This document shows, piece by piece, positions 1 through 64,000 of a stretch of DNA of 64,000 nucleotides. Below the pieces are notes generated by a model that saw only the letters and a list, made by a program, of their open reading frames with translations, had not been told where the DNA came from and did no database searches. The stretch comes from Rubripirellula tenax (lineage in GTDB: Bacteria > Planctomycetota > Planctomycetia > Pirellulales > Pirellulaceae), in contig NZ_SJPW01000001.1 in NCBI RefSeq assembly GCF_007860125.1, forward strand, positions 1,016,104 through 1,080,103, written 5' to 3'. The translations under genes and the position numbers were made by a program. Positions within the stretch are counted from its first letter, which is position 1; each line of letters begins with the position of its first letter.

Positions 1-740
1 CTGAACAAGCTCGCGGTGACGCGGTCGACGGACGCAGCGATTTGTTCAGCCTTGGCAGTTTGGTCCATTGGATGGCCACCGGTCGAACTCCCTTTGCGGC
101 CGAGTCTTCGTTCGCGGTCCTGTCTAAGATCGTTCACGACGACCACGCGCCGATCCGAAACGTTCGTCCTGAGTTGCCGCCTTGGATCGATCGCTTGGCG
201 ACACGGTTGTTGGAAAAAGATCGTGAGCGTCGACCCGAAAACGCCGGCATCGTTCTGCGATGGATCGAACAGGCGGCCGACCATGATCGCGACCCACAGC
301 GGCACCGACTGCCCAACGCATTGTCGACGGCGACGGAGCCACGCTTCCTGCGCGGGAAAGCGATGGTGGGCACAACGATGGGGATCATTGCACTGTTGCT
401 TTGCGGAGCGATCGGTGCTTGGATGATGCCTCGTCATTCGATCATGGACGGTAGCGAACCCACGGAATTCAAACCCACCGTCGTTTCCGCGGCCCCGCTA
501 GATGACTTGGATCGAGTCAACTTGATTGCCGATTTACGCGATGGCAAGCGGGTGCCACAGTGGTTGCACCGACTGGTGCCGTTGCCGGCCAGCGAAATTC
601 CTAGTGAAGCGATCGAGGTGATCGCTGCGTTGGTATCCGGCGATCGTTCCGCATCGCTGTCTCCGAGTGCAATGGATGCGGCCAACGAAATTTTAAACAA
701 AAATCCCTTCGAAGAAACCGTCGAATTGGAAGGCCGATGA
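1..740 (+). CDS. Serine/threonine protein kinase, C-terminal part (5' end outside window)
   Basis: The reading frame is open from base 3, so the gene begins upstream. The visible start reads GRSDLFSLGSLVHWMATGR, the conserved stretch of a Hanks-type kinase C-lobe that follows the activation loop. The C-lobe continues with LLEKDRERRPENA, the usual end of the catalytic domain. A hydrophobic segment near MVGTTMGIIALLLCGAIGAW is a likely single membrane span, leaving about 100 residues on the far side. The catalytic loop and ATP site are outside the window, so activity cannot be judged. The stop overlaps the next start as ATGA, so the kinase and the following lipoprotein are probably translationally coupled. 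Confidence 0.85.
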   Translation, partial: EQARGDAVDGRSDLFSLGSLVHWMATGRTPFAAESSFAVLSKIVHDDHAPIRNVRPELPPWIDRLATRLLEKDRERRPENAGIVLRWIEQAADHDRDPQRHRLPNALSTATEPRFLRGKAMVGTTMGIIALLLCGAIGAWMMPRHSIMDGSEPTEFKPTVVSAAPLDDLDRVNLIADLRDGKRVPQWLHRLVPLPASEIPSEAIEVIAALVSGDRSASLSPSAMDAANEILNKNPFEETVELEGR

Positions 741-2650
741 AAACCTTGCTCCTGTGTCTGTCAATGATGTTATTCGGTTGTGTCACAACGTCTCCTCCGG
801 TGATGTCCCAAGAGGCGTCCCTACGTTCGTGGACCGATATCACGGGGCGATTCAAAATCAACGGCCGGTTGATCGAAGTCCGTGATGGCGATGTCTTTCT
901 GCAAGACTCGGCGGGAAAGACGATCAAGATCGCGGTGTCGCGTTTGAGCGTCGACGACCAGAAGTATCTCGAAGCAGGGGACAACCCGTTTCAGATGGTC
1001 GACGATGGCGAAGCCGTTGATTCGCCGACGGATAAACGAGCGGAATCCGGTTCAAGTCTGGGCACTTGGTCGTCGATTCGGAAAACCCGTTGGGATCGGG
1101 CTCGAGACATCGTGACGCTTGCGGCAACTCGTTGGAATCCGCCCGTGATTGACGCGGACCTAAGTTACATCCCCGTCCGAGCACCGCTGACTAAGAAGGC
1201 GAGCTTTCACGAGAAGTCGCACCCGATCGTGGTCAATGTCGCGATCGGCCGCGCGGTCATCGGTTACACAACGACGTTCGCGGTTCCGAAACCGCAAACG
1301 CGTTTATCGTTGATCGATTTGAAAACCGGTCGCAGCGTCCATTCGGATACCGTCGAAGCCGACATGCGTCCGATCGCGTTGTTGGACGACGGAACATCGA
1401 TTGTCATGGCGGGCAACGCAAACGCTCGAGGAGAATTCGAAAAGAAAGACTCGATGGAAGTTTGGCAATTGGCCAACAAGCAACTCAAACGCTCTGGATC
1501 GTGGACTCCCTACCCAGATGATGATACTTCGTACAGTCGGAAAGCCGACGGTGAAATCAAATCGGGCGGCACTATCGATGCAGACTTGATATATACCGTG
1601 ACCACGAAGGGCCACGTGGCGGTCTGGCGGATCGAGACGCAGTCGCCGGTGTGGCATGGTCGACTTCATTCCCAGTTTTTCGACATCGCACTCTCGACCG
1701 ACCGGAAATTGATGGCGATCGTTGACAATGAAGTTGTGACCGTACTTGATCCGGTGACGGGCCGCTTGATGGGCCAGCAGGTGATGCCCGAGGGCAGTCG
1801 TGTGTCTTGGCCGCGGATCGCGTTCACGCCGAACGGGAAACAGGTGATCGTCAGCTCGGGAAGTCGGCTAATGCGACTGGATCTGGCCCGCGGCGATTGG
1901 ATCGGACAGGTGGATTTGGATCGCGCGATTTCACTCAATCAGGAGTTCGCGGTGCCAGCGTCCGACTTTGTGCTGACCGACAATCGGATGCTGTTCCACA
2001 TGCCCACGCAAACCGACCTTTGCCAATACTCCGGCATCGAATCGATGGCGATGGTCGGCAAGTATGCGATGGTGGTCGTGCAAGCGAGCGAAAACGGTTC
2101 GCTTTTGCCAACTGAAATGCCGACTCCGATGGCCGCCCAAATGCTTGACCGCGCGATGTCCGATCCCGAGTCGTTCGTGGTTCATCCGGGAGCGAAAGTT
2201 TCCATCGATGTGACAGAAATACAGCCCGAGTATCGTGACCAAGTAGCTATCGACCTGAAGGCGGCGGCCACTGCATCAGGCTTGGTCGTCGACGAATGGG
2301 GTACGTTGGTGTTGAAGGCAAAAATCAACGGTCCAAGACAAGACGCGATCAATTTTACGGGTCACGGATCTTACATCGTGACTCTGTATCAATCCTTCGT
2401 TGATCTGCGCTCAGGCGACGATCTGCTGATTCGTCGCAGCGACGCCAACTTGTCGCCCCACATGTATTTCGACAATCCACGTTCGCTCGAGCGGGCGATC
2501 GAACAACTGGGCAAACAACCGAATTTGAATATTTTTTCGGCGATACGCTTTCCGAAATTCATGTCGCTGCCCGAACCATCGGCAACGACCCATGCAAACA
2601 CAACCGCGCTGACTCACGCTGCGTTTACCTCGCGGGGCGTATCGGAATAG
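737..2650 (+). CDS. SHD1-domain lipoprotein with probable beta-propeller
   Basis: This is a 637-residue exported protein. The N-terminus is hydrophobic and ends in a lipobox-like MLFGC at about residues 12-16, so it is probably a lipoprotein. Residues about 32-75 (SWTDITGRFKINGRL, then IAVSRLSVDDQKYL) match the SHD1/Sla1 homology domain common in planctomycetal secreted proteins. The middle has repeated short strands (for example TKGHVAVWRIETQSPVWHG and FTPNGKQVIVSSGSRLMRLD) that read like WD40/YVTN-type propeller blades. The start overlaps the kinase stop (ATGA), which suggests a shared envelope role, but no specific function is visible. Confidence 0.75.
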   Translation: MKTLLLCLSMMLFGCVTTSPPVMSQEASLRSWTDITGRFKINGRLIEVRDGDVFLQDSAGKTIKIAVSRLSVDDQKYLEAGDNPFQMVDDGEAVDSPTDKRAESGSSLGTWSSIRKTRWDRARDIVTLAATRWNPPVIDADLSYIPVRAPLTKKASFHEKSHPIVVNVAIGRAVIGYTTTFAVPKPQTRLSLIDLKTGRSVHSDTVEADMRPIALLDDGTSIVMAGNANARGEFEKKDSMEVWQLANKQLKRSGSWTPYPDDDTSYSRKADGEIKSGGTIDADLIYTVTTKGHVAVWRIETQSPVWHGRLHSQFFDIALSTDRKLMAIVDNEVVTVLDPVTGRLMGQQVMPEGSRVSWPRIAFTPNGKQVIVSSGSRLMRLDLARGDWIGQVDLDRAISLNQEFAVPASDFVLTDNRMLFHMPTQTDLCQYSGIESMAMVGKYAMVVVQASENGSLLPTEMPTPMAAQMLDRAMSDPESFVVHPGAKVSIDVTEIQPEYRDQVAIDLKAAATASGLVVDEWGTLVLKAKINGPRQDAINFTGHGSYIVTLYQSFVDLRSGDDLLIRRSDANLSPHMYFDNPRSLERAIEQLGKQPNLNIFSAIRFPKFMSLPEPSATTHANTTALTHAAFTSRGVSE

Positions 2651-2689
2651 ATAGAACGAACGACCCGGGTTGAATCACGCGGGGCTCGA

Positions 2690-3928
2690 CTACGACCCTT
2701 CGACTTTGTCCGCCTTGACCAGCAGTTGATCGATTTTTTCTCGGGTCTTGGCTCGCGCTTCTGGGTCGTTGCCGGGGTATGCGATGTCGCCCATGATAAA
2801 GCCGTACGTCGGGTGCGTTTGCAGATCACCGAATCCAAGTTCGGTCAAGTCGGCGTCGTAAAGAATCGCGATCGTTGCCATGGCGACGTCACGAAGTTCG
2901 GTTCGCACCGCATCGCCGAACACTTCACCCGTTTCCGAAGCCGGGCGTGAATCTTCCAACAACGGCAGCACCAGCAACGCGTGTTCCCGTTTCCCGAACC
3001 GGGCGATCACTTGCAGCGCCGTCGACAACGTGTCGGCCTGGTTCGCTTCGGTCAACGTAGCAACGGCCAATGGCAACGCGTCGGCGACGTCCCACGTCAT
3101 CCCGGCTGTCAACGCTTCGTAGCGATTGGAAAGCGTGCTGCGAATCAGCCAACGGCCAAGCAGCGCACGGAACGAGGGTGCCAGTTGGCCGTTGCGGGCG
3201 ATTTCGCTGGCGCCCGTTTTCTGTAACACACTCAACAGCACTGTTTCGTAACCTACCGTGATTGGAACTTTGGGGTCCACCGTTGGAAGCACCATCGCGA
3301 AGGTGTCGGCACGAGTCGGAAACTTGCGTTCGATGAATGTTCGGTTCTGGACCGTTGCGATCGCCTGTTCTAGCGCGATCACCCGGTCGCGGGTGGAGCC
3401 GTCCATCGACGCGGTCAGCGTCGGATGCGCCTGCGTCAATTCGACGAACATTTCGCGGATCGTGCCGTTGTCGCCCAGCATCGAACGAATGACTTCCCAA
3501 CCAGCAAAGTCGACGTCGCGACCGGCCAAGAAATCGTTGATGCGAGTCTGCATGTCGCCGACGGTCAATTGACGAACGATCTGCTCGGCTCGTAAGCGGA
3601 CTTCCGCGTCTTGGGTTTCCGCAATCCGGTCGCGTAGTGGACCGACCACGTCCAGCCCCATGTCCATCAACTCGGCGGCAGCCCGTTCGCGTTTTGCAAA
3701 TTCACCGGATGCCAACTGATCGATCAAGGTGTCAAACTTGGCTTGTTGTTCTTCGTCGAACACTACCACGGGTGCGACGTCGGCATCCTCGGCGCCTTCG
3801 ACTCCGTCCGGCAACTCGACCCTGTCGATTGCTTCGTCGGCGGGCGATTGAGCGAAGCCGACATGGGGTACCAGGGCGATCAGGATCGCGGCGTATAGCC
3901 AGCGAGATGCGGTGGGGATTGGAGACAA
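2690..3928 (-). CDS. Secreted HEAT-repeat-like hypothetical protein
   Basis: This 412-residue protein is predicted to start at a TTG. An AAGGA element lies about eight bases upstream of that TTG, and the following residues form a good signal peptide (WLYAAILIALVPHVGFAQ, cleavage after about residue 27). An acidic linker leads into helical repeats of HEAT type, such as FAKRERAAAELMDMGLDVV and VRLRAEQIVRQL, in which charged helices alternate with leucine-rich ones. No catalytic motif is visible. It is convergent with the upstream lipoprotein gene. It is probably a periplasmic scaffold or conserved planctomycete hypothetical. Confidence 0.7.
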   Translation of the reverse strand: MSPIPTASRWLYAAILIALVPHVGFAQSPADEAIDRVELPDGVEGAEDADVAPVVVFDEEQQAKFDTLIDQLASGEFAKRERAAAELMDMGLDVVGPLRDRIAETQDAEVRLRAEQIVRQLTVGDMQTRINDFLAGRDVDFAGWEVIRSMLGDNGTIREMFVELTQAHPTLTASMDGSTRDRVIALEQAIATVQNRTFIERKFPTRADTFAMVLPTVDPKVPITVGYETVLLSVLQKTGASEIARNGQLAPSFRALLGRWLIRSTLSNRYEALTAGMTWDVADALPLAVATLTEANQADTLSTALQVIARFGKREHALLVLPLLEDSRPASETGEVFGDAVRTELRDVAMATIAILYDADLTELGFGDLQTHPTYGFIMGDIAYPGNDPEARAKTREKIDQLLVKADKVEGS

Positions 3929-4029
3929 CTTGCGATCCTTGAACGAAGTGCGAAAACAACCTTCTGATTCTATACGCCAGGGGGGAAGCGGGGAAAGCCA
4001 AACCCCTGGGCGGGGAGCCTATCTGGCCC

Positions 4030-4075
4030 CGGCGCCCGTAGTCTCGGCGCCCGTAGTCTCGGCGCCCGTAACTCC
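4030..4075. repeat. 15-bp tandem repeat, about three units
   Basis: The unit CGGCGCCCGTAGTCT occurs at 4030-4044 and 4045-4059. A third unit from 4060 diverges after CGGCGCCCGTA. Each unit contains the small palindrome GGCGCC. The array is non-coding and too short to be a CRISPR. Confidence 0.85.
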
Positions 4076-4096
4076 GGCATGCCGCGACAGGTTACC

Positions 4097-4143
4097 GAAT
4101 TGCTTTGCAGTTCGATTCCCGCGAGCGGAGTCGCGGGGCCACG
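4097..4143 (+). repeat. Dispersed double-hairpin repeat, copy 1
   Basis: Two adjacent palindromes are visible. The first is GAATTGCTTTGCAGTTC and the second is CCCGCGAGCGGAGTCGCGGG, followed by GCCACG. The same unit recurs near 17840, 24478 and 39601 (inverted). It behaves like a REP or bacterial interspersed hairpin element. Confidence 0.8.
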
Positions 4144-4365
4144 AAGGGTTGCCTGTTCTTCATGCTCGTGGCTTGGAAAGGTTTGTCGGTGATGGGGATT
4201 GGCCACCGCGGACACAACAAAGTGTGATGCCACCCCGGTGAAATCGGTTGTCAATTCGTAATCCTGTGGCTACTCTTGAAAGACTGACGCGGGTGAAACG
4301 TTTCGCCCAAACGCGTCCCCTTGAGGGATTTGCGGCCGATTGCAGCCTTTACCTGCTAAAGAGCC

Positions 4366-5652
4366 ATGCCAACGAACATGTCTATTGATCGTGATTCTTA
4401 CCTGTCGTCCGACTCGGTTTGTGGAGACGACGCACCCCCGCCGCACCTGGTGGAACGGGCGGACGACCGGCCCACCTTTTCGGGACACGGCCTTTCCACA
4501 CAAAGTGTCCACGGCGGGGAGCAACGTCAAAAGCCGGAAGGGTCGATCACCCAGCCGATCTTTACGACGTCGACTTACACGTTCGAGTCGACCGCGGATC
4601 TGCTTCGCTTTGTCAAAGGCGAAGACATTCGCGAGGAATACGGTCGCTATGGCAGCCCCAACGAGAAGAGCGTCGAAGCCAAGTTGGCGGCGCTCGAAAA
4701 CGCCGAAGATGCCATCGTCTATTCGTCCGGCATGGCGGCCATCGTTGGTCTGTTCATGACGAAGCTGGAAAGTGGCGACGAGATCGTTTTCTTTGACCAG
4801 TGCTATCACCGCAGCCGCGAATTTTGTTCCAAGCACTTGGCCCGCTACGGCGTTGTGACGCATCAGGTTCCGACCGGCGACTTTGCCGCGATGGAAGCGG
4901 CGATCAACGACCGAACCAAGATGATCGTCAGCGAGTCGCCGACCAACCCGCACCTGACCTGCATCGACTTGGAAAAGTTCGTCGCGATCGGCAAAGCGAA
5001 CGAAGTCGAAACGTTGATCGATGCCACGTTGGCGACGCCCTACAACTTGCGACCGATCGACTTTGGCGTCGACTATGTTTGGCATTCGGCGACGAAGTAC
5101 TTGGGCGGCCACAACGATCTGCTGGCCGGTTCGATCGCCGGTCGTCGCGAATTGCTGGACCCGGTACGAAAGCTTCGCGGTGTGCTGGGCAGCGTGAACT
5201 CGGCCCATAATCTGTACTTGCTCGAACGAGGCATGAAGACGTTCGAGTTGCGGATGCAACGTCACAACGAAAACGGCCTCCGTATCGCCGAGTTCTTGGA
5301 AGCTCACCCGCGCGTCGAACGCGTTTACTATCCCGGCCTGGCTTCGCATCCGACGCACGCCATCGCGGCCGCCCAGATGCGTGGCTTCGGCGGATTGATC
5401 ACGTTCACGGTGAAGGGTGCCGATTGGGAAGCGACTGCACGCGTCGTCGACGCAGCCAAGATCGCTCGCATCGCGCCGAGTCTGGGTGGAGTCGAAACGT
5501 TGATCGAGCAACCTTTGGTGATGAGCTATTACCACTGCACACCCGAAGAACGCGTACGATTCGGGATCGACGACAACATGATTCGATTGTCGTGCGGCAT
5601 CGAGAATACCGAAGACTTGATCGCCGACTTGAAGCAAGCCCTCGACGCGTAA
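4366..5652 (+). CDS. Trans-sulfuration PLP enzyme (cystathionine gamma-synthase/lyase-like)
   Basis: A 428-residue member of the Cys/Met metabolism PLP-dependent family. The family landmarks are present: GRYGSPNEKSVEAKLAALE, SSGMAAIVGLF near residue 125, ESPTNPHL, and SATKYLGGHNDLLAG with the PLP lysine at about residue 244. The C-terminal SLGGVETLIEQPLVMSYYH also fits. Family enzymes catalyse beta- or gamma-elimination or replacement between cysteine, homocysteine and activated homoserine; the exact substrate cannot be set from motifs. The N-terminus is about 40 residues longer than usual; ATG at 4366 is used, with 4378 as an alternative. A second family member follows after 127 bases, so the two may serve opposite or successive trans-sulfuration steps. 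Confidence 0.9.
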   Translation: MPTNMSIDRDSYLSSDSVCGDDAPPPHLVERADDRPTFSGHGLSTQSVHGGEQRQKPEGSITQPIFTTSTYTFESTADLLRFVKGEDIREEYGRYGSPNEKSVEAKLAALENAEDAIVYSSGMAAIVGLFMTKLESGDEIVFFDQCYHRSREFCSKHLARYGVVTHQVPTGDFAAMEAAINDRTKMIVSESPTNPHLTCIDLEKFVAIGKANEVETLIDATLATPYNLRPIDFGVDYVWHSATKYLGGHNDLLAGSIAGRRELLDPVRKLRGVLGSVNSAHNLYLLERGMKTFELRMQRHNENGLRIAEFLEAHPRVERVYYPGLASHPTHAIAAAQMRGFGGLITFTVKGADWEATARVVDAAKIARIAPSLGGVETLIEQPLVMSYYHCTPEERVRFGIDDNMIRLSCGIENTEDLIADLKQALDA

Positions 5653-5694
5653 TCGCAACGTCACATGCCTTTGTTCAATAGGCTTGCGTTCGCC

Positions 5695-5770
5695 AGGCAT
5701 TCTGCCTGTCTGCTCCTCCTTGGCGGCTAGCTACCCGTCTCACAAATTACGATAGGCATTCAGCCTGTCT
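5695..5770. repeat. Pair of 17-bp direct repeats upstream of second PLP gene
   Basis: AGGCATTCTGCCTGTCT at 5695-5711 and AGGCATTCAGCCTGTCT at 5754-5770 differ by one base. Each is an imperfect palindrome around AGGC/GCCT. The second copy ends nine bases before the ATG at 5780. A weaker inverted relative (AGACAGGCGTTCAAC) lies near 15834, so this may be another dispersed intergenic repeat rather than an operator. Confidence 0.6.
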
Positions 5771-5779
5771 TGTCCCACC

Positions 5780-6934
5780 ATGACCGACCCAAAACACTCC
5801 TTCCGTACCCGTGCCATTCACGTCGGAAACGCAATCGATCCGGCAACCGGTGCGGTCGTTCCGCCGATCCACTTGGCCAGTACGTTTCGCCAACCTGGCG
5901 CCGGCGAATGGGGCGAGTTCGACTATTCACGCAGCGGCAATCCGACGCGAACCCATTTGCAAACCACGCTCGCGTCGTTGGACGGTGCGGCCGGCGCGCT
6001 CGCCTTCTCGACCGGCATGGCCGCGATTCATTGTGTCACGATGATGTTGTCGGCCGGCGATCATGTCGTCGCCGGTTGTGACATGTACGGCGGCGCGTAT
6101 CGGTTGTTGCGCAAAATTTGTAACCGCAGCGGCATCGAAGTCACGCTGGTCGACTTGACCGACCTGGCCGCTGTCAAAGCGGCGATGACGCCGAAGACTC
6201 GGTTGGTCTGGGGTGAAACGATCGGCAATCCGCGCATGACGATCCTGGACCTGAAATCGGTCGCCGACATCGCTCACGCAAAGGGAGCCATTTTTGGCGT
6301 CGACAATACGTTCGGGACACCGGCATTGGTGCGGCCCATCGAACATGGCGTCGACATCGTTATGCACTCGGCGACCAAGTACTTGGGCGGACACAGCGAC
6401 TGCCTGGGCGGCACGTTGGCGTCGGCGACGAAAGAACTTCACGACCAACTGTATTACATCCAAAATGCGACCGGCGCAGTCTTGGATCCTCTGAGTTGCC
6501 ATTTGGTGGCCCGTGGGTTGAAGACTCTTGATTTGCGAGTTCGTGAGCAATCGTCGACGGCATTGAAATTGGCCACTTGGTTGGAATCACATTCGCAGAT
6601 CAAAACGGTGTTGTATCCCGGTTTGGAATCGCACCCCCAACACGCGTTGGCGGCGAAGACGCTTGACGGAGGCTTTGGTGCGATGGTGACGTTCGAATTG
6701 GACGGTTCGATCGAGCGGACCGCGAAAGTTTGTGAATCAACGAAGCTGTTCCACCTTGCCGTCAGCCTGGGGGCGGTTGAATCGTTGATCGAACAACCAG
6801 CGACGATGTCGCACGCCAGCTATGATGCCGCCGATCGCGCCCGGTTCGGCATTTCCGACGGTCTGATACGATTGTCGGTCGGCTTGGAGTCCTTTGATGA
6901 CTTGCAGGACGATTTGGCAACAGCAATCGGATAG
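5780..6934 (+). CDS. Second trans-sulfuration PLP enzyme (MetB/MetC/CGL family)
   Basis: A 384-residue protein of normal family length. It contains FDYSRSGNPTRTHLQ (PLP-phosphate binding), FSTGMAAIHCV, GETIGNPRM, and HSATKYLGGHSDCLGG with the PLP lysine at about residue 200. The C-terminus has SLGAVESLIEQPATMSHASY. The YSRSGNPTR motif is the canonical form, unlike RYGSPNEKS in the upstream paralogue, so the two are probably not redundant. It is likely a cystathionine gamma-synthase, gamma-lyase or beta-lyase. The next gene begins nine bases after its stop, so all three genes may form one operon. Confidence 0.9.
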   Translation: MTDPKHSFRTRAIHVGNAIDPATGAVVPPIHLASTFRQPGAGEWGEFDYSRSGNPTRTHLQTTLASLDGAAGALAFSTGMAAIHCVTMMLSAGDHVVAGCDMYGGAYRLLRKICNRSGIEVTLVDLTDLAAVKAAMTPKTRLVWGETIGNPRMTILDLKSVADIAHAKGAIFGVDNTFGTPALVRPIEHGVDIVMHSATKYLGGHSDCLGGTLASATKELHDQLYYIQNATGAVLDPLSCHLVARGLKTLDLRVREQSSTALKLATWLESHSQIKTVLYPGLESHPQHALAAKTLDGGFGAMVTFELDGSIERTAKVCESTKLFHLAVSLGAVESLIEQPATMSHASYDAADRARFGISDGLIRLSVGLESFDDLQDDLATAIG

Positions 6935-6943
6935 GAATCGACC

Positions 6944-9391
6944 ATGACGGACGACGAACGACTGAGACGGCGATATCTTCGCCAATTGAAGGTCGGCGTT
7001 GTCGTCTTGGCACTTCTTACAATTCCCGCGATCGTGCATTCGCACGCTGCGATCCAATCACTGTTCAACCGTCCGGCCGATTGGGTTCCCGATTCGTTGA
7101 CCGAAAAGGCTGAGTTCAATGATTTTTTGGACCATTTTTCAGTCGCCGAACTGATCATGGTCGGTTGGGAAGAATCCGACTTGGGTTCACCCTCGTTGGA
7201 CGCGGCTGCGGCGGTACTGAAGCCGTTGTGCGACGAAACGTACGACGCCCAATCCGATGCCGACGTTGTCGCGGCACTGCCGAATCCGGCGCCACAGTGG
7301 ATTGCCAACGTTCGCCAAGCTTGTGGAACCGCGACGCCGCTGCACTGGGCGCACAGTGGCACCGAGACGCTCGATCAATTGATGGAAGCGACCAGCTTGA
7401 AGCGCGATTCGGCAGTGACTCGGTTGCAAGGAACCTTGGTCGGACCCGATGGCATGCAAACGGCCTTGGTCGTCTCGATTGCCGACAAGGGACTCGCCAA
7501 ACGTCGATTTCTCATCCCCGCGATCCGTGAAATGGTGGCCGGGCTGGTCGACAAAGAGCCCACCGAGATCGCCGTCGTCGGCGGCCCATTCGAAGGCGCC
7601 GCCGTTGATTCCGAAAGCATTCGTTCGATCCAACGTTTCTCTCCTCCGTCGGCCGTCGTCGCCGCCGTGCTGTGTCTGTTGTGCTTGCGCTCGATTCCGT
7701 TGACGACCGCGATCGTGGCCGTTGCCGTGATCGGCGAAGGGTTGGTGTTGGCCGCCGTTTATTACACCGGCACACCGATGAACGCGATTTTGATTGTGTT
7801 GCCGCCGCTGGTGTTTGTGTTGACGGTTTCCGCCGGCATTCACCTGAGCAATTACTACTTAGACATCGTTCATGAGTTTCCCGGCGTGTCGCGCGCCGAT
7901 GCGGCAAGGCGAGCGATGAAGGCCGGCGTGTGGCCGTGTGCGCTTGCCACGGGAACGACGGTGATCGGTCTCAGTTCGTTGATGCTGGTCCGGTTGGAAC
8001 CGGTGCGCGTCTTCGGGGGTGTGGCATCGCTTGGCGTGACGTTGACGCTGTTGCTGCTGATCTTGATCTTGCCAGGCGCGATGGTTTTGACGAAACCTCG
8101 GGAATCGAAGATCAAACAAGAAAACGAAAAACCGAACGGACTTCGCGCCTTCGCCGCCAATTGGATGCGCCGCCGATTGGCCAGACCATGGCCGATGATT
8201 ATCTTCTTTTTGATTCTAGCCGCCGGCTTGTCCATCGGTCTGGGACGATTGGAAAGCACCGTCAACGTGCCGCGCATGTTCTTGCCCGACAGTGACATCC
8301 GCCGCCAATACGATTGGGTCGAAAAGCACATCGGGCCCACCGTGACGGGCGAGTTGTTGTTGACGTTCCCTCTACTGGTCGAAGACGATGACCCGCTGGA
8401 ACGATTGGCGGTCGTTGCCAAGGCGCATTCGGCGGTGCTGGATCAAGGCGCGGTCGGCGGGGCATTGTCGGCGATGACATTTGTGCCGCCCATCTCAGGC
8501 GGCCGCAGTTTGTCGGCCACTGCCCAGCGCAGTGTCGTTCGGAAACTGATTCGCGATCCCGATTCGTCGCTGGGACGATTGGGATTCATCGCCCGCGACG
8601 GCGAACGCGAGATTTGGCGGATCAGCATTCGGATGCCTCAGTCTGAATCGTTGGACATGGGCAGCCAAATCGAGGTGATCGAATCAACGGTCGCCGACCA
8701 GATGCAAGCCTTGGCAGGAAGGGACATCGTGTTACCCGGCGACGTCACGCTGACCGGCAGTATCGTGATCGTTCAAAAGTCGCAAGAAATTTTGTTGCGA
8801 GATTTGTTCCGCAGCTTTGTGGCCGCGTTCGGTTTTATCGCGTTGGTGATGATCTTGATGCTGCGCAGCATCGTCGGCGGACTGATCGCGATGGTGCCCA
8901 ATCTGTTTCCGACGATCGCCTTGTTCGGATTGATGGGGTTGATCCGGTTGCCGTTGGACATCGGTTCAGTCATGTCGGCTAGCGTCGCATTGGGCATCGC
9001 GGTCGACGACACCGTTCACCTGCTCAGCCGATTCGGTTCGCGTCGCGCCCGTGGGCTAGGCCAGATTCGTGCGGCCTTTGGCGCGCTGTCCCAATGCGGT
9101 TGGGCGATGTTCCAAACCACACTCGTGTGCGGCACGTCGCTGATGGCGTATTGGTTCAGCGATTTCGTACCGACCAGCAACTTCGCGTTGTTGATGTTCG
9201 GCTTGCTAACGATGGCGTTGATGGGCGTCGTTTTTCTGTTGCCGGCAATGATGTCCAGCGTGCTGGGGCGTTGGCTGGCACACACGATCGGCGCTGACCC
9301 GACCGCCAGTGTGTATGCCGACGAACCGGCCGAAGATTCGCCCGCCGACGTGCGCAGGATGCAGACTCACCAAGAAAGCCGTCGGCGATGA
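6944..9391 (+). CDS. RND/MMPL-family membrane transporter
   Basis: An 815-residue inner-membrane protein with the duplicated RND architecture. A first membrane helix near residues 17-35 precedes a large extracytoplasmic domain to about residue 225. Five or so helices follow (AVVAAVLCLLCLRSI through LLLLILILPGAMV). A second membrane helix near residue 420 (WPMIIFFLILAAGLSIGLG), a second soluble loop and a second helix bundle (residues about 625-785) complete it. The motif GIAVDDTVHLLSRF near residue 685 is the proton-relay Asp region of MMPL/RND proteins. The substrate is unknown; hopanoid, lipid or drug export are all possible. It probably lies in an operon with the PLP enzymes, but a metabolic link is not evident. 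Confidence 0.85.
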   Translation: MTDDERLRRRYLRQLKVGVVVLALLTIPAIVHSHAAIQSLFNRPADWVPDSLTEKAEFNDFLDHFSVAELIMVGWEESDLGSPSLDAAAAVLKPLCDETYDAQSDADVVAALPNPAPQWIANVRQACGTATPLHWAHSGTETLDQLMEATSLKRDSAVTRLQGTLVGPDGMQTALVVSIADKGLAKRRFLIPAIREMVAGLVDKEPTEIAVVGGPFEGAAVDSESIRSIQRFSPPSAVVAAVLCLLCLRSIPLTTAIVAVAVIGEGLVLAAVYYTGTPMNAILIVLPPLVFVLTVSAGIHLSNYYLDIVHEFPGVSRADAARRAMKAGVWPCALATGTTVIGLSSLMLVRLEPVRVFGGVASLGVTLTLLLLILILPGAMVLTKPRESKIKQENEKPNGLRAFAANWMRRRLARPWPMIIFFLILAAGLSIGLGRLESTVNVPRMFLPDSDIRRQYDWVEKHIGPTVTGELLLTFPLLVEDDDPLERLAVVAKAHSAVLDQGAVGGALSAMTFVPPISGGRSLSATAQRSVVRKLIRDPDSSLGRLGFIARDGEREIWRISIRMPQSESLDMGSQIEVIESTVADQMQALAGRDIVLPGDVTLTGSIVIVQKSQEILLRDLFRSFVAAFGFIALVMILMLRSIVGGLIAMVPNLFPTIALFGLMGLIRLPLDIGSVMSASVALGIAVDDTVHLLSRFGSRRARGLGQIRAAFGALSQCGWAMFQTTLVCGTSLMAYWFSDFVPTSNFALLMFGLLTMALMGVVFLLPAMMSSVLGRWLAHTIGADPTASVYADEPAEDSPADVRRMQTHQESRRR

Positions 9392-9562
9392 AGTCGGCCT
9401 GTGGTCGTTGAGCCCCCGAGGCAGCCTGCTATCCCCCGTCACCGCGATTTTCGGACAGAAGCCGTCGCGGAAATCGCCGTTCGTTACCGGTGCCCACGTA
9501 AGCTATAGTTCAGCATCGCTGGTCACCAATCCAACATCCTTCCCGCGGCACAACTGATACCG

Positions 9563-11725
9563 ATGGCTCCGCAAACGACCGATCCGAAAACCGTTACTCC
9601 GAACGTCGTTCACGCGGGTTTATTGGGCTCGATCCTGGAAAATCCCCGCTGGCGGGACCAGCTTGACGGGATCCCGTTTGACGAAAAGACGATCGAGCTA
9701 TCGACGCAACTACTCGACGAACCGACCCACCCGAATTGGAATTTGGCGTCGGCGCCGAATGTCCAAATGGAAACGCTCGAGTTTGCGATCGACGATACGG
9801 TCTCGATCGATTTGCCACCGGATGTCGGCTTCGTTCCACGCCGCCAGATCGCCAACATCGGCACGGCATCGGTCGAAGACACCGACTATCGCATCGTCGG
9901 CCAATTGGGCGCAGGCGGGACAGGCGTCGTCTTTCAGGCTCACCAACGCGCCGTCGATCGTGAAGTCGCGGTCAAAATGTTGCGGGCTGAATTGGCGGTC
10001 AAGGCATCGTCGCGAGAACGTTTTCTGGCCGAGGCACGCGTCATTGGCGGACTCGACCATCCCAACGTGATCGCGTTACACGAAGTCTATGCTGACAAAG
10101 CGGGTGCCTTGTTCTATTCGATGAAGTGCATCGACGGCACGAGCTGGGACAAGCAGATCGGCGAACTTTCGCCCGAACAGAACATGGAAAATTTGATGCG
10201 GGTCGCTGACGCGATTCGCTACGCTCACTCGCGAGGTTTGATTCACCGCGACATCAAACCCGAAAACGTGATGTTGGGTCGATTTGGTGAAGTCTTGTTG
10301 GCCGATTGGGGTTTGGCGATCCATTATGGCAGCACCGGTGAACGCAATGACGCGCAGATGTCGATTGGTGGGACGCCCGCCTACATGGCGCCCGAGCTGG
10401 CGTCCGCATCGGCAGGCGACATCACGTTTCAAACCGACGTGTATTTACTGGGCGCGATTCTGTTCCAAATTTTAGCGGGCAAACCGCCGCACAGCGGCAA
10501 AACGTTATTGGAGTGCTTGCAGGCGGCCGCCAATAACGTTCTGCAACCCACTGACGTCGAAGGCGAATTGATGGACATCGCGTTGACCGCGATGGCAACC
10601 GATCCGGCCGATCGGTTTGACAGCGTCGACGCTTTTGTTGCCGCCATCAAAAATCAACGTGAACACGAACAAAGCGCGCGATTGGTCCGTCGCGCGATCC
10701 GGCAAGTTGCCAACCAAGACGACGCCGCCGATGCGATCGATCGATACCGTGACTACGGGATTGCCGACGCACTGTTGGGTGAAGCGATCGAGACCTGGCC
10801 CGACAACCAAAAGGCTCACGAAGTCCGCCGTCGCATGCAATTGGAATTCGCGAGGATCGCTACCGAACGAGGTGACTTTGATCTGGCGACCAACCTTTAC
10901 GCTGCTGCCGGCGAATCGGAATCGGACGAAGCCGAGATGGTCAAGTTTCACCGGATGCGACGCGACGCCAGCCAGAAAGCAGTGTCTCGTTATTCAACGC
11001 TGTTCACCCATTCGCCCGATGCCGGCTTGCTGGTTCAAGTGGTGAGTGGAAAGATCGTCGAATCCAATCAAGCCTTTGCAAAGTTGTTCGGTTACACCCC
11101 CGATCAAGTTGTCGGCGAACGAATCGGCGAATTGAATCTATGGGTTTGCCCCAAACGCCGCACCCTGATGGTCGATCGCGTCAAACAGTACGGAGCCGTC
11201 GATGATTTTGAAGCCCAGTTCTATCACACCGATGGCCACACGATCGACGTGCTGATCGGCGCCCGCGTGGTCGAGGTTCAAGGCGAGAAAATGTTGGTGT
11301 CGACGATGCGTGACATCTCGCAACGGAAAGTCGCAGAAAACGAACTGAAGCGAAGTCGAGCTCGATTGCGAGACCTGCAACGAATGGCGGGCCTGGCGAC
11401 ATGGTCGTACGACGTCGTGACCGATTCGGTGACGTGGAACACCGAAGCGTTCGAATTGGCCGGCCGCGCTCGCGAAGAGGGTACGCCGACCAAAGAAGAA
11501 TACCTGCAGATGATCCATCCCGATGACCGAGGACGACTGCAACTGGCGCTCGAAATGGCACTCGAATCAGGCGCCGCCTACGAATTATCCGTCCGCCAAA
11601 AAGTCGCCGGCGGTGACTATCAATACGTCCTGGTCCGCGGTCAACCGATCCTGGATGACGCAGGAAAGACGATCGAAGTGTACGGCATCGTCGTCGAAAG
11701 ACCGCAGCGCCAAGTCGAACGGTAG
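9563..11725 (+). CDS. Ser/Thr protein kinase with C-terminal PAS domains
   Basis: A 720-residue soluble protein. The kinase domain spans about residues 109-370: glycine loop GQLGAGGTGVVF, ATP lysine K138 in VAVKML, catalytic HRDIKPEN with D230, and GGTPAYMAPELA. The magnesium motif is DWG (248-250) instead of DFG, a conservative variant seen in active bacterial kinases. A helical TPR-like linker (about 375-480) precedes two PAS domains at about 485-605 (NQAFAKLFGYTPDQVVGERI) and 607-715 (WNTEAFELAGRAREEG, IHPDDR). No histidine kinase or GGDEF module follows, so the PAS units probably sense a ligand and control the kinase. No transmembrane segment is seen. Confidence 0.9.
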   Translation: MAPQTTDPKTVTPNVVHAGLLGSILENPRWRDQLDGIPFDEKTIELSTQLLDEPTHPNWNLASAPNVQMETLEFAIDDTVSIDLPPDVGFVPRRQIANIGTASVEDTDYRIVGQLGAGGTGVVFQAHQRAVDREVAVKMLRAELAVKASSRERFLAEARVIGGLDHPNVIALHEVYADKAGALFYSMKCIDGTSWDKQIGELSPEQNMENLMRVADAIRYAHSRGLIHRDIKPENVMLGRFGEVLLADWGLAIHYGSTGERNDAQMSIGGTPAYMAPELASASAGDITFQTDVYLLGAILFQILAGKPPHSGKTLLECLQAAANNVLQPTDVEGELMDIALTAMATDPADRFDSVDAFVAAIKNQREHEQSARLVRRAIRQVANQDDAADAIDRYRDYGIADALLGEAIETWPDNQKAHEVRRRMQLEFARIATERGDFDLATNLYAAAGESESDEAEMVKFHRMRRDASQKAVSRYSTLFTHSPDAGLLVQVVSGKIVESNQAFAKLFGYTPDQVVGERIGELNLWVCPKRRTLMVDRVKQYGAVDDFEAQFYHTDGHTIDVLIGARVVEVQGEKMLVSTMRDISQRKVAENELKRSRARLRDLQRMAGLATWSYDVVTDSVTWNTEAFELAGRAREEGTPTKEEYLQMIHPDDRGRLQLALEMALESGAAYELSVRQKVAGGDYQYVLVRGQPILDDAGKTIEVYGIVVERPQRQVER

Positions 11726-11767
11726 CAGTATCAGGACTCGCTCCAATCTCCAACGAGAAAACCAACG

Positions 11768-12919
11768 ATGAGTATCCGTGAATATGCCGGCTGTCGGCCG
11801 TGTGTGCTGTTTTGTTTTCTTTGGGTCGCCTTCGGCTGCTTCACGCAAGACGTCTCGTCGCAGTCGCCGTCCGCGGCGTTGGACGCGAAACCGGCGCGGA
11901 AAAAGGCTGGCGTCAACACGCAATTTTACGTGGATCCGGGTTGGAGTTCTGAAAGATTCCCCGATCACGCGATGTGTTATCGAACCGCTGCCGATCTCGC
12001 CGAGATTTACGCAAAGGCAAGTCGTGACAAAGGCACGGCCGTTGTTTCGTACGAAAAACCCGTCGATGGATCACTAAGGATTGTCGGAACTGGGCATAGC
12101 TTCATGATGCCGGGTTATTCGACATTGCCGATCATCACAAGCTCGGCTGGGCTACGTCAGCCCGCGCCGGTCTTGCATGTTGGCGGCGGAGTGACGGGCA
12201 GTTCACGCTACAAGTGGGAACAAGAGAACGGAATTTTCAGTTTCGATCAAAAACCAGTTCCAAAGCTGCTGAGCTCGATCGCGGGCGGAAAGTGGGATGC
12301 GATGATGTGGGGCCCCTTTTTTCATGATCGCAAGGAATACTATTCGTGTTGGATCGACTTTTGTCGCAAGCACGATCAGGACATGAAGTTTTATCTTTCC
12401 GATGCGTGGCCGCAACTCGATCAACTCAATCCGATACCTACCACCGAAGACGAGTTGACCGATGCCGTGGTCGCTCGCATGCACGCCGAAAAGCGAGAAG
12501 CGTATGGTCCGATCATTCGCGAACTGAACGACATGTATGGGGACTGCGTCTTCGTTTTGCCGACATCGCGAGCGATGGTGCTTGCGGTGGAGTACTACCA
12601 TCGTGGGGAACTGCCCGGCGTCGAAGGGATTCACAAAGCGGTGGGCGGACACGAGCGTTCGCTGTGGCGAGACCGACTTGGACACCTCGGCCATGGAATG
12701 GAATCACTCGAGGGCTACGTATTTTACGCGACCCTGTATGGTCGTTCGCCCGAATTGATCGAAAGAGATGTTCCGTTTCCTCAAAAAGGAGATTACCCCA
12801 GCACCAACCTTGATCGGGTTTTTCGGAAAATCGCTTGGCAAGCCGCGATCAGCGATCCCATGTCCGGCATTGTCGACAAAAACAAAAACGGCATTGCCGA
12901 CGCCCGTGAACGAGACTGA
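11768..12919 (+). CDS. Secreted SGNH-hydrolase-like protein
   Basis: A 383-residue protein with a signal peptide (CVLFCFLWVAFGCFTQDVSSQ); a lipobox-like AFGC also occurs. GTGHSFMMPG near residue 103 resembles block I of planctomycete SGNH/GDSL-like proteins, with Ser in GHS. HVGGGVTGSSRYKWEQ and KWDAMMWGPFF could be later blocks carrying Gly and Asn equivalents. A histidine for the dyad is not clearly placed. It ends with DKNKNGIADARERD, a calcium-binding-like EF-hand/dockerin motif often seen at planctomycetal C-termini. The substrate is unknown. The start lies 43 bases after the kinase gene. Confidence 0.55.
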   Translation: MSIREYAGCRPCVLFCFLWVAFGCFTQDVSSQSPSAALDAKPARKKAGVNTQFYVDPGWSSERFPDHAMCYRTAADLAEIYAKASRDKGTAVVSYEKPVDGSLRIVGTGHSFMMPGYSTLPIITSSAGLRQPAPVLHVGGGVTGSSRYKWEQENGIFSFDQKPVPKLLSSIAGGKWDAMMWGPFFHDRKEYYSCWIDFCRKHDQDMKFYLSDAWPQLDQLNPIPTTEDELTDAVVARMHAEKREAYGPIIRELNDMYGDCVFVLPTSRAMVLAVEYYHRGELPGVEGIHKAVGGHERSLWRDRLGHLGHGMESLEGYVFYATLYGRSPELIERDVPFPQKGDYPSTNLDRVFRKIAWQAAISDPMSGIVDKNKNGIADARERD

Positions 12920-12952
12920 TTCGACGGATCGAAATCGACCGACATTGTTTGG

Positions 12953-14287
12953 TCAATGCACTTCGGTGTGTTTGGGTTCGTCGGGTAGGCTGGCGACGAC
13001 GGGGGTGTCGAGGGTTGCGCTGTTGGGGCGGACAGAGAGGGTTCTTAGGCCGATTTCGTCGTTGCCGGTTTGGATATCGGGGACTTTTGATAGCAGCAGC
13101 AACGCCGCGCCACGGCCGATCGAAGACGCGCAAAATAGGACGCCGTAGCCCAAGTAGCTGGTTCCCATCGCGGACAAGATCGCGCCACCAATCAGCGCGC
13201 CCGATACAAACGCGACGGTGTTGATCAGGTTGTACATCGTCAACAAGCTGGTGCGTTCTTCCACTTTGATGGCATCAAAGAACAACAAGAAGAACGCCAG
13301 TTCATAGGCGGCCCAGAATACGCCCGATGCGACTTGCACGACGATGATCCACGTCAGCGAATCCGAAATCATCCACGCCGCCGACATCGGTGTAATGCCG
13401 ATGCCGCCGATCCACAACAACTTGCGAGGGCCGATCCGGTGCGCGGTTCGTCCCCACAACGGCAGCGAGATCACTTTGGCTAGGAACGCGACCGAGATCA
13501 GGGTGACGTACTGGCCGTAGCTATGACCCAGCTTTTGAAACATGAACGGTGTGAAGTAAGGTCCCGCGATCTGGGCGGCGACTTGCACGGCAGCCAGATA
13601 CATCAGCAGCTTGCCGCTGTCCTGGGTGCGAAGGAGCCGAAACGCTTTGGCCAGCGGGATCGTTTGCATGTTGGCCGGGATCGGCGTCGGTTCGCTTTGC
13701 AGCGTCAGCATCGCGACGGACAAAAACCGGCAAGCCCCGGCGATGGCGAACAAGATGGCGTAGGTCGAAAGGACTCGATCGTTTTGACTGGCCCATTGCA
13801 GGCCCAAGCCGCCCGCCAAGACTCCGACGAACACGGCGACCTGTGACGCGCGGGTGCGGAACGCAAAGTAACGCGGGCGAATCGACGGCGGGACCACAGA
13901 GCCGATCCACGTGTTCCACGCCGGGCCTCCGGCCAGCCCCGCGCCCCAATAGATGCTGACGATAACCAATAGGCTGATGCCGCTGATCGATCCGCGGTAG
14001 GCCGCAACCATTAGTGGCAAGAACACCAGCCCTTGGATCGATGAACACAAAACGACCCAGCGTTTGTGCGAGCCAATGATTCGAATTAGCCGTGGCGATA
14101 CCAGTTGCAGTAGTCCGCCGACGACCAACGGCAGGCTCCCGACCAGCCCGGCCATCAATTCGCTCACTCCGACGGCCAGCGCGAACGCAACCAGATACGT
14201 TTCGCCGAACCCGACCATGCCGCCGAATGCCGTTGCATCGGCGCAGCTTGCTCGCAAGTCCGTTCGCAACCGTCGCCGTCGTGGCAT
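12953..14287 (-). CDS. Major facilitator superfamily permease
   Basis: About 444 residues with roughly twelve hydrophobic helices (for example YLVAFALAVGVSELMAGLVG, WVVLCSSIQGLVFLPLMVAA, ISLLVIVSIYWGAGLAGGPAW). A charged loop divides the two halves (SVAMLTLQSEPTPIPANMQ). The ATG at 14287 gives MPRRRRLRTDLRAS before the first helix. A TTG at 14365 would add 26 unlikely residues and overlap the upstream gene. The substrate is unknown. It follows the aminotransferase gene closely on the same strand and may be co-transcribed. Confidence 0.85.
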   Translation of the reverse strand: MPRRRRLRTDLRASCADATAFGGMVGFGETYLVAFALAVGVSELMAGLVGSLPLVVGGLLQLVSPRLIRIIGSHKRWVVLCSSIQGLVFLPLMVAAYRGSISGISLLVIVSIYWGAGLAGGPAWNTWIGSVVPPSIRPRYFAFRTRASQVAVFVGVLAGGLGLQWASQNDRVLSTYAILFAIAGACRFLSVAMLTLQSEPTPIPANMQTIPLAKAFRLLRTQDSGKLLMYLAAVQVAAQIAGPYFTPFMFQKLGHSYGQYVTLISVAFLAKVISLPLWGRTAHRIGPRKLLWIGGIGITPMSAAWMISDSLTWIIVVQVASGVFWAAYELAFFLLFFDAIKVEERTSLLTMYNLINTVAFVSGALIGGAILSAMGTSYLGYGVLFCASSIGRGAALLLLSKVPDIQTGNDEIGLRTLSVRPNSATLDTPVVASLPDEPKHTEVH

Positions 14288-14354
14288 TAGGAACGAGGTG
14301 GCGTGGCGGGCAGAGAGACTCACTGTCGACTTTGCGAAAGGAACACGAAAAAAG

Positions 14355-15656
14355 CTATTTCGCAACAGCGGGTGCTTGGGCTAAGCATTTGCCGATGTGC
14401 CGCACCGCTTGACGCAGTCGTTGTTCATTTTCGACCAACGACATGCGCAGGAATCCTTCGCCACCGGTTCCGAAACCGCTGCCGGGGCTGACGGCGACGT
14501 TGCCTTCTTCGAGCAGCTTCATCGCGAAGTCCATCGTGCTCATCGCACTCTTCCACGGCTCGGGAATTTCCGCCCAAACGAACATGCCTGCTTTGGGCGG
14601 CGTAACGTTCCAACCCAAGCGGCGCAAGCCGCTGACCAGCACGTCGCGACGTCCTTGGTAGATCACGCTTTGCTTTTCGACGGACGCTTCGGTTTCGCGA
14701 AGCGCAACGATCGCGGCGATTTGAATCGCTTGGAACATTCCGTAGTCGTAGTAGCCTTTGATCGTGCCGAGGCCGCGAATCATTTCGGCGTTGCCGGCAC
14801 AAAAACCGACTCGCCAACCGGCCATGTTGTATCCCTTGCTCATCGTCGTGAACTCGACGCCGACGTCTTTGGCGCCGTCGGCCGACAAGAAGCTGGGTGG
14901 CATGTAACCGTCATAGGCGACGTCGGCATAGGCGAAGTCGTGAATGACCATAAAGCCGTATCGTTTTGCCAATCGCACGACTTCGACAAAGAAGTCCGGT
15001 TCGATGACGGCCGACGACGGGTTGTGGGGATAGTTGACGATCAGCACTTTCGGGCGTGGCGCCATGTGTTCGCACGTGTAGGCCACGTTGCGAAGAAACA
15101 GATCGGGATCGGCGACATCCAGCGACACGACGTTGCCGGCGGCCAAGATGACGCCGTACATGTGGACGGGAAAAAACGGCGACGGAATCATAGCGGTGTC
15201 GCCGGGGCCCATCAGCGCCAAGCACATGTGCGAGAAACCTTCTTTGCTGCCCAAGCAAGAGATGATCTCGTGTTCGGGGTCCAAGCGAACGCCATACTTG
15301 CGGTTGTACTTGCTGGCGACTTCGCGGCGCAGGTTGGCGATGCCGTTGGACTTGCTGTAACCGTGGTTGGTGGGGTCCAGCGCCGCCGACGTCAATTTGT
15401 CGATGACGACTTGGTCCGGGGGATCCGACGGATTGCCCATGCCCATGTCGATGACGTCGTCACCGGCTCGCCGTTTCTGGTACAGCAGATTGTTGATGCG
15501 CCCAAACATGTAGGGCGGCAGTCGTTCGACGCGCGAGGCAAATTTGACCGCAAACGGTTCCGGCACCGGGTCGGTGATCGGCATATCGATCGCCGGGGCG
15601 TCGATATTGGGGGTGTCTCGGAAGTCGTGGGGTTCGTTTTCGCGGTTGTCGGTCAT
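14355..15656 (-). CDS. Class I/II aminotransferase, AlaC/LL-DAP-aminotransferase-like
   Basis: A 433-residue PLP fold-type I aminotransferase. It has [11 protein letters not shown], the PNIP-loop equivalent [22 protein letters not shown] (substrate carboxylate binding), [12 protein letters not shown] (Asp and Tyr contacting PLP) and [15 protein letters not shown] with the Schiff-base lysine. This set matches glutamate-pyruvate aminotransferase AlaC and related enzymes, and is less like aspartate aminotransferase. The ATG at 15656 ([12 protein letters not shown]) is chosen. An ATG at 15698 has an upstream GAGAGG and would add 14 residues, so the start remains open. Confidence 0.85.
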
Positions 15657-15890
15657 AATGAAGACTGTGTGGCTCGAAGGCGAGATGGCCCGCAACATTC
15701 TCGCGGAACCTCTCGGACATTCTCAACCAGACACGCAATTAAGCCCAGGGGTTAGCGACAAAATTGCCCGGTCGCCACGTTGCCGGGTGTACTGGACGAG
15801 CCAACGTCGGGTTGGCACCTGGTAAGACAGGCGTTCAACCCTTCGATTCGGCAACGACAGACATCAGGCCTGTTGGTGGTTTTGCCGTTC

Positions 15891-17720
15891 CTAGCGAGCT
15901 TCCGCGACCCGTGGAGCCTCGTTCGCAGCGGTCAGGAAGTTGTCGATTTCGGCTTTGGTTCGAAGATTTTCGATCCGGTCGGCCATCAGTCGACGCAGCT
16001 TCTTTTCCTTCAAATCACGCACCAGTTCGCTTTGGACCGCTGTGGGGTCGGTGACGACAGGTTCGGTGAACCCTTGGCAACGCAGAATGATGTACTTGCC
16101 ACCCGTCGCGATGATGCCGCTTAGCTGGCCTGGCTTCAACGAGAAAGCTTCTTTTTCCACGGCTGGTTGGCCGCCATGTTTTCGGATCGGCGGTACTTTG
16201 CCCATGTTGCTGGACGAGACCGGTTCGACGCTGTACTGAGACGCGAGTCGTCCGAAGAAATCGTCGGTCGCATTGTCGCGAGCCATTTCCCAAATCTTTT
16301 GAGCGCTGCGTTGGTCCGACAGGACGCACGCCAACACTTCGACGCGAGGACCATAGGCGGACTCGAAACCTTCTTTCAGGTCGGCATCGGTCAGCACCAA
16401 GTCGTCTTCGACCAGTTTTGTCAGTGCGACGCTGGGCCACACGGAATCTTCCATGTAGACGTTCCGAGTCACGTTACCGGTGGACAGCACTTGTTGCATC
16501 CAGGCTTCGGTATCAGGCGTGCCATCGTTGCGGAGGATTCCGTAGCTGGTTGCTGCACGGGCGATTTCTTCTTGCAGGTCCGCGTCGGTGACTCGCTTGC
16601 CGGCTTGGCGAAGGGCTTGCGTCAGCAGCTTGCGATTGATTTCACCCTCGAGCACTTCTTCGCCGTGGCGTTTGATGCACTCTTCGCCGATCAATCCCAA
16701 CGTGATCTGTTCGCCGTTGATGATCGCGCCGGCGCCGGGATACTGTTGTTCCAGTTCCGGTGTACCGAGCACCTTGATGACGTTCGCTTCTTGTTGCAAC
16801 TTGGAAAACAATTCGGTTGCTGCCGAACGCATTTTTTCGTCGCGAATTCGGTCGCTGATTTGTTCGCGGATGGCCGGCATGGCTTGCGGGCTTGGCGACG
16901 TGGCGGGAATCCGACGCACGGCTTGTAACATGATCCATTGGTCGCCCAATTGCATGACTTCCGAGATGTCATCGTCTTGCAGCCCAAAGGCGGCTTCTTC
17001 CAAGCGAGTGTCGCCGCTGTAACGACGCATCGGCGGGATCAGGCCACCGACACTGGCACTGGATTCGTCTTCACTGAACTGTTTGGCTAAGTTTGCGAAC
17101 TGGCTTGGATCGGCCAACGCTTGTTCACGCAGTTTTTGGATTTTGCCTTCGCTGTCGCACATGATCAGGCGGCATTTGACGGCTTCGCCGAACTGAGCGA
17201 CGAAGGCTTGGTTGAATTCTTCTTGAGTTACATCGACCTTATCCGCGACCAAGCGGCGCAGGGCCAGCATCGGCCAGATGATTTCGCGACTGTATTGGTT
17301 CGGGTCGATGTTCCGTTCTTCCTTCAGCAGCTTCAGATAGCTGTCCATCGACAAACCGAACTTCGACGACAAACGGCGAATTTCGTCGGTGACGTCTTGC
17401 TTGGTGACTTCGATGCCATTGTGCTGGCACGATTGCAGGATCAAGTGACGGTTGATCATGTTGTCGATCACATCGGTGCCGTACCGCTGGACGGCTTGAT
17501 CGGCCAACGTCTTCCGCGAGATCGGGTCCGCATTGACGACCGCAACGATGTTGTTCGTCGAGCCTTGGCTGGCCGCGGGTAGCGACTCTTGGCCGTTGGC
17601 GGGCGACTGGGCCGTCATCAGGACGATCGCGGCCGCGATGATCGCGGAAGGCAAAAGTCGGCGAAGCGAGCGGATGAATTGGGTCATGATCGTAAGTTGG
17701 CGGGCGGATTGCAGTGGCAT
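15891..17720 (-). CDS. Periplasmic peptidyl-prolyl isomerase with two parvulin domains
   Basis: A 609-residue exported foldase of SurA/PrsA type. The ATG at 17720 has AAGGAG nine bases upstream; a second ATG at 17687 lacks one. The signal segment is LLPSAIIAAAIVLMTAQSPANGQ. An N-terminal chaperone helix region (VNADPISRKTLADQAVQRYG) precedes the first rotamase domain (VKCRLIMCDSEG, ANLAKQFSEDESSASVGGLI). A second helical unit (INGEQITLGLIGEECIKRHG) precedes a second rotamase-like domain (RLASQYSVEPVSSSNMG, KPGQLSGIIATGGKYIILRC). The chaperone-rotamase block is thus tandemly duplicated. The likely role is folding of exported proteins. Confidence 0.85.
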   Translation of the reverse strand: MPLQSARQLTIMTQFIRSLRRLLPSAIIAAAIVLMTAQSPANGQESLPAASQGSTNNIVAVVNADPISRKTLADQAVQRYGTDVIDNMINRHLILQSCQHNGIEVTKQDVTDEIRRLSSKFGLSMDSYLKLLKEERNIDPNQYSREIIWPMLALRRLVADKVDVTQEEFNQAFVAQFGEAVKCRLIMCDSEGKIQKLREQALADPSQFANLAKQFSEDESSASVGGLIPPMRRYSGDTRLEEAAFGLQDDDISEVMQLGDQWIMLQAVRRIPATSPSPQAMPAIREQISDRIRDEKMRSAATELFSKLQQEANVIKVLGTPELEQQYPGAGAIINGEQITLGLIGEECIKRHGEEVLEGEINRKLLTQALRQAGKRVTDADLQEEIARAATSYGILRNDGTPDTEAWMQQVLSTGNVTRNVYMEDSVWPSVALTKLVEDDLVLTDADLKEGFESAYGPRVEVLACVLSDQRSAQKIWEMARDNATDDFFGRLASQYSVEPVSSSNMGKVPPIRKHGGQPAVEKEAFSLKPGQLSGIIATGGKYIILRCQGFTEPVVTDPTAVQSELVRDLKEKKLRRLMADRIENLRTKAEIDNFLTAANEAPRVAEAR

Positions 17721-18271
17721 CGTCGGTCACTCCTTTGAACCGAAGGTGGAATCGATGAGCGGAGGTTAGAAAAATTCGAGGTTTCACTCAAGTTCAATCT
17801 TTTTCTGGCCGAAACCCGAAACCCGTCGGCCGCAGTCACGAACTGCTTTGCAGTTCACGTCCCGCGAGCGGAGTCGCGGGTCCACGTCGAGTGCCGATTT
17901 GCCTTGCTGGTGGACAGCGCCTATCGTGGTTGTGACGCCGCGGCGTTCCTGTGATGGAGCGTCGTGATCAGTGCTGGGAAGCGCTTGCGGTGCGAGTTGA
18001 ATGGATGGTGAAACATGCCGCCGTGAAACTTGCCGAGACGTGCAAAATACTTTTGCCTTGTTTGCACGGATCACCCGAACAATCGGGGCGACTATTCATC
18101 GACCTTTCCGTCTTTGATGGCCGCGCTGAATTTTCAGGGTCACCGCCCATTTGGTTTTTTGACCAAGCATTCTTTGTGACCTATGTTTCCGTGGCCAAGC
18201 CTCCCAGCATCCAATGCTCGGCCACGAAACACGCGGCGCCTCCCCTCGCCCGTGTGAGCCTCCCCCCAGTG
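17721..18271. other. Divergent intergenic region between foldase and S41 protease genes
   Basis: An open frame runs through from 17951 into the protease gene, but its first 107 codons look non-coding and a signal peptide begins only after 18272. The region carries one dispersed double-hairpin repeat and presumably the promoters of both flanking genes. Nothing else was recognised. Confidence 0.55.
17840..17886 (+). repeat. Dispersed double-hairpin repeat, copy 2
   Basis: The two palindromes GAACTGCTTTGCAGTTC and CCCGCGAGCGGAGTCGCGGG are separated by ACGT, followed by TCCACG. This copy has perfect stems and is taken as the reference form. Confidence 0.85.
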
Positions 18272-19993
18272 ATGCCGATGGATTTTTCGCGCATGGATCT
18301 TGTCGCACGCCTCGCCGGTCGCTTTTTGTTCTGCACTTCATTCGTTGTGCCCGCGACCGTCATTATTTTCGGCCAGTCATTTTTGACGTGCGGTCACGTA
18401 CATGCGGAAGACTTCGTTAACCCAACGGTTGTGGCTCCGTCGACCGCTCCGGCCATCGACGGTGAGCAAGCGGCCATCATCAAGGGGCGTGAACTCGAAG
18501 CGAACCACATGTGGGGCGAGGCGATTCGCCACTACGAAAAAGCCACGCGAGAGTTCCCCGAAAGCGTCGGCTTGTATCAGCGGATGGTGATCAGCCGCTT
18601 GCATCACGATGTCAATCGTCGGTACCAAGACCAGAGCTACTTGGCGTCCATCCGCGAATTGAGCACGACGCAAGCCTTGGATCTGTATTCCGAAATTCTC
18701 GCTAACCTGCAAACGCATTACGTCGAAGACGTCGACTGGGCTCGAGTCTTGATCCATGGCACCGCGTCGTTGGAAGTTGCCCTATCGGAAGAAAAATTCG
18801 TCGATCGATTGCTCGGCAGTGCGGATCCACAACGTGTCGAAGCGTTCCGGCAAACGATCCACCACAAACTACAAGGTCGCAGCACGGCGACTCGGTTCGA
18901 CTTGCGAGCCAGTGCGGCCTTTGTTGCTGCCGAAGCGAACGCCGAACTTGGTTTGTCGGGCACCGCAACGGTGCTGGAGTTTCTAAGCGGTGCCGTTTCG
19001 ACGCTGGACCCGTACACTCGATTGCTTTCGCCGATGCAGTTGGAAGAAATGTTCTCCAACATCGAAGGCAACTTTGTCGGTCTGGGTCTAGAGCTAAAAG
19101 CAAAAACTGATCACCTGCAAATCTTGTCGGTCATCGAAAAAGGACCCGCCGAAGAAATCGGTATCCGCGGCGGCGAGAAAATCATCGCCGTCGAAGGCAT
19201 TCGCACCGACGAACAAGAACCCGGATACGTCGCTGATCTGTTGCGAGGCCCCGAACACAGTTACGTCGCGATCACCGTCGTCGGAACCGATGGCACTCAA
19301 CGCGATGTGAATGTTCAACGCCGTCGCGTCGAAGTTCCTTGTGTCGAAAACGTCCACTTTGTTGATCCGGTCACCCGCGTCGGCTATCTGCGGTTGACCA
19401 ACTTCCAGAAAACGACGACGCGTGACGTCGAGCGTGCACTTTGGGATCTGCAACGTCAAAAGATGCAGTCTCTGATCATCGATGTTCGTGGCAATCCCGG
19501 TGGCTTGTTGTCGGCTGCGGTCGAAGTGGCTGATCGATTCATGAGCGACGGGCGAATCCTGACGACGCGTGGCCGAAATGTTCGCGAGAACTTCGACTAT
19601 GCCGCTCACCGACCCAACACGTGGAACGTTCCCCTGGCCGTGCTGATCGATGGCGACAGTGCAAGTGCCAGCGAGATCTTCGCCGGTGCCATCGCGGACA
19701 GCGGTCGTGGTGTGATCGTCGGCGAAACCAGCTACGGAAAAGGAAGCGTTCAAGGCATCTTCCGGATGCAGTCGGCAACGTTCGGGCTGTGTTTGACAAC
19801 GGCCAAGTTCTACTCGCCAAGCGGTCGAGCGATCAGCCACAACGGCGTTGTGCCGACGGTTCCGGTTGCCAGTACGCACATCGCGGCCCGCCCGGACGAC
19901 GAAGGCCGACTGACGCTGGACACCGAAGACGCGGTGCTACAGAAGGCCATTGAACAACTGAGTGGCCGAAACATGATCAGCCGCCTGCCGTAG
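18272..19993 (+). CDS. S41 C-terminal processing protease with PDZ domain
   Basis: About 573 residues from the ATG at 18272, giving a signal peptide (FLFCTSFVVPATVIIFGQSF). A TPR-like segment follows (MWGEAIRHYEKATREFPESV). The PDZ domain is GNFVGLGLELKAKTDHLQI with GIRGGEKIIAVEGIRT. The S41 catalytic core has LIIDVRGNPGGLLSAAVEVA, DGDSASASEIFAGAIADS with the nucleophilic serine, and ETSYGKGSVQG with the general-base lysine. CtpA/Prc family proteases trim or degrade envelope proteins in the periplasm. The TPR-like N-terminus suggests a dedicated partner. A longer frame from GTG at 17951 is rejected. Confidence 0.9.
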   Translation: MPMDFSRMDLVARLAGRFLFCTSFVVPATVIIFGQSFLTCGHVHAEDFVNPTVVAPSTAPAIDGEQAAIIKGRELEANHMWGEAIRHYEKATREFPESVGLYQRMVISRLHHDVNRRYQDQSYLASIRELSTTQALDLYSEILANLQTHYVEDVDWARVLIHGTASLEVALSEEKFVDRLLGSADPQRVEAFRQTIHHKLQGRSTATRFDLRASAAFVAAEANAELGLSGTATVLEFLSGAVSTLDPYTRLLSPMQLEEMFSNIEGNFVGLGLELKAKTDHLQILSVIEKGPAEEIGIRGGEKIIAVEGIRTDEQEPGYVADLLRGPEHSYVAITVVGTDGTQRDVNVQRRRVEVPCVENVHFVDPVTRVGYLRLTNFQKTTTRDVERALWDLQRQKMQSLIIDVRGNPGGLLSAAVEVADRFMSDGRILTTRGRNVRENFDYAAHRPNTWNVPLAVLIDGDSASASEIFAGAIADSGRGVIVGETSYGKGSVQGIFRMQSATFGLCLTTAKFYSPSGRAISHNGVVPTVPVASTHIAARPDDEGRLTLDTEDAVLQKAIEQLSGRNMISRLP

Positions 19994-20066
19994 TCCGGTT
20001 GCTGACACCGTTTTGGTATAAGCTGGGCGTCGAACCTTCGATTCCCATTCCGACCGATCGCAGCCC

Positions 20067-20960
20067 ATGCAACGTTTCCACCTATTCTTAATCCTGCTTA
20101 GCGTCATCGCATCATCGGTCATGGCCCAAGACGCCGATCAAGTCCTAAGCGTGTGGCCCAAGTCGCCGCCGCAGTGGACACCGCCGACGGAATCTGAACG
20201 CGACACGTCGGGTGCAGACGGACGTCCCGTCGCCGGAAAACCCGTGATTCGACTTGGGTTTGTTTCGACGCCGCAAGTTCACGTTTACCGCCCCGCTGAA
20301 AACGACACCTCGACGGCGGTCGTCATCTGTCCCGGCGGCGGTTTTTCGATTCTGGCGTGGGACTTGGAAGGCACCGAAATTGCTCAGTGGTTTCAATCCA
20401 TCGGCGTTACAGCCATCGTACTGAAGTATCGCGTGCCAACTCGCGAAGCCGACCCACGATGGAAGGCACCCGTCCAAGATGTTCAGCGGGCGATCAGCAT
20501 GATCCGCGCCGGCACGATCGAGGGCGTGCGGCCGTCACGTGTGGGGGTACTTGGTTTTTCCGCCGGGGGAAACACGGCTGCCCACGCCGCGCTGGCTAGC
20601 GAGCGTCATTATGATGCTGTCGATTCGGTGGACGGGGCGAGTTGCACGCCGGACTTTGCCGTCCTGGTCTATCCGGCTTGGTTGGTTCAAGAGGACGATT
20701 CGAGCCAGCTGATCGATACGTTGGCGGTAGATGAGAATTCGCCGCCGATGTTTCTGGCACACGCGGCTGATGATCGGATCGATGCGGCCAGCAGTGTGAC
20801 CATGTTTACGACGCTGAAGCAGCATGGCGTTGCGAGTTCCCTTCACGTCTTCGCGACCGGCGGCCACGGTTTCGGCGGTCGCATCGCAGGCGCCCCGACC
20901 GACGCGTGGCGTGGGCTCTGCGAAAGTTGGATGAAGAGCAAAGGTTGGTTGGCTCCGTGA
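20067..20960 (+). CDS. Secreted alpha/beta-hydrolase, esterase (BD-FAE/xylan-esterase-like)
   Basis: A 297-residue protein with a signal peptide (FHLFLILLSVIASSVMAQ). The oxyanion region is VVICPGGGFSILAWD, the nucleophile elbow GFSAGGNTAAHAA, the acid region AHAADDRIDAASS, and the histidine GGHGFGGR. These match carbohydrate esterases that deacetylate polysaccharides or cleave feruloyl esters, and also the general BD-FAE family. The stop TGA overlaps the GTG start of the following gene (GTGA), so the two are translationally coupled although their functions differ. Confidence 0.85.
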   Translation: MQRFHLFLILLSVIASSVMAQDADQVLSVWPKSPPQWTPPTESERDTSGADGRPVAGKPVIRLGFVSTPQVHVYRPAENDTSTAVVICPGGGFSILAWDLEGTEIAQWFQSIGVTAIVLKYRVPTREADPRWKAPVQDVQRAISMIRAGTIEGVRPSRVGVLGFSAGGNTAAHAALASERHYDAVDSVDGASCTPDFAVLVYPAWLVQEDDSSQLIDTLAVDENSPPMFLAHAADDRIDAASSVTMFTTLKQHGVASSLHVFATGGHGFGGRIAGAPTDAWRGLCESWMKSKGWLAP

Positions 20961-21637
20961 GCGTCACGTCGGAATCTCGCCAGCAAACGTCCAAGTCCGT
21001 CGAACTGCCGCCGCCACCGATCAAGCCGGACCAGGAATGGGCGAACGCGTGGACGCACGGCGCCGCATCAGCGATCAGCCTGTACCTGGCGTACCTGTTG
21101 ATTCGCGAAGCTTCGGTTATCAGCACGGGAATGGCCGTCGCCTGTGCCGCGTACATGGCATCGGTTTTCGGCACCTTCTTTTGTTCAACGCTATCGCATG
21201 TCGTTCGACGACAACCGCTGCTCAACACGATGCGAGCCTGGGACCAAGCGATGATCTATACGATGATCTCGGGCACCTACACGCCGATCGCATTTCGGTA
21301 CTGTACCGATGAAACTCGCACGCCGCTCTTGATTGCGATTTGGATTTCCGCGGGCGTCGGATTCTTTTTCAAAGTGTGCCACCAACACCGCGTGAATTCG
21401 ATCGGCACAGTTTCGTATCTGTTGCTGGGTTGGTTACCTGCGATACCGTTGGTCGGGCAAGTACCCGGTGTGTTGGTCGCCTGGATGATTGCCGGCGGCG
21501 TTCTTTACACAGCGGGCGTTTCACTATTGGTCAACGATCATCGCGTCCGCTATCTGCACGCCGGGTGGCACCTGTTTGTGATGGCCGCGGCGACGTGCCA
21601 CTTTTGGGCGATCTGGAAACACGTTGTCCCCGTCTAG
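20957..21637 (+). CDS. Hemolysin III / PAQR-family membrane protein
   Basis: About 226 residues from the GTG at 20957, which overlaps the upstream stop as GTGA. A longer ATG frame from 20906 would overlap the esterase by 55 bases. Seven hydrophobic segments are visible. Signature positions of the HlyIII/PAQR family are present: WTHGAASAISLYLAYLL, FFCSTLSHVV, AWDQAMIYTMISGTYTPIAF, and HAGWHLFVMAAATCHFWAI with the conserved histidines that bind zinc in PAQR receptors. The biochemical role in bacteria is not settled; a ceramidase-like hydrolase is possible. Confidence 0.85.
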   Translation: MSVTSESRQQTSKSVELPPPPIKPDQEWANAWTHGAASAISLYLAYLLIREASVISTGMAVACAAYMASVFGTFFCSTLSHVVRRQPLLNTMRAWDQAMIYTMISGTYTPIAFRYCTDETRTPLLIAIWISAGVGFFFKVCHQHRVNSIGTVSYLLLGWLPAIPLVGQVPGVLVAWMIAGGVLYTAGVSLLVNDHRVRYLHAGWHLFVMAAATCHFWAIWKHVVPV

Positions 21638-21678
21638 ATTCGGCGTATTGCTGGTTGATTAAATCTGCAATGCATCAG

Positions 21679-21733
21679 CTACCGATCACTGGTCTACCGA
21701 TCACTGGTCTACCGATCACTGGTCTACCGATCA
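21679..21733. repeat. 15-bp tandem repeat carrying the stop codon of the adjacent gene
   Basis: CTACCGATCACTGGT occurs three times at 21679-21723 and a fourth partial unit CTACCGATCAC runs into the minus-strand gene. In that gene's orientation the unit reads ACCAGTGATCGGTAG. Since 15 is a multiple of three, each copy places another TAG in frame behind the first. Confidence 0.9.
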
Positions 21734-22926
21734 CGGCGCAGATCGCCGCTGAACGCCGTTTTCTTGGCGGCGAAGTACGCCTGCCATGCCCGTTCGTCGT
21801 AGCCGAAATCGGCGTCCGGTTCGATCTCTTTCAACAGCGCCAGCACCGCCGTGTTGTTGCTGGTCGATTTATTCACGATCGGTTGGGAACCGCTCGACAT
21901 TCCGTTCGCCCCGTTATCACCGAATCCCACGTTCATTCCGGCGCCAGCGGGCCCGGTCGTGGTTTGGGTCGTTACCAGCGCGTTGACATACTCCATCGCC
22001 ATCTCGGGATCGGGAAACCACGACAGCGCGCGGGCGGCGCGATTGACGGTGTCGTGGTCATTCGCCTTCAACATCGGCAAGTAAGTTGCCGCGGCCGACG
22101 AAGCACCGTATTCCTGTAAGTGCTTGAGCGCCGCTTCACGCAGCGTAGCGTCGGGCTCTTCGATACCCGCACGCACGAGCGCTTGGACGGACGTGCGGTT
22201 CTTGAAGCGACCCAGCAAGTCGATCCAAACGCGGCGCAGACCCGATGATTGCGAACGGTTGTTTCGGGATCGCAGCAGTTGATCGGCGATCGCACCCGCA
22301 GCCATTGGGTCGTTGATCGCACGCAGCGTATCCATTGCTTCGCCTGCTTTGGACGATCCCTTGGTGACGATGCCGACCAAACGGCTGACGTCACGCTTCC
22401 ATGTCTTCGTTTCGATCTCGGATGCTTCGGCGGTTTCGTTCAGCGCGACCGCCTCGGGAAGCTCCCAACGGCCGCCCACGGATATCATTCCTCGATCGTG
22501 CATCAGATCGACCGAGCGGATCCATTTGCCTTCGTGCTTTTTGAAACCCAACGCCGCGCGGGCTTGTGGGTGGTCGGGGTCGAGTTCGACGGCCCGCTGC
22601 AGATGAAACCGTTTGTAGTATTGGGCTCGGCCGGGAACGTTGTTGCCCGTCACGCACCAAATGGCCAATTTGTAATTCAATTCGGCGTCGTCGCCGGTTT
22701 TGGCGGCCAGTTCTTGATATTTCGCCAGTTCGCCCGAATCCACCATGCGGCGAACGCGACTTCGTGGCAAAGCCACCTGGATTTCGTCGTCCACTTCGAC
22801 AACCACGAAATCGCCCTGCGACTTGATCTCGCCGCTGAGGTGTCCGCCGCCCGAAATCTCGATCGAATCAGCGTAGATCGCAGCGGGCATCAGCAGCATG
22901 GATCCGGCAATCAGTCGTCGCAGCAT
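21724..22926 (-). CDS. Secreted hypothetical protein with TPR/HEAT-like repeats
   Basis: About 400 residues from the ATG at 22926 with a signal peptide (MLRRLIAGSMLLMPAAIYA). A small beta-rich N-terminal domain (GGGHLSGEIKSQGDFVVVEV) resembles the one often found at the start of planctomycetal secreted proteins. It is followed by a TPR-like unit (HLQRAVELDPDHPQARAALG) and HEAT/armadillo-like helices (SVQALVRAGIEEPDATLREA). A low-complexity GMNVGFGDNGANGMSS segment lies near the C-terminus. No enzyme motif is visible; the protein is probably a periplasmic scaffold. Confidence 0.65.
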   Translation of the reverse strand: MLRRLIAGSMLLMPAAIYADSIEISGGGHLSGEIKSQGDFVVVEVDDEIQVALPRSRVRRMVDSGELAKYQELAAKTGDDAELNYKLAIWCVTGNNVPGRAQYYKRFHLQRAVELDPDHPQARAALGFKKHEGKWIRSVDLMHDRGMISVGGRWELPEAVALNETAEASEIETKTWKRDVSRLVGIVTKGSSKAGEAMDTLRAINDPMAAGAIADQLLRSRNNRSQSSGLRRVWIDLLGRFKNRTSVQALVRAGIEEPDATLREAALKHLQEYGASSAAATYLPMLKANDHDTVNRAARALSWFPDPEMAMEYVNALVTTQTTTGPAGAGMNVGFGDNGANGMSSGSQPIVNKSTSNNTAVLALLKEIEPDADFGYDERAWQAYFAAKKTAFSGDLRRDR

Positions 22927-23012
22927 GGCGTTTATCCCGGGGTAGACCAATCGTGTGTGGGAACAGCGCCCGTTTGACTCAATTGTAGCATTAGTGGCGG
23001 ACGATAACCATA

Positions 23013-23040
23013 CTTGACTATCTTGATCGTGTTTGTAATC
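23013..23040 (+). promoter_or_regulatory. Candidate sigma70-type promoter for cysH
   Basis: TTGACT (23013-23018) and TAATCT (23035-23040) are separated by 16 bases. Transcription would start near 23047, which makes the GTG at 23045 unlikely as a start and favours 23075 or 23105. Confidence 0.45.
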
Positions 23041-23074
23041 TATCGTGAAATCGCTTCACTCGAGGCCCGATGCG

Positions 23075-23899
23075 ATGTCTGCCCAATCCCTTCCGAACCG
23101 CCCTATGAACGCAAATTCGTCACAACCGGACCCGCCGCTGCAGGTCTTTTCGATCGATTCGGGCGAGCCGCGTGGGGCGTTGGCGGCTGATCCGCCGTTG
23201 CATCCGACCGACGAATTCTTGGCGGAACTGGCCCGAGATAGCTTGAGTCTGGAATCCGCGACGCCCCAGGAAATCCTGAAGTGGTCGGTCGAGCGGTTCG
23301 CGCCCAAGTTCACGATGGCGACGGCGTTTGGCCCCGAGGGCATGACGATTCTTTACATGTTGTCCGAAATTGCGCCGGACACGCCGGTGTTTAATTTGGA
23401 CACGGGTTATCAATTCAAGGAAACGCTTGAGCTGCGCGAGACTGTTAAAAAGCGTTACGGCATCGAGGTCGAGTACAAGTTGCCCGACACGACGGTGGCC
23501 GAGTACGAAGCGATGCACGGCGGACCGCTTTACGCGACGAACCCCAACCAATGCTGCTTTGACCGCAAATTGCGGCCGTTGCACGGGGCTGCGAAGGGCC
23601 AGCACGCTTGGGCCAGCGCGATTCGCCGTGACCAATCGCCGGACCGAGCCAAGGCGCCAATCGTGGGTTGGGACAAGAAGTTTCAGTTGGTGAAAGTCAG
23701 CCCGTTGGCGAATTGGTCGAAAAAGGACGTGTGGGACTTAATCTTAAAGAACGACATCCCGTACAACCCGCTTCACGACCAAGGTTTCCCCAGCGTCGGA
23801 TGTCAACCGTGCACGCGAGCGACCCAGCAAGGCGAAGACGAACGAGCCGGTCGCTGGTCCGGATTTCAGAAAACCGAGTGCGGACTTCACAGTTCGTAG
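23075..23899 (+). CDS. cysH: Assimilatory adenylyl-sulfate (APS/PAPS) reductase
   Basis: About 274 residues of the PP-loop sulfonucleotide reductase family, which reduces activated sulfate to sulfite with thioredoxin electrons. Visible landmarks are MATAFGPEGMTILYMLSE, FNLDTGYQFKETLEL, and the two cysteine pairs of a 4Fe-4S cluster, NQCCFDRK and VGCQPCTR. The catalytic cysteine sits in the C-terminal KTECGLH. Cluster-binding cysteines indicate the bacterial APS-type enzyme rather than the cluster-free PAPS type. The start is uncertain between ATG 23075 and 23105. An Rrf2 regulator gene follows after 42 bases, which suggests cysteine- or Fe-S-linked control. Confidence 0.9.
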   Translation: MSAQSLPNRPMNANSSQPDPPLQVFSIDSGEPRGALAADPPLHPTDEFLAELARDSLSLESATPQEILKWSVERFAPKFTMATAFGPEGMTILYMLSEIAPDTPVFNLDTGYQFKETLELRETVKKRYGIEVEYKLPDTTVAEYEAMHGGPLYATNPNQCCFDRKLRPLHGAAKGQHAWASAIRRDQSPDRAKAPIVGWDKKFQLVKVSPLANWSKKDVWDLILKNDIPYNPLHDQGFPSVGCQPCTRATQQGEDERAGRWSGFQKTECGLHSS

Positions 23900-23941
23900 T
23901 TTACGTCTCTTCGTCCTTGCCGAAGCCCGGGAGAAACCAAA

Positions 23942-24370
23942 ATGCTGATTTCCGCACGCGCTCACTATGCTTCGCTGGCTTTGGTCGAACTTGCCGTCCG
24001 CAGCGATCAAGCCGCACCGGTGACGGTCCGCGATATCAGCGACCGTCATGGCGTTCCCGGCCCGTTCTTGGTTCAAATTCTGCGGACGCTTCGATCGTCG
24101 GGGTGGGTGCAAAGCGTCCGGGGCAGCCAGGGGGGATACCTTTTGTCGGTCGAACCGGCGTCAATCACGCTGCTGGATATTGCCGACGCGGTGGGTTGCG
24201 GCCAAGATTCGGGATGCAGTGTCGAGGGCAAGTCGACGATCGCAGACGAACGGCTGCAAGAGGTTTGGGACGAGGCCGCCGAAGCATCACGAAACGTGTT
24301 GGCATCGGTGACTTTGGCGGACATGGTGGGGCGAAGCGTCGAAGCTGACGCGGCGATGTTCTATATCTAG
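23942..24370 (+). CDS. Rrf2-family transcriptional regulator
   Basis: A 142-residue protein with an N-terminal winged helix (HYASLALVELAVRS, VRDISDRHGVPGPFLVQILR, GSQGGYLLSVEPASITLLDI), the typical Rrf2 layout. GGGAG lies upstream of the ATG. The effector region has VGCGQDSGC with only two cysteines in close spacing, so it lacks the three-cysteine set used by IscR for a 2Fe-2S cluster. It could still sense thiols, or work like CymR through a partner. Its position directly behind cysH suggests it controls sulfur assimilation. Confidence 0.85.
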   Translation: MLISARAHYASLALVELAVRSDQAAPVTVRDISDRHGVPGPFLVQILRTLRSSGWVQSVRGSQGGYLLSVEPASITLLDIADAVGCGQDSGCSVEGKSTIADERLQEVWDEAAEASRNVLASVTLADMVGRSVEADAAMFYI

Positions 24371-24436
24371 CAAAACGCAGGCCACGGTACGCCGTTCGCC
24401 GGTCCACATCAGGCTGCCCGTTTTGGATCACCCTTC

Positions 24437-24524
24437 GTGGCCCTGCGACTCCGCTCGCAGGGTGTGCTCTTTGTTCCGCAGCTGCTTTACAGCTTACGTC
24501 CCGCCAGCGGAGTCGCGGGGCCAT
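24437..24524. repeat. Dispersed double-hairpin repeat, copy 3, with an inverted half copy
   Basis: A near-full copy at 24478-24524 (GCAGCTGCTTTACAGC, then CCCGCCAGCGGAGTCGCGGG) follows an inverted second hairpin at 24437-24464 (CCCTGCGACTCCGCTCGCAGGG). In the inverted half, an extra T:A pair lengthens the stem while the AGCGGAGT loop core is kept. Confidence 0.75.
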
Positions 24525-24632
24525 GTCGGGTCGCCCTTTCACCCCCCCCTCGTAAGGAGCTCTGCGCGACCAGATGGGAAGACTCGAATTCCGCTCCCTA
24601 CGCAGGTTGCCGAAATCGGGATAAACTCGGGC

Positions 24633-27600
24633 ATGACAAATATGGAAATTACGGTCAAAGGTGCCCGCGAACACAACCTCCGCGACGTCAACCTGACCCT
24701 GCCACGAGGGCAATTGATCTGTTTCTCCGGCGTCTCCGGCAGCGGCAAGTCCTCGCTTGCTTTCGACACGTTGTACGCCGAAGGCCAACGTCGCTACGTC
24801 GAGAGCCTGTCGAACTATGCCCGCCAATTCATGGGCCAGATGCCCAAGCCGGACGTCGATTTGGTCAGCGGTCTGTCGCCGTCGATTTCGATCAGCCAAA
24901 AGTCCAGCGGCAACAACCCGCGATCGACCGTCGGCACGATTACCGAGATCTACGACTTCCTGCGCGTCCTTTACGCCCGCGTCGGTTCCGGATGCTGTCC
25001 CAAATGTGACGTCCCGATCGCCGCGCAAAGCCAGGATGCGATCGCGTCGCGAATTTTGTCGTTGCCCGACGAAGCCACCGTTTGGGTAATGGCTCCATTG
25101 GTCCGCGGTCAAAAAGGTGAGTTCCGCGATCTGTTCGAAGACCTGCGAAAACAAGGGTTCACACGAGCCCGAGTCGACGGCGAAACCATCCGCCTTTCCG
25201 AACCACCGACGCTGGATCGAAACAGCCGCCACGATGTCGAAGTCGTCGTCGACCGCATCGAACCGGAGGCTCGTGACCGCGGCCGAGTCACCGAGGCAGT
25301 GATCTTGAGCTTGAAGTTGGGCGAAGCCACGTTGATCGTTTCGCTTTCCGAAGTAGACGACCCTTCGACCGGTCCGGTCAAGCAAGACATCTTGTACTCG
25401 TCGAAATACGCGTGCAATTCTTGCGGTCAAAGTTTCAAGCCACCGACGCCACAACTGTTCTCGTTCAACTCGCCGCAAGGCATGTGTACGACGTGCGACG
25501 GGTTGGGCCGCTTGTACACGTTCGTGCCCGACTTGCTGATCCCCGACGACACGTTATCGGTCAAGAAGGGCGCGATCTGTTTGTTGGGCAAATGGGCCGA
25601 TCTGGGACGCTATCGCCAACACATTTACAAAGGCGTCGCCGAAGCGATCGATCAAGCGCTCGAATTTGACAAAGGCACGATGTTGGAAGCCCCTTGGCGC
25701 GACCTGCCCGACGATGCTCGCCGTGTCTGGTTGTGGGGCACCGACGATTCGTTGGAATTCGTTTGGAAGGGCGGATCGAAAGCCACCAAGTACTCAGGTG
25801 CATTCGATGGTTTTATTCCTGAGTTGGTCGATCGGTACAAGACCAGCAAGAACAAGATGCAATTGCGTCAGTTCGAAAAGCACATGTCGACACTCGATTG
25901 CCCCGATTGTCGTGGCAAGCGTTTGAACGAACAGGCCAGTTCGGTCCACATCACATCGCGGTCCCTCGGTGCGTCGAAGGCGTCCAAGATCGAAGGTACG
26001 CCGAAAACGCTACCCGAACTTTGCGAACTGCCCGTCGACGAGCTCGCCGAATTCTTTGCCGACATCGAACTGGGTGAAACGGAAGCCAAGATCGCGTCGG
26101 AAGCCCTGAAGGAGATTCGTGCGCGGATCGGTTTTCTGTTGGGCGTCGGACTCGAATACCTGACACTCGGCCGCACCGCGCCCACGCTATCGGGCGGTGA
26201 ATCCCAACGCATCCGGTTGGCCGGTCAAATCGGTTCCGGTCTGGTCGGGGTCTTGTACATCCTGGACGAACCGTCGATCGGGCTGCACCCGCGGGACAAC
26301 GATCGATTGATCGAAACGCTCGAGCGACTTCGGGACACGGGCAACACTTTGATCGTCGTCGAACACGATGAAGACACGATGCGGGCCAGCGACCTGATCG
26401 TCGACTTTGGCCCTGGCCCCGGCATCAAGGGCGGTCGCATCGTTGCGTCGGGGACGATCGACGATGTGATGAACTCGCCCAAGAGCGTGACGGGGCAATT
26501 CTTGTCCGGCGCTCGCGCGATCCTGCCCGCTGAGACCCTTCGCCCGATCGACCCAGCGACGACGTTGTCGATCCGCGGCGCTCGCTTTCACAACTTGAAA
26601 AACGTCGATGTCGACATTCCGCTTGGCGTCGTCGTGTGCGTGACGGGCGTGTCGGGCAGCGGCAAGAGTTCGCTGATTGGCGGCATTCTGGAACCGGCGC
26701 TGCGTAACGCGCTCAACGGCGCCGAACAGGAAATCGGTCTACACCAATCGATTTCGGGACTCGAGCATCTCGACAAGACGATCGCGATCGACCAATCGCC
26801 GATTGGCCGCACTCCGCGAAGCAATCCGGCCACCTACGTCAAAGTCTTTGACGAAATTCGCAACCTATACGCCAAATTGCCCGAGGCAAAAACGCGTGGG
26901 TACACATCCAGCCGTTTCAGTTTCAACGTCGACGGCGGCCGCTGTGCCGCGTGCGACGGAAACGGTGCGACCAAGTTGGAAATGGACTTCTTGGCCGACA
27001 TATGGGTGACATGCCCGGTTTGCCAAGGCCGCCGATACAACCGCGAAACGTTGTCCGTCGAATTCAAAGGGGCGTCGATCGCTGATGTTTTAGAGATGGA
27101 CATCTCGCAATCGTTGAAGCTGTTCAAAAACATTCCCAAGATCGCCGAAAAACTGCAAACGCTGGTCGACGTCGGGTTGGAGTACTTGAAGCTGGGCCAA
27201 CCATCGCCCACGCTTTCCGGCGGTGAGGCCCAGCGGATCAAGCTGTCGCGCGAACTTAGCAAACGTGACACCGGCAAGACGCTCTACGTGCTGGACGAAC
27301 CGACGACGGGCCTGCACTTCGCCGACATCGAAATGTTGTTGAAGGTGATCCATCGATTGGCCGATCACGGCAACACGATCGTGATCGTTGAACACAACAC
27401 CGACGTGATCAAAACGGCCGACTGGGTGATCGACCTCGGCCCCGAAGGCGGATCGGGCGGTGGACGTGTGATTGCGACGGGGCGTCCCGCCGATGTCGCG
27501 GTCGTTACCGAAAGTTACACCGGCGCGGCGCTAGCAAAATCGCTCGGCATCCAGCGCAAATCGCCGCCCAAACCGATCGTGCACCGCGAAATTGCCAAGG

Positions 27601-30600
27601 TCAATCCGCGCGCCCGCACTCACGTGGTCGTCGATGCAGCGTCGGAACACAACCTTAAGTCTGTCGACGTTGAAATCCCTCGCGACGCTATGACTGTCTT
27701 TTGCGGCCCCAGCGGTAGCGGTAAGTCATCGATGGCGATGGACACGATCTATGCCGAAGGGCAACGCCGATACGTCGAATCGCTGTCGTCGTACGCACGT
27801 CAATTCATCGGCCAAGTGCAAAAGCCGAAAGTCGATCGGATCGAAGGCCTTTCGCCGGCGGTCGCATTGGAGCAAAAGAATCTGGGGCACAGTCCGCGCA
27901 GCACCGTCGGCACGGTCACGGAAGTGTACGACTATCTGCGGATTCTGATGGCCCGCTTGGGCACGATGCATTGCCCCGATTGCCAAGTCCCCGTGGGAAC
28001 GCAAACGCCCGACCAAATCGTTGACAAGGTCATGGCGATGCCCGAAGGCACGCGTGCAATGTTAATGGCGCCGATCGATGTCACCGCCGGCGAAGGCGCA
28101 AAGGACACGTGGCAGTCCCTGCGCAGCACCGGATACCAGCGCGTCCGCATCGACGGCGTCACCGTGGCACTGGATGACGCGCCGGCACTCGATCCACGAA
28201 AGAAACAAGTCGTCCAGGTGGTCGTCGACCGGATCGTCGTGCAACCGTCGGATCGTTCGCGGATCAGCGACAGCGTTGAACAAGCGTTGTCGTTGGGCGT
28301 CGGCGTTTTGGAAGTCGCGATCGCCGACGATGATCGCGCGGAACCGAAATGGAAAACGATCACGCACAGCCAACATTTGGTGTGCAGCAGTTGCGGTCGC
28401 TCGTTTATCGAATTGACGCCTCACCACTTCTCCTTCAACTCGGCCGTCGGTTGGTGCTCCAGTTGCGACGGACTTGGTACGCAAACGGGCACCAACCCGG
28501 CCGCGCTGATCGGATTGCCGACCCAGTCACTTGTTGAAGGTGCGGCGTTGTTGTGGCCCAGTGTCGAAAAATCGGTATCGCTTTGGATGCTGAGCGCGTT
28601 GTCGCGGCACACGGGTATCCGCATCGACGTCCCGTTCGAAAAACTGACCGTGTCGGAAAAACGAGTGCTTTATCGCGGCACCGGATCCCAGTGGATCGAG
28701 GTCAAACAATCCGATACGGGAACCGAACCAAAGAAATCGAAACCGGCCAAGAACCAAGCCGATTCGCAAATCTTCCGCTTCCAATTCAAAGGGTTCTACC
28801 CGGCGCTCGAAGAAGCGTCCCGTTTGACGCCGGGATTGCGCGGCAAACTGGAACAGTTCACCGACGAGATCGATTGCGCCGCGTGCGACGGATCGCGATT
28901 GCGTGAAGAAGCCGCCGCGGTTCGGTTTCGCGACCGCACGATCGCTGACTACGTTCACCTGCCGTTGGACCAATTGGCCGATGAAGTCAAAACGTGGAAA
29001 CTTGACAAGCGAGAGAAAAAGATCGCAGGCGAGTTGGTTCGCGAAGTCGAATCTCGAGTGCGTTTCTTGCTGGACGTCGGGCTCAATTACCTGACCCTGC
29101 ACCGAGGCGCGGCAACGTTGTCCGGCGGCGAGGCACAACGGATTCGCTTGGCAGGACAACTTGGCAGCGGCCTGTGTGGCGTGTTGTACGTTCTGGATGA
29201 ACCGACGATCGGACTGCACCCGCGAGACAATTTGAAACTGCTCGGCGCGTTGCATCGATTGCGTGACCAGGGCAACACGTTGCTGGTCGTCGAGCACGAT
29301 CACGATGTCATCGGCGGCAGCGATTACTTGTGCGACTTTGGTCCGAAAGCGGGACGTGGCGGTGGGCGCATCGTCGCTCGGGGCGCCCCCGACGCGATCG
29401 AACCACTGGACCAAAGTGTCACGATCGGATTCATCAACGGTACCGAATCGATCGCGATCCTCGCGGCGCGGCGTCCGGTCAAATCAAAAAGTGGCGAGTG
29501 GCAGACAAACCTGCTTCGCGTGATTGGTGCGCGCGAACACAACCTGAAGAACGTCACGCTCGAATTACCCCTGGGCGCGTTTACGGCGATCACGGGTCCC
29601 AGTGGCAGCGGTAAAAGTTCGCTGATCAACGGCATCTTGTACCCCGTGTTGGCACGCCGACTGCACCGCGCAAGACTGCGTCCCGGTCGCCATGAAAAAA
29701 TTGAAGGCGTTCGCTACATCGACAAGGTCATCGAAGTCGACCAGTCGCCGCTCGGCAACACACCCAGCAGCAACCCGGCAACCTACACCGGCGTGTTCGA
29801 CTTGATCCGTAACCTGTTCGCGGCGATTCCCGATGCGGCCGAACGCAAGTTCACGGCGCGAACGTTCAGTTTCAACGTGCCCGGTGGCCGATGCGAGACC
29901 TGCGAGGGCAGCGGTCAACTTAAAATCGAAATGCACTTCCTGCCCGACGTCTGGGTGCCGTGCGAAGATTGTCAGTCACGACGTTATCGCGACGACGTGT
30001 TGGATGTCAAACTGCATGGCAAATCGATCGCCGATGTGCTGGATATGCAGATCGGCGACGCCGTCGAACTGTTCGCCGGCCACACCAAAATCCAGCACAT
30101 CCTGCAAACGATCTGCGACGTCGGGTTGGACTATGTCACGTTAGGCCAATCGGCGCCAACGTTGTCCGGGGGCGAAGCCCAACGGGTCAAGTTGGCGGCG
30201 GAATTGGCGCGTCCGGTGACGGGCAACACGCTTTATCTGTTGGACGAACCGACGACCGGATTGCACTTCCACGACATCGAAAAGTTGCTCGGCGTGTTGC
30301 AGCGGTTGGTCGACATGGGCAACACCGTCGTTGTCGTCGAACACAACCTGGACGTTATCAAGTGTGCCGACTGGGTCGTCGACATGGGCCCGGATGCGGG
30401 CGTCGAAGGCGGCAAGATCGTGTTTGCTGGGACTCCCGAAGACTTGGCGAAGGTGAAAGGTTCATTGACGGCGCCGTTCCTGGCCGAGGCACTCGGACAG
30501 CCCGCACCACCAACCCAGCGCCGCCCCGCCAAGCAAAAAGCAAAGCCGGCCCCCAAGATGCCGGAAACGAAAAAGACGATTGCACCGGAAAGCGACGATG

Positions 30601-31037
30601 ATACCGATGCTCCGACCGTCACCGATCCATGGAAAGTGCTCGGTCGGAAATGGCATTCGCTTGGCAAGGGGTTTCCCGACAACGCGAAACCGGATTGGCC
30701 GTTGGAGATCGCCGATGCGACGCTTGCACTGTTGGAAAATGTCGCCGGCATCAACTCGCTGGATTTTCATTCGCCGAACAGCGTCACGGTAAAGCCCAAA
30801 GGCTCAAGCGTTCCATGGGCAGAGGTGGAAACGAAGACTCCCGAATCGCTAAAGGTCACGCTCGCGGGCCCACGTGAGGCGATTGATATGGACGGATTGC
30901 CAACGATGCGAGTCGACGGCCCCGTCGAACTGGGTGACTACACGATCATCACGTTGAACTTCACGGACGCGAAACACGTCCGCAGTCGCAAACTGAAATC
31001 GTTCTTAAAGAGCCACCTAGAACGATCGATACTTTGA
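24633..31037 (+). CDS. uvrA: Tandem-duplicated UvrA excinuclease subunit (double length)
   Basis: About 2134 residues from the ATG at 24633 (MTNMEITVKGAREHNL), over twice normal UvrA length. Half 1 (residues about 1-970) and half 2 (about 990-1950) are each a complete UvrA. Four Walker A motifs are seen (GVSGSGKSSLAFD, GVSGSGKSSLIGG, GPSGSGKSSMAMD, GPSGSGKSSLING). Four ABC signatures are seen (LSGGESQRIRLAG, LSGGEAQRIKLSR, LSGGEAQRIRLAG, LSGGEAQRVKLAA). Zinc-module cysteine pairs include CPKC, CNSC, CTTC and CPDC. A Lys/Pro linker near residue 1965 leads to a C-terminal domain of about 150 residues (WKVLGRKWHSLGKGF to the end) that is not part of UvrA. UvrA recognises bulky DNA lesions and loads UvrB; here one chain may replace the homodimer. 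Confidence 0.95.
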   Translation: MTNMEITVKGAREHNLRDVNLTLPRGQLICFSGVSGSGKSSLAFDTLYAEGQRRYVESLSNYARQFMGQMPKPDVDLVSGLSPSISISQKSSGNNPRSTVGTITEIYDFLRVLYARVGSGCCPKCDVPIAAQSQDAIASRILSLPDEATVWVMAPLVRGQKGEFRDLFEDLRKQGFTRARVDGETIRLSEPPTLDRNSRHDVEVVVDRIEPEARDRGRVTEAVILSLKLGEATLIVSLSEVDDPSTGPVKQDILYSSKYACNSCGQSFKPPTPQLFSFNSPQGMCTTCDGLGRLYTFVPDLLIPDDTLSVKKGAICLLGKWADLGRYRQHIYKGVAEAIDQALEFDKGTMLEAPWRDLPDDARRVWLWGTDDSLEFVWKGGSKATKYSGAFDGFIPELVDRYKTSKNKMQLRQFEKHMSTLDCPDCRGKRLNEQASSVHITSRSLGASKASKIEGTPKTLPELCELPVDELAEFFADIELGETEAKIASEALKEIRARIGFLLGVGLEYLTLGRTAPTLSGGESQRIRLAGQIGSGLVGVLYILDEPSIGLHPRDNDRLIETLERLRDTGNTLIVVEHDEDTMRASDLIVDFGPGPGIKGGRIVASGTIDDVMNSPKSVTGQFLSGARAILPAETLRPIDPATTLSIRGARFHNLKNVDVDIPLGVVVCVTGVSGSGKSSLIGGILEPALRNALNGAEQEIGLHQSISGLEHLDKTIAIDQSPIGRTPRSNPATYVKVFDEIRNLYAKLPEAKTRGYTSSRFSFNVDGGRCAACDGNGATKLEMDFLADIWVTCPVCQGRRYNRETLSVEFKGASIADVLEMDISQSLKLFKNIPKIAEKLQTLVDVGLEYLKLGQPSPTLSGGEAQRIKLSRELSKRDTGKTLYVLDEPTTGLHFADIEMLLKVIHRLADHGNTIVIVEHNTDVIKTADWVIDLGPEGGSGGGRVIATGRPADVAVVTESYTGAALAKSLGIQRKSPPKPIVHREIAKVNPRARTHVVVDAASEHNLKSVDVEIPRDAMTVFCGPSGSGKSSMAMDTIYAEGQRRYVESLSSYARQFIGQVQKPKVDRIEGLSPAVALEQKNLGHSPRSTVGTVTEVYDYLRILMARLGTMHCPDCQVPVGTQTPDQIVDKVMAMPEGTRAMLMAPIDVTAGEGAKDTWQSLRSTGYQRVRIDGVTVALDDAPALDPRKKQVVQVVVDRIVVQPSDRSRISDSVEQALSLGVGVLEVAIADDDRAEPKWKTITHSQHLVCSSCGRSFIELTPHHFSFNSAVGWCSSCDGLGTQTGTNPAALIGLPTQSLVEGAALLWPSVEKSVSLWMLSALSRHTGIRIDVPFEKLTVSEKRVLYRGTGSQWIEVKQSDTGTEPKKSKPAKNQADSQIFRFQFKGFYPALEEASRLTPGLRGKLEQFTDEIDCAACDGSRLREEAAAVRFRDRTIADYVHLPLDQLADEVKTWKLDKREKKIAGELVREVESRVRFLLDVGLNYLTLHRGAATLSGGEAQRIRLAGQLGSGLCGVLYVLDEPTIGLHPRDNLKLLGALHRLRDQGNTLLVVEHDHDVIGGSDYLCDFGPKAGRGGGRIVARGAPDAIEPLDQSVTIGFINGTESIAILAARRPVKSKSGEWQTNLLRVIGAREHNLKNVTLELPLGAFTAITGPSGSGKSSLINGILYPVLARRLHRARLRPGRHEKIEGVRYIDKVIEVDQSPLGNTPSSNPATYTGVFDLIRNLFAAIPDAAERKFTARTFSFNVPGGRCETCEGSGQLKIEMHFLPDVWVPCEDCQSRRYRDDVLDVKLHGKSIADVLDMQIGDAVELFAGHTKIQHILQTICDVGLDYVTLGQSAPTLSGGEAQRVKLAAELARPVTGNTLYLLDEPTTGLHFHDIEKLLGVLQRLVDMGNTVVVVEHNLDVIKCADWVVDMGPDAGVEGGKIVFAGTPEDLAKVKGSLTAPFLAEALGQPAPPTQRRPAKQKAKPAPKMPETKKTIAPESDDDTDAPTVTDPWKVLGRKWHSLGKGFPDNAKPDWPLEIADATLALLENVAGINSLDFHSPNSVTVKPKGSSVPWAEVETKTPESLKVTLAGPREAIDMDGLPTMRVDGPVELGDYTIITLNFTDAKHVRSRKLKSFLKSHLERSIL

Positions 31038-31043
31038 GCGGCG

Positions 31044-31238
31044 TCAATCTTTTTTGCGGCCCAGCGACACGAGCGGGGTCGCATCGACGGCGTTGGGGTT
31101 TTTTACGCATGTGCCACAACCGCCGATTTGGCCGGCACCGTCTCGAGAGCCGCTAGAGACGATGCGATAGACGCGGCGGACCAGCCATGCGGCCGCGGCG
31201 GCAACGATCAGCGACGCGATTGCGGATTGCCAATTCAT
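31044..31238 (-). CDS. FeoB-associated Cys-rich membrane protein
   Basis: A 64-residue protein with an N-terminal membrane helix (AIASLIVAAAAAWLVRRVYRI) and a cytoplasmic GGCGTCVKN motif. This matches the small FeoB-associated Cys-rich family, which is encoded next to feoB. It starts 34 bases after the feoB stop on the same strand, so it is the third gene of the feo operon. The cysteines may bind iron or an Fe-S cluster. Confidence 0.85.
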   Translation of the reverse strand: MNWQSAIASLIVAAAAAWLVRRVYRIVSSGSRDGAGQIGGCGTCVKNPNAVDATPLVSLGRKKD

Positions 31239-31272
31239 CGAAACACCCTTCCAGCCTTTTCAAATCATGACT

Positions 31273-33501
31273 TCAAAAGAAGCGTGAACCCACTTGGTAG
31301 GTTACCAGCGCGCCGACGTAGGCCAAAACGGTCATGTAGGTGAAGCTAAGGATCGGCCACGACCAGCTATTCGTTTCGCGGCGGATCACCAACAACGTGC
31401 TGACACATTGGGCACACAGCGCGAAGAACACCATGATCGAGAGCGCGACCGGAATCGTATAGACCGGCGATCCGTCCGGGTGCGTCGAAGCACGCATCGC
31501 GCCGGCTAAACCCTCTTCGTCCGCATCGCCACCGAGCGAATAGATCGTCCCCAACGTCGCGATGATGACTTCGCGTGCCGGGAAGCTGGCGATCGCACCG
31601 ACGCCAATCTTCCAATCCCAACCCAATGGTCGTACCGCCGGTTCGATGGCGTGGCCGACGCGGCCCAAGGCGCTGCCTTCAAGCAAATCGGCCGATTCGG
31701 TTTGCAGTGCCAACTGGATCAACTCGGCTTCCGGTGAATCTTCGGCGATCGTTTCGAGTTGCGTTTCCAGTTCGTATTGGCGAGTGTGATCGCCCGGCCA
31801 GTAACCGGCGAACCAGATCACGATCGAAGCTGCGAAGATCAGCGTGCCCGCGCGAACGACGAACGCCAAACTGGCTTCCCAGACTCGCGACAACACGACT
31901 CGAATCGCCGGCACTTTGTATTCCGGCAACTCCATCACGAACGGCGCCACCTCGCCTCGCAAAATCGTCTTTTTCAAAATCCAAGCGACCGGAATCGCCG
32001 TCAACACGCCGACCATGTACATCGCCATCAGCACGATCGCCGGCATCGACAACCAGCCACCAAGAAACTTGGTCGCCGGCACAAATGCGCCGATCAACAA
32101 CAAATAAACGGGCAAACGAGCACTGCAGCTCATCAGCGGCGCGACCATGATGGTTGCGAAACGGTCCCGCCGATTCTCGATCACGCGGGTCGCCATCACA
32201 CCGGGTACCGCACACGCGAAGGAACTCATCATCGGCAAGAACGATTTGCCGCTCAATCCGAACAACGTCATCACTCGGTCGACCAAGAACGCGGCGCGGG
32301 CCATGTAACCGCAATCCTCTAGCACTGCTAAAAAGAAAAACAGTAACGCGATCTGGGGCAAGAAAATCAACACGCCGCCGACGCCCGCGATGACTCCGTC
32401 GGTCAGTAGACTGCGCAGCATCCCCGGCGCCATCATCGACGATACCGAATCGGAAACGAACCCCGTCGCACCGTCGATCATATCCATCGGAATCGACGAG
32501 AACGCGTAGATCGATTGAAAAATCAACAGCATCACCAAAACGAAACACACCAAACCGCCGATGCGATGCGTCAGCACCGAATCCAATCGATCGGTGATCT
32601 CGGATGAAGCCCGTCCCGTCTGTCCGATGACACCGTCTAGTTTCGTCTTTGCCCACGCGTAGCGAGCGTTGCATTCCATATCGATGGGATCGCCGACCGC
32701 CGTCGCCAATTTTTGGCGGGCTGCCATCAGTGGCGGCAACACGCCACCGCCAAGTCGCCGGATGACGCGTCTTTCCGATTCGCCGCCGCGGTCCAACAGC
32801 ATCCGTTGGATCAAGTAGTCGTCCGGCAGCGCCGTTTCGGCAGTCGCCGATGGGCCAGTCGTGCAAGCGCCCGACAAAAGGGATTCGCGAAAATCACCGC
32901 AAACGTCATAGAACGATTCGGGAAGCGTTCGTTCGCGGGCCGGCGCCGGCCCTGGATCAACCAAGTGTTTTTCGATTGCTTGTTTCAGTTCGGCGATACC
33001 TCGGCGCTTCGATGCCGACGTCGGAATGACATCGATCCCCAGTTGCGCCGACAAGCGATCCACGTCGATCGTGATGCCTCGCGAATCGATCGCGTCGTAC
33101 ATGTTCAGCGCGATGACCGTGGGCTTGCCCAGTTCGAGCAATTGGCTGACCAAGAACAAGTTTCGTTGCAGTTGGGCCGCATTGACGACGCACACGATCA
33201 CTTCGACCGGCGGTTCGTTTTCCAGATCGTCCGTCAGAACTTCGACGGCGACCAATTCATCAGGCGAACGCGGCGCCATCGAATACGTGCCCGGCAGGTC
33301 GACCAGCTCGATCGTTCGGGTGCCAACGCTGCATCGGCCGATCTTTTTCTCGATCGTTACGCCGGCGTAATTTCCCGTGCGAACGTTCAGGCCGGCCAAG
33401 GCGTTAAAGAGGGTGCTTTTACCAGTGTTGGGGTTCCCGACCAGCGCGACTCGCGCCGTCGTCACCGCCGCATTCCCCACCTGGTCCGATCCGATCGCCA
33501 T
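31273..33501 (-). CDS. feoB: Ferrous iron transport protein B
   Basis: A 742-residue inner-membrane Fe(II) transporter. The N-terminal G domain has GNPNTGKSTLFNAL (G1), VDLPGTYSMAPRSPDE (G3) and LNMYD (G4). The membrane part has the two Gate regions, for example FLPQIALLFFFLAVLEDCGYMAR, SFACAVPGVMATRVIENRRD and FPAREVIIATLGTIYS. Length matches the family. It lies between feoA and the FeoB-associated gene, the usual order of a feo operon, behind a Fur-box-like site. Confidence 0.97.
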   Translation of the reverse strand: MAIGSDQVGNAAVTTARVALVGNPNTGKSTLFNALAGLNVRTGNYAGVTIEKKIGRCSVGTRTIELVDLPGTYSMAPRSPDELVAVEVLTDDLENEPPVEVIVCVVNAAQLQRNLFLVSQLLELGKPTVIALNMYDAIDSRGITIDVDRLSAQLGIDVIPTSASKRRGIAELKQAIEKHLVDPGPAPARERTLPESFYDVCGDFRESLLSGACTTGPSATAETALPDDYLIQRMLLDRGGESERRVIRRLGGGVLPPLMAARQKLATAVGDPIDMECNARYAWAKTKLDGVIGQTGRASSEITDRLDSVLTHRIGGLVCFVLVMLLIFQSIYAFSSIPMDMIDGATGFVSDSVSSMMAPGMLRSLLTDGVIAGVGGVLIFLPQIALLFFFLAVLEDCGYMARAAFLVDRVMTLFGLSGKSFLPMMSSFACAVPGVMATRVIENRRDRFATIMVAPLMSCSARLPVYLLLIGAFVPATKFLGGWLSMPAIVLMAMYMVGVLTAIPVAWILKKTILRGEVAPFVMELPEYKVPAIRVVLSRVWEASLAFVVRAGTLIFAASIVIWFAGYWPGDHTRQYELETQLETIAEDSPEAELIQLALQTESADLLEGSALGRVGHAIEPAVRPLGWDWKIGVGAIASFPAREVIIATLGTIYSLGGDADEEGLAGAMRASTHPDGSPVYTIPVALSIMVFFALCAQCVSTLLVIRRETNSWSWPILSFTYMTVLAYVGALVTYQVGSRFF

Positions 33502-33546
33502 GGGAATGATGCGGCCGCTTTGGGCGGCTCGCCCGCAAAAGAGAAA

Positions 33547-33777
33547 TCAACCAATCGGTTGAACGAGAACTCGGCGTGCTTCGCCACCACGGACGGCGAT
33601 GCGACAACCGTGAATCGAGCACTTCACTGGCCCGCCCAGCGGAGCACGTCGCAAATACTCAACCGCTTCGCCGGGAATGAACCCCATCTCGCGAAGCCGA
33701 GAGGCGATTCCATCAACACCATCAATTTGAACGATTTGTCCGCGTTGGCCGGGCAGCAGCTGATCGAGCGTCGTCAA
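33547..33777 (-). CDS. feoA: Ferrous iron transport protein A (SH3-like)
   Basis: A 76-residue small SH3-fold protein that assists FeoB. It shows the family pattern TTLDQLLPGQRGQIVQI, LREMGFIPGEAVEYLRRAPLG and GCRIAVRGGEARRVLV. The start is a TTG at 33777 with AAGGA about nine bases upstream. The feoB start follows 46 bases after the stop. Confidence 0.92.
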   Translation of the reverse strand: MTTLDQLLPGQRGQIVQIDGVDGIASRLREMGFIPGEAVEYLRRAPLGGPVKCSIHGCRIAVRGGEARRVLVQPIG

Positions 33778-33794
33778 GGTCGGAGTTCCTTTAT

Positions 33795-33809
33795 TGAGAA
33801 TCAGTCTCA
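33795..33809. promoter_or_regulatory. Candidate Fur box upstream of feoA
   Basis: TGAGAATCAGTCTCA is a palindrome with arms TGAGA/TCTCA. It matches the 7-1-7 Fur consensus TGATAATNATTATCA at 12 of 15 positions by eye. It lies 18 bases upstream of the feoA start codon, where a bound repressor would block expression. This is the expected place for iron control of a feo operon. Confidence 0.6.
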
Positions 33810-34026
33810 GTAAGCGAAATCATCGCTGGTTGAGGAGCCGTTGTCAAGGGATCCGCTAAGAACGGGGATACAAACTTTGACTGAATTTGCGACTCGATAC
33901 CCGTGAAATTGGGCTGGATAGATGGACAGGTGATTCGGTACGCTGCCCGGCGGAAAGATTCCAGTTCTATTCGGATCAACGACATGGGCCCCGTCACGTT
34001 TGCCGGCCCAGTCATGGAGGACAGTC

Positions 34027-35325
34027 GTGCAAACGCTGAAAACCGCTGCCATCGTCGTCTTGCTGATGACCGTTATTTACGGTGCCTATGTGTCGTTGAC
34101 CACGCCGCCCGAACCGCTGCCGGCAGGCGTCGAGGACATGTTGGTCATTTCGGATGACGGCTCGTTGATGCTCGATTCGGCACTGCCACCTTCGCTGGGC
34201 GAGTTGGAAATCAACGCCGGATCGCTGGAAGGGTTACCCGAAATCATTCAGCCGACTGACTCGGTCGCCAGCAATTTGTTGGCGCCAAGTTCGTTACCGA
34301 ATTCGGCACCGAGCTTCGCCAACCCGTCGACCACAAACCAATCGATGGAATTGCCGAGCAACCGCACCCCGGCAGCACCCGCCAGTTTCTCGATCAGCGA
34401 CAGTATCGATGATTCGGCCATGAATAGCATCCCGGACATGGGTTCGAACTCGCCAAACTATCCCAATACCAACCGCGAGTTCGTCGTTCCGGATCCGGTT
34501 GCTTCACAATCCAAGTTCGATCCGAGTGCGGGAACCCGTTTCGCTTCATCCGAAAGTGCAAACGTTCCCGTCGCACAAGTTTCCGCGATCCGCGACGCCG
34601 TGGCCGGCGCCGTTTCGCTGGGCAGCAGTAGTTCCGGTTTGGTCAACGCGATCAAGATCGCCGATCGCCAGTACTCAAATGACCAATTGAAGGATGCGCT
34701 CGCGACGCTGAGCATTTTCTACACGGCGCCGAATCTGTCCGGCGAAGAACGCAGCGAACTGGTCCAACGCCTGGACTGGTTGGCCAAGGAAGTCATCTAC
34801 TCGAAACGCCACTTGCTCGAAAGCGCTCATCGCGTCGGACAAAGCGAAACGCTGATCGAGATCGCCCAACGCTATGAAGTGCCGTGGCAGTTGTTGGCCA
34901 ACATCAACCAAATCGAAGACCCCGTCACGGTGCTGCCGGGAACCGAATTAAAAGTCGTTCGCGGTCCGTTCCGCGCCGAAATCGACTTGGCATCTCGCGA
35001 ATTGACATTATTTTTGGGTGACCTTTACGCGGGGCACTTCCCCGTCGCCGTCGGCAACGATCCGTCGCCCAAACCGGGAACGTTCACGGTCCAAGACAAG
35101 CAGACGACGCGAACATTCTACGACGCGGCAGGATCCCCGATTCCGCCGGGCAGCGAAGAAAATCCCTACGGTAACGCGTGGATCGACTTGGGAGGGCAAC
35201 TGTGCATCCACGGCAGCCCTAGCCCACGTCAGCCGACGGAAAAAGGTTGCATCAGTGTCGCTGATGACGATGCCGACGACCTGTACGGCATCATCTCGCA
35301 AGGATCCTCGGTCGTGATCCGCTGA
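34027..35325 (+). CDS. LysM plus L,D-transpeptidase (YkuD) protein
   Basis: About 432 residues from a GTG at 34027 preceded by GGAGG six bases upstream; a TTG at 34000 lacks this. A membrane anchor or signal segment (TAAIVVLLMTVIYGAYVSL) is followed by a long Ser/Pro/Asn-rich linker. A LysM-like unit (GQSETLIEIAQRYEVPWQLL) leads to the YkuD domain (LASRELTLFLGDLYAGHFPV) with active-site motif IHGSPSPRQPTEKGCISV, containing the His and the catalytic Cys. Such enzymes form 3-3 peptidoglycan crosslinks or attach proteins. Peptidoglycan has been demonstrated in planctomycetes, so a wall role is plausible. It is divergent from feoA. Confidence 0.88.
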   Translation: MQTLKTAAIVVLLMTVIYGAYVSLTTPPEPLPAGVEDMLVISDDGSLMLDSALPPSLGELEINAGSLEGLPEIIQPTDSVASNLLAPSSLPNSAPSFANPSTTNQSMELPSNRTPAAPASFSISDSIDDSAMNSIPDMGSNSPNYPNTNREFVVPDPVASQSKFDPSAGTRFASSESANVPVAQVSAIRDAVAGAVSLGSSSSGLVNAIKIADRQYSNDQLKDALATLSIFYTAPNLSGEERSELVQRLDWLAKEVIYSKRHLLESAHRVGQSETLIEIAQRYEVPWQLLANINQIEDPVTVLPGTELKVVRGPFRAEIDLASRELTLFLGDLYAGHFPVAVGNDPSPKPGTFTVQDKQTTRTFYDAAGSPIPPGSEENPYGNAWIDLGGQLCIHGSPSPRQPTEKGCISVADDDADDLYGIISQGSSVVIR

Positions 35326-35339
35326 GTCGAATAGGACAT

Positions 35340-35451
35340 AGGTGACAGGCAGTAGGTCGCAGGGTTTCACGATCAGGCTGGTCGATCCGACGAAAACAAA
35401 TTGGTACGCTACGGCCGCCGAGTTCTTACTGATACTTGTTCCCTGTCACCT
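35340..35451. repeat. Inverted repeat between transpeptidase gene and pyrE
   Basis: AGGTGACAGG (35340-35349) and CCTGTCACCT (35442-35451) are perfect 10-bp inverted arms. They are followed by further near-repeats of the type TGTTACTTGTTACCTACT. It may be a small intergenic element; the loop is too long for a terminator. Confidence 0.5.
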
Positions 35452-35471
35452 GTTACTTGTTACCTACTCCC

Positions 35472-36026
35472 ATGTACGACCGCGACGAACTGATCCGATT
35501 GATCCAGAGTGAATCCCTTCGACGCGGCGACTTCACGTTGGCCAGCGGTAAGAAGGCATCGTTTTATTTGGATTGCCGGACTTTGACCCTGCACCCTAAG
35601 GGCGCAAACGTTGTCGCGGAGGGAATGCTGGAGGTCTTGCAGTCGCGTGATTCGATGCCGGATGCCGTCGGCGGCATGGCCATCGGCGCCGACCCGATCA
35701 CGGCGTCGATCGTGACCATCGCCGGCCAACGCGATTTGCCGTTGAAGGGCTTTATGGTTCGCAAAGAACCCAAGGGCCATGGCACCGGCAAGCAAGTCGA
35801 AGGTCCCGTCGAACCAGGCCAACGTGTCGTGATCGTCGAAGACGTCATCACCAGCGGCGGCAGCGCCATCAAGGCAGTCGAAGCAGCACGACAATTCGGT
35901 TTGGTCGTCGACGAAGTCATTGCCATCATCGATCGATTGGCCGGTGGACGCGAAGCGTTCGAAGCGATCGGTATCAAGCTAACGACGCTGACCACGATTC
36001 GCGATTTCGGAATCGAACCGGAATAA
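35472..36026 (+). CDS. pyrE: Orotate phosphoribosyltransferase
   Basis: A 184-residue enzyme of pyrimidine synthesis that converts orotate and PRPP to OMP. It has FTLASGKKASFYLDCRTLTL, the MAIGADPITASIV loop, FMVRKEPKGHGTGK and the PRPP signature RVVIVEDVITSGGSAIKAVE. The ATG at 35472 (MYDRDELIRLIQ) is the family-like start; a TTG at 35436 would add a meaningless repeat-encoded stretch. It converges with the next gene with only five bases between stops. Confidence 0.93.
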   Translation: MYDRDELIRLIQSESLRRGDFTLASGKKASFYLDCRTLTLHPKGANVVAEGMLEVLQSRDSMPDAVGGMAIGADPITASIVTIAGQRDLPLKGFMVRKEPKGHGTGKQVEGPVEPGQRVVIVEDVITSGGSAIKAVEAARQFGLVVDEVIAIIDRLAGGREAFEAIGIKLTTLTTIRDFGIEPE

Positions 36027-36031
36027 GCGAG

Positions 36032-37729
36032 CTACGGCGATCCGAATCGGTTCGCCAGCCATTGGCCTAGCAAACCTCCGTCGTCGTGAATCTGGCCCGA
36101 CTTGATCGAAACCGTTGCGCCGCGTTGCATGGATCCCTCGCTTCCGACGATTGCAACGTCATGGGTCATATAGTCCCGCGTGACGAAGACTCGGCTACGA
36201 AGATCGTCGTCGGATGCGTCGACCAAGTCGACGCCGTCCAGCGCTGTGGGCTGACTGATGTTGATGCCAACACTCGTTAGCAGCGTTGGCAACAAGTCCG
36301 CGTGCATCGTCGGCGTGTCGATCACTCGTGCCTTCACATCCGACCCCCAAATGATCGCGGGTGTCATGTTCTGCTGGGGTGACAATTTTGTGCCGTGACC
36401 GATTGTGCCGTCTTCCAAGAACGATTCACCGTGATCGCCGGTGACCATGACGATTCGTTTCTGCATCGACCGATCGTCGCCTACCGATGTGCCGACCAAG
36501 GCACCGATCATTCGGTCCGCTGTCATTGCCGCGTTTCGGTAACGGTTCCAGACTCGCGGTACATCGTCCGGTTTGAACGGAATCGTAAATCGATCATCGG
36601 CCGCGGGAGTGAACCGGCGGTCGTCCGGATAGCTGTCGTAGGTCGCATGCGTTGCGTACAGGTACAGCATCGCCAAACGAGGCGGCCTCGTTTCTTCGCT
36701 TTTGCGGTCCAAAAACCGGGCCGCCCCCATCGTCGCTCGACGGTCCGACGCCAATCCGTCGTGCGGTTCGATTTCGAATCGATCGAACTGCTCATCGCTG
36801 ATGTAGCCGTCCATCCGAAACGTCCGCCAATCATCGTGTCCGGCAAAGAAACCCAACTCATAGCCGGCACTGCGAAACAGTCGATTCATGGCCGGTGAAT
36901 ATCGAATCGGATGGTCGTACCAAACCGCCTCCAGTCCGCTGACGAGGCTGAACATGCCATGGTTTGTTGCGTTACCGCCCGAATAGTGCTGGCGACACCA
37001 GATTCCTTCCTGGGCCAACCGCCACAAGTTCGGCGTCCCTTCGGCAGTGATCAATTCATGTCGAAACGATTCGACGACCACGATCAACACATCCCGATCA
37101 TTCGGCGGCGCGATCACGTCGCGCTGGCCGACCAGCAAGCGATAGTCTTGTTCACGGTTGGCGATCGCCGATCGGAAATCCCAATCGCTGGTAACCGGTG
37201 GCATCTTCGTCGCCACCACGACAGCCTTTTCAAATTTAGGCGTGAACAAGATCGCGGCGAACCACCCGGCGGCGACGATCGCCAACCAAGGCTTCCATGC
37301 CAGCGACCGCGGTCGTTGGAACCGCATCGCAGCGGTTGCCGCGATCACATACACGGCGGAAAGCGCCGTGGGAATCGCGACCCCTTGTGCCACGTTCCAC
37401 GATGCATATTGCAACAGACCTTCGCGTAGGTCCGTCACGACTCGCCACACCGACCACGACCAGATGTGATCGCCCATCCATCGAAAAAGGACGGCGTCGA
37501 ACACAAACACGCATGGAAGGATCAAGCAGGCGATCGAAGCAACGGCGCGCAGCAGACGACGCCAACGCTCCGGCCCAATGTCGGCTACCGCTCCAAACGA
37601 AAACAGAACAGCGAGCCACCCGATAACGTCAACGACGGGGTTGGCAACCGAATCGCCAAACAAGTCAAGCGGATCGACAAAGCGGAACAACCCGATGGCA
37701 AAAGCGGCGAACAGGCATCGGAGCAACAT
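36032..37729 (-). CDS. Membrane sulfatase-like / phosphotransferase (alkaline-phosphatase superfamily)
   Basis: A 565-residue protein with about five N-terminal membrane helices (residues 1-165), then an extracytoplasmic hydrolase domain. The metal-binding start DVLIVVVESFRHELI, a nucleophile-region GGNATNHGMFSLVSG (Thr as candidate), and TGDHGESFLEDG with GHGTKLS follow the LTA synthase/phosphoethanolamine transferase layout. It probably transfers or removes a phospho- or sulfo-group on an envelope glycolipid. The canonical Cys/Ser-x-Pro-x-Arg sulfatase motif was not seen, which argues against a classic sulfatase. Confidence 0.75.
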   Translation of the reverse strand: MLLRCLFAAFAIGLFRFVDPLDLFGDSVANPVVDVIGWLAVLFSFGAVADIGPERWRRLLRAVASIACLILPCVFVFDAVLFRWMGDHIWSWSVWRVVTDLREGLLQYASWNVAQGVAIPTALSAVYVIAATAAMRFQRPRSLAWKPWLAIVAAGWFAAILFTPKFEKAVVVATKMPPVTSDWDFRSAIANREQDYRLLVGQRDVIAPPNDRDVLIVVVESFRHELITAEGTPNLWRLAQEGIWCRQHYSGGNATNHGMFSLVSGLEAVWYDHPIRYSPAMNRLFRSAGYELGFFAGHDDWRTFRMDGYISDEQFDRFEIEPHDGLASDRRATMGAARFLDRKSEETRPPRLAMLYLYATHATYDSYPDDRRFTPAADDRFTIPFKPDDVPRVWNRYRNAAMTADRMIGALVGTSVGDDRSMQKRIVMVTGDHGESFLEDGTIGHGTKLSPQQNMTPAIIWGSDVKARVIDTPTMHADLLPTLLTSVGINISQPTALDGVDLVDASDDDLRSRVFVTRDYMTHDVAIVGSEGSMQRGATVSIKSGQIHDDGGLLGQWLANRFGSP

Positions 37730-37748
37730 AAGATTGTGCCACTAGGAA

Positions 37749-38435
37749 TCAGTAGGGCACGCCGATCGCATCGCACAAGAACGACAACATCGGTTTCGCT
37801 TTCTTGATTCGGTCGATGATGATGGCGACAGCATCGGGGCCGCACAACTCTTTTTCAGCCAGCGGCGCGATCGCGATGAAGTCGATGCGACGCAGGTCTT
37901 CGATCATGGGGTGATCCTTGTCAAAGGCACGCGGCGACGTCTTCAGCTTTTCACCGGCAAGTGAAAATGTTTCGCGAAACGCTTTCTGGTCGCGTGCCTT
38001 GATCCATGCTTTCGAGTCTTGTGCGATTGCGTTTCGGAACGCCGCCAACTGGGGTGACGCCGGTCGCCACGAACCGGCACCGATGAAACAGTCACCCGGT
38101 TCCAGGTGCAGGTACACACCCGGCGCGTGAATGTTTTTGTCGGCTTGGTGGCGGATCGAGATCCCGACGTTCGTCTTGTAAGGCGTTTTGTCTTTTCCAA
38201 ATCGAGTGTCGCGATAGATTCGCATGACGCTGCCGCCGTGCCCTTTGGGGACAACGCACAACATCGGCGCGGCCTTCATCAGCGGCTTTTCCAACCGCGT
38301 TACCAATTCGACCGCCGGCCCGCGCACATCGTTCTCGTACCGTGGCTTGTTTTCGGCGAACCAATCGCGGTTGTTGTTCTTTTTCAGTTCGCGCAGAAAC
38401 CGAAAAAGCTTGGGCGACAATGGCGATTCAGGCAT
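37749..38435 (-). CDS. DUF2461 family protein
   Basis: About 228 residues. It starts LSPKLFRFLRELKKNNNRDWFAENKPRYE and contains RIYRDTRFGKDKTPYKTNVG and YLHLEPGDCFIGAGSW. These are characteristic segments of the DUF2461/TIGR02453 family, whose function is unknown. The ATG at 38435 overlaps the upstream gene's stop by eight bases (ATGCCTGA), so the two are coupled. Confidence 0.9.
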   Translation of the reverse strand: MPESPLSPKLFRFLRELKKNNNRDWFAENKPRYENDVRGPAVELVTRLEKPLMKAAPMLCVVPKGHGGSVMRIYRDTRFGKDKTPYKTNVGISIRHQADKNIHAPGVYLHLEPGDCFIGAGSWRPASPQLAAFRNAIAQDSKAWIKARDQKAFRETFSLAGEKLKTSPRAFDKDHPMIEDLRRIDFIAIAPLAEKELCGPDAVAIIIDRIKKAKPMLSFLCDAIGVPY

Positions 38436-38736
38436 CGACACTGCCTGGTGTCACGGCTTCAAATCGGTTCCGGTACATCCACCGTTCCCACCAACGAGGC
38501 GTCCGCAAACGCAAATCGTTGGCATCAACGGTGTGTTGCTTGCCACGTCGCGTCCGCAAACGTACGGTTCCATCGGACAAAACTTCGTCGACGATCCAAA
38601 ACTTATCGACCATGTAGAAGTAAGTTTCGCCACCCGATGCCGGTCGCACTTCGATAGCGCGCTCGCCGGGTGAAGTGCTCGACTTCTGTTTTCGGTAGAT
38701 GACCCAATCGCCCGGCTTCAATTTGCTAACGTCCAT
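38428..38736 (-). CDS. Small conserved hypothetical protein
   Basis: A 102-residue cytoplasmic protein with a beta-rich, SH3/KOW-like beginning (KLKPGDWVIYRKQKSS). It is rich in aromatic and basic residues (TPRWWERWMYRNRFE). No known motif was recognised. Its stop overlaps the DUF2461 start, which suggests a joint role. Confidence 0.65.
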   Translation of the reverse strand: MDVSKLKPGDWVIYRKQKSSTSPGERAIEVRPASGGETYFYMVDKFWIVDEVLSDGTVRLRTRRGKQHTVDANDLRLRTPRWWERWMYRNRFEAVTPGSVDA

Positions 38737-38967
38737 GATGTCAGATTACGGCGGCAAGACAGAACAGAGAAACAGCGGCAAGTTTCTCAGAGAAAGAAAT
38801 TCTGGTCGTTGATTGAAGCAAGGACAACCGTTGAAAACTAAAAATGGACGTTCATGACGGATTTCGTTCGCAAAAAATAGCTGGCCAGGGGTTCGCGGCG
38901 CGCGTCGACCAGTCGATGATGACACGAAGCCCACGCGAATGACGACCAACTTTGAGAGACACGATTG

Positions 38968-39570
38968 ATGACGACCGGATTGTTTCTATCGCTCGACGGC
39001 ATCGACGGTGTCGGCAAATCTACTCAGATCGGGCGATTAGCCGACCACTTGACGTCGCGCGGTCACGACGTGCTATGCGTGCGAGACCCCGGCACGACGA
39101 CCGTCGGGACCCGGGTTCGTGAAATCTTGTTGGACTCGGACATCGTGATGCATCGGCGTACCGAAGCGATGCTGTTCATGGCCAGCCGATGTGAAATGAT
39201 CGAGACGTTGATCAGGCCAGCATTGGCGGCGGGTAAGACGGTGATCTCGGACCGATTCCTGTTGTCGACCGTTGTCTATCAAAGCATCGGTGGCGACGTT
39301 CCGCCTGATTGGCTGTGGACGATCGGCCGATTGGCCAGCGGTGACTTATCGCCTGACATCACGATTGTGTTGGACATGCCGGCGGTCGACGCGATGGCAA
39401 GGATCGACCGACCAGCGGACCGAATGGAAGCCCGCGGCGTCGAGTATCTGGAATCAGTTCGGCAAGCTTTCTTGAAACAGTTGCCGCATGCCAGCGAGAA
39501 GACGGCCGTCATCGACGCCAATCAGAACGCCGATCAGGTCGCCCAAGACGTCCGCACGGTGCTGGAATAG
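38968..39570 (+). CDS. tmk: Thymidylate kinase
   Basis: A 200-residue enzyme that phosphorylates dTMP to dTDP. The P-loop is LDGIDGVGKSTQIGRLADHL near residue 8 and the DRF motif is SDRFLLSTVVYQ. The usual REPGGT stretch reads RDPGTT, a conservative variant of the dTMP-contact loop. The LID region (RIDRPADRMEARGVEYLE) carries arginines. The ATG at 38968 is preferred over the adjoining TTG. Confidence 0.93.
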   Translation: MTTGLFLSLDGIDGVGKSTQIGRLADHLTSRGHDVLCVRDPGTTTVGTRVREILLDSDIVMHRRTEAMLFMASRCEMIETLIRPALAAGKTVISDRFLLSTVVYQSIGGDVPPDWLWTIGRLASGDLSPDITIVLDMPAVDAMARIDRPADRMEARGVEYLESVRQAFLKQLPHASEKTAVIDANQNADQVAQDVRTVLE

Positions 39571-39600
39571 TCCAAGTTTCACGCGGGCGAAACACCGAAC

Positions 39601-39643
39601 CACCCGCGACTCCGTTCGCGGGACGTGAACTGCAAAGCAGTTC
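39601..39643 (-). repeat. Dispersed double-hairpin repeat, copy 4 (inverted)
   Basis: The reverse complement reads GAACTGCTTTGCAGTTC, ACGT, then CCCGCGAACGGAGTCGCGGG. It lies between tmk and the next gene and has one change in the second loop compared with the 17840 copy. Confidence 0.85.
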
Positions 39644-39773
39644 ATGAAAAGGACACCGTACACCCTTGGGTGATCCGGATCCGAAAACGGCGACATTCGC
39701 CTATCGTCGGCATTGGCGATTCTCCTAGACTCCCAATCGCTTGGAACGAAACGCATTTTAGGGAGCCCTCGGC

Positions 39774-40919
39774 ATGGAAGCCGACTCGAAACTGCGCGGC
39801 CATGTGGTCGCGTTTTGTGCTGTCATTGTCAGCGTGGTCACCGGATTGGCCGTGCATGATGCCTCGGCAGCCAACTTTCGGACTCAGAACTTTCTGATCC
39901 AAGCCCCCGATCCACAATTGGCTCGCGCGGTCGGTGACGCGGCCGAGCGTTATCGCAAGGACTTGGCGGTGTATTGGCTGGGCAGCGAATTGCCCACTTG
40001 GCCCATGCCGTGTCCCGTTGTCGTGGTCGCCGGCCCCCATTTAGCCGCGCAGGGCGAAACGAACTACTTCACCGCTCCCGTCCGCGATTTCCAGATGAAA
40101 GTCGTTGGAACTCCCGAGCGAATCCTCGACAGCGTGCTGCCTCACGAAGTCACGCACACGGTTTTGGCGACTCATTTCGGTCGCCCCTTACCCCGCTGGG
40201 CCGACGAAGGCATCTGCACCACCGTCGAACATTCGTCGGAAAAAAACAAACACGAAGCCAAACTGCGTGAATTCCTGAGCACGCGCCGCGGCATCGCCAT
40301 GAATCAGTTGTTCTTGTTGACCGAATACCCCAGCGACGTGCTGCCGATGTACGCCCAGGGATTTTCGGTGTGCCGATTTCTGATCGAGCAACAAGATGCA
40401 CCGACATTCATTCGCTTTTTGAGCGACTACATGGAAACGCCATCGTGGACGACCAATATCAAGAAACACTACGGATACGATTCGCTGGCCGAACTACAGC
40501 AATATTGGCTGGCGTGGGTTTCCGAAGGCAGCGGATCGGTAGAGAAATTTGCGAAGGTGGATCCACGAAGCCCGGCAACAGCGAGTTCGATCGCATTGGC
40601 TTCTGCCGAAGGTGATCGTGATGTCGCCGGTCCGATGTCGGTCCCCACATCGGGTGTTCGTCCGATGGCGATGGAGGGCCCCGCGACACATTTGGTCGCT
40701 CCGGCGAATTCGGCCGCGACGGCGCTCGCCAGCACATCCGCCGATGGCTGGTACCAACGCAAACGCCAGGAAGCCGTCAGCAGCGACCCCGCTTTGGCGG
40801 CTGTTCCGACGATCGCCACCCCCATGGTGCCGCCGTCGGTCCGCAATAGCGACCGCTACAAATCGGCTCAGCCCCAACCCGAGGTGCGTTTGGGCGGCGA
40901 ATTTCCGCTTTATCGATAG
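39774..40919 (+). CDS. Secreted HExxH metallopeptidase-like protein
   Basis: A 381-residue exported protein (signal VVAFCAVIVSVVTGLAVHDASA). SVLPHEVTHTVLATHFG carries an HEVTH zinc motif, followed about 20 residues later by RWADEGICTTVEHSS, where the glutamate is the expected third ligand of a gluzincin. This resembles peptidase MA-like or DUF1570-type proteins. The C-terminal third is low-complexity (Ala, Ser, Pro, Val) and may be disordered. The substrate is unknown. Confidence 0.75.
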   Translation: MEADSKLRGHVVAFCAVIVSVVTGLAVHDASAANFRTQNFLIQAPDPQLARAVGDAAERYRKDLAVYWLGSELPTWPMPCPVVVVAGPHLAAQGETNYFTAPVRDFQMKVVGTPERILDSVLPHEVTHTVLATHFGRPLPRWADEGICTTVEHSSEKNKHEAKLREFLSTRRGIAMNQLFLLTEYPSDVLPMYAQGFSVCRFLIEQQDAPTFIRFLSDYMETPSWTTNIKKHYGYDSLAELQQYWLAWVSEGSGSVEKFAKVDPRSPATASSIALASAEGDRDVAGPMSVPTSGVRPMAMEGPATHLVAPANSAATALASTSADGWYQRKRQEAVSSDPALAAVPTIATPMVPPSVRNSDRYKSAQPQPEVRLGGEFPLYR

Positions 40920-40930
40920 AAACAGCGTTC

Positions 40931-40948
40931 GGCCCGACCTTTCGGGCC
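40931..40948 (+). terminator. Possible terminator hairpin
   Basis: GGCCCG and CGGGCC are separated by ACCTTT, 11 bases after the metallopeptidase stop. No long T-run follows directly, and the downstream bases resemble the arm of the 42-kb inverted element, so it could belong to a repeat instead. Confidence 0.4.
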
Positions 40949-41199
40949 CAGGGCGACTCGGCTTTTCAAAATGCACAGAGCCGAAAAATACAAGCACGAC
41001 GCGCAAGACGTTGAACCAGCGGCGATTTCGGTCATTCACTCGCCCGCGCTTCGTTCTTTTAACGATGCCGGCTCGAAAAAATGATTGGCCCTCGCTTGAG
41101 GCCACCGAGGCTACCGCTTCGGATCAAAAGCTGCTATTTTCTCGTGCTTCGTTCCACGAAGTTCACCAACCTCACCACTCTGACCCTTAAGTTTTTACG

Positions 41200-41298
41200 A
41201 TGGCAAAACCGCATCGCAAGTTGAAGAAAGCCAACCACGGCGCTCGCCCATCCAACGCAAAAGCCCGCAAACTTCGCCGCCGCAAGGTCAAGACCTAG
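41200..41298 (+). CDS. 32-residue highly basic peptide
   Basis: ATG at 41200 to TAG at 41298 encodes MAKPHRKLKK and ends in RRRKVKT. Fourteen of 32 residues are Lys or Arg, two are His, and none is acidic. This composition is typical of small ribosomal or RNA-binding proteins. It lies 46 bases upstream of the FabZ-like gene on the same strand and may be co-transcribed. No family was recognised with certainty. No strong Shine-Dalgarno was seen. Confidence 0.6.
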   Translation: MAKPHRKLKKANHGARPSNAKARKLRRRKVKT

Positions 41299-41344
41299 TC
41301 CAATTTGGACTTCGGTCGTCTGATCCCAATTGGGGAAAAGCACC

Positions 41345-41863
41345 TTGAAAAGCGAATTTATCATCAGTCTCGACTTACTGGATGTGAACAAGCCGATCGC
41401 CGATATCGAGGCGATTCGCAAGTTGAACCCACAACGTTTCGAGATGGAACAGTTGACGGCGATCCTCCACGAGGATCTCGACCGAAACGTCTGCGCGGCG
41501 GTCAAGGTCGTCACCGATGACGAATTTTGGTGCCGTGGGCACATGCCCGGAATGCCGCTGATGCCGGGCGTCATCATGCTGGAATCGGTCGCTCAATTGT
41601 CCAGTTACTTCACACAGAAGTTTGATCTGCTTGGGGCTGACATCGTCGGCTTTGGCGGCGTTGATGACGTTCGCTTTCGTGGCATCGTCACGCCCGGCGA
41701 CAATTTGATCCTGATGGTCAAGCTGCTCAAGTCGCGCCGCAACCGCATGATCATTGCTGCGTTTCAAGGCGTTGTGAACGAGTCGATTGTGGTCGAAGGT
41801 ACCCTGCGAGGCATCCCGATCCCGACCGCGGCGGTAGCCGAACAATTGGCTCGTCGCAGCTAG
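41345..41863 (+). CDS. FabZ-like 3-hydroxyacyl-ACP dehydratase (hot-dog fold)
   Basis: About 172 residues. RGHMPGMPLMPGVIMLESVAQ carries the catalytic histidine and the H-x3-G-x-P-x2-PG signature of FabZ/FabA, with a candidate catalytic Glu in MLES. FRGIVTPGDNLILMVKLLK matches the FabZ back-sheet (FR..V.PGD.L). The start is a TTG at 41345 behind GGGGAAAAG; a TTG at 41330 is possible. It dehydrates beta-hydroxyacyl-ACP in fatty acid elongation, or acts in a related pathway, as planctomycetes often carry several paralogues. Confidence 0.85.
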   Translation: MKSEFIISLDLLDVNKPIADIEAIRKLNPQRFEMEQLTAILHEDLDRNVCAAVKVVTDDEFWCRGHMPGMPLMPGVIMLESVAQLSSYFTQKFDLLGADIVGFGGVDDVRFRGIVTPGDNLILMVKLLKSRRNRMIIAAFQGVVNESIVVEGTLRGIPIPTAAVAEQLARRS

Positions 41864-42242
41864 CGGCAATCTCTTCCGCATTCTTCACCGCAGTGAAGCC
41901 CGAAGCGCGCGAGCATATTTCGAAGGTCGCAGCGGGGTCACTCGCGAGCGTTTCGGGCTCGTATTTTCGGCTCGGTTCATTTCGAAAAAACGAGAAGCCC
42001 AGCGACCTCAGGCCCAGGGCAAATCAGTTTTTGAGACTGGCTAATTCGGATTGTCGTGGATTGCTCTGCAATCCAACGTGATCCACACGTTGGATCGGCG
42101 GAGCGATCCACGACGATCGTTGCCTAAGTTGAGAAACTGATTCGCCCTGACCTCAGGCCGCCCGTGCTTGTAATTGGTTGACCATGCTCGATAATTCGCG
42201 AGTTCGCATTGAATCGAAACCGCATGATGGGAAAGTCGCTGA
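41864..42242. other. Intergenic region with a three-hairpin inverted element
   Basis: No gene is seen in these 379 bases between the FabZ-like gene and speA. The first part (41890-42000) holds weak palindromes, and the second part holds the inverted element listed separately. The speA promoter should lie near 42160-42240 but no clear motif was seen. Confidence 0.6.
42006..42157. repeat. MITE-like inverted element with nested hairpins
   Basis: Imperfect 29-base terminal inverted repeats lie at 42006-42034 and 42129-42157 (shared core AACTGATTYGCCCTG). Inside are three adjacent hairpins: GGATTGCTCTGCAATCC (42058-42074), AACGTG/CACGTT (42075-42091) and GGATCGGCGGAGCGATCC (42092-42109). The outer bases CGTGGATTGCTC and GAGCGATCCACG also pair. 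The first and third loops match those of the dispersed double-hairpin family. No ORF is present. Confidence 0.7.
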
Positions 42243-44162
42243 ATGAGCTTAGCCGTTACTCCGAAGTGGACGACTGAAGATACCGCCGAGTTGTATGACA
42301 TTGCTCGTTGGAGTGACGAGTACTTTCACATCTCCGACAAAGGCACGCTGCAGGTTTCTCCCGATCGCGACCGAGCCAACTCGATCGACGTCAAGGAGCT
42401 GATCGACCGACTCGGCCAGCGCGGACTTGATTTACCGATCTTGATCCGATTCAACGGAATTCTGGCCGACCGGTTGAAGCGGCTGAACGATTGTTTCCAA
42501 GAAGCGATCGACGACCATGATTATCAAAATCGTTACCGTTGTGTGTTCCCGATCAAGGTCAACCAACAACGCGACGTCGTTCAGCAAGTGATCGCCCACG
42601 GTCGCCAGTACGGATTCGGCGTCGAAGCGGGCAGCAAGCCTGAACTGATGGCCGTCGTAGCGATGACCGACCCCGACATGCCGATCATTTGCAACGGTTT
42701 CAAGGACGACGAATTCATCCACATGGCATTGTTGGCCCAGCGAATGGGACGGACGGTGATTCCCGTCGTTGAAAAAGTCAGCGAACTGGACCTGATCCTA
42801 AAGCACGCCGAGAAGCTGGGCGTGCGTCCGACCGTGGGGATGCGAGTCAAGTTGGCGACGCGAGGCACCGGGCGATGGCAGGCCAGCGGCGGATATCGCA
42901 GCAAATTCGGGCTGACCGTTGCCGAAATGCTGGCCCAATTGGACCGGCTGATCGAATTGGGTATGGGCGACTGTTTCCAATTGCTGCACTTTCACGTCGG
43001 CAGCCAGATCGGCAACATTCGGCAATTGAAGTCAGCGATCTTGGAAGCATCGCGAATCTACGTCGATCTGTATCGCCGCGGCGCGGGGCTGAAGTACTTG
43101 GACGTCGGCGGTGGTTTGGGTGTCGACTATGACGGATCGCAAACCGACACCGATTCCAGCATGAACTACACCGTTCAAGAGTACGCCAACGACGTCGTCT
43201 ATCACGTTCAAACGGTGTGCGACGAAGCGGACGTGCCGCACCCCACGCTGGTGTCCGAAAGCGGCCGCGCGATCGCGGCCCAACACAGCATGTTGGTGAT
43301 GGACGTGCTGGGCGTCACCGCCCAAGGGAAGTTGCAAGACGAACCCTTCGAGTTGCCGGAAGAGTACGAGCAACCGGTCCACGACTTGTGGTTTTCGCTT
43401 GAGAGCTTGACCCAGAAGAACATTCAAGAAGTCTTCCACGACGCGCAAGTGTCACTGGACCTTTGCATGAATCTGTTCAGTGGCGGTTATCTGCCGCTGG
43501 AGCAGCGCGTCGTCGCCGAGAATCTTTACTTTGCGATCTGTCACGGGATCCAAGCAATCGGCCGCAACATGGGCGAATTGCCGGACGAACTTCGGCACTT
43601 GGACCGGCTGTTGTCGGACATCTACTTCGCCAACTTTTCGCTGTTCCAATCGATGCCCGATTCGTGGGCGATCGATCAACTGTTCCCGATCATGCCGATC
43701 CATCGACTGGACGAACAACCGACGCGTCACGCCGTGCTGGGCGACATCACATGCGACAGTGACGGCGAGGTCGACGGGTTCATCTGTGGCGGCAAACGCA
43801 AGAAAACGCTGATGCTGCACGAACTCAAACCGGGCCAACCGTACCAGTTGGCGGTCATGATGGTCGGTGCCTACCAAGAGATTCTTGGCGACCTTCACAA
43901 CCTGTTTGGCGATACGCACGCGGTGCACGTCGATGTCACCGACGGAAACGTCAAGGTGCAATCGATCGTCAAGGGTGACACCGTGCAAGAAGTCCTCGGC
44001 TACGTCCAGTACGAGACGCGCGAGTTGATCGATAAACTGCAAGAAGCCGTCGAAGACGCGCTGCAACGAGGCGTACTCAACAACGAGCAGGCCGGCGAAA
44101 CGGTCGCGTTCTACGAAAAGTCGTTGACCAACTACACGTATCTATCGACGCGCAAGGCGTAG
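42243..44162 (+). CDS. speA: Biosynthetic arginine decarboxylase
   Basis: A 639-residue PLP enzyme of fold type III that makes agmatine for polyamine synthesis. It has CVFPIKVNQQRDVVQQVI with the PLP lysine, GFGVEAGSKPELMAVVAM, HFHVGSQIGNI, YLDVGGGLGVDYDGS and SESGRAIAAQHS. Length and order match SpeA. The start ATG at 42243 gives MSLAVTPKWTTEDTAELYDI, typical of the family N-terminus. No agmatinase gene is seen nearby. Confidence 0.95.
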   Translation: MSLAVTPKWTTEDTAELYDIARWSDEYFHISDKGTLQVSPDRDRANSIDVKELIDRLGQRGLDLPILIRFNGILADRLKRLNDCFQEAIDDHDYQNRYRCVFPIKVNQQRDVVQQVIAHGRQYGFGVEAGSKPELMAVVAMTDPDMPIICNGFKDDEFIHMALLAQRMGRTVIPVVEKVSELDLILKHAEKLGVRPTVGMRVKLATRGTGRWQASGGYRSKFGLTVAEMLAQLDRLIELGMGDCFQLLHFHVGSQIGNIRQLKSAILEASRIYVDLYRRGAGLKYLDVGGGLGVDYDGSQTDTDSSMNYTVQEYANDVVYHVQTVCDEADVPHPTLVSESGRAIAAQHSMLVMDVLGVTAQGKLQDEPFELPEEYEQPVHDLWFSLESLTQKNIQEVFHDAQVSLDLCMNLFSGGYLPLEQRVVAENLYFAICHGIQAIGRNMGELPDELRHLDRLLSDIYFANFSLFQSMPDSWAIDQLFPIMPIHRLDEQPTRHAVLGDITCDSDGEVDGFICGGKRKKTLMLHELKPGQPYQLAVMMVGAYQEILGDLHNLFGDTHAVHVDVTDGNVKVQSIVKGDTVQEVLGYVQYETRELIDKLQEAVEDALQRGVLNNEQAGETVAFYEKSLTNYTYLSTRKA

Positions 44163-44247
44163 CGATTTCGTCGGCTCAACAAGCAACTCAGGATCTACGA
44201 TCCCCACGAACGCCCAACAACATTGGGCGATGCGCGGCGATGCCGAC

Positions 44248-44466
44248 CTAAAGGATGCCGCCGTGAGTACGGATCGGGGTCAAGTGACTTGGCGAATCCA
44301 GGAACCAGAATCGTTCCCATTCATCGACGATCGAACGCAAGTCGTCCGAGGTGTACAGCAACTGTTGCACCCGACGTTCGGGGCGAGCCGAATAGATCGG
44401 CACGAAGCATCCGACCGTGGTCGTCAAGCAAGCGGCAAGCAGCGTCAATTGGATCAGGCGTCGCAT
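44248..44466 (-). CDS. Small lipoprotein, conserved hypothetical
   Basis: A 72-residue protein. ATG at 44466 has GGAGG eight bases upstream. The signal peptide MRRLIQLTLLAACLTTTVGC ends in a lipobox-like TVGC, so it is probably lipid-anchored. The mature part contains RVQQLLYTSDDLRSIVDEWE and ends with HLTPIRTHGGIL. It begins 29 bases after the HU gene on the same strand. The function is unknown. Confidence 0.7.
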   Translation of the reverse strand: MRRLIQLTLLAACLTTTVGCFVPIYSARPERRVQQLLYTSDDLRSIVDEWERFWFLDSPSHLTPIRTHGGIL

Positions 44467-44495
44467 CGATCGTTCCTCCGTGAACGGTTCGCTTC

Positions 44496-44939
44496 TTAGT
44501 CGTCCCATCGACCGCTGGGGCCGCCGGGCTTCGATTCCGAACCTTTGGGGGCATGGTTGCCACCGGGTCCGCTGGAATCGTCGGGGGTGTTCGTTATGGG
44601 TTTTGCCGAAATTGAAGGTTCAGAATCTTGGGACTCGGCAACACGTTGTGCTTCCGCTTCGTCAAGTTCCCGGACTTTCGCTTCCATGTGCTTGCCCGGT
44701 TTGAAGGTCACCACGTATTTGCGTGGAACATTGACCTGCTCGCCGGTTCGCGGGTTGCGAGCCTTCCGAGCGGCCCGAGGCTTGACCTCGAAAACGCCGA
44801 AATTCCGCAGCTCGATTCGTTGTTCTCGTACCAGCGACTCGATAATCGCGTCAAAGGTCTTCTGAACAATTTCCTTCGTCTGTTGTTGAGTCAGCCCAAC
44901 CTCTTCCGAGATCGTTCGCACGATGTCTTTCTTGGTCAC
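44496..44939 (-). CDS. HU-family DNA-binding protein with extended C-terminal tail
   Basis: A 147-residue protein from a GTG with GGGAG five bases upstream. Residues 1-90 are a complete HU/IHF fold ([60 protein letters not shown]). It bends and compacts DNA in the nucleoid. The last 55 residues form an acidic, Ser/Pro/Gly-rich tail ending GGPSGRWDD, which is unusual for HU. Confidence 0.92.
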
Positions 44940-45405
44940 TCTGACTCCCTAACCTGCCGTGGACGAACGCCCATCGATCGTTGTAAACCCTTTGCCACTT
45001 TCAACTTAACACTCTACGAGTCTAAGTAGGGCAGGCCAGGTCGTCAAGATCGACGTCTGAAACCAGACGCGACAAGTGTGCCCCTACGCCTTTCAAACGC
45101 TAAATCAGCGTCCGAGACATCGGGTCACAGTGTCAGTATCGTCCGGCACAATCGTTAACCTTGAATCAATCGTCAGAATTAGCAGCCTGGTTTTGCCGAT
45201 GCGGTCCAGGGTCACAAAACGTGCCGATTTTGGACACTTCTCGCTAATCTCCACCACAAAGCTGGCGGTTGGACTGCTAAAGGGTAGCAAATCATCGCAC
45301 TTCCGAAACTTCACCCTCCTTTCCAAGGAGGCTCGACTCTCCCAGAGGGAGCGTGAAGGAAAATGACATTAGAGGTTAGCGAGAAGTGTCCGATTTCGCG
45401 ACAAC
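44940..45405. other. Intergenic region with a TIR-flanked element
   Basis: No gene is seen in these 466 bases between HU and the DUF4272-like gene. The left part presumably holds the HU promoter. The right part holds the inverted element at 45232-45391, whose right arm ends 14 bases before the stop codon of the minus-strand gene. Confidence 0.6.
45232..45391. repeat. Inverted-repeat element, MITE-like
   Basis: GGACACTTCTCGCTAA (45232-45247) and TTAGCGAGAAGTGTCC (45376-45391) are perfect 16-bp inverted repeats flanking 128 bases. The interior holds two short hairpins, CCTCCTT-TCC-AAGGAGG (45315-45331) and CTCCC-AGA-GGGAG (45339-45351). No ORF is present and no target duplication was established. 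Confidence 0.75.
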
Positions 45406-46428
45406 TCAGGTCGGTGTGTCGACTTCATCCCACGGCACGCCGCCGAATCGGACCAACCAATTCAGTGCATGTTGGCGCTCGCTCAGCACACCGCCGTCCA
45501 GCTTGACCTTGCATTCACGCTGCTCCATCGCCGCCGCTCGCGCAGCCCACAGAAGCCGCAGATTCATGTCCAGTGCGTCCAGAATCTGTTTCACCGGCCG
45601 TAACCGAACCGACGTCACAATCTCGCGATCGGCTTGATTGACCATCGTTTCGGCCACCAAAGGCACATCGCAAATCTCGTCCGCAAATTTAAGCTCGCTG
45701 TGCATCCCGACCGCCCACTGCAACGTGTACAGCGCCTCGTATCGCCACGCAAAATTGACGATCGATTGCTGATCGGGGTTGTCCGCTTCGATAAATCCTC
45801 GCTCCAGCGGGGTGAGGGCCTCGAATGCCATCGGCGATTTTGCTTTCAATTGGGCCGCGGGAATGCCTTTGCTCGCGGCCAATGATTCGGCCCGAACCGC
45901 CGTGATGAACAATGCAAGCATCCGCCAGCCGATATCGTCGTCCGACCGCATCGTGACTTCGCCGACACCGACGACCGGCGGCAATTCATGCGGAACGTCC
46001 AAACCCATCGCCGACATCGCTTGCCGAGTGTCGGCGGCGCGGTCGATCGCGTCGATCGGGAACGGCACCGTCGCGTTGCCTTCGGCTTCGCCCGTATCGC
46101 CATGGACCAAAATTCGTCGTGCCGGGTCGCGAAAAGACTGGTCGGTCGTCATCAGGATCGAATTCGATTGCCAACCCCAGACCGCCAGTCCGTCCAAGGC
46201 GTCATCGTCGATTTCGAAACGGTAGTGGTGGCGAGTCCGTTCCAAATGCCGCATCACCGCATAAACCGTCGCCGACATCTCGCGGCGGCCACGATCGCAG
46301 GCCAATCCCATCATGTCGCCCAAATGAGGCACCATGGCCGGATCGTCCAGTTCTCGATGCAGCGACAAGGTGTGCTCGAAATCGATTTCCGGCGGTTCGC
46401 GTAGTGTGCTGTAGGCGTTCACGATCAT
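45406..46428 (-). CDS. DUF4272-like hypothetical protein
   Basis: A 340-residue cytoplasmic protein. The C-terminal half has features of DUF4272: AFEALTPLERGFIEADNPDQ, NFAWRYEALYTLQWAVGM, and RQHALNWLVRFGGVPWDEV. The N-terminal 120 residues (FEHTLSLHRELDDPAMVPHL) look like a separate helical domain. No catalytic motif is visible. Confidence 0.65.
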   Translation of the reverse strand: MIVNAYSTLREPPEIDFEHTLSLHRELDDPAMVPHLGDMMGLACDRGRREMSATVYAVMRHLERTRHHYRFEIDDDALDGLAVWGWQSNSILMTTDQSFRDPARRILVHGDTGEAEGNATVPFPIDAIDRAADTRQAMSAMGLDVPHELPPVVGVGEVTMRSDDDIGWRMLALFITAVRAESLAASKGIPAAQLKAKSPMAFEALTPLERGFIEADNPDQQSIVNFAWRYEALYTLQWAVGMHSELKFADEICDVPLVAETMVNQADREIVTSVRLRPVKQILDALDMNLRLLWAARAAAMEQRECKVKLDGGVLSERQHALNWLVRFGGVPWDEVDTPT

Positions 46429-46608
46429 AACAATCTCGAAATTCTCTCGCGCGTTGATGCTCAGGCGGTATAAAAGAATCGTGGCATCCGGTCACCTGCA
46501 ACCTGTCATATCGGGATCTGTCCGATAAAATAGGATTTTGAGGCGTCGATCGGATCGGCACCACCCGACGGTTTCGCACGTTTTTCTCAAAACCCTGTTC
46601 GCAACGCT

Positions 46609-48162
46609 ATGCCACTCGCCCTGCAATGTCCGCGATGTCACGGTTCGGTCTCCGTCGCCGACGACGCGGCCGGCCAACGAGTGACGTGCCCACATTGTGA
46701 AAAACCGTTTTTGGCACCCGGCGTGGCCGCTTCCACGAAGGACGATGACGATTGGCTGAAATTGGATGATGACGCGATGCCCGCGGCCGTCCCAGTGGTC
46801 GCGGCAGCCGCGAAATCGTCGTCTCCCGAAAAATCACCGCCTGAAAAAAAGCCGCCGCAAAAATCACCACAAGCCAATACGCTCGGTTCTCTGCCGTTCG
46901 ATGATGTCGATTTTGATAACGTCGACGTCGGTGACTTGAAAATGCCGGACCAGTTCAAGGTTCGCGATGCTAAACCGGTCACAAAGCCCAAAGGGGTGTC
47001 CGATGACGACGCTCTGTTGGCGGAGTTCACCAGTGACCTGGATGAATTCACCGCAAAAGCCGAAACCGTTCCTGCCGCAAAGGCGCCCGCCGCACCCGTG
47101 AAGCCGGCCGCACCCGTGGCGAAGCCCGTCGCACCGACACACGCATCCGAGTTCCGAGTCATCTGCAGCATCTGCAGTTCGGTCTCGTACGCTAAAGCTG
47201 CTCAATCGGGCAAGACGATCACGTGTCCCGATTGCCATTCGCCCATCCTGGTACCACCACCACCCAAGATCCGACCCAAAGTCGAGATGAACTTGGACGA
47301 GGCCGCGTCGTTCCAATTCGAACAAAGCCCGATCAATGATCGTCGCCCCGATCCGTATGCGAAATCGGCCGCCGACTTGTTGGAAGAAGCGTCGCGAGAA
47401 GAAGTCGTTAGCGGCCCACACAAGTACGAAGACGAACCCGACCTCAAAGAATGGTTCGTTAGCGTCTTTGGCGTCTTCACCGATCCGGGCGTTGTCATGC
47501 ACTGGATTGCGATTTCGATTTTGGCCGCGGTGCCAGCGTTCTTCATCCTGTCGACCGACATATCGATTTTGCGATTGGCCATGATCGGCGGCGGCACCAT
47601 CCTGGGCGGCATCGTCGTCAGTTGTGGGTTCGCGATCCTTCAATCGGTCGCCAACCAAGAAGAACGCGTTTCCGAGTGGCCGGTGTTTGATCCCTTTGGT
47701 TGGCTTGGCACGTTGTTCGTTGCTCTGGCCGCGGCGGGTGTGGCTGTCGTGCCCGTTTGGATGGCGTGCTCGTTTGTGTTTGGCCAAAGTCTGATCAGCG
47801 TCGCGATCACCATGTTTTCGGTCTACGCACTCTTCCCGTTTGTGCTGCTGTCGATGTTGGACATGGAAAGCCCCTTCGTTCCGTTCTCGGCCGAAGTCGC
47901 GCGCAGTGTTACCAAATGCCAAGAGTCATGGGGCGGATTCTATTTCAGCAGCGGTTTGCTCTTCGTCTGTCTGTTCTTGTTGTTGGCGACCCTGTCCACC
48001 ATGGAACCACCCATCGCATCCGCGATCGCGATCTTTGCGGTCATCTTCATCGCGTTTACCTACTTTGCGATGATCGGACGCTTGGCGTACTCGATCGGCC
48101 AAAGCGTCAACGCACCGCCGATGGAAAACGACATCGATCGAACTCGCCAATTGCCGGACTGA
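46609..48162 (+). CDS. Membrane protein with two zinc ribbons
   Basis: A 517-residue protein. It opens with LQCPRCHGSVSVADDAAG and VTCPHCEKPF, a CxxC...CxxC zinc ribbon. A second ribbon follows near residue 183 (VICSICSSVSY, ITCPDCHSPILVP). A Lys/Pro/Ala-rich low-complexity region lies between them. The C-terminal 220 residues have about six hydrophobic helices (HWIAISILAAVPAFFILS, LGTLFVALAAAGVAVVPVWM, SAIAIFAVIFIAFTYFAM). The fold resembles planctomycete zinc-finger-plus-membrane proteins of unknown role. The ribbons may act on nucleic acids or regulate the membrane domain. Confidence 0.7.
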   Translation: MPLALQCPRCHGSVSVADDAAGQRVTCPHCEKPFLAPGVAASTKDDDDWLKLDDDAMPAAVPVVAAAAKSSSPEKSPPEKKPPQKSPQANTLGSLPFDDVDFDNVDVGDLKMPDQFKVRDAKPVTKPKGVSDDDALLAEFTSDLDEFTAKAETVPAAKAPAAPVKPAAPVAKPVAPTHASEFRVICSICSSVSYAKAAQSGKTITCPDCHSPILVPPPPKIRPKVEMNLDEAASFQFEQSPINDRRPDPYAKSAADLLEEASREEVVSGPHKYEDEPDLKEWFVSVFGVFTDPGVVMHWIAISILAAVPAFFILSTDISILRLAMIGGGTILGGIVVSCGFAILQSVANQEERVSEWPVFDPFGWLGTLFVALAAAGVAVVPVWMACSFVFGQSLISVAITMFSVYALFPFVLLSMLDMESPFVPFSAEVARSVTKCQESWGGFYFSSGLLFVCLFLLLATLSTMEPPIASAIAIFAVIFIAFTYFAMIGRLAYSIGQSVNAPPMENDIDRTRQLPD

Positions 48163-48185
48163 TTCTTGCCAGTGATGCGGCGCTA

Positions 48186-50114
48186 TCAGATCGCCTGCAG
48201 CAGCCGAACCCAATCCAGCAATCCGAGCCGTTTGATCTTGCCGCCCAACACGACCGGATAGCCGGCCGATTTGATCGATGCGGACCAAGTCGGTAACGCA
48301 TTTTCGTTTTCGACCGGCATCATCACCTGCAACGAAGCCGACGGCTCGTTCTCGCGAAGTCGCACCGCGGGCGGGCGAGTCTCACCCGACACGGCAACGC
48401 CAAAGAACGTTTTACTTTGCGAGATCGCGGCGGCCAGCGCCATCGAATCCGCAGCCGTTGCGTCGTTGCCGTGAACGCCGCCGACCGAGGCAACCGCAAC
48501 CGCGACCGGGTTGATGGCAGCCTTCTTCGTCATTGCGGCGGCAAAACTTGCGACCACTTCCAACTCTTTGGGTTGCCATTTGGACGAGTCTTCGGGGGCG
48601 ACCACACAGACGACCACGCCAGCGGTCTGTGCCGCCTGTTTCCAATCATCGGCAGTCGCTTCTGGGTTTCCGTCGCCCGGTCCGAGCAACAGAACCAACA
48701 ATCCCATATCCGTCCACGATCCATCGTCCGACTTTGGCGCCACATAAAAAGCGGTGTTGGCAGCTTCCGGCAATTTGATCTCGGTCGTCGGCCACGGATC
48801 GACTTTTTCCCGTCGCCAAGATGCAGGCACGCTTTCGTCGATAACACCACCGATCGTTTGTGGCACCACGGACGCTTGCTCGGTCGCTTCGCCACGTTGG
48901 TATGTCAACGACAGCGGCTCGTCGGGCTGGGCCGAAATCAATTGGCGACGCAACGTGTCGGCATTGTCGATCACAACATCGTTGATCTTCAAAATCACGT
49001 CACCCGCTTTCAACGAATCGGCGGCCGGTGAACCGGGAACCACGTCCGCCAACGACGGCTCGCCATTATTGTTTTTAACGATCACGCCCAATCGTTGCGG
49101 CTCCAGCGGCGGAATCGTGTCCGCCAGCGTCACTTGCATTTCGATCGTCTTGCCCGCGCGCTGGACCTTTACCGGGACCACCTCGCCGGCATCAAAGCTG
49201 CCCAGGACCTGACGAATCCCTTGCTGACGTTTCACTTCGATACCGTTGACCGAAAGGACTCGGTCGCCGGCGCGGATGCCGGCCGCCTCGGCGGGCGACC
49301 GAATTCGCACTGCCGCAATCTCGGTATTCAATTCGTTGGGGTCTTTGCTTTTGGCAACGATACCAAGCAGCCCTTTCTTGATGGCTTGCCCCGATTTCAA
49401 TCGATCCAATTTCTGGGCAATCACTTCGGCGGGAATCGCAAACGCAACGCCCGAGTCGTACCAGTCGGTCGAACTCTCGGCACCACCTTCGGCCACCGCC
49501 GGAATCAAAATGCCCAAAACGTTACCGTACAAGTCGACCAACGGAGCACCGTATAGCGACGCTGAAACGCGAGCGTCCGTTTGGATCGCGATCCCGTCCA
49601 ATCGACCTTCCGCGCTAAGAATTCCGGTGCTGATCAACGGCACGCCCTTGTTTCCGTAGCGCCCGACCGCAATCGTGGTCTGCCCGACCTGCCTTTTCAC
49701 AGCATGATCCAACGGCAACCCAACCAAGGGCTTGTCGGTTTTGATTTCTAACAGCACCAAATCACGATGCTCATCCCGCGCGACCACCTTTGCCGTTTCT
49801 CGCGTGCCATCGGAAAGGACCACCAAGATGCTGGCGGCCGGTTTCGATGCCACGATGCTGGACGCGATCACGTACGCAACGTCGCCATCGACATCGACGA
49901 TTGCCCCCGACGTCGGGGCGTCTTGTTCGACTTCGCCTTGCCCGCCCTCGCTGGTCCCGATGATTTCGATCATCACCACCGAAGGCAGCACACGCCCGGA
50001 CGCCGCGCGAACCGCCGACGCCATCGCCCGCTGGTACTGGGCATCGTCGGCATCGGATTCACTGCACGCAGCGAACGCCAGCAACAACGCGAAAATATTT
50101 TTCCACACACTCAT
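48186..50114 (-). CDS. HtrA-like pseudoprotease with two PDZ domains
   Basis: A 642-residue exported protein. The chymotrypsin-like fold spans about residues 40-240. At the catalytic histidine site, YVIASSIVA replaces the usual TNxHV (Ile87). Asp118 is kept in RDLVLLEI. At the serine site SASLYGAPLVD replaces GNSGGPLVD, putting Tyr188 at the nucleophile. It should therefore have no protease activity. PDZ domains lie near 244-330 (IRAGDRVLSVNGIEV) and 340-410 (LKAGDVILKINDVVID). A C-terminal region of about 230 residues has no recognised family. Its ATG overlaps the upstream stop by ATGA. Confidence 0.8.
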   Translation of the reverse strand: MSVWKNIFALLLAFAACSESDADDAQYQRAMASAVRAASGRVLPSVVMIEIIGTSEGGQGEVEQDAPTSGAIVDVDGDVAYVIASSIVASKPAASILVVLSDGTRETAKVVARDEHRDLVLLEIKTDKPLVGLPLDHAVKRQVGQTTIAVGRYGNKGVPLISTGILSAEGRLDGIAIQTDARVSASLYGAPLVDLYGNVLGILIPAVAEGGAESSTDWYDSGVAFAIPAEVIAQKLDRLKSGQAIKKGLLGIVAKSKDPNELNTEIAAVRIRSPAEAAGIRAGDRVLSVNGIEVKRQQGIRQVLGSFDAGEVVPVKVQRAGKTIEMQVTLADTIPPLEPQRLGVIVKNNNGEPSLADVVPGSPAADSLKAGDVILKINDVVIDNADTLRRQLISAQPDEPLSLTYQRGEATEQASVVPQTIGGVIDESVPASWRREKVDPWPTTEIKLPEAANTAFYVAPKSDDGSWTDMGLLVLLLGPGDGNPEATADDWKQAAQTAGVVVCVVAPEDSSKWQPKELEVVASFAAAMTKKAAINPVAVAVASVGGVHGNDATAADSMALAAAISQSKTFFGVAVSGETRPPAVRLRENEPSASLQVMMPVENENALPTWSASIKSAGYPVVLGGKIKRLGLLDWVRLLQAI

Positions 50115-51217
50115 GGTCGCAGCACCAAGTTCAAAATTTCGCTGTCACGTTGCACAGTAAGATTCAAATCGTCACGTCGGTCGATCGTTCGCAACCACCG
50201 AAGCAACCCACGCTGGCTCTCGACGCGCGTCCCGTTGACCAACAAGATCAAGTCGTCGGGGCGCAATCCCGCCCGCGCCGCAGCCGACGTTTCACGAACT
50301 TCATCGATGAACGCCGGCGTCGTTTCCAAAACATCGGGAACCATCACGACCCCCATTGTCACAAAGTCGTGTGATTTTCCGCGTTCCAGGATCGGTGTCT
50401 TTTCCGGCGGAGCCGATGTACGTCGACCCGCGATGATGTCACCAATCGTGGAACGAAGCGAAGCGGCCGGCATGGCATAGTTCAACCAAACACCGGTTGC
50501 CGAATCACGCAGTTCTTTCCCCAACATTCCGACCAATTGACCGTCGGCGTCCACCACCGCGCCGCCGGCGGCACCCGGATTGTTGGCGATCAGGTCCAAG
50601 ATCAAAACATCACCCTGATAGGGAGTCTTGAATGTCCCGCGTCGCGCGTCCAATTGAGTCACCGAGGCAACACTGCCCTGCATCACGCTGGCCGGTTCGT
50701 CGCCAGTGGCAATGTTGAACAAGTTGCTGATCGCAATCACCGGGTCGCCCCACTGGACCGACGTTTCCGATTCGACTTTGAAGTAAGGCAGTTCGGACGC
50801 TTCGATCTTCAACACCGCCAACTCAAGCGACGGTTCAAAGCCGACGATCTTCGACTCGAAGCGACGACCATCGTCAAGTTGCACGATGGGTTCGACGTCA
50901 AGCACGTAACTCCAAGCCGTCGCGATGTGCCCGTCCGGCGACACTAAAAAACCCGATTGGTAGGCTTCGAGTCCCTTCAATCCGCCGGCACCATAGACCT
51001 TCACAACCCGTCGCTGAGCATCACGCGACCAAACGCCAAGGGACCCTTGGGCTAGCTGAGGCACCTGTGCCAACTGAGACACCTGCGCCATCGCGGGTGC
51101 CGAAATCAAAACGCACGTGATCAGCACGCCGAATCGGGTCATCACCGCGCGGGATGATGAAACACGACTCGCACGGGCGCGATGCTGTGATCGGAAAAAC
51201 GATGCGGAAACATTCAT
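50111..51217 (-). CDS. HtrA-like pseudoprotease with one PDZ domain
   Basis: About 368 residues from the ATG at 51217, which overlaps the upstream stop as ATGA; an ATG at 51262 would overlap by 49 bases. The signal peptide is long (FGVLITCVLISAPAMAQ). The trypsin-like fold (YQSGFLVSPDGHIATAWSYV, FESKIVGFEPSLELAVLKIE, NNPGAAGGAVVDADGQLVGM) is close to HtrA along its length. All three triad positions are changed: His to Ser103, Asp to Glu132, Ser to Ala217. One PDZ domain lies near 285-365 (AGLRPDDLILLVNGTRV). It should be catalytically dead. Confidence 0.82.
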   Translation of the reverse strand: MNVSASFFRSQHRARASRVSSSRAVMTRFGVLITCVLISAPAMAQVSQLAQVPQLAQGSLGVWSRDAQRRVVKVYGAGGLKGLEAYQSGFLVSPDGHIATAWSYVLDVEPIVQLDDGRRFESKIVGFEPSLELAVLKIEASELPYFKVESETSVQWGDPVIAISNLFNIATGDEPASVMQGSVASVTQLDARRGTFKTPYQGDVLILDLIANNPGAAGGAVVDADGQLVGMLGKELRDSATGVWLNYAMPAASLRSTIGDIIAGRRTSAPPEKTPILERGKSHDFVTMGVVMVPDVLETTPAFIDEVRETSAAARAGLRPDDLILLVNGTRVESQRGLLRWLRTIDRRDDLNLTVQRDSEILNLVLRP

Positions 51218-53061
51218 GACTTCGGTTCCTCTTCGAGTTCCGATTCGGGAATCGAATTCCATGACGTGACATTCACCTTCAACAGCGTTGCAGTGCCGTA
51301 TCGCAAATCCAACGCCGTCGGCATCGTTGTCACATCGTCGTTGTCACGGACGATCCACAATTCCGCCGGGTCTTCATCGCGATCGGCGAATGCTTCGATG
51401 GCTTCGACGACAGCCGAATCGGGATGCGACAGAAAACGCGTTTCGATCTCGCCATCGATGCCGATGACACAGTCGCGAAGTGGACGCTGACCGCCCAAAG
51501 GCATCGTACCCCAGTAGAACGTTTCGCCGAATCGATCCGGACCCACCGCGATCATGCGTCGCCAAGCGTCCAGCGCCGCCAACATGCCGACCGGCGACCG
51601 GCGGGTCACGGCTTCGTACAATTCGTTTTTTGTGTCGATCTGCACCGGACGATCGCCCACGAACATCACCATCTTTTTCGACGAGACACGAATCTTGACC
51701 GGCTTCGCATCGGCATCGGCTGTTACGCCCTCGATCACCCATGCCAGGGGCGAGTCCGCGTCGTTCGCTTTCGTGCTTTTTGATTCTGCGACTGGAAACT
51801 GATTCCGGAGCGATTCGATAAACGATCGTTGGCGAACTTGATTGAAGTGATAGTTCGCATAGCCTTTGCGTTCGATCAATTGATCCTTGATCGACTTCGG
51901 AATCTCGCCGCCGCCGTGCGCTTCATTCTCCGGTGCAGGCGTTGGTCCACCGCCTTCGAGATCCTTTTCGCCGTCGCCTTCATCATCGTTGGGCTCGGGT
52001 TCTTCGCGAGGCGGCGGAGGCGGAAGGGCACCGGCCATCTTTTCCAGTAACTCGTCTGGCGAATGCACGCTTGCCAATCGAACCAGCGTGTCGCGGCTTT
52101 CGCCGCTGATGCGATAGCGAATCGGAATCCGCCAACCGGCCGGGAACGTCGCCAACACGTTCTGAACATCGTTGGCCGTTTGCACGACTCGACCGTCGAT
52201 CTCGGTGATCTCGGCGCCGTACCGAAGTCCGCGGCGATATGCATCGCTGGATTCCAAAATGTTCGTCACCCTGGCGCCACCATCCGGGTCGGTTCCGACG
52301 GTCGCGCCCAGCGTTGCGTGATCGACGATGCGGCCGGAATGCAATGCACCCAGAAAATTTTGGGCTTGGTTGATCGAGATCGCGTAGCCGACGCCCACAT
52401 TCACTCGGCCACGTTTCTCGAACGAGCAACGGCCGACGATACCCAACAGTTTTCCGGTTGCGTCATAGATCGGCCCGCCCGAGTTGCCGGGGTTGATCGA
52501 CGCATCGGTCTGCAAACAATCGCCGTATTCCAACAACGTCCCCGACGGATACTGATACCGACCGACGCCGCTAAGGATTCCGTAGGTGACCGTGGGTTGC
52601 AAGTTCGTCGCCAGCAAAAACGGGTTGCCGATCACCATGCACCAATCGCCCGGCTGGGCGGCCCGGCTGCTGCCGATCGTGGCGGCGGGAAAGTCGCTGC
52701 GTGGTTTGCCGTCCAAGCCGATCAACTGAATCATTGCCAGATCGCCGACCGGATCGATGCCGACGATCACGGCGTCGTAGATATTGCCATCGCTCAACCC
52801 GCATCGCATGAACGTTCCGGCGGGACTGGTGACGTGAAAGTTGGTCAGGGCATAACCAGCCGGCGAGACCAACACGCCGCTGCCGCCACCCCCGCCACCG
52901 GGCACAAACACGCTGACCGCGGAAGGCCTCGCGCGATCGATCGCCTCGATGCGACTGTTTTCCGCATCTCGCACGATCGCGGGAAGCTCCAACGGAACGT
53001 CCGCACACGCCAGCGAAGTCGTCAACAGCGCACAGAAGAACGCACGAACAAAAATGGTCAT
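51214..53061 (-). CDS. HtrA/DegP-like serine protease, intact triad
   Basis: About 615 residues from ATG at 53061 with a signal peptide (FVRAFFCALLTTSLACA). The HtrA catalytic domain has YALTNFHVTSP (His76), IDPVGDLAMIQL (Asp107) and INPGNSGGPIYD (Ser194), so the protease should be active. A PDZ domain follows (RRGLRYGAEITEIDGRVVQT). A proline/glycine and acidic linker (about residues 346-390) leads to a C-terminal domain of about 225 residues with no family recognised. It likely handles misfolded or specific substrates outside the cytoplasm. It is first of three HtrA-like genes. Confidence 0.88.
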   Translation of the reverse strand: MTIFVRAFFCALLTTSLACADVPLELPAIVRDAENSRIEAIDRARPSAVSVFVPGGGGGGSGVLVSPAGYALTNFHVTSPAGTFMRCGLSDGNIYDAVIVGIDPVGDLAMIQLIGLDGKPRSDFPAATIGSSRAAQPGDWCMVIGNPFLLATNLQPTVTYGILSGVGRYQYPSGTLLEYGDCLQTDASINPGNSGGPIYDATGKLLGIVGRCSFEKRGRVNVGVGYAISINQAQNFLGALHSGRIVDHATLGATVGTDPDGGARVTNILESSDAYRRGLRYGAEITEIDGRVVQTANDVQNVLATFPAGWRIPIRYRISGESRDTLVRLASVHSPDELLEKMAGALPPPPPREEPEPNDDEGDGEKDLEGGGPTPAPENEAHGGGEIPKSIKDQLIERKGYANYHFNQVRQRSFIESLRNQFPVAESKSTKANDADSPLAWVIEGVTADADAKPVKIRVSSKKMVMFVGDRPVQIDTKNELYEAVTRRSPVGMLAALDAWRRMIAVGPDRFGETFYWGTMPLGGQRPLRDCVIGIDGEIETRFLSHPDSAVVEAIEAFADRDEDPAELWIVRDNDDVTTMPTALDLRYGTATLLKVNVTSWNSIPESELEEEPKS

Positions 53062-53135
53062 CAAACGAAGCTTCCTAAAAGTTTCTATCGAACGGCATCG
53101 ATTCTGTGTCGATACGAGGTCTCACGTCAACAATC

Positions 53136-54338
53136 TCACTTCAACAGTCGCGGTCGCAGCACAACGATGCTGTCCCCGAGGTCTCCGTCGCCTCGACTAT
53201 CGACTTCGATCGACAAACGTCTCGCACCGTTGACCGGGATTTCGAAACCGCGAAGTTCCGCGTCACCGAGCGACTGTTCCCAAACGTTTTTCCCGTCCAT
53301 TTCGATTAGCACCATGACTTCACCGGCTGCCACCACGTCGTTGGCTCGGCGGACGCTGCCGGTAAAGATTTCAAAGCCATCGGCAACGCGATACTCGACT
53401 CTGCAGCCACCGTGCATCTGCAGGTTGCCTTCGTCGACGGTTGACGCCCCAAAGAAGGCTTGTGTCAACTCGGCGTCGACGCTGGTCGCAATGTAGGTTG
53501 ATATCGTTGATGCGGCCGGCTTCTCGTTGGCCAGCATCGACATGCCGCTGGTGAAGCGCATCGAAGCGATTTGATTGGGCGGCAGCTCGTGTTCGATACC
53601 CGACGACAGCTTCATCCGCAGCGGTTGTTCGGCTTCGGAATCCAGCAGCGCCGCGACCGACCACGTGGAACCATAGATATCGTCGACTCGAATATCGGCT
53701 TCGTCATCCACGCGGGCACCGCCGCCAAAGATAACGCCTTCCAGTTTCTCGATCGGCGCCGCAACGGCGTCGCCTTCCAATACGAAGTTGACTTTTGCGT
53801 CTGCGATGGTTTCGATGATGCCCGACGCGGGATCCAGTTTGTCGCCGGGGCGGCGGATCACCATCACATCGCCGCGAGATTCTTTTTCTAACAGCCCCAA
53901 CCACTGGGCGTCCGTCGCCGGTGAAGCGGGACGAAACCGGATCGCCTTGACCAACTTAACCGACGCGCGAATCGGACGCTGTCCACGCGGATCGATGACC
54001 AAGCCCGAGTCAGTCAGCGAAACGTCGTCGGCGGCTATCTTGGATCCGTCTGCCATCGTGACGCGAAACGTTGGACCGGTCGCATCGGTGTCTTCCGTCG
54101 GCATGACCGTTTGCAAATCGGCAAACGGAATGGATTGGATTTGGCCGTTGACTCTGACCCGCACCGACGAGCCAAGGATGCCGACCAGCGAACCTTCGAT
54201 CGCGGGCCCGGCCTGAGTTGCCATGCGGACCGGCAATTCGGCGGCCAAAACGAGTCGGTTTGCCGGCAACGTCGCAAACATTGCAATGACGTAGACGAGC
54301 GTCTGCCATCGGGGTTCTATCATCCGGGTCGCGGTCAA
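53136..54338 (-). CDS. Secreted NPCBM-domain protein
   Basis: A 400-residue exported protein. The TTG start at 54338 has AGGAG six bases upstream; an ATG at 54323 has none. The signal segment is TLVYVIAMFATLPANRLVLA. An N-terminal beta domain (IEGSLVGILGSSVRVRVNGQ) precedes strand-rich repeats. The C-terminal 100 residues match NPCBM, a carbohydrate-binding module (FEIFTGSVRRANDVV, VMVLIEMDGKNVWEQ, RRLSIEVDSRGDGDLGDS). It lies 74 bases upstream of the protease trio and may direct the complex to glycans. Confidence 0.75.
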   Translation of the reverse strand: MTATRMIEPRWQTLVYVIAMFATLPANRLVLAAELPVRMATQAGPAIEGSLVGILGSSVRVRVNGQIQSIPFADLQTVMPTEDTDATGPTFRVTMADGSKIAADDVSLTDSGLVIDPRGQRPIRASVKLVKAIRFRPASPATDAQWLGLLEKESRGDVMVIRRPGDKLDPASGIIETIADAKVNFVLEGDAVAAPIEKLEGVIFGGGARVDDEADIRVDDIYGSTWSVAALLDSEAEQPLRMKLSSGIEHELPPNQIASMRFTSGMSMLANEKPAASTISTYIATSVDAELTQAFFGASTVDEGNLQMHGGCRVEYRVADGFEIFTGSVRRANDVVAAGEVMVLIEMDGKNVWEQSLGDAELRGFEIPVNGARRLSIEVDSRGDGDLGDSIVVLRPRLLK

Positions 54339-54405
54339 TTCTCGCTCCTGCGTTTGGATCGTTGCTTGGATACGTCCGTATTCTAGTGCAACCGGTCAAT
54401 CGTCG

Positions 54406-55536
54406 TTAGCGTGCCGATCGGCCTGGTAACGCTGACGCTTCGCTCAATACCTGCTCGTACGCGTCCACCATTGCGTCCCATCCGAACCGCTGCAGAACTT
54501 CGGTGCCGGTTCGGCCCATCGATTCGCGATGCGGCGGGTCTTGGATCATCTGCTCGATGCCACCCGTGATGCCGTCGACGTTGTCAGCGACCAGTAGACC
54601 GTTGACGCCGTCATTCACAATCGCACCAGGACCGCTGGGGCAATCGACGCTGACACTGGGGACTCCCGCCGCCATCGATTCCATCAACGCCGACGGAAAC
54701 CCTTCATAGCGACTGGGCAACACGAACACCGTCGCCGGGGCAAGTTCGCCCCACACCGGCCGCACCCACCCAGGCATGGTGACATGCGACTGCAGACCGA
54801 GTTGACGAACTTGAGATTCCAAGTCGGGCCGCTTCGTCCCCTCGCCCACGATTCGCAGAGTCCAATCCGGATGCCGCCGGTGGACGAGTGCGAACGCTTC
54901 GATCAACCGATCAAAACCCTTTTCAGTCTCCAGTCGTCCGATGCCAACGATGCGCCGGTTTGTGGTTGCGATCGTTCGATCCGAAACCAGCGGCGGAGCA
55001 TCGACGGCCGACGCAATCACGTCGACCTTGTCCGGGCGGCGGCGGTTGGAATGTCGATCAAGGATCGACTGGAGGTACCCGGCCGCGGCATCGGTCTGAG
55101 CGATGACGCGATCGGCCCGTGGATACATTCGCGATCGTTGCCAACTGTAAAACCGACCGAGAGTCTGCTCAGCCGGATCACTTCGTTCGCTGATCACAAT
55201 CGGAATTCCCGTCGGCGCGATCGCCATCACGGCCAAAATGTTGGTGCGGTCACAGAACGAAAGCACCACGTCGGGCCGAATGTCCTGCACCGCAGCGCGA
55301 AGGACACCGACCCGTCGCCGCAAATTCATGATCGCTGCGATGGGCGACCCGCTCTCGCCCATCACGTCCAACGGCCGCCGGACGACGCCTTCGACCGAGT
55401 GTCGATCGGTGGCCCCGTCGTCGAGCGTCACCAGCGTCACCCGGTGCCCCCGCTGGGCCAACCGCGTCGCCAGCCCCGCCATGACGCGTTCGGCGCCGCC
55501 GCCGTCGAGCGAATGAATTACGCAGGCGATGTCCAA
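54406..55536 (-). CDS. Glycosyltransferase family 4
   Basis: A 376-residue GT-B enzyme. The TTG start at 55536 has AAGGA about seven bases upstream. The acceptor side begins DIACVIHSLDGGGAERVMAG. The nucleotide-sugar side has VGIGRLETEKGFDRLIEAF and the E-x7-E region VLPSRYEGFPSALMESMAAG. It resembles transferases of capsule, exopolysaccharide or N-glycan biosynthesis. The donor and acceptor are unknown, and no neighbouring polysaccharide genes are present. Confidence 0.9.
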   Translation of the reverse strand: MDIACVIHSLDGGGAERVMAGLATRLAQRGHRVTLVTLDDGATDRHSVEGVVRRPLDVMGESGSPIAAIMNLRRRVGVLRAAVQDIRPDVVLSFCDRTNILAVMAIAPTGIPIVISERSDPAEQTLGRFYSWQRSRMYPRADRVIAQTDAAAGYLQSILDRHSNRRRPDKVDVIASAVDAPPLVSDRTIATTNRRIVGIGRLETEKGFDRLIEAFALVHRRHPDWTLRIVGEGTKRPDLESQVRQLGLQSHVTMPGWVRPVWGELAPATVFVLPSRYEGFPSALMESMAAGVPSVSVDCPSGPGAIVNDGVNGLLVADNVDGITGGIEQMIQDPPHRESMGRTGTEVLQRFGWDAMVDAYEQVLSEASALPGRSAR

Positions 55537-55741
55537 AACTGTCCTTTTCTGTGGGAATGAGCGGGCGTCGCATCGGGTGGGGCCGGTGGATCCGAAAACG
55601 ACGGATTCTCGGGCAACAATGGTTGAAGCGGCTGGGAGAGCGATTAGTTTGGAAGCAGATCAGTCGCGTGGGGGCGTGGACGGCGAAAACTTCTTTCGCG
55701 TGACCGTCCGATTCTCCATCTTGGTATGCAAAGGTCTTTCG

Positions 55742-56209
55742 ATGAATAGGTATCTCATTGCGGCGTGTTCGCTGGTGGTCGCTTCCGTTCTGGGCTCCAA
55801 CGATTTGAGCAGCAATGCCGCATCGGCCCAGGGATTCGGCGCCGGAGTCGGGTTTGTTCCCTTCGGATTCTACCAGCCATACGGTGCCCAATATTCGACG
55901 TCGATCCGGACACCTCCGTACTTTGCGACGAATCCGCCCGTGTACTACGGTGCTCGCCACGCACGACCGTATGGATTGAGCCCCTTCGCAGCCCCGCCGC
56001 AGGTCCAAGCCGGTGCCGACTACCACAGCCGCCTACGAAGCGACTTCCTGGAACCAAACGTCGCTACGCCCGGTCCGGCATCCACCGCACCATGCTGTAA
56101 CCCGTACATCCACGGCAGCAACGCCAAGCCCGGCCCCGCAAAAATCGGCGCCGTCCAGAACAACCCGTTCGTAGAACCAAGCGAACGACTTGCGAAGAAC
56201 GAAGCCTAG
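55742..56209 (+). CDS. Small secreted hypothetical protein
   Basis: A 155-residue protein from the ATG at 55742, with AAAGG upstream. The signal peptide is MNRYLIAACSLVVASVLGSN. The mature part is rich in Gly, Pro, Tyr and Asn (GFGAGVGFVPFGFYQPYGAQ, NPPVYYGARHARPYG). It looks like a low-complexity surface or structural protein. No family was recognised. An open frame from 55529 lacks support. Confidence 0.65.
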   Translation: MNRYLIAACSLVVASVLGSNDLSSNAASAQGFGAGVGFVPFGFYQPYGAQYSTSIRTPPYFATNPPVYYGARHARPYGLSPFAAPPQVQAGADYHSRLRSDFLEPNVATPGPASTAPCCNPYIHGSNAKPGPAKIGAVQNNPFVEPSERLAKNEA

Positions 56210-56243
56210 AATTCGAAAACTGACCAAAGCTCGAAAAGTTGGG

Positions 56244-56273
56244 CTGACAACTGTCCAATTGCTCTGATAAAAT
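56244..56273 (+). promoter_or_regulatory. Candidate promoter of tRNA-Ala
   Basis: CTGACA (56244-56249) and TAAAAT (56268-56273) are 18 bases apart, 14 bases before the tRNA 5' end. This is a reasonable sigma70-type promoter. Confidence 0.5.
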
Positions 56274-56287
56274 GAGCGGTGAAACCT

Positions 56288-56360
<73 letters not shown>

Positions 56361-56368
56361 CTTTACCG

Positions 56369-56403
56369 AAGCCCGACGAATCGAAACATTCGCCGGGCTT
56401 TTT
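56369..56403 (+). terminator. Intrinsic terminator of tRNA-Ala
   Basis: AAGCCCGACGAAT and ATTCGCCGGGCTT form a 13-base stem with one mismatch and a six-base loop. TTT follows the stem (a TTTTT run at 56399-56403). It starts nine bases after the tRNA. Confidence 0.85.
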
Positions 56404-56502
56404 CGTTTGCATCTTGAAACGATCGACGCTTCGCTGCGTAAAAAACATGTTGGAGGGGCGGTTCGATCGAACCGGAACGTTAAAAAGTGATAGGATAGTG
56501 CC

Positions 56503-56868
56503 ATGAAAAAGTTAACCAACATCAATCGGGGCGTCGACGGCTGGACCGTTCGTATGGTTCGTGATGGGGTCGAATACTCGAAGTACTTTCGGTTCTCAAA
56601 CGGCGGCATTCGGAAATCGCTGGCCAGTGCGATCGCTTGGCGGGACGAACAAATACGCGAATTGGGGGAACGACAATGGCGCAAGGGCCCGCGTACCAAA
56701 GCGATCAATAATTCGTCGGGAACCACGGGAGTCAGCAAGAACGTCTACGATCGCTGGGTCGCGAGTTGGCAAGAGGACGGCCGCCAACGATTCAAGACCT
56801 TCAAAACCAAGCGGGAAGCGGTTGCCCATCGCAAAGAGCAACTGGCGTTGACGTTGAAGGACGATTGA
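56503..56868 (+). CDS. Small protein with AP2-like DNA-binding repeats
   Basis: A 121-residue protein, 143 bases after the tRNA. The second half, GVSKNVYDRWVASWQEDGRQ with FKTFKTKREAVAHRKEQL, has the strand-strand-strand-helix pattern of bacterial AP2/integrase-type DNA-binding domains. The first half (GWTVRMVRDGVEYSKYFRFS, SLASAIAWRDEQI) looks like a diverged copy. AP2 domains in bacteria are often in mobile or homing proteins. No nuclease or recombinase domain is present here, so it may be a remnant or a stand-alone regulator. Confidence 0.65.
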   Translation: MKKLTNINRGVDGWTVRMVRDGVEYSKYFRFSNGGIRKSLASAIAWRDEQIRELGERQWRKGPRTKAINNSSGTTGVSKNVYDRWVASWQEDGRQRFKTFKTKREAVAHRKEQLALTLKDD

Positions 56869-57094
56869 CTCAGGCCGTTCTGAGGGAAGTTGCCCACAAC
56901 ACGCAGTTCCTAAAGCCCGTCCGCAACACGCGATCGATGTTTGAAAACACTTGGAATCGCGTCGGAACAGCGTGGTTTGCTATACGTCTGTCCGCTATAG
57001 TGTGACGTTGGGTTGGCGTGTCGCTCGCCCGATTTCACTCCGCCTTTCGTGGTGCGTTTGGAATCTCATTGCTCAAAGCGTCGAAAGCAACCTG

Positions 57095-58006
57095 ATGCAC
57101 CAGAGGACAAACCCTGCGTTCACGCTGGTGGAGTTATTGGTGGTGATCGCGATCATCGCCGTCCTTGTCGGGCTGTTGCTGCCCGCGGTCCAGGCGGCTC
57201 GTGAAGCGGCGCGGCGGATGAGTTGCTCGAACAACCTGCGCCAGGTCGCGCTTGCCGCGCACAACTATCACGCGGCCTATCGTCAATTTCCTCGCCGCGC
57301 TTCACCGACGCATCTTCACTCTTGGGCCGCCGCACTGTTGCCGTTCATCGAAGAAGGCGACATTTACTCGCGGTACGATTTTTCGGTTCGCTGGGACGCG
57401 CCCAAAAATCGTGACGTCATCGACAAGCACGTGGATACGTTTCTGTGTCCATCGACTCCGGACAATCGGATGCTCGATCGGATCAACGCCAACATTCGCA
57501 CTGCACCGATCGGCTATGTACCGCATGAACATATCACCCGCGACATCATCAACGCGGGGTTCATCAAACCGCGAGTCAGCCGCATCGGCTTGATCTCACC
57601 CAGCATCACGCGGTTTCGCGATGTTCTCGATGGCACCAGCAACACCATGCTGCTTGTCGAGTGTGCCGGGCGGCCACAGTACTGGGTCGTCAATCGCCTT
57701 GGGCCGCCCACCAACAACAATGGTTGTGGCAATGCGAACGTCAGCGGTGGTCGTGCCAAACACGGCGGCTGGGCAGACGCCGGCAACTTCATCCCCATTC
57801 ACGGATTCAGCGACGACGGCCTGAGTTGTTCGGGACCATGGCTGATCAACAAGACCAACAACAACGAAGCCTATTCGTTCCATACCGGCGGTCTACAAAT
57901 CAACTTGGCCGACGGCAGCACGCGGTTTCTAACGGAGTACATCGACCGCGAAATCTACGCGTCGCTGATCACCAAAGCCGGGCACGAAGTGATCGAAGCG
58001 TTCTAG
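57095..58006 (+). CDS. DUF1559 pilin-like protein
   Basis: About 303 residues from the ATG at 57095. The N-terminus NPAFTLVELLVVIAIIAVLV is a type IV pilin/type II secretion prepilin motif, followed by LLPAVQAAREAARRMSCSNN, the start of DUF1559. The C-terminal SFHTGGLQINLADGSTRFL is the typical end of this planctomycete-expanded family. It is probably processed by a prepilin peptidase and displayed on the surface. Its role is unknown. Confidence 0.93.
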   Translation: MHQRTNPAFTLVELLVVIAIIAVLVGLLLPAVQAAREAARRMSCSNNLRQVALAAHNYHAAYRQFPRRASPTHLHSWAAALLPFIEEGDIYSRYDFSVRWDAPKNRDVIDKHVDTFLCPSTPDNRMLDRINANIRTAPIGYVPHEHITRDIINAGFIKPRVSRIGLISPSITRFRDVLDGTSNTMLLVECAGRPQYWVVNRLGPPTNNNGCGNANVSGGRAKHGGWADAGNFIPIHGFSDDGLSCSGPWLINKTNNNEAYSFHTGGLQINLADGSTRFLTEYIDREIYASLITKAGHEVIEAF

Positions 58007-58232
58007 TTCGCCGGCTCGGCGACGTCGCTAGGCATTCTCGTCCAAAGACCCCACAACGGGTCCAGGCACTCCCCTATGAACACCGAAAGCCTGTACAGAA
58101 TCCCATGGGGATGGCGGTTAAATCGATTTTTTCTGTTTGACCACGACTTTTCGACGCTAGAAAGGTGGAACAGTGGCGTCGGCAAGGCTAACATGACGCA
58201 ATCGCACAGCACGCTTGTTCAAAGGACCACTC

Positions 58233-59144
58233 ATGATTCAGCGACTCTTCTTTCTCTTCGCATTCGGTTTCGCGACGCTTGCCACAGGCGCAGCAAGTCG
58301 TGCGGACATGATGTTCGGAGTGACTTTTACCGCACAGGCGATGTCGGACCTTTCCGTATCTGATCAGGCACTGTTCACTTCAGGCTTGTCCTTCTGGGAT
58401 GACATTATTATCAACCATCGTGATGGAGTCTCGCGAAGCTGGACGCTGACTGTCGACACGTTCTCGCAGGCGGCATCGGGTGGCGGGGTTCTGTTGGGAT
58501 CGGCTGGACCATCGGGATTGGCGTTCTCGAACGTCGTCAGCGACGGTGGACCGGTGCCGAGCAACTCCCGATTCATTATCTCGACGGGCGGTAACGCTAA
58601 TTTCAATATACACCCAGACGCTGGCTCGCTTTCTGCCGACACGGTCAAGCACGAGATTGGCCACGCATTGGGAATCGGAACGCTTTGGGAAGACAACGAA
58701 GTTTACAGCGATGGTACTGCGGGCAACAGCAATCGTACCCTGGCGGGCGGTACTCCAGGCCAATACGTCGGTGCCGCTGGGTTGGCGGCCTACCAGGCTG
58801 AGATTGTCGGCGCTTCCGGTGCGACGTTTGTACCCGTCGAACTCAGCGGCGGTTCCGGTACGGCCCACGGCCACTGGAATGAGGCTGACAACTTTGGTCA
58901 ATCGCTGACTGGGATCGTCGACACAATGGGCCGTGACCGACGTGATGAATTGATGACGGGCTGGGCGAGCCCCAATATGGACTTCATCAGCAACACGACA
59001 ATCGGATCCCTGTATGACATCGGATTCAACGTCAATGTTCAAGCTGTTCCAGAGCCTTCGTCGCTGGCACTGATCGCGATCGGGTTCGCAGGCGTTATGG
59101 GTGTTCGCACCCGCAAGCAACGTCGAGCCAAAGCGGACGCTTAG
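58233..59144 (+). CDS. PEP-CTERM leishmanolysin-like metalloprotease
   Basis: About 303 residues from the ATG at 58233, with AAAGGA seven bases upstream. The signal peptide is LFFLFAFGFATLATGAASRA. VKHEIGHALGIGTLW is a zinc-protease HExxH motif with a downstream histidine candidate in AHGHWNEADNFG, as in leishmanolysin (M8) enzymes. The C-terminus has the sorting signal VPEPSSLALIAIGF followed by a basic end (RTRKQRRAKADA). The substrate is unknown. Confidence 0.85.
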   Translation: MIQRLFFLFAFGFATLATGAASRADMMFGVTFTAQAMSDLSVSDQALFTSGLSFWDDIIINHRDGVSRSWTLTVDTFSQAASGGGVLLGSAGPSGLAFSNVVSDGGPVPSNSRFIISTGGNANFNIHPDAGSLSADTVKHEIGHALGIGTLWEDNEVYSDGTAGNSNRTLAGGTPGQYVGAAGLAAYQAEIVGASGATFVPVELSGGSGTAHGHWNEADNFGQSLTGIVDTMGRDRRDELMTGWASPNMDFISNTTIGSLYDIGFNVNVQAVPEPSSLALIAIGFAGVMGVRTRKQRRAKADA

Positions 59145-59164
59145 ACCGTTCGCTGCTCAGACTC

Positions 59165-59659
59165 TTAATCACCGACATCCACGTCGGTGATGGTTTCGCC
59201 TTGTCCCGACCACTTGGGTGTGGGGTGTTCGACTTCACCTTGTCGGACCGTTGCTTTATCTGTCAGCAATCGCAGCTGGCTGGCCGAGTACAGCCGTGGG
59301 ACCAGTGTTTCGTTGCGTCGCAGGCGGTACAGAATGCAGCCTTTGCGACGCACGAAGTGCATTCCCCAGACTCGGGCGACGAAGAGTTCTCTTTCCAGTC
59401 CCAACCCGATCGTTTCGACTTCATCGCCAATGTCGATGCCGTCCGACTTGACCGTCAACCACATGCACGGACGCAATCGAAACCGAATCTTTCCGTACGT
59501 GTAGTGGTAGTACACGCCGTCAAATCGGTCGCGACGAAAGACCCGTTCGCTGGGGAAGCACCGCGTTGCGATGGCGACGTCATCGGGGTGGATGAACGCC
59601 TGGCCGTCGGCGGGCCAACGTGGAATGCATCCGTAATCGGGAAGAACGGGCCACTGCAT
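59165..59659 (-). CDS. Conserved hypothetical protein
   Basis: About 164 residues from the ATG at 59659, seven bases after the P-II stop. It begins MQWPVLPDYGCIPRWPADGQ and is rich in aromatic and charged residues (DGVYYHYTYGKIRFRLRPCM). No signal peptide or membrane segment is seen, and no catalytic motif was recognised. Its last nine codons contain the palindrome listed in the findings. The tight spacing suggests it works with P-II. Confidence 0.6.
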   Translation of the reverse strand: MQWPVLPDYGCIPRWPADGQAFIHPDDVAIATRCFPSERVFRRDRFDGVYYHYTYGKIRFRLRPCMWLTVKSDGIDIGDEVETIGLGLERELFVARVWGMHFVRRKGCILYRLRRNETLVPRLYSASQLRLLTDKATVRQGEVEHPTPKWSGQGETITDVDVGD

Positions 59660-59666
59660 CGGACGC

Positions 59667-59969
59667 CTACAAGTATTCGCCCACGGGGAGCACAAAGACT
59701 TTTCCGTCGCCGATACGTCCGCTGCGGGCGACCGTGACGATCTTTTCAAGGATCTCGTCGCACCGGCTATCATCGACCCACATCGTGATTTCGACCTTGG
59801 GCACGAACACTTGCGAGTATTCGGTTTCCTGATACTCGTCCAAATAGCTTTTTTGCCGCCCGTATCCCTTCACCTCGGTCACGCTAAGCGCTTCGATGGG
59901 CGCCAACCGAAGACTCTTCAAGACCTTCTCGGCCAAGTGCGGACGGACGATGGTAACGATCTGTTTCAT
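59667..59969 (-). CDS. P-II-family nitrogen-regulatory-like protein (short)
   Basis: A 100-residue protein with the ferredoxin-like P-II start MKQIVTIVRPHLAEKVLKSL. The T-loop region is VKGYGRQKSYLDEYQETEYS and the B-loop RSGRIGDGKVFVLPVGEYL. A tyrosine sits at the GlnB uridylylation-like position (ETEYS). It ends about 12 residues earlier than GlnB and lacks the RIRTGE tail that closes the ATP site, so effector binding may differ. It is encoded with an aldehyde dehydrogenase, not with glnA or amtB. Confidence 0.85.
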   Translation of the reverse strand: MKQIVTIVRPHLAEKVLKSLRLAPIEALSVTEVKGYGRQKSYLDEYQETEYSQVFVPKVEITMWVDDSRCDEILEKIVTVARSGRIGDGKVFVLPVGEYL

Positions 59970-60043
59970 GCAACCATGATAACCGAAAACGGTCATGTCG
60001 ACTCGACCGGGCACGCGGCGAACGGCACTTGCGGGGCCACTTC

Positions 60044-61771
60044 CTAGCCACGCATCGCGTGGAACAACACGGGCGGGATTCGCCACGGCGTTCGATGCAG
60101 ATAAAGATTCACCAGACTGCGGGCAACCGATTCGGCACAGCGGTGTGTGGAGAACCACATCGGTTTGGGAAAAATCGTCAGCGGCGATGAAATCACACTC
60201 TGTTCCGGCTGGTTCAGCAAGAACGTGTTGTGGACGCTGCCGATACCGCTTTGAATATCGTCGAGCGTCGCGCCCGGGAAGGCGCCCCAAGGCGTGGACA
60301 TCAACGCGAATGCGACGCCCGGCCATTGATTGATCCCGACGACTCCGTACTTCAATCGATCAACGGCTTTGTTCAGTTCGGCGTTTCGGGTGCGCTCGAA
60401 GTCTCGTGGCACCGTCAACGCCGCCGCAAGGGTGCCCCACATTTGATCGTTCGCGAAATCGACGGCATGGTTCAAAAACTCCGTCGGCGATTCGCCGTCC
60501 AAAGAAGTCTCGCCGAACACGCAAACGAACGACTCTTCTTTGCACAGATGCGGTTCCTCGTTGATCGAAACGCCGCGCCGAAACCTCCACGCCAAAATAC
60601 CCGAGTCGTCGCTATCGTCGTTTGGCACCCCATCGTCGCCGGCGAATTTGGCGTATCGATCCTTGGCACCGGGGTAGTACGCGAACCGCTTCGCCGACCG
60701 CGCCAGCGTCTCGTCGATCAACTTCAAAAACAACTCGCGTTGGGGCCACGTCTTGGAAGTGATCAACATCTTGGTGGCGATGCAGTTGAACGAGGCGTTG
60801 CTGGTCACCGACGCCACAACGTTTTCGGCTTGAAATCGCAACTGACGCTCGGTGTACTGGCCCGGCACAACGATCCAGGGACTGACATTGCCCAGTTCGC
60901 TAGTGATTGGCTTGTCCAGCTTTGGTGTCTTGGCCGCTTTGCGCTGGCTCTGCTCTTGCTCGCTGCCGCCCCATACGATCGCGTCGTGGGTCCGGTCCGA
61001 TCCGGTGATGTGAACTCGATCGACACCCTCCGCCGCGATCAATGCGGCGCCCACGCCCGAACCACCGTAAACGATTCGCAGTAATCCGGCGTCGACTAGC
61101 GGACGAAACGCTCGTTCGAACAGGGGGCCGACATATTCGTTGACGGGGTTCATCTTCAACAAAACCGCTTGGTTGTCTTGAAAGATTTTCGTCAGCGCAT
61201 CGGTGATCGGAATCGACGAGATGTTTCCCGCCCCAAGAATCAAGGCGACCGACGGCGGTTCATTCATACCACCGGTTGCTCGTTTGAGCCCATCGCCAAA
61301 TAAATCGTCAGCGTTCGTGTCCTTTGGCATTCGTACGTACGCCTTGATCGGACCGAACATCAGGCGATCGTAAAGATTGCGAGTCGGAAAGACGGGAACC
61401 CGCAAGTGACCGTTTTGTTCATACGGTTGGGCGGGCAACCGAGGTTTGCCGTGACGCTTGATGTCGTCGAGCGTTTGGTGCATCAGCCAAAGGTATCGCA
61501 GCGTAGGAACCGGACCCGTCGTGATGTCTTCGGCGCAAGCCGCGTCACCGGGGCTGATTCGTTTTGCCTGCCACGCCGCCGACACCCACTCTTCCCAGAC
61601 TTGGGCGACTCCTGCGACGCAATCGAGCAGCAATTGCTGGCGTTCGCCGATACCCAGCTTGCCGAGCTTCTCTGCACCGCGGCGCAGATCTGCGATTGCG
61701 GCGGCATGTTCGGTTGAAAGTTCAGTCGCGACTGGGGATGGCACTGCCGAGTCCGTCGAGGTTGATGACAC
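60044..61771 (-). CDS. Aldehyde dehydrogenase family protein
   Basis: About 575 residues from a GTG at 61771, with AAGGA eight bases upstream and one base after the upstream stop. A TTG at 61810 would overlap the upstream gene. The ALDH fold is recognised by NAD-site RVHITGSDRTHDAIVWGG, ITSELGNVSPWIVVPG (active-site Glu) and NASFNCIATKMLI (catalytic Cys). N-terminal and middle segments are longer than in a standard ALDH. The substrate is unknown. Confidence 0.85.
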   Translation of the reverse strand: MSSTSTDSAVPSPVATELSTEHAAAIADLRRGAEKLGKLGIGERQQLLLDCVAGVAQVWEEWVSAAWQAKRISPGDAACAEDITTGPVPTLRYLWLMHQTLDDIKRHGKPRLPAQPYEQNGHLRVPVFPTRNLYDRLMFGPIKAYVRMPKDTNADDLFGDGLKRATGGMNEPPSVALILGAGNISSIPITDALTKIFQDNQAVLLKMNPVNEYVGPLFERAFRPLVDAGLLRIVYGGSGVGAALIAAEGVDRVHITGSDRTHDAIVWGGSEQEQSQRKAAKTPKLDKPITSELGNVSPWIVVPGQYTERQLRFQAENVVASVTSNASFNCIATKMLITSKTWPQRELFLKLIDETLARSAKRFAYYPGAKDRYAKFAGDDGVPNDDSDDSGILAWRFRRGVSINEEPHLCKEESFVCVFGETSLDGESPTEFLNHAVDFANDQMWGTLAAALTVPRDFERTRNAELNKAVDRLKYGVVGINQWPGVAFALMSTPWGAFPGATLDDIQSGIGSVHNTFLLNQPEQSVISSPLTIFPKPMWFSTHRCAESVARSLVNLYLHRTPWRIPPVLFHAMRG

Positions 61772-61772
61772 G

Positions 61773-64000
61773 CTACTTATCCTTCGGCATGGCTGTGATC
61801 CATTGTTCAATCAACGTCGCGCCTTTGGTCGGCACCATGTTACGTCCGACGCTCGGCATTCGTATGCCAGGCGTTGCCGATTGAATTCGGTAAAGCAAAA
61901 TCGATTTGTCAGGTTCGCCGGGGACGATGTCGTAGCTGCGGCCACCCGAACCGTGACCTGCGGCAACGGGCGATTTCCACAGTCCAAACTTAGCCGGGTC
62001 CGATTGCTTGAATCGCAGATCGAGCCCCGACGTGCGAGCCGTGCCCTGAGGGCTGTGACAGTGGGCGCAATTGACGTCCAACCACGCGTGCGCACGCTGG
62101 TTCAATGAACCCGTGCTGGGGTCGTCCGAAACCGGCATGCGGTCTCGTTTCGCGGCAGGCGGCAGATCGACGAGCAAGTGTTTCTCGGCGAGATAGTCCA
62201 ATTGATTCGCTTTGCCGTCGCCGAAGTCATAGTCGCGATTCATGTTCATCGCGGTGGGACCGATGGGGACATAGGCAGCGTTTTGCGAATGACAATTCAA
62301 GCACTGATTCGCGTTAGGGATTTCATATCGATTGGAAAGATGTTCGCCATCCTCGTTGATCCACGAAACGTTGACCTCACCGCCGCCCAACAGCAACGAC
62401 GCGTCCGTCTGATCGTCATTCCACTGGTACGAGTACCCAAACCATTCGCCTTCTTCGATCAATTCGATTCGCGTTTCCAGCAAGCGTTCCCCCTTGGTCG
62501 TATCGGTGCCATCGACCGGGTACGCAAACGTCTTGGCGATCACGGTGCCCTCTGGAAAACGCAGGACGCCCGTATCCGTGTAGCCGATCGACGCACCATC
62601 GGGGACACGGATGAATCGGTACTTGGTTGCATGGTCGGTGAACAACGTCGTGTTCAGATCGTAGGGAACGACGCCCGCGACGGGTTGCTGAGTCGATCCG
62701 TTTCCTTCGAACAGCCCGAACTCACTCAGCCGTTTCGGCGCCGCGCGGTAAGCGAGTACCGTCTTGTCAGCAAGTTTCGTGGGCGGGTCATGGTCAGCCA
62801 GTGAAATCGGCGCGAGCGATGCGCGGGGCTTCGAATAAACCGACACGTCGCGCTCCGGCTTGTACGTGCCCGAGGCAAGACTGATGGGATTCAAATCAGC
62901 AAATTTGAAATTCAGGAACCTAGCCTTGCCGTTGTTGACGATCGAATGCTGCAGTTCATCGGGAAGTTTGCCGTCCACCAACCGTTCTGGGTTGACGACT
63001 CCGTCGAACAGGATGTCAGGAACCGGTGTGCCCAGCGTCGACAGCATCAGACCAAATTCGCCACTCGGCTTGGTGCCGCCGCCCGAGATGCGGTTGTCGT
63101 GGATCGAAACGGCTTCGGGGATCGAATCGTAGTCCGGATCGTTGACCTTCTTGCCACTGACCAAATAGCTGACCAATAGGATGCTGGCGGTTTGGTTGTC
63201 CGTGATGTCATTGTCAAAAGCTTCGACGTGATCCGTCGCCAAGATCATCAATCCGGTTCCCGGCGGAACCGCTGCGACGATGTTTCCGGGTGCTGCGAAG
63301 TTGACATGATTGTTGCCGCTGATTCGATTGCGAAACAGGCGAACGTTCCGGCCCGACTTCTGTTGCAATCCGGGCAAGTCGAACACCAACAAACCGCCCG
63401 CGTTGTCGGTGGCAACATTGTCGTACACATCGGCGCCGACGGTATTTTCGATTTCGATACCCGCCACGTTGCGTTCGGCGCGACAACCACGCACGATCAC
63501 ATCGCGACTCTGGCCGACATAGATGCCGGAGTCCGACGCACCGATGGCCACGCACGAATCGATCAAAACGTTGCGGCACTGGACCGGGTACAAACCGTAG
63601 GCTCCGTTGGTCGCAAGTGTTTCGCCCGTCCACTCGGTTCGGACGTCTCGGAAGGTCACGTTGCGTGCCCCGAGTACTTTGATGGCGTTGCCCGCCGTGT
63701 CCTCAATCGCCAAACCTTCGACCAGAAAGTTGTTGCCGGTGGCTTCGATACCCTGGCCACCGGAGAGTTGACCCTTGAACGTAAGCGTTGTCTTTCCCGA
63801 TCCTTGCCCACGCAGAGTCAGGTTATCGGTCGTGATATCGATCTGGCGGTTGAACTGGAACAGTCCCGCGTCAAATTCGATCACATCACCGGGCACGGCC
63901 GAAATCAGCAACTCTTGCAATCGATACTGCACGTCGTCGCTGGGACTCAACCGATAGACGCTGGGCACGATTGCTTCGGCGGCCCCGGCGTGCGTTTTAG
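61773..64000 (-). CDS. Parallel beta-helix / diheme cytochrome c fusion (5' end outside window)
   Basis: The frame stays open to the right edge, where it reads THAGAAEAIVPSVYRLSPSD, so the start and probably a signal peptide lie outside. Residues about 1-400 of the visible part are a right-handed beta-helix (SDSGIYVGQSRDVIVRGCRA, NVAGIEIENTVGADVYDNVA). The C-terminal part has two haem motifs, CLNCHS and CAHCHS, and matches the SO_2930-type diheme cytochrome. In other bacteria the two parts are usually separate adjacent genes. It should be periplasmic or surface-exposed. The ALDH gene follows by one base. Confidence 0.85.
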   Translation of the reverse strand, partial: KTHAGAAEAIVPSVYRLSPSDDVQYRLQELLISAVPGDVIEFDAGLFQFNRQIDITTDNLTLRGQGSGKTTLTFKGQLSGGQGIEATGNNFLVEGLAIEDTAGNAIKVLGARNVTFRDVRTEWTGETLATNGAYGLYPVQCRNVLIDSCVAIGASDSGIYVGQSRDVIVRGCRAERNVAGIEIENTVGADVYDNVATDNAGGLLVFDLPGLQQKSGRNVRLFRNRISGNNHVNFAAPGNIVAAVPPGTGLMILATDHVEAFDNDITDNQTASILLVSYLVSGKKVNDPDYDSIPEAVSIHDNRISGGGTKPSGEFGLMLSTLGTPVPDILFDGVVNPERLVDGKLPDELQHSIVNNGKARFLNFKFADLNPISLASGTYKPERDVSVYSKPRASLAPISLADHDPPTKLADKTVLAYRAAPKRLSEFGLFEGNGSTQQPVAGVVPYDLNTTLFTDHATKYRFIRVPDGASIGYTDTGVLRFPEGTVIAKTFAYPVDGTDTTKGERLLETRIELIEEGEWFGYSYQWNDDQTDASLLLGGGEVNVSWINEDGEHLSNRYEIPNANQCLNCHSQNAAYVPIGPTAMNMNRDYDFGDGKANQLDYLAEKHLLVDLPPAAKRDRMPVSDDPSTGSLNQRAHAWLDVNCAHCHSPQGTARTSGLDLRFKQSDPAKFGLWKSPVAAGHGSGGRSYDIVPGEPDKSILLYRIQSATPGIRMPSVGRNMVPTKGATLIEQWITAMPKDK

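Follow-up and report, generated by a model that had tools for sequence, protein, structure and literature searches.

Gene Organization of the Locus

The window analysed here is a stretch of 64,000 nucleotides from the genome of Rubripirellula tenax, and the genes in question lie on its minus strand in the order N, A, B, C. The first of them, N (53136..54338), encodes an NPCBM-domain protein of 400 amino acids (Pfam NPCBM 32.2 bits, cut-off 23.9) and is located directly upstream of A, as the initial annotation had described. Gene A (51214..53064) encodes an intact HtrA-type protease with one weak PDZ and a C-terminal domain, and has two candidate start codons, TTG at 53064 or ATG at 53061. It is followed by B (50111..51217, ATG at 51217) and C (48186..50114), which encode HtrA-type pseudoproteases of 368 and 642 amino acids with one and two PDZ domains, respectively. 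Both junctions overlap as ATGA, at 51214..51217 between A and B and at 50111..50114 between B and C. Judged by eye, A, B, and C each start with a probable Sec signal peptide, which would mean Sec export of all three proteins. Downstream of C, the window carries a convergent gene (46609-48162), the product of which is hydrophobic in its C-terminal half and has zinc-ribbon-like motifs at the N-terminus, none of which reaches its Pfam cut-off.

Active Sites of the Three HtrA-Type Proteins

The Trypsin_2 domain was recognized in A, B, and C with 98.7, 76.8, and 60.1 bits, respectively (Pfam cut-off 27.6), and PDZ domains scored above the cut-off in B (one) and C (two) and just under it in A (22.0 vs. 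23.2 bits). The proteins thus share the HtrA/Deg (S1C) architecture of a trypsin-like domain with a C-terminal PDZ, while the His-Asp-Ser triad is present in A only. In A, the triad consists of His76 (codon 52834-52836), Asp107 (52741-52743), and Ser194 (52480-52482) when counted from the ATG at 53061, or of residues 77, 108, and 195 if translation starts at the TTG at 53064. In the HMMER alignment to solved DegP/DegQ-type chains, the triad columns are occupied in B by Ser103 (50909-50911), Glu132 (50822-50824), and Ala217 (50567-50569), and in C by Ile87 (49854-49856), Asp118 (49761-49763), and Tyr188 (49551-49553). The open reading frames and this alignment confirmed the three HtrA-like genes, the residues, and the ATGA junctions reported in the initial annotation, and no intact triad was found in either B or C. 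A misalignment of the triads was ruled out, as HMMER, MAFFT, and motif reading concurred.

Altogether 19 places in the same genome matched Trypsin_2, and 16 of these were outside the A-B-C set. A simple pattern detected both the His and the Ser motif in 12 of the 16 and left the other four undecided; therefore, dead domains are not the rule in this genome. An anti-phage role was considered and rejected, since A gave only weak RT-Protease matches (E-values of 6.1e-6 and 1.4e-4); B, C, and N gave none.

A second gene pair is present in the same genome (G000) on contig C7, at approximately 439703-442181 (L138:3704-6182). Its first frame of 451 amino acids encodes a trypsin-PDZ protein with His and Ser intact. 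In the second frame, of 363 amino acids, a PDZ-like stretch seems to lie between trypsin-like halves, DECGGP is found in place of the expected NSGGP, and the HV motif is absent. By its motifs, this looks like another pair of an active and a dead protein.

Conservation of the Active-Site Residues

Among the relatives, the complete triad was present in all 142 A proteins that could be read, that is, in 102/102 from near relatives (110 sequences) and in 40/40 from distant loci, where 33 triads were read by alignment and seven (family f56) with the His taken from the LTN(F/Y)HV motif. In B, the catalytic His was found in none of 112 near-relative sequences and the Ser in one of 111 readable ones; in the distant B proteins the corresponding figures were 3/40 and 0/40. 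His and Ser never occurred together (0/151). No near-relative C had the His (0/115), and the nucleophile position was taken by Tyr in 115/116 near and 36/36 distant sequences, 151/152 overall. The pattern search that yielded 60 of the 119 near-relative loci included the YGGPL motif of C, and those loci are therefore biased towards Tyr; among the loci that came from the profile search, where YGGPL was not used, 56 of the 57 C proteins that could be read had Tyr. The state of one intact protease with two dead paralogues, first proposed for this locus alone, thus persists in the relatives, and the recurrence of the triad replacements indicates more than chance.

The two pseudoproteases also differ at the oxyanion glycine, Gly193 in chymotrypsin numbering, in which the nucleophile is residue 195. 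This glycine was retained in all 151 readable B proteins (near 111/111, distant 40/40), whereas C had lost it in 151 of 152 cases and carried Gly in one. As B keeps Gly193, and C loses it yet keeps Tyr195, these are two different, preserved dead sites.

Distribution and Gene Order

To survey the near relatives, 60 genomes were searched with the B and C profiles, with E ≤1e-20 counted as strong for B and E ≤1e-30 for C. Strong B-family genes were found in 57 and strong C-family genes in 58 of the 60 genomes; two genomes (G035 and G052) had neither, and one (G026) had C alone, at a contig end. The regions from this profile search were combined with loci from a pattern search (80 retained of at least 570) into 119 distinct near-relative loci. 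These are loci and not genomes, two being second loci of genomes already counted, and for the 60 that came from the pattern search the membership in the order was confirmed for only part of the records. The genes A, B, and C were adjacent, on one strand, and in that order in 108 of the 119 loci, and the remaining 11 were mostly at contig ends. In one draft genome (G040), A-B and C lay on different contigs (L117 and L139), C with unrelated neighbours. The usual C slot was seen to be taken by other ORFs there. In three loci (L167, L181, and L198), C was found with no recognized B or A within the short upstream sequence. The loci L111, L136, and L137 contain a second, divergent kind of trio in which the C proteins are shorter; L136 and L137 come from genomes that also have the main trio.

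On a wider scale, the B profile matched with an E-value of 1e-50 or better in 257 of the 297 genomes of the class (counted from the listing); the 40 genomes with no such match include all 32 of family f21. It also matched at this level in 28 genomes outside the class, in a sample of 294 from the phylum. From these matches, 40 distant loci were taken, 25 from outside the class, 14 from other families within it, and one from the order, and A, B, and C were found together in 36 of them. In L245, L247, and L270, C was missing within the stretch examined, and L254 stops at a contig end. The three genes thus stayed together in most of the loci surveyed, as expected from the initial annotation, but as C is apart in G040 and not beside A-B in L245, L247, and L270, its linkage is not invariable. 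Judged from this distribution, the A-B-C layout is old. An NPCBM gene was located upstream of A in 93 of the 99 near-relative loci with room for it (11 further loci had no room) and in 29 of 38 distant loci.

With GTGA and TTGA counted, exact four-nucleotide overlaps were present at the A/B junction in 56 and at the B/C junction in 44 of the 108 near-relative trios. Such overlaps are common but not universal, and an overlap by itself leaves the protein ratio unfixed. Hence, the fixed ratio of the three proteins that had been read from the ATGA junctions is not proven by them. For A and B, a fixed ratio is favoured by gene fusions. The two genes formed a single ORF in eight of the 40 distant loci, distributed over four families: f78 (4/4 fetched), f56 (2/9), f62 (1/2), and f51 (1/1), the loci being L258, L260, L268, L276, L270, L272, L254, and L277. 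The linkers of the fused proteins are 101-332 amino acids in length, and the LolA-like domain described below is unrecognizable in them. Such fusions are a classic mark of proteins in contact, and these ORFs favour a physical, fixed-ratio partnership of A and B.

Phylogeny and Selection

In a maximum-likelihood tree that was computed by a quick method from 123 domains and rooted at the midpoint, A, B, and C formed one clade each (SH-aLRT 100, 100, and 99, respectively), indicating that they are old specialized lineages and not decaying copies. A recent local tandem duplication was not supported, as in this tree the A/B/C split predates the sampled families. In seven close same-group pairs, the Nei-Gojobori dN/dS values were 0.04-0.13 for B (computable in 7/7), 0.05-0.24 for C (6/7), and 0.10-0.14 for A (5/7); these ratios are rough, because the frames were taken from stop to stop and most pairs had a dS close to 1 or higher. 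By these values, purifying selection acts on B and C. The degenerate triads, together with the occasional B protein that has one of the two residues (His in 3/40 distant, Ser in 1/111 near sequences), might be taken to mean that B and C are duplicates in decay, or that they are active via unusual residues. Given the purifying selection, the deep clades, and the fact that no B has both His and Ser, this is most improbable, and decaying pseudogenes are ruled out by the clades and the selection.

C-Terminal Domains of A and C

The C-terminal region of A, including the linker (51217..51951), was modelled by AlphaFold2 with a mean pLDDT of 88.8 (46 sequences). The best Foldseek matches of the model were RseB, LolA, LolB, LppX, and LprG, with low TM-scores of 0.19-0.42; at the top were RseB (E-value 8.6e-5, TM-score 0.23) and the LolA-superfamily protein NE2245 (E-value 2.2e-4, TM-score 0.42). 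DUF4292 was recognized in this region in 14 of 46 relatives and was absent from the A of the window. The predicted LolA/RseB-like fold is thus a weak match. The domain was recognized by HMM in 17 of 40 distant loci, and profile comparison backed its homology in f37/f40 (probability 94.7, E-value 5.8e-8) and gave no such support for f78, f56, and f62/f70.

The C-terminal region of C (48189..48842), with a mean pLDDT of 94.2 (47 sequences), is predicted to have an alpha/beta-hydrolase fold. Foldseek returned 490 matches with an E-value ≤0.001 (best 6.8e-7, TMq up to 0.61), and the 50 matches listed were mostly esterases, PETases, and peptidases. At the nucleophile elbow, G-x-S-x-G was present in none of the 47 C sequences, although other nucleophiles are possible there; the only such motif (L208) was near the C-terminus, away from the elbow. 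C of the Planctomycetia type would thus appear to contain a second dead enzyme domain. The extra domain was recognized by HMM in 13 of 40 distant loci, and its absence from distant C proteins means that it is not a core part of the set.

Proposed Function of the Set

The dead sites, their conservation, the synteny, the fusions, and the selection are observed directly, and the co-conservation of the set points to control of the live copy by the two dead ones. Reading these features together, we consider that A, B, and C probably constitute one envelope HtrA-type hetero-oligomer in which one subunit is active and the other two are non-catalytic regulators. A hetero-oligomer of this kind was the reading of the initial annotation, and the findings support it in part. 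In the assembly that we infer, A would be the sole protease of a Sec-exported envelope complex. With its oxyanion glycine retained and a PDZ present, the nucleophile-less B could still hold and present peptides that it does not cut, and scaffold A. With its PDZ domains and a locked, Tyr-plugged site that has no oxyanion glycine, C would be a second non-catalytic regulator or adaptor; the Tyr and the absent glycine suggest that the shut site could serve as a structural or inhibitory face. By analogy with MucB/RseB, the LolA/RseB-like domain of A may be a sensor of a lipid or lipoprotein ligand that gates proteolysis, and the NPCBM protein may anchor the three proteins to a glycan on the surface.

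HtrA proteases are assembled from trimers, and three paralogues could therefore form one heterotrimer. HtrA2, for example, is described as trimeric. An obligate A:B:C heterotrimer, with one active site beside a peptide-holding B and a Tyr-locked C and with the lipid-sensing domain on A, is a tentative version of this proposal, and by itself a doubtful one.

Two further explanations concern the relation of B and C to A. The proteins could be independent partners as in MamE/MamO, where B and C would be non-catalytic binders of metal, ligand, or substrate that share a pathway with A and influence it indirectly, with no complex. According to PMC4794232, the protease domain of MamO binds metal, the activation of MamE depends on the TauE domain of MamO, and the authors did not detect a MamE-MamO interaction; the not invariable linkage of C to A-B would also fit. 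However, Pfam found no TauE domain in A, B, or C, and the A-B fusion ORFs in four families favour direct contact, so that we regard independent partners as rather unlikely. Alternatively, B and C could be substrate-binding decoys or chaperone homo-oligomers, DegP-like and proteolysis-free, that are co-transcribed with A for dosage only. HtrA family members do act as chaperones, and the oxyanion glycine and PDZ of B would suit such a role, but the A-B fusions and the invariant ordered layout speak against it and make it an improbable explanation. Separate functions of the co-transcribed A, B, and C genes are possible.

Pseudoproteases are usually found singly, while here a live HtrA and two dead paralogues occur in order across many families. 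Two differently dead sites, each under selection, amount to a natural experiment on the role of dead protease domains. The set would allow a test of whether asymmetric heteromeric HtrA oligomers can be built, and it points to an uncharacterized envelope quality-control system in Planctomycetota. If the heterotrimer were true, an asymmetric envelope protease would have been kept across the phylum.

Comparison with Known Systems

Like A, B, and C, the DegP/DegQ proteins (Do family, MEROPS S1C) combine Trypsin_2 with a C-terminal PDZ; B and C differ from them in having no triad, and the scores in the NCBIfam Do model (A 175, B 107, C 162 bits) are well below its cut-off of 416 bits. The plant Deg5/Deg8 hetero-oligomer is a mixed Deg oligomer of paralogues in which the members are active. 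To our knowledge, neither this oligomer contains a dead tandem pair nor the DegS/RseB and AlgW/MucB relay any dead subunits. In that relay, RseB/MucB domains gate the cleavage by DegS/AlgW and release the client upon lipid binding, according to PMC7400510. The likeness to A lies in an HtrA protease with a PDZ, the cleavage of which is controlled by a LolA-fold lipid sensor; the difference is that A carries its LolA/RseB-like domain, a weak match, on the protease itself. In the DegS models of NCBIfam, which have cut-offs of 408 and 423 bits, the best scores were about 92-114 bits. The MamO model (cut-off 800 bits) gave 27.6, 44.8, and 33.5 bits for A, B, and C, and MamE scores were likewise far below the cut-off. 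Membership in MamE/MamO or DegS was therefore rejected.

Among the PMC open full texts, outside which most subscription papers fall, no planctomycete description of the A-B-C set was found. Two trypsin-domain surface proteins are reported for Tuwongella in PMC8567305 and are not identifiable with the set. For planctomycetes, the earlier statement that no case with this exact layout was known held within these texts; the related principle has been published for MamE/MamO (PMC4794232). This closest precedent, an active HtrA together with a dead HtrA that is needed for its activity, means that the principle is already described. According to PMC4794232, MamE-dependent proteolysis requires MamO to be present but does not need the MamO triad. 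As in the A-B-C set, an active HtrA is encoded with a dead HtrA paralogue, and the pattern of duplication and loss of activity is recurrent. What distinguishes the planctomycete set from MamE/MamO is its two distinct dead families, the fixed three-gene order phylum-wide, and the A-B fusions.
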